From a virus: 27,380 nt of DNA. A model generated the notes under the pieces. It saw only the letters and a program-made list of their open reading frames with translations, was not told the origin of the DNA and searched no databases. Positions 1 to 27,380 of this stretch are shown here, one piece after another; within the stretch, counting starts at the first letter, position 1, and every line of letters starts with the position of its first letter. The stretch is from positions 1-27,380 of the IMG/VR virus record IMGVR_UViG_3300042691_032869; one strand, 5' to 3'. The position numbers and the translations under genes were made by a program.

Positions 1-672
1 GGACTGGGGCGTATTCCTTACTTTGCACCAAACAATACGCTACAGCGTCCTTATGGGGCTATTCCACCAAGGGATCGACAGGGCGAATCATACCGAGATG
101 CTGAATTGCGTTTGAGTGCAGCGGCCCGTGCTGCAGGTGGGCCAAGTGCTGGGGGTGGTATCGGGGGCGGCAATGCTGCAAGTTTTGTGCCATATGCTTC
201 CAGGGGTGGCACCAGTTCCCCCGGATCTCTCGCAGCCGATCGCGCCTACCAACAAGAAGCATCTCGTGTCGCTCAACTTACAGCACAAGACCCAGAGCTT
301 CAGCGTTATGAAGCTGCTCGTTTAAAAGCAGTTGCACCTGGCGCTACACCTGAAACAATTCAGTCGGCTGAAGACATCGGCATGCAAATGTGGGCCAAAG
401 CCAACCCAACACTTGCGGCCAAAGTAAGGCCAGGACAATCGGGGTATGATGTCATTCAAGGCACAATTGCCGGCAATGCAGCACGCTCAGGCCTAGGCTT
501 TACTACACCGCAGCAAATGTTGATGACTCCTCCTCCAGGTGTCAATTCTCCACAGGGCCTTCCAGCTGTTACATCTTTTGGGCCGACACAAACATTTGGA
601 GCCAATGCCACAAGTGTTGATCCCGAGTTACTCAAAAAGTTTCAAGATCTTTTAAATCAAGCCAAAATTTGA
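1..672 (+). CDS. Virion-type protein of unknown function, 5' partial
   Basis: The frame is open from the first base to the TGA at 670-672, so only the C-terminal 223 residues are seen and the true start lies upstream. A TTG at 106 is an internal codon, not a convincing start. The visible part is low-complexity near its beginning (Gly/Ala/Ser-rich, with runs such as GGGIGGG). A probably helical stretch follows, rich in Ala, Gln and Glu, and then a Pro/Gly/Thr-rich segment and a short helical end (DPELLKKFQDLLNQAK). No enzymatic motif is visible and I do not recognise the family. Its place ahead of a run of virion and lysis genes on the same strand suggests a structural or internal virion protein; that is inferred from context only. 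Confidence 0.7.
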   Translation, partial: GLGRIPYFAPNNTLQRPYGAIPPRDRQGESYRDAELRLSAAARAAGGPSAGGGIGGGNAASFVPYASRGGTSSPGSLAADRAYQQEASRVAQLTAQDPELQRYEAARLKAVAPGATPETIQSAEDIGMQMWAKANPTLAAKVRPGQSGYDVIQGTIAGNAARSGLGFTTPQQMLMTPPPGVNSPQGLPAVTSFGPTQTFGANATSVDPELLKKFQDLLNQAKI

Positions 673-757
673 TTCTTTGGCATTGCGTTGCATGTAAGCC
701 CAGCCTACTGGACATGAATCATTGATTTACGGGGGCCAGTGTTGTTGCTTTGAAACC

Positions 758-874
758 ATGATTCTTTGTCCTAATTTTGTTAAACGCCTTACTGCAAAAC
801 TGAGTTTAATTGTTGCATTGCAAGCAGTATTTGCTCCTGCACTTAAGGCCGAATCAAATTGGGTAGGAGAATAG
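758..874 (+). CDS. Possible 38-residue signal-peptide-like or membrane peptide
   Basis: An ATG at 758 opens a 38-codon frame ending in TAG at 872-874, in the 254-nt gap between the partial first gene and the lysozyme-like gene. The peptide has a basic N-region (KRLTAK), a hydrophobic stretch (LSLIVALQAVFAPAL) and an ALKA-E boundary like a signal-peptidase I site, then only about six residues. Small membrane peptides next to lysis genes can be holins or spanin parts, but nothing here proves that, and no clear Shine-Dalgarno sequence is seen. It could be a chance frame. Nothing else supportable was found in the gap. Confidence 0.28.
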   Translation: MILCPNFVKRLTAKLSLIVALQAVFAPALKAESNWVGE

Positions 875-926
875 TGAACTACTTATATCCACGGCAGCTG
901 ATGTTGCTATTCCTTTAGAACGACCG

Positions 927-1589
927 ATGGCTGATCTTAAGTTCTATCAACAGTTTGCTTCTTCGCCTGTTGGCCAGGGCTTGCTTCGTGCCATCCGTAC
1001 AGGCGAAGGAACTGCAGTGCCGAAAGGCTACCAGACAATGTTTGGTGGTGGTACTTTCAACGACTTAAGCCGTCATCCTGATCGTGTAGTTAGAAGTGGG
1101 GGCTATGCCAGTGCCGCCGCTGGTGCATATCAATTCCTCCCTGGTACATGGAACGAAATTGCTGGCCGACTTGGTCTTAAAGATTTCAGTCCCCAATCTC
1201 AGGATGTTGCTGCACTTGCAAAAGCACGTGAGCGCTTACTGCCGATTGGTGGTTTGGCAACGCTTGAAAAAGAAGGTTTAAGCCCTAAAGTAGCAGCTGC
1301 TTTGGCTCCTGAGTGGGCATCATTTCCAACGGAATCCGGCCGTAGCTATTACGGGCAACCGGTTAAAAAGTTGGCTGTGTTGCAGCAGGCTTTTGATCAA
1401 GGAAAGCTTTCCGGTGGTCAAGTTGCACAACAAACGGCACAGGCTGCGCAACTACCAACGCCACAGGCTAAAGCTAATTCCTTGCTAGATGTCTTTAAAC
1501 AACAAGTTTTACAAGGACTTATGAGCCCTGGAGTTTCCGCTTTGCCATCGACAACTACGTTTGATATTCTTGGCTTGCTTGGTCGTTAA
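927..1589 (+). CDS. Lambda-R-like muralytic enzyme (GH104 / lytic transglycosylase type)
   Basis: This 220-residue protein probably cleaves the MurNAc-GlcNAc bond of peptidoglycan. Residues 24-29 (RTGEGT) place a Glu at position 27 where phage lambda endolysin R has its catalytic Glu. The lambda-like signature follows in order: a G-G-x-x-F-x-D-x-S-x-H-P segment (41-51), GAYQF (66-70), LGLKDFSPQSQD (82-93, close to lambda's GLKDFSPKSQD) and WASFP...YG (130-143). A Gln- and Ala-rich C-terminal extension of about 65 residues goes beyond the usual ~158 and is not explained by the enzyme fold. The gene lies among virion genes, away from the other two hydrolases, so it may be a virion-associated enzyme used at DNA entry rather than the lysis endolysin. 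The fold assignment is firm; the role is inferred. Confidence 0.85.
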   Translation: MADLKFYQQFASSPVGQGLLRAIRTGEGTAVPKGYQTMFGGGTFNDLSRHPDRVVRSGGYASAAAGAYQFLPGTWNEIAGRLGLKDFSPQSQDVAALAKARERLLPIGGLATLEKEGLSPKVAAALAPEWASFPTESGRSYYGQPVKKLAVLQQAFDQGKLSGGQVAQQTAQAAQLPTPQAKANSLLDVFKQQVLQGLMSPGVSALPSTTTFDILGLLGR

Positions 1590-1596
1590 CCTTTAT

Positions 1597-1604
1597 AATA
1601 AATA
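1597..1604 (+). promoter_or_regulatory. Candidate late-type promoter element (AATAAATA)
   Basis: AATAAATA lies in a very AT-rich tract just after the lysozyme-like gene and 19 nt before the next start. It matches seven of eight positions of the T4-type late -10 box TATAAATA. A CAGGA Shine-Dalgarno candidate follows at 1609-1613. AT-richness alone could produce it, and no sigma-like factor is visible in the window. Confidence 0.3.
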
Positions 1605-1622
1605 AAAACAGGAATAAGTACA

Positions 1623-2408
1623 TTGTCGTCATCTTCTACAAACAAGCAGCCGCTGCTTATTGACAGGCCGTTATACGACACCGTACGTGTAACGACACAA
1701 ACAGTTGGCAGTGCTTCTGCCAACACTTTATTTGTTCAAGGTGGACAGGCTCCATCCATCCTGGTGGACATGGATGCCAACCTTAGCGAAGACAATAACA
1801 GCGGCGGTGTCATTGATTCCATTACTATTAGCCGCAACGATTTCTATCGTGCCGCTGATTACACCGTAAATGCTTCTACTTCTGGAACGCCAATCTCTCT
1901 GATTAGCGGTCAAGTTGTTTTTGTTTCTTCCACGGGTGTTCTAACTGGTTCTGGTGCTCCTTACAGCGGTTACGGTTATTACACTTACACTGGCGCTGCT
2001 ACGCTGACCGGCGTTAATACTGCACTTAATTATTCGGGCGCTAGCACTTCTGGTTTTGATTACAAAGGCGTAGCTTACGGTTATCAACCTGCAGTTACCT
2101 TCATCTTTTATCAAACGCGTAATACTACAGTGCCCATTCCGGGTTCTGGTGATTACCGTTTAATTTTTGCTAAAACTCTTCCTGCAAACAGCGGAACAGT
2201 TGATTGTTCTGACGTAATGCCTCAATTGGCAACACCTGTGATGCATGCAGGCAATACCAATGGACTTGGCAGCACTGCTCCCCTGCGCAATAAAGGTATT
2301 TATCTTGAGCGAGGCGACCGTATTTACGTTGGTGTTTTCCCAGACGCAGCAACATCTTCTGGTTACTTACCAGGTGCTCACGTCATTGCACAAGGCGGCT
2401 TCTTCTAA
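1623..2408 (+). CDS. Beta-rich virion-type protein, unknown function
   Basis: This encodes 261 residues rich in Ser, Thr, Gly and Tyr with short alternating hydrophobic segments, as expected of a beta-sandwich virion protein. There is no catalytic motif, signal peptide or membrane segment. Recognisable spots are a Tyr/Gly-rich stretch around 115-125 and a well-ordered end (KGIYLERGDRIYVGVF, then GAHVIAQGGFF). The start chosen is TTG at 1623, because CAGGA sits about nine bases upstream and no ATG is available before the conserved-looking N-terminus. The next gene starts three bases after its stop, so the two are surely co-transcribed. A decoration, collar or fibre-associated role is possible, but I do not recognise the family. 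Confidence 0.75.
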   Translation: MSSSSTNKQPLLIDRPLYDTVRVTTQTVGSASANTLFVQGGQAPSILVDMDANLSEDNNSGGVIDSITISRNDFYRAADYTVNASTSGTPISLISGQVVFVSSTGVLTGSGAPYSGYGYYTYTGAATLTGVNTALNYSGASTSGFDYKGVAYGYQPAVTFIFYQTRNTTVPIPGSGDYRLIFAKTLPANSGTVDCSDVMPQLATPVMHAGNTNGLGSTAPLRNKGIYLERGDRIYVGVFPDAATSSGYLPGAHVIAQGGFF

Positions 2409-2411
2409 CCA

Positions 2412-4055
2412 ATGGTAAAATCATCAAATGGTTTTGGGTCATTTGGTGGATTCAGTCAAGCAATAACAAAAGATCCTTTTCGCTTGAGGCCAATTACCAC
2501 TGAGTTTTCTCGCGGTAGCGTACCCAATTCTATTTCGGCCGCCAATCGAGAATCCGCCTGGACACGTTGGCGCAGGGGCTACGAGTTAGCAACTGCGTCA
2601 CTTCATGACAACAACTATACATATCAATTCAAATACACTGTTCCATTTCCTTCAGGTATTTTGCCCGCTGGAACTTCTTACCCAGATATTCAAGGGGCTT
2701 TTGCAGGGTTTCCTACCACAAATAAAGAATTTGGTATTCACTGGGGTGGCGCTAAGAAGGCAGGTAGCGTACGCTTTGATCAGGTCAGTGCTTTTAACGT
2801 TTTATTAAAAGAAAATTGGTTTGATGCTCGTTTTACTGACTACGAAAATATTGGTCAATGGTTAGATGAAGAAGCCGTTCAATCAAAGATTGACCTTTTT
2901 ATTGAATCAGTAACGGAAGATGTTAATTACTGGTATGTAAAACTCAATGGTGCATGGAATGCTGGAAATAAACTACCTCCTCCGTTGTATGTTGACATCA
3001 GCCAGGCTATTGAAGGACTTAAAGCATTAAACGGAGAAGTGCTTGAAGATCGAATCCTTGAAAAAAATGGTCAAGTTATAGATCGAGATACAATTAATCC
3101 CTTGGAAAATAAGCGTTATGGATATGTACAAGCCGTATTGGTTGATACGAATGAAGAAACGGGAATCCTTACGCTAAAAAAAGCTGGTTCCGTAGAAGCA
3201 ACACCAGACCGCGCTCTGGTAACTCCAGCAACTAAGCCGCCGAACATTGGACGTTATTTCATAACAGGTCCCCGGTACTGTTGTACGTGTCAAGATTTTA
3301 ATCACCGCGACTATAGCTACATGATGAGCCTTGGTTCATCAAATAAGCGGGCATTTCCACGTACAAGTATTGCCAGCATTAAACCTGGTCGATACGAGGT
3401 ATTACGGAATTTAGGCATTGTTGACAACGGAGCAATGACCGAAGCTGATGTCGACCGCATTCTTGAGATTGTTGCCCCTGATGCACAGTTCAATGTTGAC
3501 GGAACCGTTACAGATCAAACTGCGATTGATTACAGAGCAACAAGAGATAATCCAGGTGTTTACCGAGAATTTGGTTCGTTATATTTGCGCTCAACAAGCA
3601 ATCCAGCATTAACAGGTTCTAAGTCAGAAGGCGTTCCAAGTTATGAAGATTACACATCCACCAACAATGTTGTTACTTCTTTGACAGATATCTGGACTCC
3701 TGTACTTGACGAGCTGCGCTATTGCAAACACATTTATGCCATGCGGTTTCAAGATGGAATTTTTCCGCCAGAACCTTCTGATTTGCCAGTAGAAATTGAA
3801 GCAATGACAACGTGGGAACAGAAACTGGTTATAGAAAATGAAGAAGATCAACGTGCAATTGCCAAAGACTTAGCTGCTTATTCATTGAAATACATGGATG
3901 TTCCACCATACAATTGCCAATCACAAATTATGCAACCAATGCTTCAGCGTTTGTTTAATATACCCTTGAACTATATCAAGATTGATGGGTTTACCATGTA
4001 TGACAAGAACAACTTACCGTACATTCCAGCACTTGGCCAAAAGCCGGGGCAGTGA
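2412..4055 (+). CDS. Large virion-type protein with a Cys-rich patch, unknown function
   Basis: This is a 547-residue soluble protein beginning three bases after the preceding stop. It has mixed alpha/beta composition and no transmembrane segment. A compact Cys/His patch near residue 290 (GPRYCCTCQDFNHRDYS) contains a C-x-C pair and a nearby His, reminiscent of a metal site, but the full SWIM pattern (CxCxnCxH) is not evident. The C-terminal 120 residues are acidic and helical (EIEAMTTWEQKLVIENEEDQ), ending in a Pro/Gly tail. Position between a beta-rich protein and the collagen-like fibre argues for a structural tail or neck component. No catalytic residues are recognised, so the function is left open. 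Confidence 0.75.
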   Translation: MVKSSNGFGSFGGFSQAITKDPFRLRPITTEFSRGSVPNSISAANRESAWTRWRRGYELATASLHDNNYTYQFKYTVPFPSGILPAGTSYPDIQGAFAGFPTTNKEFGIHWGGAKKAGSVRFDQVSAFNVLLKENWFDARFTDYENIGQWLDEEAVQSKIDLFIESVTEDVNYWYVKLNGAWNAGNKLPPPLYVDISQAIEGLKALNGEVLEDRILEKNGQVIDRDTINPLENKRYGYVQAVLVDTNEETGILTLKKAGSVEATPDRALVTPATKPPNIGRYFITGPRYCCTCQDFNHRDYSYMMSLGSSNKRAFPRTSIASIKPGRYEVLRNLGIVDNGAMTEADVDRILEIVAPDAQFNVDGTVTDQTAIDYRATRDNPGVYREFGSLYLRSTSNPALTGSKSEGVPSYEDYTSTNNVVTSLTDIWTPVLDELRYCKHIYAMRFQDGIFPPEPSDLPVEIEAMTTWEQKLVIENEEDQRAIAKDLAAYSLKYMDVPPYNCQSQIMQPMLQRLFNIPLNYIKIDGFTMYDKNNLPYIPALGQKPGQ

Positions 4056-4097
4056 TGTTTTCGCTTAAAATACAAAGATAGGCTCAGTTAATATCAG

Positions 4098-7000
4098 ATG
4101 CTTCTTTTAACTTCTACTTCGGATCAGATTCTGCTGGATACCAGCAGCTCTTCTGCAATAGAAGTGCATGCATCCTACGTGGATAATCAGTCAGGATCTG
4201 TAACTCCCGGCAGAAAAAATACATCGATTACATCTGCAACTACAACAATCATTGTTGAATCTCCTGCAGATTCCATTCAACGTAACGTTCGTACTTTATA
4301 TATTAAAAATGAAGGTGCAACAAGCAATACGTTAACTGTTGATCACACCAACGGAACGCTTATTAGCACCATTTGGCAAGGTGCTTTGCAGGCAGAAGAA
4401 GAACTAATTCTTGCACAAGATGGTACTTGGCGTGTTTATGACGCTATTGGGCTGGAAAAAGTTTATAACATGCTTGGGGCTACGGGCCCAACTGGACCAG
4501 CCGGAGGCCCTTCTGGGCCAACCGGACCAACTGGACCCTCCGGCGCAACTGGTATTCAAGGTCCTACGGGAGTTACAGGGGCCACGGGTGTTCAGGGTAT
4601 TACCGGTGCTACCGGTGTTCAAGGAACAACTGGACCTACTGGCGCCAGTGGTATTCAAGGGGCCACAGGAGTTACTGGTGTAACAGGCGTACAAGGTGCC
4701 ACTGGTATCCAGGGGACTACAGGGCCTACGGGTGCAACTGGCGTAGAAGGACCAACAGGTGCTACAGGAACTCAAGGGACTACTGGACCAGTAGGTATTA
4801 CTGGAGCTACGGGAATACAAGGGCCAACGGGAGCACAGGGATCCACCGGCGCTACGGGTGCAACTGGCGTTGTTGGAGCTACTGGCCCTACTGGAGTAGA
4901 AGGAGTCACTGGCGCTACTGGAGCTACAGGAGTATTAGGTTCTACCGGAGCAACTGGCATTCAAGGCCCCACAGGTTCCACCGGAGCCACGGGAGTTGAT
5001 GGTGCAACGGGGGTAACTGGCGCTCAAGGCAGTACAGGTGTTCAGGGAACAACTGGCCCTACTGGCGTTGCTGGAGCAACAGGCATCCAAGGAGCAACGG
5101 GCGTTCAAGGAGCCACTGGTATAGCAGGCCCAACTGGCGCCACAGGGGTGCAAGGCGCTACAGGTATTGGTATTACGGGTGCAACAGGGGCCAGCGGTGC
5201 CCAGGGCCCCTCTGGAGCTACAGGCCCCCAAGGCTATTCTTCTAGTATTTTTAAATACAACGCAAAAACCACAATTACGTCCGGCGATCCAGGTACTGGT
5301 TTCATAATTTGGAACAACGGTACACAAACAAGTGCAACCCAAGTCAACATCAGCCATACCACCAGCGACGCAATTGATATTGACATTTTTCTTGCGCAAA
5401 TTACACAGACTGAAACTATCACTATCCAGGATCAGTCTTCAAGTGCTGATTATCAACTTTGGAGAGTATCTGGAACACCGACCAACGTCAATCCTGGAGC
5501 ATCCAACAGTTATTGGACTTATCCGGTAACGCTGGTTAGTTCTGGTGGTACGGGCTCAACAAACTTTGCAAATAATCAAAATTTATTTTTGGCTTTAGTA
5601 AATGGTGCTGAGGGCGCTACCGGACCCACCGGCGCAACCGGAGTTGGCATTACAGGCGCAACAGGTGTCCAAGGCATTACCGGAGCCACTGGAGTACAGG
5701 GCGTTACTGGAGTACAGGGAGCTACCGGGGCCACGGGCACACAAGGCACCACTGGTGCCACTGGTGCCACTGGCGTTGCAGGTCCAACTGGTGCCACTGG
5801 TTTACAAGGGGTAACTGGTGTACAAGGTATTACTGGTGCTACGGGAGCTACCGGTGTAACTGGGGTTCAAGGCAGTACCGGACCTACAGGAGCTACAGGG
5901 TTACAGGGAACCACCGGCGTCACAGGTGTGGAAGGGCCAACGGGGCCAACTGGCGCTACAGGCATTCAAGGAATCACAGGTGCCACTGGTACTCAAGGTA
6001 CTACCGGACCTACTGGTGCCACTGGTTTACAAGGTACTACGGGTCCAACGGGCGTTCAAGGCATCACTGGAGCTACGGGAGTCACGGGTGTACAAGGCCC
6101 AACAGGGGCTTCTGGCCCCACGGGGCCCTCTGGCGCCACGGGTGTTCAAGGAATTACTGGAGCCACTGGCGTTCAAGGCACCACTGGTCCCACAGGCGCA
6201 ACCGGAGTAGGGATTACAGGCGCAACTGGAGTTGAGGGCCCCACGGGAGCTACGGGAGTTATTGGCATCACAGGAGCTACAGGTGTTGGCATTACAGGTG
6301 CTACTGGAGCCACGGGTGTTGTTGCAGATGGGGATAAAGGCGATATAACAGTCACAAGTGGTGGAACTGTTTGGACCATTGATACTGGCGTTGTTACGAG
6401 TGACAAGATTGCTAACGATACGATTGTTGATCTTGACGTAAACACAACCGCAGCTATTGCGGGCACAAAAATAAGTCCTAATTTTGGAAGCCAATTAATA
6501 ACAACGTCAGCCTCTCCTGGTGTTGACTTAACAGGAGCTGTAAACGTTGGCTCTTCTACACAAGGTGTTTTAGCGGTTGGAAGTTTAGGCTTTTCGGGTG
6601 CGCGTGTCGGTGCTAACTTTACTTCCTCGCAAGCACAATACTTCCAAGTACTTTTACAAAATACAAGCAGTAACACAAACGCCAGTTGTGATTTTGTTGT
6701 TTGCAATGACGCTTCAACTGATACAACTAACTACGGCAATTTTGGTATTAATAGTTCTACTTATGCTGGTACTGGCATCTTTAACCAGCCTGGCGCTGTT
6801 TATGTCACAGCAACCAGCGGACCTCTGGGAATCGGCACCACTACTGCGCATGATATTCGTTTTTCTTACAACTCAGAAGCGACAGACGCTCTAACACTTG
6901 GCGCAATTGCCGCCACATTTGGCAAATGCATTAAACCACCAGCAGGAACTGCAGCTGTTAATACGGCCCCATTTGAATTTACTGCTGGTACAAATCTTAC

Positions 7001-7559
7001 CACACCGGAAGCAGGCGCACTTGAGTACGATGGTACTTACTTTTATGCTACGCCAACAACTACGTCAGGACGTGGACACACCGGTGTGTTCCAAACATTC
7101 CGTCTCACAGCTAACGGCAGCGCCATTGGCTCTACCATTGCTGATTACTTTGGTGCCACTAGTTCAATTAACTTGGCCGCTGCAAGTGTCTATGAAATTG
7201 AATATTTTGCATACTTCCAAAAGAACACCGCTGGCACCTTAACCTGGACACATACTGCATCAAGCGCACCTACGCTGATTAGCAGCTTGCTTCGTGCAGG
7301 TCCAGTTACTGGTATTGCCGCTGGTGCCCCAACTACTTTATACACAGGTTCCCGTGGCGCTACCACTGCTGCATTTGGTGCAACTGGTTCAGTTTCTAGC
7401 AACGCTTTTATGGCTTACGAGTTCCGCACACGAGTGATTACTAACTTAGCCACCACCTTTGCGCTGCGGATTACTTGCGGCGCTGGTACAGTAACGCCGC
7501 AGGCAGGTTCATTCTATACTGTGCGTCAAGTTTCTGTCACGACAGGCTCCTTCGCGTAA
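4098..7559 (+). CDS. Collagen-like tail fibre / adhesin
   Basis: This 1153-residue fibre has five parts: an N-terminal beta domain (1-126); a Gly-X-Y collagen block (about 127-378); a globular insert of about 125 residues ([12 protein letters not shown]... to [10 protein letters not shown]); a second collagen block (about 506-741); and a C-terminal region of about 410 residues. The C-terminal region starts with a segment common in phage fibres ([25 protein letters not shown]) and ends in a beta-rich head domain. Thr dominates the Y position (GATG, GPTG, GITG), as in bacterial and phage collagens, which lack prolyl hydroxylation. The protein should trimerise and bind the host surface. The gene has its own short intergenic leader. 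Glycosylation of its Thr residues by the downstream gene is a hypothesis. Confidence 0.92.
4476..5233 (+). repeat. Collagen-like Gly-X-Y block 1
   Basis: This is an unbroken tandem of 9-nt Gly-X-Y units, about 84 triplets, dominated by [12 protein letters not shown] and GTT. Synonymous codons vary between units, so the repeat is kept at protein level rather than as a recent DNA expansion. Confidence 0.93.
5613..6319 (+). repeat. Collagen-like Gly-X-Y block 2
   Basis: This is a second Gly-X-Y tandem of about 78 triplets, separated from block 1 by a globular insert. Its composition is the same (GATG, GVQG, GITG, GPTG), suggesting an ancient internal duplication or one fibre interrupted by an inserted knob domain. 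Confidence 0.93.
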
Positions 7560-7570
7560 TTCATGTAAAC

Positions 7571-7594
7571 TGATGAGCAGAATAAAGCTCATCA
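7571..7594 (+). promoter_or_regulatory. 8-bp perfect hairpin ending at the start codon
   Basis: TGATGAGC (7571-7578) and GCTCATCA (7587-7594) form a perfect 8-bp stem around the 8-nt loop AGAATAAA. The last stem base is the A of the ATG at 7594. In RNA this would bury the start codon. The upstream alternative ATG at 7573 lies inside the 5' arm. There is no U-tract, so it is not an intrinsic terminator. Confidence 0.5.
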
Positions 7595-9213
7595 TGTCAA
7601 AACCGCGTCTGCATCTGGTTGGCATTTTTCATACCCAAGCAACCAGTGAATATTCCCACTGTGCTTTCACAGGTAAAGCTTTACGCTTTCCTAAAATGAT
7701 GCAGGCATATGGCTATGACGTAATTGAATACAGCAACGAAGGCAGTGAAGCGAGTGCAACAGAACATGTCTCTATTTTAAACAAAGAAGAGTTTAATAAC
7801 TTTTACGGAGACCGAAAGAAAACGGATTTTCACGGTGATGACGCAACCATTGGCAGTGAAGGACATCAAGTGTTTGAAGAGCGTTTGATTGTTGAGATGC
7901 GTAAACGCCTGGAGCCAGGAGATATTATTTGCCATCCCTTTGGCCATGCCCACCAAATCCTCATGGAGAAGTTCCCGACTCATCATCATGTTGAAACGGG
8001 GATTGGGTATCCGACTCTGATGCCAAATAGTTTTCGGATTTTTGAGTCGTATGCCTGGATGCATTACCACCAGGGCAAGGAAGACAGGCAAGGAAGGAAT
8101 TATGAATGGGTTGTGCCCAATTACTTTGATTTATCTGATTGGGGCCCCCGCTATGAAGTAGGAGAATATCTTGCTTTTCTTGGGCGTATTTGTTCTGTCA
8201 AAGGTATGGACACAATTAAGGAGTTGGCAAACTACAGCCCATGGCCTATTTTTATTTGTGGTCAAGGCGATCCAACTCCATGGAGCCATCCAAACATTAA
8301 GTACGGTGGTCCACTGACAGGTCGCGAACGATCTGATTTCTTGCGTAGGGCACGTGCAGCTTTAATGCCAACTAACTTCACTGAGCCATTTGGCGGCAGT
8401 GGTGTAGAAGCAATGCTGTGTGGCACTCCGTTGATTGCAGTTGATTATGGCGCTTTCACTGAAACCATTGTTGATGGTGTCACAGGTTTCCGCTGCCATA
8501 CTCTCCAAGATTGGATCGATGCTATTTACGCAGCTGGAGATCTTGACCGTCAAGTAATAGCCTCTACTGCAAGGTCCCGTTACAGCCTGGGAGCATGTGG
8601 AGCAAAATACGACAAGATCTTTAAAGCAATCAACAATCTCAACCATGCAGGTTGGTATCAACTGCGTGAACCATCTGAAATCAACTATGCTGATCTTGAT
8701 ACGGAAGAACGGCCTTTTGCTAAACGTTTGGCAGGCTGGCTTAAAGATAATCTTGATCCAAGTCAGGTATTAGATCTTGGATGTGGGCCAGGTACTTATG
8801 TTGATTGTTTTACTGATCTTGGAATCCCTTGCATTGGGTACGATACTGATCCGCGTGTGGAGGGCAAAGATAATCTGCTCTGCAAAAGTCTTTTTGATCT
8901 TGAGCATACTGCAGATCTCGTCCTTTGCCTGGAAGTGGCAGAACACATTGATGGTGAATCAAACGAAAAGATTGCCGCTACAATGTCAAATGCTTTGGCC
9001 TCTGAAGGAGTGTTAATTTGGACGGCAGCCAAGCCAGGACAAGGTGGAGTTGGGCATATCAATTGTCAACCAAAAGAATATTGGGAAAATTTGTTGGATA
9101 GTACAGGTTTGATTCGTGATTTAGAAATTGAATCCAAGCTACTTTCCTTTATTGAACAGGGTTATCACATGGGTTGGTTTGTCCAAAATCTCCTTGTGTA
9201 CAAAAAACCATGA
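7594..9213 (+). CDS. GT4 glycosyltransferase fused to SAM-dependent methyltransferase
   Basis: This two-domain enzyme has 539 residues from ATG 7594 (546 from the in-frame ATG 7573). The N-terminal ~350 residues are a GT-B/GT4 glycosyltransferase: FLGRICSVKGMD and FICGQGD in the nucleotide-sugar half, and the EPFGGSGVEAMLCGTP motif near residue 263 with the E-x7-E pattern that contacts the sugar-nucleotide. After a short linker, the C-terminal domain (from about residue 390) is a class I methyltransferase: LDLGCGPG SAM-binding motif I, an acidic motif II region (IGYDTDPR) and LVLCLEVAEHI. I prefer the 7594 start because the hairpin ends there and MSKPRLHLVGIFH looks like a native start. It follows the Thr-rich collagen fibre closely, so it may add a methylated sugar to that fibre or another virion protein; acceptor and donor cannot be read from sequence. 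Confidence 0.88.
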   Translation: MSKPRLHLVGIFHTQATSEYSHCAFTGKALRFPKMMQAYGYDVIEYSNEGSEASATEHVSILNKEEFNNFYGDRKKTDFHGDDATIGSEGHQVFEERLIVEMRKRLEPGDIICHPFGHAHQILMEKFPTHHHVETGIGYPTLMPNSFRIFESYAWMHYHQGKEDRQGRNYEWVVPNYFDLSDWGPRYEVGEYLAFLGRICSVKGMDTIKELANYSPWPIFICGQGDPTPWSHPNIKYGGPLTGRERSDFLRRARAALMPTNFTEPFGGSGVEAMLCGTPLIAVDYGAFTETIVDGVTGFRCHTLQDWIDAIYAAGDLDRQVIASTARSRYSLGACGAKYDKIFKAINNLNHAGWYQLREPSEINYADLDTEERPFAKRLAGWLKDNLDPSQVLDLGCGPGTYVDCFTDLGIPCIGYDTDPRVEGKDNLLCKSLFDLEHTADLVLCLEVAEHIDGESNEKIAATMSNALASEGVLIWTAAKPGQGGVGHINCQPKEYWENLLDSTGLIRDLEIESKLLSFIEQGYHMGWFVQNLLVYKKP

Positions 9214-9291
9214 CAAAAGAAAACAGCCTCACCGTGGCGAAGCTGTTAAAATTCCCGGTCTGTCTCGTGTGAAGCAGGTAACTACATATGT

Positions 9292-9504
9292 TTACGCGGC
9301 AACACTTTCAAGTTTGCACAGTTGCTTCCTGACAGCGTTCACATTCCATCGATAGCTATCCCTGGAACGGGTCTCCGGAAATGCAGCGTAATGGGGGCCA
9401 AGCTTCAGGGTGCCGTCATCGCGGTACTTGAAAAGAGTCTTGCGGTCAAGCCCTAAAAGCTCTTCAGCCTTTTGGACGGACACCCATCCGGTGTGTTGTG
9501 ACAT
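9292..9504 (-). CDS. Small MerR/excisionase-like HTH DNA-binding protein
   Basis: This is a 70-residue protein from the ATG at 9504; the frame extends upstream to a GTG at 9543, giving 83 residues. WVSVQKAEELLGLDRKTLFKYRDDGTL forms a winged HTH of the MerR/HTH_17 type, with a wing-like region and a final helix (YRWNVNAVRKQL). Proteins of this size act as regulators or recombination directionality factors, but no integrase is in the window, so regulation is more likely. It stands alone on the minus strand between two plus-strand genes and is divergent from the HNH gene, with about 135 bp of AT-rich DNA between the ATG starts that could hold the promoters of both. Confidence 0.7.
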   Translation of the reverse strand: MSQHTGWVSVQKAEELLGLDRKTLFKYRDDGTLKLGPHYAAFPETRSRDSYRWNVNAVRKQLCKLESVAA

Positions 9505-9640
9505 GGCGCGTGTAACGCTTGCCTTCGCAGCATATCGACCCACTGCAAACCAGCGCGGTTCTTAATGTAAATTTCATTTCTTTGTTGTGGTTTGTTATAT
9601 GTGTGTAGAAATTAAAATAAGATAACGGCAATTAAATAGC

Positions 9641-9979
9641 ATGTTTTGCAACCAGCATGAGCCCCTTGCCCTGCTAGTTGAATTAACGCCAAAACTTGCA
9701 AAGAAACGATTTAGAGAAAGTATTTATCAAGCCTGGAACTATAAATGTGGTTATTGCGGGGATTCTGCAACGAGCCTTGATCATATTATCCCCAGATTTA
9801 AATCTGGTTCTTCTAGCCGCCACAATTTACTCCCTTGTTGTCGTAGTTGTAACTCCAACAAAGGCTCCAATGACATGCAAGAGTGGTTTCAATCTCAATC
9901 TTTCTTTTCTTCTGCAACTCTTGATAGGATTAACTCCTGGTGCCAACAAGAATCAGTTTTTATTTTTGGTGAAATCTAA
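9641..9979 (+). CDS. HNH endonuclease
   Basis: This 112-residue protein has a complete compact HNH fold: zinc-knuckle CGYC (36-39), the catalytic LDHIIP (46-51, His 48), Asn 62 in the SRHNLLPCC segment and a second CRSC knuckle (67-70) followed by NSNKG. It would nick or cut double-stranded DNA with a divalent metal. Free-standing HNH genes in phages are often homing endonucleases; some serve packaging, but no terminase is next to it here. Its TAA (9977-9979) overlaps the ATG of the next gene by one base, so the two are translationally coupled, which is unusual for a recently inserted homing gene. Confidence 0.88.
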   Translation: MFCNQHEPLALLVELTPKLAKKRFRESIYQAWNYKCGYCGDSATSLDHIIPRFKSGSSSRHNLLPCCRSCNSNKGSNDMQEWFQSQSFFSSATLDRINSWCQQESVFIFGEI

Positions 9980-12210
9980 TGGCGGTTTGGAATGAAAGCG
10001 CAGGGTGGTCTTCATTTAACCTTCCTACGGCGGGAGTTGATCAACAAACAGCATTAAAAAACACCAAGTTAAATGACTGGAGCAAGGCTGTCTCTAGTTA
10101 TTTTTCTACTTCTGCCCCTGGCACATATGTAGCTACAAGAGACTCTGTACCCAAAACCGGACTCAACGAGTTAATTTCTCAAGGTTTAATCACACAAAAA
10201 GAAGCTGACGAATATTTAAATTCAGCAAAAGAAAATTTTAAAAATTATTACGCAACCAAAATTGTTGCTCCTTGGGATTCAAAACTTGGGTTGAAGCCGC
10301 CCGCTGGAGAATTTGATCCTGCTTATTACGGAACAAACAACCCTACTGCGGTTGGAAAATGGGATGAAGCTGTTAGAAATGATGACCTTGATGTTATTAA
10401 CCGCTATACCAAAGATAGTTTTTTGTTGCAAGATTACACACGCCGCACTTTAAGTGGTGAAACACTTCGCGCCAACCCAGAAACACCTCTTACTTCTTCT
10501 GCGCAATACCAAGAAAAACTTACGGACGCAGAATATCAAGACTATCGAGATCAGATCCTTGGCCTTGCAACAGAACAACAACCAACTACAGCCCTGGAAC
10601 AGGAGTTGGTAAAAACAATAAGCACATTAGACGCACAAAAACAAAGAGTTTTTGGCGCCTTAACTCAAGATGTATTAAAACAAAGTATTAACGAAATTAA
10701 AGCTGCAAAGTTAAAAGAAAGCAATATGCAGTTAATGGGTCGTCTTACAGGTTTTGAAGACATATCAAATCCTACTGGGTCACTTGTTAATTCTTTGTTG
10801 GGAGATTCGGGTATTGGTGGAATTTTATCTTTTAACGGACTTGCGGGTGGAACCGAAGAAGAGCGGAAGAATCAAATTGCAGCCTTAACAGGCTTGAAGA
10901 CATCTAACTCAGTTATTTATAACTGGCAAAAATGGTTTGATGACGTTTTAACAAAACGATATCAAGAAGGCCTCATGGTAGAGGATCCCAGCAATGCTGA
11001 GATTAAATATCAAGTTGATAAAGATTTTGCTGCAAAATTCATAACAGATTATCTTAAACCTCGCTTTGATACATCAAAATCAATGGATGAATTTGTTAGT
11101 TATGTTGATGTTAAACAAGGCGAAGAAAATATTTTCCAAACGCAGAATGTTGCGCTTAGTCAAAACGCACTTGATTCATTAAGAGTGCTTGCCGATACCA
11201 GGGCAAAAGCATATTTAGACGGCCTTCAAAATAAAGCTGCATTAAATTTTGATCCAGATTTTTACTTTAATCCCACTGGGAATGAGGAAAAAACCAATGA
11301 TTACACAAAACAAGCAGCAGGAGTTGCTGCCGATTGGGAGTCTGCTAAAAAAGGAGATCCATACTGGAAACAAGAAGCTTATCGTTACGGAATTGATCTA
11401 AACAATAAAGATCAATTTGCAAGACTTCACTACCAAGTGAAAGGAACGGCGCAAGGATATGATGCCGCAAAAGATGTAATTACCTTGGAAGATGCTTCTA
11501 ACTATATTTCTAATACAATTATTCCCGCCGTTATTGATAAGCAAATTTCGTTAAATGATGCTCAGTTTCTAAAGCTTGTTACACCAGAAGAATTTGCAAA
11601 CAAAGTATTGGAAGGTGTTGATCCATCCCTTCAAAAAGAAGAATGGCAAAAAGTATTAAATCAATTCGGAATCAAAGATGCAGGACAAGGAGTAGAAGAA
11701 GTCAAGAATTATATTATCGAAGCCATTCGCACTGGCTCTGCAGCAACGATTCGAAAATCTATTGAATATTTAAATCAAAAAAAACTAACACCGACACAGG
11801 AGCGCCTTGGCGTTACTTACATCCAACGACCCGAAGATGTAAAAAAAACAACTGCTTCGGGGCAAACGGCATTGTACACAATGTTTAAAAAAGCAGGATA
11901 CGGTGGTTCTGAAGATGATTTTTATACAACGTTTATGCCTGACGTAGATCGCAACGAACAAATCACTTTGACTAAAGCAAGCACATCAGGCGGCGTCACT
12001 GGTTCTGGCTTTTCATTTTCAGATCCGTTTGAAGCATTGTCTTCCGTGTCTTCTTTGGAAAATATGTTTTCGCCAACTGCAAGCGGTGAAAGTAAATCTT
12101 CATATAGTACACTATTTGGAGACAGTTCAAGCGATACAACTACATCCAAAAGTAAATCAGGTCAAGAAATTCTTTCTGATTTTACTTCTATGTTTAAAGG
12201 ATTTATGTGA
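9979..12210 (+). CDS. 743-residue virion-type protein, unknown function
   Basis: This is a large, soluble, mostly helical protein rich in Lys, Gln, Asp and Ala, without signal peptide, membrane segment or catalytic motif. Two related spots, FDPAYY near residue 112 and FDPDFYFNP near residue 420, are each followed by a helical WDEAV/WESAK segment and a Tyr-rich stretch, suggesting an internal duplication. The last ~70 residues are Ser/Thr-rich and low-complexity (SSDTTTSKSKSG) and end in FTSMFKGFM. Size and composition fit an internal virion or ejected protein, or a tail component; I do not recognise the family. It starts inside the HNH stop codon, and its own TGA overlaps the next ATG (TGATG), so it is the middle of a coupled operon. 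Confidence 0.75.
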   Translation: MAVWNESAGWSSFNLPTAGVDQQTALKNTKLNDWSKAVSSYFSTSAPGTYVATRDSVPKTGLNELISQGLITQKEADEYLNSAKENFKNYYATKIVAPWDSKLGLKPPAGEFDPAYYGTNNPTAVGKWDEAVRNDDLDVINRYTKDSFLLQDYTRRTLSGETLRANPETPLTSSAQYQEKLTDAEYQDYRDQILGLATEQQPTTALEQELVKTISTLDAQKQRVFGALTQDVLKQSINEIKAAKLKESNMQLMGRLTGFEDISNPTGSLVNSLLGDSGIGGILSFNGLAGGTEEERKNQIAALTGLKTSNSVIYNWQKWFDDVLTKRYQEGLMVEDPSNAEIKYQVDKDFAAKFITDYLKPRFDTSKSMDEFVSYVDVKQGEENIFQTQNVALSQNALDSLRVLADTRAKAYLDGLQNKAALNFDPDFYFNPTGNEEKTNDYTKQAAGVAADWESAKKGDPYWKQEAYRYGIDLNNKDQFARLHYQVKGTAQGYDAAKDVITLEDASNYISNTIIPAVIDKQISLNDAQFLKLVTPEEFANKVLEGVDPSLQKEEWQKVLNQFGIKDAGQGVEEVKNYIIEAIRTGSAATIRKSIEYLNQKKLTPTQERLGVTYIQRPEDVKKTTASGQTALYTMFKKAGYGGSEDDFYTTFMPDVDRNEQITLTKASTSGGVTGSGFSFSDPFEALSSVSSLENMFSPTASGESKSSYSTLFGDSSSDTTTSKSKSGQEILSDFTSMFKGFM

Positions 12211-12509
12211 TGGCAGAACAACACAAAAAAGCAGCACAAGCAGCTAAACTACACAAGGATTCAATGCCTTGTAATAAAGCTAAACGTACTCCTAACCATC
12301 CAACTAAATCACATGTGGTCAAAGCATGTGAAGGCGGTAAAGAAAAAATTATTCACTTTGGTCAGCAAGGTGTTCAAGGTAGTCCTAAAAAAGAAGGGGA
12401 GTCCGAAACTTACCGCAAACGCAGAGAAAGTTTTAAAGCCCGGCATGCAGGCAACATTGCAAAAGGAAAAATGTCTGCTGCATATTGGGCGGATCGCGTC
12501 AAGTGGTGA
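12210..12509 (+). CDS. Small basic conserved phage-type protein
   Basis: This 99-residue protein starts at the ATG that overlaps the preceding TGA. A GTG one codon earlier (12207) is in frame but unnecessary. It is strongly basic (many Lys, Arg, His), with two Cys in the first half. The C-terminal half (ETYRKRRESFKARHAGNI, then KGKMSAAYWADRVKW) looks like a short conserved family that I associate with tailed phages, function unknown. The charge suggests nucleic-acid binding or a small virion component. It is translationally coupled to the 743-residue gene and followed by another tiny basic gene. Confidence 0.8.
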   Translation: MAEQHKKAAQAAKLHKDSMPCNKAKRTPNHPTKSHVVKACEGGKEKIIHFGQQGVQGSPKKEGESETYRKRRESFKARHAGNIAKGKMSAAYWADRVKW

Positions 12510-12545
12510 CTTGCTTGCTAAATTAAATTGCACCTCAGCTTCAGC

Positions 12546-12668
12546 ATGGCCAAACCCAAATCCACAACGATTCATATTGAAGGCAAACCCAAGAAAACAC
12601 ATCAAGGGCAGGGAAGGAATTCACTTCCCAATCACGGACGAAAAAAAACCAGGGGACAAGGGAAGTAA
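12546..12668 (+). CDS. 40-residue very basic protein
   Basis: ATG 12546 to TAA 12666-12668 gives MAKPKSTTIHIEGKPK..., about a third Lys/Arg/His, ending in KKTRGQGK. A similar Lys-rich start and RGQGK end occur, from memory, in short proteins of T4-like cyanophages; I could not check this. The frame is preferred over a longer overlapping one because it starts with ATG shortly after the previous stop and has a coherent composition. No Shine-Dalgarno sequence is seen. It may bind nucleic acid. Confidence 0.62.
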   Translation: MAKPKSTTIHIEGKPKKTHQGQGRNSLPNHGRKKTRGQGK

Positions 12669-12682
12669 AAATTGTGTATATT

Positions 12683-12705
12683 GGTGATAACTATTTGTTA
12701 TCTCC
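12683..12705 (+). promoter_or_regulatory. Hairpin abutting the lysozyme start codon
   Basis: GGTGATAAC (12683-12691) pairs with GTTATCTCC (12697-12705) around the loop TATTT, with one T-T mismatch. The next base is the A of ATG 12706, which can itself pair with T12682. It occupies the whole ribosome-binding region and has no U-tract, so a translational effect is likelier than termination. Confidence 0.5.
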
Positions 12706-13365
12706 ATGGCTGATTTTGCGCATGCCATTAACCTAATTCGTAAATACGAAGGGTTTAACGAACGAGCATACGCAGATCCTGCTACCGGTGCCGAGCCCTA
12801 CACCATTGGGTTCGGCACTCAATATTACCCAGATGGTTCACCTGTTAAAAAAGGCCAGCGCTGTAGTAAAGAAAAAGCGTTGGAATATTTGTTCCACGAG
12901 GTGAGCATTATTGACACGGAACTTCAGAAGCTCAACTTGGGCCTGGATGATCCCATGCGTCAGGCTCTTATCTCATTTGTGCATTCCATTGGTTGGGAAC
13001 CATTCCTGTACAGCGAAATTGTTGACGCCATTGAGCAAGAAGATTTTAAGGTTGCATCAGATTGCATGAGTCGCTGGATCTTTGATGAATACCATCGCGT
13101 GATCGGCAGTCTCATTGATCGCAGGCGAGAAGAAGTTAATTTGTTTCTAAAGGAAATTGACGCTAACCCCTGGTCTTCAACTGAAATTCTTTTGACAGCA
13201 TTTAGGAATTACAGCGGAGCACCTCACCAGGTAAGAGCAGTCCGTCAGCTGGAAGAAAACGTCAATCCTTACGTCCTTTCTGAATTTGCCAATACTTTCT
13301 GCATTGACGAAGATCCTTGGGCTTACGTCCCATCCAACGACTACGGCTCGGTATTTGACGATTAG
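12706..13365 (+). CDS. T4-type lysozyme (GH24)
   Basis: This is a 219-residue muramidase hydrolysing the beta-1,4 MurNAc-GlcNAc bond. The catalytic triad of T4 lysozyme is present: Glu 15 (RKYEGF), Asp 24 (AYADPATG) and Thr 33 (PYTIGFGT). The D-to-T spacing is three residues longer than in T4. The C-terminal lobe has the expected RR-x-E-E-x-x-LF helix (LIDRRREEVNLFL). It exceeds the usual ~165 residues by a C-terminal domain of about 60 residues with an acidic end. No signal peptide is seen, so a holin would be needed for export. It is one of three peptidoglycan hydrolases in the window and has a start-codon hairpin, as T4 gene e does. Confidence 0.92.
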   Translation: MADFAHAINLIRKYEGFNERAYADPATGAEPYTIGFGTQYYPDGSPVKKGQRCSKEKALEYLFHEVSIIDTELQKLNLGLDDPMRQALISFVHSIGWEPFLYSEIVDAIEQEDFKVASDCMSRWIFDEYHRVIGSLIDRRREEVNLFLKEIDANPWSSTEILLTAFRNYSGAPHQVRAVRQLEENVNPYVLSEFANTFCIDEDPWAYVPSNDYGSVFDD

Positions 13366-13396
13366 CCTTATGATTTAACGAGTAGTCTTAGAATAA

Positions 13397-13714
13397 ATGA
13401 ACAAGGATTCCGCAGGACAGATGGAGCGATCGGTCGAACCACGGGAGTTTGAACTTCCATTGGAACTGCAATTCTCAATGCGTAAAGCAGAGCTTCAGGC
13501 GCAAGAGTTAACTTGGGAAGAGCTGTATGCTGCACTGTTAAACCTGTACCACCAACGGTTGATGGAATGGCACGCAGTTAAATCACTACTGGCAGACGAG
13601 GAGATTGAGCTAGATTTCGACATCCCTACAGAGCTGGAACTAATGGAACTCGCCACCGTCTGTATGGCAGACGATGACGAGGACGAAGATGAAGACGAAC
13701 TTCAACCTTTTTGA
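13397..13714 (+). CDS. nblA: NblA-like phycobilisome degradation protein with acidic tail
   Basis: Residues about 17-66 align along the whole length of cyanobacterial NblA: the EFELPLELQFSMRK opening corresponds to NblA's I-E-L-S-L-E-Q-Q-F-S-I-R, followed by two helices of matching spacing (WEELYAALLNLYHQ, then EWHAVKSLL). NblA binds phycobiliproteins and delivers them to the Clp protease, dismantling the light-harvesting antenna. Host NblA is about 60 residues; this one has 105, with an extra Glu/Asp-rich tail that is almost purely acidic at 91-102. ATG at 13421 (residue 9) is an alternative start. nblA genes are known in some freshwater cyanophages. This one lies directly after the lysozyme and converges with the DUF3310 gene, overlapping it by 13 nt. 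The alignment is from memory, so the assignment is good but not certain. Confidence 0.68.
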   Translation: MNKDSAGQMERSVEPREFELPLELQFSMRKAELQAQELTWEELYAALLNLYHQRLMEWHAVKSLLADEEIELDFDIPTELELMELATVCMADDDEDEDEDELQPF

Positions 13715-14265
13715 GCTTCGTCAAATTTAATTAGGCGGTCTAAGTACCACTGCCCTTTTCTAAGTGACTCAGTGCCACCCTTGCTGCGTTCACGCCAGCC
13801 ATATTTCATCAAGTTACCCTTGCAGTAACCACGGAATTCTTCTGGGGTTAATGCAGCTTCAATAGCTTCAATGCACTCAATTTCACCTTCTGTATAATGC
13901 GACGGATGGTTAACATTATCCACTTTAAGAAGTGGAGAAGACTCTTGTGCAATCTTGTGTTCTTCCACAGGTGCAGGCGTTGGTTCCACTGCCCAGGGTA
14001 CAGGGCAAACGCCGTCCTTGCATTCCATAACAACTGTTCGGTCTTCAGCAGGTGTCTCGCGCTCTACCGGGTTAAACCACGGCGCTTTCGTGACATCTCG
14101 ATCATCTCCTCGTTGGGCCCGTTGAGCTGCAGCAATAAGCTCTTCGGCCTTGGACTTGACGCTGGGTACGCCGCCATCGCTTCCTCCACTGATGGAATGT
14201 AACCCGTCGTTCCGGGACGTTGCCCCTCGAGATTGAGTGGATTCCTTTCCAGCCCTTGCTGACAT
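13702..14265 (-). CDS. DUF3310-domain protein
   Basis: This is 187 residues. The last ~65 form a DUF3310 domain, a short phage module sometimes labelled as a nucleotide kinase: VNHPSHYTEGEIECIEAIE, then FRGYCKGNLMKYGWR and a final helix (KGQWYLDRLIKF). The first ~115 residues are low-complexity, Pro/Ala/Glu-rich and probably disordered, with a CKDGVCP pair. The start at 14265 is supported by a GAGGG Shine-Dalgarno sequence eight bases upstream. That start lies inside the upstream same-strand frame, which it overlaps by about 200 nt. The biochemical activity of DUF3310 is not established to my knowledge. Confidence 0.8.
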   Translation of the reverse strand: MSARAGKESTQSRGATSRNDGLHSISGGSDGGVPSVKSKAEELIAAAQRAQRGDDRDVTKAPWFNPVERETPAEDRTVVMECKDGVCPVPWAVEPTPAPVEEHKIAQESSPLLKVDNVNHPSHYTEGEIECIEAIEAALTPEEFRGYCKGNLMKYGWRERSKGGTESLRKGQWYLDRLIKFDEAQKG

Positions 14266-14411
14266 GCTGTTAACCCTCGGTTATACATATCGTACAAGGG
14301 TACATCATTTTCTTCGTTGTCGATAGGATCACCAAAATCTTCTGGTGACAAACAACGGCAGTCAAGTTCATCTTGAACAAAACTATCTAAAAAGCCAGCG
14401 GCGCCGTGCAT
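14064..14411 (-). CDS. Small unknown protein overlapping the DUF3310 gene
   Basis: ATG 14411 opens a 115-residue frame. The first half reads like a real small acidic protein (DSFVQDELDCRCLSPEDFGD, DVPLYDMYNRG). The second half, from 14265 on, is read in a different frame from the DUF3310 gene over about 200 nt on the same strand. Either both frames are coding, or an insertion/deletion in the sequence split one longer protein, or the true product is shorter than shown. No slippery heptamer for programmed frameshifting was seen. No family recognised. Confidence 0.5.
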   Translation of the reverse strand: MHGAAGFLDSFVQDELDCRCLSPEDFGDPIDNEENDVPLYDMYNRGLTACQQGLERNPLNLEGQRPGTTGYIPSVEEAMAAYPASSPRPKSLLLQLNGPNEEMIEMSRKRRGLTR

Positions 14412-14451
14412 GGTTATATGAGGCTTGATTTATTCCTTCTACAATATTAGT

Positions 14452-14826
14452 ATGGCTAAGTTTTTTGATTCCACATACGATCCCCGCCAGCTCTCTGGAA
14501 CTTCTGGAGCTGAAGTGTCAGATTTGCGGCCGGAGCAAGCGTACGACACTGATATGCGACGTGTAGCAGAAGATGAACGGCCTTCTGCAGAATCGCTAAA
14601 TAAAGATCAAGATCGTGTTGCTAAGTTCATGCGAGCTGCACGAACTGCCGGTAAATTCCGGCAATCCGCCAGTATCGATGAGCCAACCATTCTCGGTAAG
14701 GTTGCTAGACGCCCTGCCAGCATTGATGGATCCGAAATTCCAACCCGTGGTGATTCAGGTGGGCGTGCCGGTAGTGTAGGCTACGCCCAAAAACCAAGAG
14801 CACAATTCGGCAAGCCGTTTGTTTAA
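14452..14826 (+). CDS. Unknown hydrophilic protein
   Basis: This 124-residue protein starts at ATG 14452 (the frame extends upstream only to a TTG). It is highly charged, rich in Arg, Asp, Ser and Ala, with no hydrophobic core and probably extended or disordered. A short internal repeat (SASIDEPTILGKVARR, then PASIDGSEIP) is visible. TACAAT at 14440-14445 could be a -10 box giving an almost leaderless mRNA, but no -35 is evident. The gene is a plus-strand island among minus-strand genes. Its stop codon overlaps the stop of the convergent dCTP deaminase gene in the palindrome GTTTAAAC (14821-14828). Function unknown; possibly a minor virion protein. Confidence 0.68.
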   Translation: MAKFFDSTYDPRQLSGTSGAEVSDLRPEQAYDTDMRRVAEDERPSAESLNKDQDRVAKFMRAARTAGKFRQSASIDEPTILGKVARRPASIDGSEIPTRGDSGGRAGSVGYAQKPRAQFGKPFV

Positions 14827-15410
14827 ACTTGCGAAAACACTACTTTGTTTGGTTGATCCTGGTATTTACCCTTGCGGTCCTGGTAGCTAACCTCACAGGG
14901 ATTGCCACGATAAAAAAGGAGTTGAGTAATTCCTTCGTTCGCGTAAATCCTGTTATACAGTCCTGTGCAATTACTAATTTCCAGCGTTAAGTAACCCTGC
15001 CAACCACTCTCCGCTGGAGTAATATTAACCAAGATTCCCGACCGGGCATAAGTAGATTTACCGACTGCTACAACAGTGATATCACGCGGTAATTTCAGCC
15101 GCTCATAAGCGACACCAAGACAATAACCATACGGAGGAAGTAAGAAATACTGACCACGCTCATCTTCAAGAAGTTCAGTAGGACGCAAGATATCTGGATC
15201 AAAATCTTTCGGGTCACAATCCCCTGCCTGAATCTTGCCAAAAACCAAGCACTGCTTAGGCGAAAGACGAATGTCATATCCATAAGAAGACAAACCATAA
15301 CTCAAAAGTTTACGGCCATCTTCTTTGTTGACCAAGTGATCAACAAATGGAGCAATCATTTCCTCTTCGAGGGCAAGCTGCTTGATTTCCCAGTCGGCAA
15401 GTACGCTCAT
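14823..15410 (-). CDS. dcd: dCTP deaminase
   Basis: This 195-residue protein is full length for the family. It deaminates dCTP to dUTP, feeding dTTP synthesis during phage DNA replication. Seen in order: LSSYGYDIRLSP (about 40-51), GKSTYARSG (117-125), the catalytic segment TPAESGWQGYLTLEISN with Glu 134 in the proton-shuttling position, and IYANEGITQLLFY (155-167), all hallmarks of Dcd. Bifunctional deaminase/dUTPase relatives exist, so the product could also be dUMP. Start 15410 has a strong AAAGGA Shine-Dalgarno sequence about five bases upstream. It sits behind the Dam-like gene on the same strand with a 32-nt gap. Confidence 0.93.
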   Translation of the reverse strand: MSVLADWEIKQLALEEEMIAPFVDHLVNKEDGRKLLSYGLSSYGYDIRLSPKQCLVFGKIQAGDCDPKDFDPDILRPTELLEDERGQYFLLPPYGYCLGVAYERLKLPRDITVVAVGKSTYARSGILVNITPAESGWQGYLTLEISNCTGLYNRIYANEGITQLLFYRGNPCEVSYQDRKGKYQDQPNKVVFSQV

Positions 15411-15442
15411 ACGTCCTTTAATTCCTGTTCAGTCTACAGAAT

Positions 15443-16030
15443 TCAGAGAAGAACTCGTCCTTTTGGCGAATACAGATCCACAAATTTTTCTGTAGCTTCA
15501 TCGACGTTGTCGATGGGCGGAAAGTATACCAAAAAAGAAGTGCAAGTCGTACGTTTTTTGATTTCATCCCCAATATGAAACAAAAGTATTGGGGGTGTCC
15601 GCAGGATACAGACAGGAAAGTCAAATAGTTTTTGTTCGTAACGAATCATGTCAGGGCAGTTGGTAAAATACAGACCCTGTTTAATTTGTCTCGCCATCCA
15701 CTGCTTGTACATCTTGCGAAACCACACTGCGTGAGACGACACCAAGGTCGGTGAACTAGACCGTGTCATCTTCCAACGTGATCGTTTGGCTTCCCAGAAG
15801 TATGTACCGCTGGGAGGGAAGAGATAAACATTGCCAAACCACTGCTGTTCGTTCAAACCGTCATCGGTTGGCGTGTAATACTGCTCAGCGCCAACGTAGT
15901 TATTAGCAAACTTAGAACTTGCGACATCCAGTGTGATCCCATCCATCAGGGCGTGGGCCGTAGCAATTAAATCATCATTGGTAATGACTTCAGCATTTTC
16001 TTGACGAGCACCAATTCCAGCAACGCCCAT
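15443..16030 (-). CDS. Dam-like DNA methyltransferase-fold protein
   Basis: This 195-residue protein resembles the phage DNA N6-adenine methyltransferase (Dam/DNMT) family: ITLDVASSKFANNYVGAEQYY matches the LDVAAS...N...YFT segment, followed by a DDGLN...WFGNVYLFPPS stretch where active members have W-x-N/D-PPY. A WF...W helix and strands (GLYFTNCPDMIRYE, FPVCILRTPP, FLVYFP) follow as expected. The catalytic NPPY/DPPY motif is replaced by LFPPSG, so it may be inactive, act on another substrate or have a shifted motif. Its ATG overlaps the preceding TAA (TAATG), placing it in a coupled four-gene operon with the HTH protein and two unknowns. Confidence 0.55.
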   Translation of the reverse strand: MGVAGIGARQENAEVITNDDLIATAHALMDGITLDVASSKFANNYVGAEQYYTPTDDGLNEQQWFGNVYLFPPSGTYFWEAKRSRWKMTRSSSPTLVSSHAVWFRKMYKQWMARQIKQGLYFTNCPDMIRYEQKLFDFPVCILRTPPILLFHIGDEIKKRTTCTSFLVYFPPIDNVDEATEKFVDLYSPKGRVLL

Positions 16031-16416
16031 TACTTTTCCGATTCGCAGTTGTAATCAATTTCAAAATAACGCATTCCTTCGGCGTCGTTGATGATGTAAC
16101 CAGCTTTCTCTTGTGGATCAATCTTTTGTGCAGCACCAAGAATTCGACGGAAACTCTCGGCCATGTCACCGTCATTATTGCGTTCACACTCTTCTTGTGC
16201 TGCGTGCATCTCCTTGAGTGTCAGGAAAAACATGGAGCGACTCTTGTCCTGGGGCTGGAAAACCATAACGCCAGGCCCTTCTATTTCCCACATCTTGCAA
16301 TACTGTTGCCCCATGTCACCCAGAATTAACTTCATGGTGGCATCCAGCATCTTGGCCTTTGTTTCGTCCAGTTCTGGACCGATGACAGAAGCAATTAATT
16401 GTTCACGACGGTTCAT
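16030..16416 (-). CDS. Unknown small protein in minus-strand operon
   Basis: This is 128 residues, soluble, with an N-terminal helical half and a mixed second half (MWEIEGPGVMVFQPQ, MRYFEIDYN). There are no catalytic motifs and no membrane segment. Its ATG overlaps the upstream stop by four bases (ATGA) and its stop overlaps the next ATG (TAATG), so it is translationally coupled on both sides between another unknown and the Dam-like gene. That setting suggests a partner in the same early/middle process, but the family is not recognised. Confidence 0.75.
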   Translation of the reverse strand: MNRREQLIASVIGPELDETKAKMLDATMKLILGDMGQQYCKMWEIEGPGVMVFQPQDKSRSMFFLTLKEMHAAQEECERNNDGDMAESFRRILGAAQKIDPQEKAGYIINDAEGMRYFEIDYNCESEK

Positions 16417-16868
16417 TGGATTAATTTCTGACGTACCAGGGATTCAAGCAGCTTAGTCGTTGGTTGATACAAAACAACCATTTTGCCTAAGATTCCGCGT
16501 TTCTTGACGAGCTTCCCGCTTTCATCGCGCACTTTATCAAATTCTCCAGACCTAATTAAATATTCGGCCACACATCGCAACCTTCGTTTAAGGGGCAATT
16601 CAGCTTGGGGGAATTTACCACAGATCGTGTCGGCTTGCATATCTTTAAAAGCAAGGCGTAATCTATTAGCAAGAGTCATGCCTGAATTAAGATCCTCCTC
16701 TTCATATGTGCGCAGATTCTCCAGATAACGCTGGAGGCACTCATCATCAAAAGAGCCTTCGGGTGGCAAAAACATTTCTACTTGTCTTGCCAAAGACTCA
16801 GGCAGGTCTTGCAAGCAATTCTCAATTGTGATGTCAATAATGTTGACATTTTTGAATCGGTGTGCCAT
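16413..16868 (-). CDS. Unknown helical protein in minus-strand operon
   Basis: This is 151 residues, mainly helical and charged, with an N-terminal beta-like segment (FKNVNIIDITIENC) and a basic patch near the middle (LPLKRRLRCVAEYLIRSGE, then KLVKKRG), which could contact nucleic acid. No known domain is recognised. The ATG overlaps the HTH gene's TAA (TAATG) and its TGA overlaps the next ATG, so it is the second gene of the coupled operon 17281-15443. Confidence 0.75.
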   Translation of the reverse strand: MAHRFKNVNIIDITIENCLQDLPESLARQVEMFLPPEGSFDDECLQRYLENLRTYEEEDLNSGMTLANRLRLAFKDMQADTICGKFPQAELPLKRRLRCVAEYLIRSGEFDKVRDESGKLVKKRGILGKMVVLYQPTTKLLESLVRQKLIQ

Positions 16869-17281
16869 TAGATGACCTCACCACGTTCGGATGTTTGATA
16901 TTTCTGCGGATGGTTATAGAAATCAGTCAGGATTGCTTCACGGTTTTTGGAGAAGGACTGCACAAGTCTGCTCCAGGGAATACGGAATAAAGCTTTTTTA
17001 TTTCCGTCTGGCATGATGTTGACATAATGAATGCCTTCCACCCAGCCCTTTTCAGGATTCTTCCTGCCAATTGCAATCCAATTACGAATAGTTTGATCGG
17101 ATACACCTAAGCGTCTGGCACATTCCTCAGTCGATAAGTACTCATCGGCATAAGCGTCTGGATCCAATGAATTGGTCTTGCCTTCTGCATGACGGTCATG
17201 CCACATGGAACTAAGAACATTCTTGATTCCTCTTAGTTCCCACGCAATGTCTTCTAAACCTTTGCGGATTCCGTTTTGCAT
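16868..17281 (-). CDS. HTH DNA-binding protein (MerR/excisionase-like)
   Basis: This 137-residue protein leads the minus-strand operon. Residues about 48-70 (EYLSTEECARRLGVSDQTIR) form an HTH of the MerR/HTH_17 type, followed by a wing-like GWVEGIHYV segment and a basic C-terminal region (IPWSRLVQSFSKNREAIL). The N-terminal 30 residues look like a helix suited to dimerisation. It may regulate this operon or the divergent membrane-protein gene, whose start is only 52 bp away. No Shine-Dalgarno sequence or convincing -10/-35 pair is visible in that short divergent gap. Confidence 0.75.
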   Translation of the reverse strand: MQNGIRKGLEDIAWELRGIKNVLSSMWHDRHAEGKTNSLDPDAYADEYLSTEECARRLGVSDQTIRNWIAIGRKNPEKGWVEGIHYVNIMPDGNKKALFRIPWSRLVQSFSKNREAILTDFYNHPQKYQTSERGEVI

Positions 17282-17333
17282 AACGTCAATCTTTCTTGTT
17301 AGATGCTAATGTGTGAAAAGATTTATTGCTTAA

Positions 17334-17645
17334 ATGGAAGATCAAATTCCCCCCAGTCAACCACCTGTTCAATTTCCGCCTCAACCAGAAATCACACCTG
17401 AACAGCTTGCTGAACTGAAGGAGCGTGCCCGCCAGCTGGCAATCCAACAAACCATCGCCCAACAAGCTGCGATGCCAAGGCCGCAACCTCAGCCCCAGCC
17501 ACAGGTGGTTTATGTGCGCCGCAACCTGACCGTCGCAGAGTTGATTGTGGTACTTGTGATTGCTTGTGGCATTGTTACCGGCGTTCAGGCTGGCTGGAAT
17601 TTTGCTACCAACTTCTTACCACGCCTTGAGATTAGGGTGAAGTAA
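17334..17645 (+). CDS. Single-pass membrane protein with Pro/Gln-rich N-terminus
   Basis: This is 103 residues. The first 60 are Pro/Gln-rich with a short helix (LAELKERARQLAIQQ) and a Pro-Gln run (PRPQPQPQPQ), then a basic RRN, one transmembrane helix (about 68-88, LIVVLVIACGIVTGVQAGW) and a short polar tail. The positive-inside rule predicts the N-terminus in the cytoplasm. It could be a holin-like, spanin-like or virion membrane protein. It lies far from the lysozyme but upstream of the fibre/endolysin run. No lysis family is recognised, so the function stays open. Confidence 0.72.
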   Translation: MEDQIPPSQPPVQFPPQPEITPEQLAELKERARQLAIQQTIAQQAAMPRPQPQPQPQVVYVRRNLTVAELIVVLVIACGIVTGVQAGWNFATNFLPRLEIRVK

Positions 17646-17698
17646 GACCTGGAATAACGGAACTATAATTGATTTAAAGGCATTTGTATACATAAGTA

Positions 17699-18496
17699 GT
17701 GGCTAACCGCAGAATTAGTGATCTACAGGAAATTGCTGGAATAGATCTGAATGATGCGGATCTGTACACTGTTGTTCAAATTAATGAGCCAGATCCTACC
17801 CTAAGAAATAAAAAACTTACCGTATCTGGCACCAAAGCATATTTAAATATTTACTACCTGCAGCGGACGGGTGGAACCATCAGTGGTTCCGTTCGCATTA
17901 ATGGTGATTTAACTGTTGACAACACAGTAACAACATCTGGAATTGTTGTTACCAACAATGCAACGTTCAGCGGGATTGTTGTACAAAATAATCTTGTTGC
18001 AACGGGGACAATCAACGGCAACACTATTACCGGTAATAGTGTTCAGGGCACCACCGTTGCATCGATCAACTCGGTTACAACAACAGCAACGGGTACATCC
18101 GCAAATTTCACCAGCGGTCGATTCCAGCAGTTATCTGGCGCCACAATCACTGGTGCTCAACTGCAAGTGTTATCGGGTGTTTCACACACACTAACAGGTA
18201 ACACCCTTCGGTATACAAATATAAGTGGCGCCACCATTACCGGGGACACAATTACAGCTGTATCTGGTGTTTTCAATAGTGTTTATGCCAATAACATTGT
18301 CTACAGCGGCACTGTTGTATCAGGTGACCTTCAAGTATCCGGCAGTTCTTCTGCTCTGATTTTCAAAAGCAAAATTACCATTACCAGTGGAGTTTTAATT
18401 GAGAGCGGAGTTAATGGTCTATCGGCTTCCCCTGTAGCAATCGCATCTGGAATCACAGTGACCGTCAGCAGTGGCTCCTCTTGGAGCATAGTCTGA
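17699..18496 (+). CDS. Tail fibre-like protein with beta-repeat shaft
   Basis: This 265-residue protein starts at GTG 17699 (ANRRISDLQEI...). The N-terminal ~45 residues (ISDLQEIAGIDLNDADLYTV) look like a fibre-attachment module that I associate with cyanophage fibres; this is from memory. The rest is Ser/Thr/Gly/Val/Asn-rich with short imperfect repeats (SGATITG, NGNTITG, GTVVSGDLQVSG) typical of a beta-helical or triple-stranded fibre shaft. There is no enzymatic motif. It opens the adhesin cluster 17699-23062. TATAAT lies at 17664-17669 and a TGTATACA palindrome just before the start, either of which may be regulatory. Confidence 0.78.
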   Translation: MANRRISDLQEIAGIDLNDADLYTVVQINEPDPTLRNKKLTVSGTKAYLNIYYLQRTGGTISGSVRINGDLTVDNTVTTSGIVVTNNATFSGIVVQNNLVATGTINGNTITGNSVQGTTVASINSVTTTATGTSANFTSGRFQQLSGATITGAQLQVLSGVSHTLTGNTLRYTNISGATITGDTITAVSGVFNSVYANNIVYSGTVVSGDLQVSGSSSALIFKSKITITSGVLIESGVNGLSASPVAIASGITVTVSSGSSWSIV

Positions 18497-18523
18497 TGTT
18501 AAAATTAGAATAAAAATAAAGTC

Positions 18524-18874
18524 ATGGCATACGGAAATGTAAAGGTTGATACTATTAGTTACTCAACCGTTACAGGCGATGTAGTACTCAGTGTATCAGG
18601 CATTTTTGTTGCTCAGAGTACTGTCAACGTTTTTGATCCAGTTACAAAAAATATCTCAACAACCGGTACCATCTCTGGTAGCACTTACAAAGTCAGCGGT
18701 AATGTTGTTGTCATCAGTGGTTCCGGTGATGTTCGTCCGTACGGCTTATATTCTTTCCCGAATACCAGTGGTGTGAGCGGTCAGTTCGTAGTAAGCAGCG
18801 GTGACGGTACATCTTATTGGGCAACAATTAATACTAGTGGTTCAACGCTTGGCCGTATTGTGGCATTAAATTGA
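18524..18874 (+). CDS. Short fibre/adhesin paralogue A
   Basis: This is 116 residues, beta-rich (Ser, Thr, Gly, Val). The middle (NISTTGTISGSTYKVSGNV, then VISGSGDVRPYGLYSFP) matches the same region of the next gene nearly residue for residue in spacing, so the two are tandem paralogues. The start ATG is preceded by an AT-rich leader with AGAATAAA at 18507-18514. Probably a small fibre tip or adaptor subunit; this is inferred from composition and neighbours. Confidence 0.72.
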   Translation: MAYGNVKVDTISYSTVTGDVVLSVSGIFVAQSTVNVFDPVTKNISTTGTISGSTYKVSGNVVVISGSGDVRPYGLYSFPNTSGVSGQFVVSSGDGTSYWATINTSGSTLGRIVALN

Positions 18875-18875
18875 G

Positions 18876-19256
18876 ATGACAGTCCTTAAGGTTGACAATT
18901 TAATTTGTGAGGTTGCAGGAACTGATTTAACAGTTGTTTTGCCTTCAGGTTTGCCGAGTAGCGGCGACTACGCATCTGCAACAGGATTTGTTGATCCAAC
19001 GACTAACTCAATCTCAACAACAGGAGTTATTTCGGGAGCAGCCTATAAAACCAGCGGTAACGTTACGGTCATCAATAGCGCTGGTGCAATCAGTCCATAT
19101 GGTTTGTATTTGTTGCCAACAGGTTACGGCACTGTTCCAGTTGGATACGGAATCAGTGGTTACTGCTTAAGTAAAGTCAGCGGAAATCAAACGTCTTGGG
19201 AACCAATCTCAACGATTAAAACTGTTGCATTTTCAGCTGCATTAGGCAAGTGTTAA
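18876..19256 (+). CDS. Short fibre/adhesin paralogue B
   Basis: This is 126 residues, starting one base after the previous stop (TGAGATG). The core SISTTGVISGAAYKTSGNV, then VINSAGAISPYGLYLLP parallels paralogue A. The N-terminus (MTVLKVDNLICEVAGTDLTV) and C-terminus differ, so a tandem duplication was followed by divergence at both ends. Probably a partner or alternative subunit in the same fibre assembly; no known enzymatic feature. Confidence 0.72.
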   Translation: MTVLKVDNLICEVAGTDLTVVLPSGLPSSGDYASATGFVDPTTNSISTTGVISGAAYKTSGNVTVINSAGAISPYGLYLLPTGYGTVPVGYGISGYCLSKVSGNQTSWEPISTIKTVAFSAALGKC

Positions 19257-19281
19257 GATAGAAAAAAGCCAGACGTTAAAC

Positions 19282-19617
19282 ATGCCCGAAACATTTTCAA
19301 ATAGTGGTGTACAGCTAACAACCACCGGTATTACTGACGTTTATCAAGCACCGACAAGTTCAGGTGCACGTGCAGTTGTTTTATCGTCTCTCGCTGCAAA
19401 TGCAACTGGCACTGTCGCAGTTAATTACAGCTTGAATTTAACTGACAGTGGCAACACCTTAATTGCTGTAATCGCTAAGGATATTGCTGTCCCAGCTAAC
19501 GCAACCCTGGAAGTCATTCCTAATAAAGTTGTTTTAACTTCTGGTCAGAAGCTGCGGGCCACATCGAGTGCAGCAAGTGGTATTCATGTTGTGACATCGG
19601 TCCTTGAAGTGACTTGA
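19282..19617 (+). CDS. Small beta-rich virion-type protein
   Basis: This is 111 residues of alternating hydrophobic beta strands (ARAVVLSSLAANATGTVAV, then LIAVIAKDIAVPANATLEVI and GQKLRATSS), like a compact beta-sandwich. The size and pattern resemble small head or tail decoration proteins, but I cannot name the family. It sits between the paralogue pair and the propeller proteins, and its stop is only four bases before the next start, so it belongs to the same operon. Confidence 0.72.
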   Translation: MPETFSNSGVQLTTTGITDVYQAPTSSGARAVVLSSLAANATGTVAVNYSLNLTDSGNTLIAVIAKDIAVPANATLEVIPNKVVLTSGQKLRATSSAASGIHVVTSVLEVT

Positions 19618-19621
19618 TCTC

Positions 19622-20554
19622 ATGGCTGCTGAATTTTTTGAAGCTGGCTATATAGGAGCCAGGTTTGCTTTTATTGGTAAAACCTGGCCTGGTATTTGGC
19701 GTGTAAAAGAGGTTGCTGATCGTTTAACGATGGGGATCTGGCCAGCAGCGTGGAGTGTTGCTGGCGGTCTTTATGATGGGAAGGCTTTTACCGTAGGAGC
19801 ACAAAATACACATCCACAAGGTTTATTTTTTAAACCAGATGGAACTAAATTTTATGTAGCTGGGTCCACTGGAGATGCAATTTTTCAATACACATGTTCT
19901 ACTCCGTGGGATTTAACAACAGCTTCTTACGATAATATTTCTTTTGCTGTAGAGGCGCAAGAAAGTGATTTAAGGGGCGTTTATTTTAAACCTGATGGCA
20001 CTAAGTTTTATATCATAGGACCCACTAGTGACAGTGTATTTCAATACACATGTTCAACCGCATGGGATATTAGTACAGCATCGTATGATGGCGTATCATT
20101 TAGCGTAAATGGACAGGATCCTTCATCTAGGGATTTAACATTTAAACCTGATGGCACTAAGTTTTACATGGTGGGAAGCAGCAGTAATTCTGTTTTTCAA
20201 TACACATGTTCTACTCCGTGGGATATCAGCACCGGATCATATGATTCCAAAACTTATCGATTTGATTTAAATAGAAATTCAAGTGAAACCGATCCTCAAG
20301 CTTTTATTTTTAACTTAGACGGGACAAAATGTTATATGACTGGAACAAGCAAAAATACAGTTTATCAATACAGTTGCAGTACTTCATGGGATGTCAGTAC
20401 AATTACTTATGATGGTATTAGCGTTCCTGTTGTAGATCCTGGTTTTTCAAATGTAGGTATTTCTTTTAGCACAGAAGGCACAAGCCTCTATGTAATGCAA
20501 AACTCAAATAATACAAATTCAAGAATAAAACAACTTTCAACTACGTTATTATAA
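19622..20554 (+). CDS. Single-unit beta-propeller-like tail adhesin
   Basis: This is 310 residues. An N-terminal module (GYIGARFAFIGKTWPGIW) is shared in pattern with the next gene and may attach it to the virion. From about residue 42 the chain is a half repeat (AAWSVAGGLYDGKAFTV), four full ~52-residue repeats (64-116, 117-168, 169-224, 225-274) and a final half repeat (275-310). The full-repeat consensus is G-L-x-F-K-x-D-G-T-K-F-Y-x-x-G, then VFQYTCSTxWD and a strand ending in V-x-x-Q. Each full repeat has one Cys in S/TCST; the terminal halves lack it. N- and C-terminal halves making one blade is the classic Velcro closure, giving five blades. Probably binds a surface glycan; no catalytic residues seen. 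Confidence 0.78.
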   Translation: MAAEFFEAGYIGARFAFIGKTWPGIWRVKEVADRLTMGIWPAAWSVAGGLYDGKAFTVGAQNTHPQGLFFKPDGTKFYVAGSTGDAIFQYTCSTPWDLTTASYDNISFAVEAQESDLRGVYFKPDGTKFYIIGPTSDSVFQYTCSTAWDISTASYDGVSFSVNGQDPSSRDLTFKPDGTKFYMVGSSSNSVFQYTCSTPWDISTGSYDSKTYRFDLNRNSSETDPQAFIFNLDGTKCYMTGTSKNTVYQYSCSTSWDVSTITYDGISVPVVDPGFSNVGISFSTEGTSLYVMQNSNNTNSRIKQLSTTLL

Positions 20555-20557
20555 ATA
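20550..20557 (+). promoter_or_regulatory. Exact T4-type late -10 sequence (TATAAATA)
   Basis: TATAAATA overlaps the stop of the first propeller gene and lies 15 nt before the start of the second, with an AGGA Shine-Dalgarno sequence at 20561-20564. It is the only exact match noticed in an intergenic position. The expected start point would fall near the Shine-Dalgarno sequence, so it may simply be AT-rich leader. Confidence 0.33.
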
Positions 20558-20572
20558 TAAAGGAATAGAAAC

Positions 20573-23062
20573 ATGAAAGGAAATTACATTGGTAAAAAGC
20601 CCAGTGGTTATGGGGCTACCAAAGAAGGGCAAAAAGGCATCTGGGAAATTTATGACCAATCTCAAGGTGTTAAAGACATTGCATGGGCTGCACAACCATG
20701 GAATGTAATTGATGGTTTTTACGGCCAAAAGTCAAGCACACTTTTGGGAATTAGCGGTTTAATCTCAGTAAACGACGTAGCTTTTAAAACTGACGGGACT
20801 AAATTTTATGTTATTTCTCCAAATACTGATCGTATACACCAATACAGTTGCTCTACTGCATGGGACATAACAACTGCTTCGTATGATGAAAAAAGTTTCT
20901 CAATAACAGCTCAAGAAACTCTTTCTACTGGCTTATACTTTAAACCTGATGGCACTAAATTTTATATCGTAGGAACAACAAGTGACACTGTATTTCAATA
21001 TTCTTGTTCTACAGCATGGGATGTAAGCACTGCTTCTTATGACAGTAAATCATTTAGTGTAATAACACAAGAAAGTGCTCCAAGTTCAGTATTTTTTAAA
21101 TCGGATGGTACTGCATTTTATATTGTAGGTACAACAAACGATACCGTATATCAATACAGTTGCTCTACTGCTTGGGATGTAAGCACTGCGTCTTACGCCA
21201 GCAAATCGTTTGCCGTTGTAACGCAAGAAACTAATCCAGCAGGATTATTTTTTAAAGATGATGGAACTAAGTTTTATGTTGTAGGCTCAGCAAGCGACAG
21301 CATATACCAATACAGTTGTTCTACTGCATGGGATGTCAGTACTGCATCTTATGATAGTAAATCGTTTAACGTTCACTGGGCTGGCTTTGCCGTGGCTGGA
21401 TTATTTATATCTAGCGATGGCACAGTTGTAAATGTAATTGAAAGCACAACAGTAAGAGTTTATAAATTTACTTTAGGCACAGCTTGGGATATTAGTACGG
21501 CATCAGTGCCAAGGGGTGTTTTTTCGGTTAATGCACAAGAAACAATTCCAAACGATTTTGTATTTAAGCCTGATGGGACTAAGTTTTATATTGTAGGACA
21601 GACAACTGACACCGTATATCAGTACAGCTGCTCTACTGCTTGGGATGTAAGCACTGCATCTTATGACAGTAAATCATTTAGTGTAACAACACAAGAGACT
21701 GACCCAAGAGGGTTATTTTTTAAATCTGATGGCACTAAGTTTTATGTTGTAGGACAGACAAATGACACCGTATATCAATACAGCTGTTCTACGGCATGGG
21801 ATGTTAGTACAGGTTCTTATGACAGTAAATCATTTAGTGTAGGAGGACAAGAAACAACCCCACAGGGTTTAGCTTTTAAAGATGATGGCACTAAGTTTTA
21901 TATTGTAGGAGTAACAAATGACACCGTATACCAATACAGCTGTTCTACCGCATGGGATGTAAGCACTGCATCATACGACAGCAAGTCATTTAGTGTAAAT
22001 GGACAGGATGCAACGCCAGTTGGGTTATTGTTTAAAACAGATGGTACCACTTTTTATGTTGTAGGAACAACAACTAACGCTGTACATCAATACAGTTGCT
22101 CGACGGCATGGGACGTAAGTACGGCTTCTTATATCAGGGGTAGCATCGAAGTGCAAGATGATAGCCCCATCGGCGTAGCATTCAAGGATGATGGGACTAA
22201 ATTATATATCATTGGACAAGTTGGAAAAACTATAACTTCTTACACACTCGCTGTTGCATGGAAGATTAATCCAATTGGTTTTGATGGTTATAACTACAAA
22301 GCAAATTTAGCGGAAACAAATGGACTAGCGGATATTGTTTTTAATGAGTATGGAACTATTTTTTATGTCCCAGGGAGGGCGCCATATTCCATCACTCAAT
22401 ACAAATGCACTACTCCATGGGATTTAAGTACGTCTTCACTTTTTAATGCAGATTACTCAGAAGTTTACTCTAAATTTTATTTAACAGGACAAACAGAGTC
22501 AACATTAACCGCTCTGTATTTTAAGCCCGATGGAACTAAGTTTTATACTTTAGGAAGCACGGCTGATACCATATATCAATACTCTTGTTCTACAGCGTGG
22601 GATATTAGTACGGGTTCTTATGATAATAAATCATTTGGCGTAGCAACACAAGAAACCACTCCAGTTGGATTATACTTTAAACCTGATGGAACAAAATTTT
22701 ATATTATAGGAACAACGGCTGATACTGTATTTCAATATTCTTGTTCGACTGCGTGGGATGTCAGTACAGCATCATACGATAGTAAATCATTTAGTACAAC
22801 GTCACAAGATGGCACTCCTAGTGCTTTATATTTTAAAGATGACGGCACTAAATTATATGTTATGGGGACAGCAACTGATGCTGTATTTCAATACAGTTGC
22901 TCAACGGCATGGGATATAAGCACTGCTTCTTACGATTCTATTAGTTTGTCTGTTGCTAACCAAGATGGGGCAGCAGTAGGGGTCACAATTGGTTACGGCG
23001 GCTCACTGCTTTACATAATGGGAAACACAAACTTTAAAGCCTATCAATATCGTTTAACATAA
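20573..23062 (+). CDS. Triple-unit beta-propeller-like tail adhesin (15 blades)
   Basis: This is 829 residues, start supported by AGGA eight bases upstream. The N-terminal module (NYIGKKPSGYG...GIW) resembles that of the preceding gene. A half repeat (QPWNVIDGFYGQKSSTLL) leads into fifteen repeats of about 52 residues, beginning near 66, 118, 170, 222, 273, 326, 378, 430, 482, 532, 584, 644, 697, 749 and 801. Repeats 1-4, 6-9 and 11-14 carry the Cys motif (mostly YSCSTAWD; KCTTPWD in 11). Repeats 5, 10 and 15 lack the Cys (VYKFTLGTAWD, SYTLAVAWK, YQYRLT). The chain ends in mid-repeat, matching the N-terminal half. This 4+1 rhythm, seen once in the neighbour, argues for three five-bladed propellers in a row. 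Probable receptor binding; not a known enzyme. Confidence 0.8.
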   Translation: MKGNYIGKKPSGYGATKEGQKGIWEIYDQSQGVKDIAWAAQPWNVIDGFYGQKSSTLLGISGLISVNDVAFKTDGTKFYVISPNTDRIHQYSCSTAWDITTASYDEKSFSITAQETLSTGLYFKPDGTKFYIVGTTSDTVFQYSCSTAWDVSTASYDSKSFSVITQESAPSSVFFKSDGTAFYIVGTTNDTVYQYSCSTAWDVSTASYASKSFAVVTQETNPAGLFFKDDGTKFYVVGSASDSIYQYSCSTAWDVSTASYDSKSFNVHWAGFAVAGLFISSDGTVVNVIESTTVRVYKFTLGTAWDISTASVPRGVFSVNAQETIPNDFVFKPDGTKFYIVGQTTDTVYQYSCSTAWDVSTASYDSKSFSVTTQETDPRGLFFKSDGTKFYVVGQTNDTVYQYSCSTAWDVSTGSYDSKSFSVGGQETTPQGLAFKDDGTKFYIVGVTNDTVYQYSCSTAWDVSTASYDSKSFSVNGQDATPVGLLFKTDGTTFYVVGTTTNAVHQYSCSTAWDVSTASYIRGSIEVQDDSPIGVAFKDDGTKLYIIGQVGKTITSYTLAVAWKINPIGFDGYNYKANLAETNGLADIVFNEYGTIFYVPGRAPYSITQYKCTTPWDLSTSSLFNADYSEVYSKFYLTGQTESTLTALYFKPDGTKFYTLGSTADTIYQYSCSTAWDISTGSYDNKSFGVATQETTPVGLYFKPDGTKFYIIGTTADTVFQYSCSTAWDVSTASYDSKSFSTTSQDGTPSALYFKDDGTKLYVMGTATDAVFQYSCSTAWDISTASYDSISLSVANQDGAAVGVTIGYGGSLLYIMGNTNFKAYQYRLT
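20768..23062 (+). repeat. Tandem ~156-bp repeats encoding 15 propeller blades
   Basis: Fifteen consecutive units of about 156 bp (last one half length) are clearly related at DNA level, sharing near-identical stretches such as GGCACTAAGTTTTA and GCATGGGATGTAAG. Every fifth unit (5, 10, 15) is divergent and Cys-less. Such identity favours recombination and copy-number change. Confidence 0.9.
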
Positions 23063-23084
23063 GCACTCGTGAATCTATAAAGTT

Positions 23085-23114
23085 GACCTAGAGTAGGTAA
23101 ATAAACTCTAGGTC
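23085..23114 (+). promoter_or_regulatory. 10-bp perfect hairpin one base before the endolysin start
   Basis: GACCTAGAGT (23085-23094) and ACTCTAGGTC (23105-23114) form a perfect 10-bp stem around the loop AGGTAAATAA. ATG follows at 23116. There is no U-tract after it, so termination is less likely than control of initiation. The loop contains GGTAAATA, six of eight matches to a T4-type late box. Confidence 0.6.
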
Positions 23115-23115
23115 G

Positions 23116-24132
23116 ATGACAATAAAATTCACAGATGCTGCTAAATACTACGACGAATTGCCACATCAGGTAAGTGCGTGGAATTGGCTCCAGGGGGAAG
23201 TAGCTCCTTCAACCCTGGAGCGTTTTGCTGACAAATATCGCAGCGCACCAAAACCCATTGCTTACGACAACGACTGGAATGGTGTCATGGCAGCAGGTAA
23301 AGCTGCTGGTGCCAAATATCCAGAAGTTGTTGCTGCCCAATGGGCACTAGAATCCTCATGGGGTAAACATGTTTCAGGTACTCACAACTACTTTGGATTA
23401 AAAGGTGCAGGTACCAACGTTAATACACAAGAGTTTATCAATGGTCAATGGGTGACTATCAATGCTGGCTTTATTAATTTCCCTGATCTTTATACTTGCA
23501 TTTGTTATCTTGTCGATCGCTGGTACAAAGACTACAGTCGATACCAAGGAGTCAACCGAGCCAGCAGTCGAAATGAATGTGCCAATCTCCTTGTCAAAGA
23601 AGGGTACGCAACAGACCCCAACTACGCCACTAAACTAATTCAAATCATGGACCGGGAGTTAAAAACTCCTGGTACCACACCCGCAAAACCAACCGATCCC
23701 CCTGCAGCGCAACGGTTTAACCCGTGGAGTCCATTCACCTATAAAATTACACCTCACATTACGTATGGTGAATTAACACTGAATCAAGAAGCACGACGTT
23801 TTACTAAACAACATCAGTGTGATACAGCATTAGAACTGTGTCGTTTCTTGGAACGAGTGCGTAATGAATTTGGTGGTAAGCCCATTATTATCACCAGTGG
23901 CTCAAGGCCTGAACCCATCAATACACAAGTGGGTGGCGCTAAAAACAGTGAACATACCTTCAATGAATCATCTAAAGGAGCAGTAGATTTTTACATTGAA
24001 GGTGCCAGCATTTATGCTGTGCAAGAATGGTGTGATTTTAACTGGCCTTTTTCAGTTGGTTATGGCGCACCTAAGGGATTTGTGCACCTGGGAATCCGAC
24101 CGGGCAAACCAAAAGTCAGATGGGATTATTGA
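23116..24132 (+). CDS. Bifunctional endolysin: GH73-like glucosaminidase plus M15-like peptidase
   Basis: This 338-residue protein has two catalytic domains. Residues about 50-180 resemble GH73 N-acetylglucosaminidases: VVAAQWALESSWGKH with Glu 79 as the likely acid, HNYFGLKG (90-97) and the late YATDPNYATKL (164-174). A Pro/Thr-rich linker (184-200) leads to a peptidase M15-like domain: ITSGSRPEPINTQVGG, then NSEH (His 280), GAVDF (Asp 291) and FVHLG (His 324), the zinc ligands of D-Ala-D-Ala carboxypeptidase/endolysin families. It would cut both glycan strands and peptide stems. No signal peptide is seen. It follows the propeller adhesins after a start-codon hairpin, so it may be a tail lysin or the lysis endolysin. 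Confidence 0.9.
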   Translation: MTIKFTDAAKYYDELPHQVSAWNWLQGEVAPSTLERFADKYRSAPKPIAYDNDWNGVMAAGKAAGAKYPEVVAAQWALESSWGKHVSGTHNYFGLKGAGTNVNTQEFINGQWVTINAGFINFPDLYTCICYLVDRWYKDYSRYQGVNRASSRNECANLLVKEGYATDPNYATKLIQIMDRELKTPGTTPAKPTDPPAAQRFNPWSPFTYKITPHITYGELTLNQEARRFTKQHQCDTALELCRFLERVRNEFGGKPIIITSGSRPEPINTQVGGAKNSEHTFNESSKGAVDFYIEGASIYAVQEWCDFNWPFSVGYGAPKGFVHLGIRPGKPKVRWDY

Positions 24133-24133
24133 A

Positions 24134-24295
24134 GTGAAGCGATATAAAGAACCACGCATTCGCGTGAATATGTGCTGGGAAGTTGGCGATGAAAAAAAAT
24201 GCGTAACCCTGTCAAAAGAACAGGCTTACGCAACAAGGGATTGGGTTGAAAAGCAAGATGGAACCGTGTTTTGGTTTCAGGCTTTACCTAATTAA
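24134..24295 (+). CDS. Small unknown protein downstream of endolysin
   Basis: GTG at 24134, one base after the endolysin stop, opens a 53-residue frame. The product is basic at the start (KRYKEPRIRVNMCWEVGD) and ends in DGTVFWFQALPN, with two Cys. Coupling to the endolysin gene and a coherent globular-looking composition favour coding, despite the GTG start. Its stop is immediately followed by the stop of the convergent minus-strand gene. Function unknown. Confidence 0.6.
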   Translation: MKRYKEPRIRVNMCWEVGDEKKCVTLSKEQAYATRDWVEKQDGTVFWFQALPN

Positions 24296-24460
24296 TCAGC
24301 GTTGTTTGGCTCGACCAACCAGTAAACCGCCAATTTCAATCAAGCGGTATGCTTTGCGGACAATTCGATCGTCTTTAGGCGTTGGCGTTAGGGCGCAAAT
24401 GGCAGAACATGCTGCATGAATAGCGAGTGCCACTTCAAGGTATTCGTTAACTTTGTGCAT
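24296..24460 (-). CDS. 54-residue conserved-looking phage protein
   Basis: ATG at 24460 on the minus strand gives a protein with an amphipathic/hydrophobic first half (YLEVALAIHAACSAICAL), a polar turn TPTPKDD and a second helix (VRKAYRLIEIGGLLVGRAK). The TPTPKDD turn between two helices looks like a recurrent small phage family; I recall it without a function. The two hydrophobic stretches could form a membrane hairpin, as in small holins, but they contain several polar residues. It ends the minus-strand operon and abuts the convergent gene with no gap. Confidence 0.68.
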   Translation of the reverse strand: MHKVNEYLEVALAIHAACSAICALTPTPKDDRIVRKAYRLIEIGGLLVGRAKQR

Positions 24461-24523
24461 GGTTTTTAAAGTTTTTAGTATTCTACCCTTAAACCATTAA
24501 AGTAAAATTTTTTTAATGCAATA

Positions 24524-24652
24524 TTAACAGTCATATATTCTGCATTGTGATGCAGAAGGATTATTGTCACAATACTCTTTAAACTTTTGCGTAGCTGTTA
24601 ATGGTTTTTTCTTGATTAATTTTGTTTTTAACCAGGTAATTAAGGTGTTCAT
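24524..24652 (-). CDS. Miniature CP12-like protein (C-terminal half only)
   Basis: This is a 42-residue protein. Residues 24-41 follow the CP12 C-terminal signature: F-x-x-Y-C-x2-N-P-x4-C-R-x-Y-D, with Cys 28 and Cys 37 spaced as in CP12's GAPDH-binding disulfide loop. Full CP12 (about 75 residues) redox-controls the Calvin cycle by joining GAPDH and PRK; its N-terminal Cys pair and PRK-contact helix are absent, replaced by a short basic helix (WLKTKLIKKK). It may therefore bind host GAPDH alone. Its ATG overlaps the upstream TGA (ATGA), so it is translationally coupled, strong evidence that it is expressed. The last residue is Cys where CP12 has an acidic or Asn residue. Full-length CP12 is a known cyanophage host-metabolism gene; this short form is unusual. 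Confidence 0.7.
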   Translation of the reverse strand: MNTLITWLKTKLIKKKPLTATQKFKEYCDNNPSASQCRIYDC

Positions 24653-25395
24653 GCCAGAGTTGTCAAAGGGACAAGGACGGCAGGGAAGCGTTCATCCTGT
24701 TGGTGCTCACGATCCCAAGCAACAGTCCATTCGGAAAGAGAATGTTCATGTGTGTCTTGTTGACTATAGCTCTCCGTTGTGTCCAATATGATGTCTGTAT
24801 TGTCTTCAAATAAAAGCAAGTTACCCGTACCTGTTTCAAGTGCAAGTTCTAATTCGGATTCTGCAACTTCAACAACAATTGCAACTCCGTAATCAAGTGG
24901 TTCATTGCGTGTAGTTGAAATACAGATTAAATAGCTGCCTTCGTTTAAAGGAAAGTAAAGTTCATTCCCTAAATCAAGACGATTTGGATTGAAATTATTG
25001 TACAGGTTTGAACCTGCAGCCATAACATGACCAATATATGGATAGTACGTACCTTCGTTTGTGTGAAGTGAAACGCTATCAGCATCAAAAATTCCACGCC
25101 CTTGAATTGGCGTTTTATCTAATTCATAGGCAGATACTTGGATATATTGCGGACGCGGATCACCTTTAGCTGTAATAATCCAAGCCGGTGTACTTAAATT
25201 AATTTGAAACCAGTGATTGTATGCGCCTCCACCAAACCCCCCGTTGGATAGCTGATTAGTATCTCTATAACCAACAACTTTATTTTGAGGGCCAAGGCGA
25301 CCGGTTAAGTAGCGAATTGAGGTTTGGTTAAAGGTGCCAAGGTTTAATGGATTCTGTTGTGTTCTTTGCCTTTGGCTTAATTCATTACGCGACAT
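24649..25395 (-). CDS. Unknown beta-rich protein, possible secreted or virion protein
   Basis: This is 248 residues. A hydrophilic N-terminus (RNELSQRQRTQQNP) precedes a beta-rich body (ISLHTNEGTYYPYIGHVMAA-type strands; LNEGSYLICISTTRNEPLDY) resembling bacterial pre-peptidase C-terminal beta-sandwiches, and a conserved-looking end (LLLFEDNTDIILDTT, then HSLSEWTVAWDREHQQDERF). No catalytic residues. The protein's TGA overlaps the mini-CP12 ATG. I do not recognise a characterised family; a virion-surface role is possible from composition, but it lies in the minus-strand block with nuclease genes. Confidence 0.72.
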   Translation of the reverse strand: MSRNELSQRQRTQQNPLNLGTFNQTSIRYLTGRLGPQNKVVGYRDTNQLSNGGFGGGAYNHWFQINLSTPAWIITAKGDPRPQYIQVSAYELDKTPIQGRGIFDADSVSLHTNEGTYYPYIGHVMAAGSNLYNNFNPNRLDLGNELYFPLNEGSYLICISTTRNEPLDYGVAIVVEVAESELELALETGTGNLLLFEDNTDIILDTTESYSQQDTHEHSLSEWTVAWDREHQQDERFPAVLVPLTTLA

Positions 25396-25410
25396 TATTG
25401 TGTTGTACTG

Positions 25411-26085
25411 TTACCCTCCTTCATCATAATCCGGGGCATCTTTTACGCCCAAGGGATGCGCAATAGTTGGCCTATAAGAAGCCTCAATTAACTTGTGGAT
25501 CTGCCCAGTGACACGCGCCTTGGTAACTGCCATCAACTTGGCAGGGTCCAACTCGCGTGCAAATGGTTGCATGATTTGAGGTGGAAACAAACGATTCCAA
25601 CTTGAGACCAGATGCAGAGGGTTGCCGCACCAGGGATTTTTACAGATCCTGGTAACGGGCATGGAGCCGATATCACCCCAAGAACACACATAAATTGCCT
25701 TGTGAGGTGAGATGTTTTCCGACATTTGCTTGGTGTATGACGCCCGGTAAGAAGGAAAGCACACACGTTTTGGGGTCTTAGCCCCAGGAAGTGTCATTTG
25801 CCAGCAATCCTCCCAATCACCAACCTGGATCTGCTGCCAAATTTTAATGATTTGTTTTTTGTAGTACGGATCGATGTAGTTAACGTCATAACCACAGAGG
25901 TTGGACTGTATCTTGACGGCGCAGTGATAACACCAATGCCACTCACGGTCCCTGATGACATGACGAAAAGGACACGGGAATCCCCTGTAATAACCATGGG
26001 CCTCAAGTTCTTCACTATTCAGATCGTTGATGCGTGGAACAAAACGGAAGTTGGCAGCGTTGGTATGGGTGAGAAGGTTGGCCAT
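25411..26085 (-). CDS. HNH/His-Me-finger-like zinc endonuclease
   Basis: This is 224 residues with two Cys/His clusters: FPCPFRH...WHWCYHC (about 37-55) and TRICKNPWCGNPLHL (about residues 145-159). The second matches the C-x-N-P-x-C-x-N-P-x-H-L zinc-binding end common in HNH and His-Cys-box homing endonucleases. A region between them (VCFPSYRASYT) may hold catalytic residues, but a standard D-H pair is not obvious, so the nuclease call is tentative. Its ATG overlaps the stop of the upstream HNH gene (TAATG). Two adjacent coupled HNH-like genes could be a composite element or a host-DNA-degradation pair. Confidence 0.5.
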   Translation of the reverse strand: MANLLTHTNAANFRFVPRINDLNSEELEAHGYYRGFPCPFRHVIRDREWHWCYHCAVKIQSNLCGYDVNYIDPYYKKQIIKIWQQIQVGDWEDCWQMTLPGAKTPKRVCFPSYRASYTKQMSENISPHKAIYVCSWGDIGSMPVTRICKNPWCGNPLHLVSSWNRLFPPQIMQPFARELDPAKLMAVTKARVTGQIHKLIEASYRPTIAHPLGVKDAPDYDEGG

Positions 26086-26438
26086 TAGGCGGCAAGGATT
26101 GGGCAGGGCTTTGGTTGCTTGCGTGCAGGCGGTTTACGGCTGGCGTACAGCTCCATGCGGTTGTCTTTTGTCTTATTGGAAGACTCATGCTTCACATCAT
26201 GAGTATTGGGTAGTTCACCTGTACGCATGTAGTACACGATGCGGTGCGCCAGGTACGGCTGATTGTCCACGCAGACCCGGTAGTAACCACTGCAACGGAT
26301 GAGCCTCCCCGCCTGTTCCCCCACCTCGTAGCCAGCCTTGGAGACCGCCCACTCCAGTCCTGACGCGTATTTATCCGTCAACAGGAACAACTCATGCAGG
26401 CGCCAGAGGGGTGGCATTTCCACGTAGCAGCGGGACAT
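26085..26438 (-). CDS. HNH endonuclease (homing type)
   Basis: This is 117 residues from ATG 26438; the frame extends to a TTG at 26462 inside the inverted repeat. The homing-HNH pattern is clear: GYYRVCVDNQPYLAHRIVYY (51-70, AHR at 64-66), TGELPN, then the VKHE (His 84) ... KDNR (Asn 93) motif. The usual D before the catalytic His is Lys here (VKHE rather than VDHI), so activity is uncertain. A basic Pro/Lys C-terminal tail follows. It lies immediately beside the 77-nt-armed inverted repeat, raising the question whether the two form one element. Confidence 0.75.
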   Translation of the reverse strand: MSRCYVEMPPLWRLHELFLLTDKYASGLEWAVSKAGYEVGEQAGRLIRCSGYYRVCVDNQPYLAHRIVYYMRTGELPNTHDVKHESSNKTKDNRMELYASRKPPARKQPKPCPILAA

Positions 26439-26444
26439 GCGCAG

Positions 26445-26643
26445 AAAACTGGTAACAAACAAGGATTCTATTCGACTCTAGGGATAATGACTTAAAAATT
26501 CAAAGTGTAATGTTTTTTGCACAGTTTTATGTTTTGTCCCTATTTACTTTGCGTCTCATGAGACCATGCAAAAACACGTACACTTTCAATTCTTAAGTCA
26601 TTATCCTTAGAACCGAATAGAAACGGATCTTGTTACCAGTTTT
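26445..26643. repeat. Long imperfect inverted repeat (two 77-nt arms, 45-nt spacer)
   Basis: Arms 26445-26521 and 26567-26643 are complementary without gaps at about 80% of positions, including AAAACTGGTAACAA at the outer end, TTCTATTCG and GGATAATGACTTAA. Of five substitutions in the 44-nt core (from 26467), three still allow G-U pairs in a minus-strand RNA but only one in a plus-strand RNA, favouring a minus-strand transcript. The spacer holds the perfect palindrome GTCTCATGAGAC (26553-26564) and, on the minus strand, AGTAAATA (26541-26548). The rest of 26439-26793, apart from the terminator, shows no convincing gene. Confidence 0.85.
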
Positions 26644-26743
26644 GCTGCACACTCCAACCCTCGCGTCTCACCTTTCGCCCAAAAGCACTGCCCCATGGAA
26701 CCCCACCGTCATATAAGTCTCATCCTGAGATTTGTTCCCAATG

Positions 26744-26766
26744 AAAAACCCCCTGTTTCCAGGGGG
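26744..26766 (-). terminator. Intrinsic terminator of the minus-strand glycosyltransferase gene
   Basis: On the minus strand CCCCCTG and CAGGGGG (26760-26766 and 26749-26755) form a 7-bp GC-only stem with a 4-nt loop, followed by five T's (26744-26748 read in reverse). It lies about 27 bp after the glycosyltransferase stop. This is the only classical rho-independent terminator noticed in the window. Confidence 0.88.
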
Positions 26767-26793
26767 TCAATACATCCATTCCGAAGCAGCTGA

Positions 26794-27380
26794 TCAGACG
26801 GCAACCAGTTCCTTCTGCTTTTTCTTGTTTTGTTTACGGTTTTTGCGACGCTTGGGGGCGACGGGGGGAGCATCTACCGTGTGGTCCACCTCCTTGAGTA
26901 CGTCCTCAAAGATGCCGCCAAACTGAGACGCAACTGTGTCCCATGCAAATTGAGGATCCGTGGCACGTTGGTAGCAAAGCTCAGCTGTTGCATCCAGCTT
27001 CTCGCGGTTTTTATACAGATCGTTCAGGATCTCCGTCAGGTGATCGGCAGAGGGGCAGGGGAGCTCACGTGCGTAGTTGGTGTCGACGTCAACGTGTTCG
27101 ATGCGGATGAGGCGCCCGTAGCCCTCAAACAGCTCTTTGCAGGACGTATGGTTCGGTACCACTTGAGCCACACGGCAGGCAGCTTGTTCAAAGTTGACAA
27201 GTCCAAAACCCTCACCTTTGCAAGTATTGACACCAACATCAGCAGCGTTATAGATAACGTTCAGCTCTTCTACTGACACAGACGGGGGGCTGGCACTGGT
27301 GGTGGTAAGAATGATGCGGCCATTGGGATCGAGACCCTGTTTATTCATCTCCCTGGAGAAAAGCGGCAGGATATCCCAAC
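26794..27380 (-). CDS. GT4 glycosyltransferase, 5' partial
   Basis: The frame runs off the right edge; residues before the Met codon at 27348 (ILPLFSRE) stay in frame, so the true start lies outside. Visible are the C-terminal ~195 residues of a GT-B glycosyltransferase: ELNVIYNAADVGVNTCKGEGFGL is the GT4 sugar-nucleotide region with the E-x7-E-type motif (GEGFGLVNFEQAACR). A conserved helix follows (LTEILNDLYKNREKLDA). The last 30 residues are a strongly basic Lys/Arg tail (PKRRKNRKQNKKKQK) that may bind nucleic acid or membrane. A second, separate GT4 from the fused one at 7594; substrate unknown, perhaps lipopolysaccharide or virion modification. Confidence 0.85.
   Translation of the reverse strand, partial: WDILPLFSREMNKQGLDPNGRIILTTTSASPPSVSVEELNVIYNAADVGVNTCKGEGFGLVNFEQAACRVAQVVPNHTSCKELFEGYGRLIRIEHVDVDTNYARELPCPSADHLTEILNDLYKNREKLDATAELCYQRATDPQFAWDTVASQFGGIFEDVLKEVDHTVDAPPVAPKRRKNRKQNKKKQKELVAV

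Follow-up and report, generated by a model that had tools for sequence, protein, structure and literature searches.

We analysed a 27,380-base virus record in full (the window), which is probably a fragment. It contains two adjacent plus-strand genes for repeat proteins of 310 and 829 residues, A (19622..20554) and B (20573..23062). The gene order matches that of Synechococcus phage S-EIV1, and the virus encoding A and B is best explained as an S-EIV1-like cyanophage. Upstream on the same strand lie a gene for a fibre-like protein (17699..18496; 46% identity to S-EIV1 protein 78221-731 over the N-terminal 200 columns), which marks the left edge of an exchanged cassette, a gene for a short protein (18524..18874) whose N-terminal 30 residues are common, by blastp, to the S-EIV1 fibre-like protein 768-2573, and a gene for another short protein (18876..19256) that is conserved next to the pair and syntenic in relatives L098, L175, L177 and L181. 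A 111-aa protein (19282..19617, plus strand; phrog_1276) is encoded directly 5' of the pair in syntenic relatives, and its homologues are annotated as structural or hypothetical and nothing else. The right-hand anchor of the cassette is an endolysin with glucosaminidase and M15 peptidase domains (23116..24132, plus strand; PF01832, PF08291), one of three separate endolysin-like genes within the window, the others occurring at 927-1589 and 12706-13365. Further upstream, at 4098-9213, genes for a collagen-like tail fibre of 1,153 residues and, after it, a glycosyltransferase of 546 residues sit between genes that closely adjoin in S-EIV1; the glycosyltransferase may modify the fibre.

Both proteins are built from a 52-residue repeat with the family consensus GLFFKPDGTKMYVVGSTNDTVYQYSLSTAWDISTASYDSKSFSVSSQET. 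By cyclic profile alignment, in which entry and exit were allowed at any repeat column, A comprises an N-terminal half unit, four full units that each carry a cysteine, and a C-terminal half unit without cysteine that covers repeat columns 1-20 from residue 279 onward. This is the 4+1 pattern of the original prediction, in which the Cys-less half repeat completes the N-terminal half. The chain begins with a segment of low model confidence (residues 1-42, 19622..19747) bearing a G-I-W...W-P motif that occurs elsewhere and is proposed to be an attachment adaptor. It continues with a d strand (residues 43-66, 19748..19819; repeat columns 29-52) predicted to complete blade 5, followed by blades 1-4 with a cysteine in each (residues 67-278, 19820..20455) and by the Cys-less abc half of blade 5 (residues 279-310, 20456..20551). 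All of these segments are on the plus strand; some 42 residues precede the propeller and none follow it.

Using an alignment of 44 five-unit segments from the window and from viral sequences, we obtained an AlphaFold model of A with a pLDDT of 89.1 and a pTM of 0.85, comprising strands for exactly five four-stranded blades. Ring closure was read from strand counts and DSSP of this predicted model. Strands 65-70, 76-81, 86-92 and 101-109 and those that continue the series make up four complete four-stranded blades, after which come three further strands (276-282, 288-294 and 301-309), with an extra N-terminal strand (E44-57) spare for closing the ring. This set fits a five-bladed ring with a shared closing blade, which is the usual way in which propeller rings close. 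The model thus gives good support to A as one predicted five-bladed propeller, its fifth blade common to the N- and C-terminal strands.

Protein B repeats the pattern. An N-terminal half unit (residues 42-67) is followed by 15 units starting at residues 68, 120, 172, 224, 276, 328, 380, 432, 484, 534, 587, 647, 699, 751 and 803, the last being an abc half unit. The cysteine column of the SCST motif reads CCCCL three times over, and the threefold 4+1 pattern that had been claimed for B was recovered, with leucine for cysteine in units 5, 10 and 15. At this point the sequence is LGTAWD in unit 5 and LAVAWK in unit 10, as against CSTAWD or a close variant in the other units, and the chance of three Cys-less units among 15 falling in one modulo-5 class is P = 0.011. 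At the DNA level, a 156-bp period runs through 20939-22132 and 22520-22936. The unit map divides B into propeller 1 (residues 42-302, 20696..21478), propeller 2 (residues 303-560, 21479..22252) and propeller 3 (residues 561-829, 22253..23059), all on the plus strand. An AlphaFold model built from seven sequences has 15 blades, mostly good, with a pLDDT of 79.1 and a low whole-model pTM (0.46). Confidence drops below 50 at the N terminus, in a short loop (627-631) and otherwise only at residues 312-315 in propeller 2 and 567-573 in propeller 3. The last two stretches are the joints expected between five-blade propellers, and these dips support a division into 3 x 5 blades. Sequence periodicity, relatives and the confidence dips together support a model of B as three five-bladed propellers. 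Structure prediction of the pair was confident for A, with its five blades, and less so for B, where 15 blades came with a low global score and dips at the joints. A fold search with the B model returned multi-domain alignments, mostly with large rmsd, and was discarded.

The divergence of every fifth repeat extends to the family, whose data leave no doubt about the pattern. In 207 sets of five units, the abc part of unit 5 scores 46.6 bits and its d strand 14.5 bits, compared with 54-58 and 35-41 bits in units 1-4; a weak d strand is expected in the fifth unit if that strand is supplied from the start of the ring. At the SCST cysteine column, units 1-4 of the family have leucine in ~80% and cysteine in ~14%, and cysteine accounts for 2% in unit 5. 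Judged by these alignments, the cysteine is a lineage variant of the usual leucine and does not characterise the family as a whole. The idea that it forms disulfides or binds metal was dropped, since leucine stands there in most relatives. In 54 of 72 proteins, a unit resembles its counterparts at the same position in other propellers slightly more than it resembles units at other positions, which fits whole-propeller duplication with some later homogenisation.

The repeat was compared with propeller profiles and with phage proteomes, as the original prediction had suggested. Against Pfam, A matched SGL at 33.8 bits (cut-off 26.3), and B matched SGL at 90.2 and Lactonase at 52.2 bits, both above the cut-off. 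SGL, YVTN and Lactonase propellers, mainly of cellular proteins, have six or seven blades per ring, and the Pfam name of the last is Lactonase 7-bladed. Matches to LPD24, Phage_TTP_11, WYL_2 and others were discarded, since they covered short, generic segments of a sequence rich in repeats. The phage proteomes yielded a viral family with members in cyanophages, roseophages and uncultured phages; those from annotated aquatic phages mostly carry the label hypothetical; the N-terminal 58 residues of A, as sole query against the phage collection, gave no match. The same search patterns found 89 viral stretches versus one locus among 84,980 cellular genomes in a single-protein scan. That sole cellular match lies on a marine Euryarchaeota MAG contig (NHGE01000016.1, L094), possibly a viral contig binned into the MAG.

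Unit numbers were compared across the viral loci that A and B had retrieved and across annotated phages, translated and all counted alike, giving 126 non-redundant complete ORFs with about three or more units' worth of signal each. At a threshold of 20 bits, 105 of the 126 contain a multiple of five (5 units, n=33; 10, n=53; 15, n=14; 20, n=3; 25, n=1; 45, n=1), for which the binomial probability against a 20% expectation, ignoring relatedness, is ~1e-52. A score threshold was used because raw counts of 6, 11 and 12 mostly represent weak extra half units at linkers; unit-score thresholds from 18 to 30 bits gave 73-85% multiples of five. The single 45-unit ORF (2,364 aa, L185:1690-8781) would, by its repeat count, form nine five-bladed propellers in one chain. 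About 17% of the ORFs have a unit number not divisible by five, among them an eight-unit gene in the syntenic relative L177 and a four-unit group. The group comprises long ORFs (L058, L064-L069 and L073) with four recognisable units only, at ~60-aa spacing, and their fifth blade may be too divergent for recognition. The L177 ORF (467 aa) has 8 units versus 10 in the closely similar L175. Either two units have truly been lost, or near-identical repeats collapsed during assembly; for now the ORF stands as a counter-example.

The propeller pair lies in a variable cassette (17894..23079), delimited by a blastn comparison with L095, the nearest relative. The two sequences are 85.7% identical up to 17893 and 84.2% identical from 23080, and between these flanks a 79-bp match alone aligns. 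Aligned flanks around an interior almost without alignment indicate that ~5.2 kb was swapped as a block, window 17894-23079 against L095:4004-8964, where the slot holds fibre-like proteins in place of the propellers. The exchanged slot of L095 also contains a 176-aa ORF (L095:5635-6162) that by eye has the look of an HNH/AP2 homing endonuclease, and this putative enzyme might promote slot exchange. Among 80 loci anchored on the endolysin, the repeat occupies the slot in 7 and a homologue of the S-EIV1 fibre-like proteins in most others. Between the same flanking genes, S-EIV1, where a search for A and B gave no match, encodes the fibre-like protein 768-2573, its C-terminal part resembling an S74-type chaperone by eye. 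The syntenic order runs through homologues of the genes at 17334, 17699, 18524, 18876 and 19282 to two propeller genes and the endolysin. Of these propeller genes, the downstream one has 15 units in all syntenic relatives; the upstream one has 5 in the window, 10 in L098 and L175, 20 in L181 and 8 in L177.

Indications of function come from relatives and from the locus itself. Fusions of homologues to regions of tail-fibre, tail-protein or S74 chaperone type occur in L010, L013, L041, L046 and L052. An ORF for a PF16778-type tail assembly chaperone lies directly 3' of 48 of 155 propeller ORFs (31%); for other ORFs with a length of at least 250 aa, the figure is 19 of 545 (3.5%). No PF16778-type chaperone adjoins A and B in the window, where it is the tail-module location and the cassette that are found. 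In Lentibacter phage ICBM2, the propeller gene is placed between two tail assembly chaperone genes, at an end of the genome which, according to its authors, varies and encodes tail fibres (PMC6775973). Within the blades, the BC and DA loops are variable (2.80 and 2.73 bits) versus conserved AB and CD loops (1.24 and 1.09). By convention, BC and DA share one face of a propeller, and AB and CD the other.

A and B have an N-terminal adaptor in common, G-I/V-W ... W-P/A, which in other phages is also met in front of glycine-rich domains. Examples are L165:4859-5857, from the same genomic slot, and L195:2746-3756, in which a GxW...WP adaptor is followed by a glycine-rich domain (PF21722); we read this pattern as interchangeable adhesive ends on one adaptor. 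Two ORFs at L019:8946-10987 combine the same adaptor with another repeat, RG-x-GG ... TIASTGNATDFGDLT, that gave no match against Pfam and is possibly another propeller type. Taken together, genomic context, fusions and the chaperone linkage of relatives suggest that A and B are most probably exchangeable tail parts that grip the host cell, in keeping with the single- and triple-headed adhesin pair first proposed.

Other readings of the blade number and of the function were weighed against this one. The best PDB sequence match of the repeat is 1l0q, a seven-bladed YVTN propeller. The blade number might be other than five, or the 15 blades of B might close into a single larger ring or into two (such as 7+8). 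An arrangement of this kind has been predicted for 15 near-identical WD40 blades of the fungus Gymnopus (PMC9218822). However, A has five units in all and a confident five-blade model, B diverges at units 5, 10 and 15 and loses confidence at five-blade joints, and counts in the family are mostly multiples of five, making a different number highly improbable. Neither a continuous solenoid nor another blade number appeared in the structure predictions, and the predicted model of A and the counting in fives across the family argue that each 4+1 set would be a five-bladed propeller, as originally suggested.

As to function, the propellers could be enzymes borne on a tail or fibre, such as a lactonase, a gluconolactonase or a polysaccharide hydrolase, whose task is to break down the host envelope instead of binding it. 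SGL and Lactonase are indeed the best Pfam matches, above cut-off, but the matches fall on generic repeat columns, the rings here have five blades rather than the six or seven of those families, and a single asymmetric active site would not be obvious among near-identical blades. Even though phage endosialidases contain propellers (PMC4901313), we regard an enzymatic role as unlikely. A and B could also be virion decoration, internal or secreted proteins without a role in host recognition, to which the window lends some colour in having no chaperone gene beside them and an upstream 111-aa protein whose homologues carry only structural or hypothetical labels. Fusion to tail-fibre domains, chaperone linkage in relatives, cassette exchange and the filling of the slot elsewhere by fibre-like proteins all speak against this reading, and we give it little credence.

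We therefore consider it very likely that A and B are tail adhesins of an S-EIV1-like cyanophage, consisting of one and three closed five-bladed propellers and swapped as a cassette. The short N-terminal adaptor would attach each protein, with one propeller (A) or three (B) behind it. Each propeller would open with a d strand and close with an abc half blade, which would explain why every fifth repeat differs, and its variable face, formed by the BC and DA loops, would be turned to the host surface. Propellers would be swapped, or multiplied by whole-propeller steps, as a cassette. We infer that the proteins sit on the virion and bind the host surface, that their ligand may be a glycan, and that multiple heads serve avidity. 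We further speculate, with rather less than even confidence, that phages tune avidity by whole-ring steps (1 to 9 heads per chain) in an exchangeable slot, and that selection for ring closure keeps multiples of five although near-identical 156-bp repeats should gain or lose single blades. If so, the family would allow counted repeat amplification to be studied as a natural experiment.

Among known structures, the listed PDB fold matches of A, many of them seven-bladed WD40 or YVTN propellers, superpose poorly (TM ~0.5 or less) and name no relative. Homology of the blade sequence to YVTN, SGL and Lactonase propellers (1l0q, PF08450, PF10282) is recognisable, but the rings here have five blades, and the PDB sequence search gave no match to tachylectin, a five-bladed lectin. 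The closest viral model to A is that of gene 51 of Lentibacter phage vB_LenP_ICBM2 (TM 0.81, rmsd 1.4). Its product and proteins of Roseobacter CRP phages belong to the repeat family of A and B, with one propeller (ICBM2) or several; all are annotated as hypothetical only, and the cobavirus paper makes no mention of a propeller.

Five-bladed propellers in phage receptor-binding proteins are already a known kind (PMC4901313). In gp45 of Staphylococcus phage phi11, the receptor-binding protein contains one whose fifth blade is closed by an N-terminal strand and three C-terminal strands (PMC4901313). A resembles it, by predicted fold only, in its five-bladed platform and manner of closure; in gp45, however, each chain has a single propeller, with a helical stem before it and a C-terminal tower after it, whereas A and B have near-identical blades and B has propellers in tandem. 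A phmmer search of PDB sequences for phi11-type homology found no match. The same source lists the putative receptor-binding proteins P2 of PRD1, a distorted five-bladed ring, and gp131 of phiKZ, with seven blades, and describes no tandem multi-propeller array there (PMC4901313). The original prediction that no described phage receptor-binding family has this repeat holds, within the literature searched, for the repeat and for tandem multiples, but five-bladed propellers as such were known from phi11 gp45 and PRD1 P2. The highly repetitive propellers of Pereira and Lupas also have many near-identical blades per chain, with counts above or below the lineage norm, and arise by repeat amplification without a counting system of its own (PMC9218822). 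Their counts are many, in contrast to those of the A/B family, which are mostly multiples of five. The family offers a recognisable, countable putative adhesin module with which to ask whether adapting phages adjust the number of receptor-binding heads per chain and why the amplification of repeats ends at multiples of five blades, and its regular single-chain propellers may be useful binding scaffolds. Within the literature searched, a viral family of near-identical-blade propellers, single and in tandem and mostly counted in fives, appears to be new.
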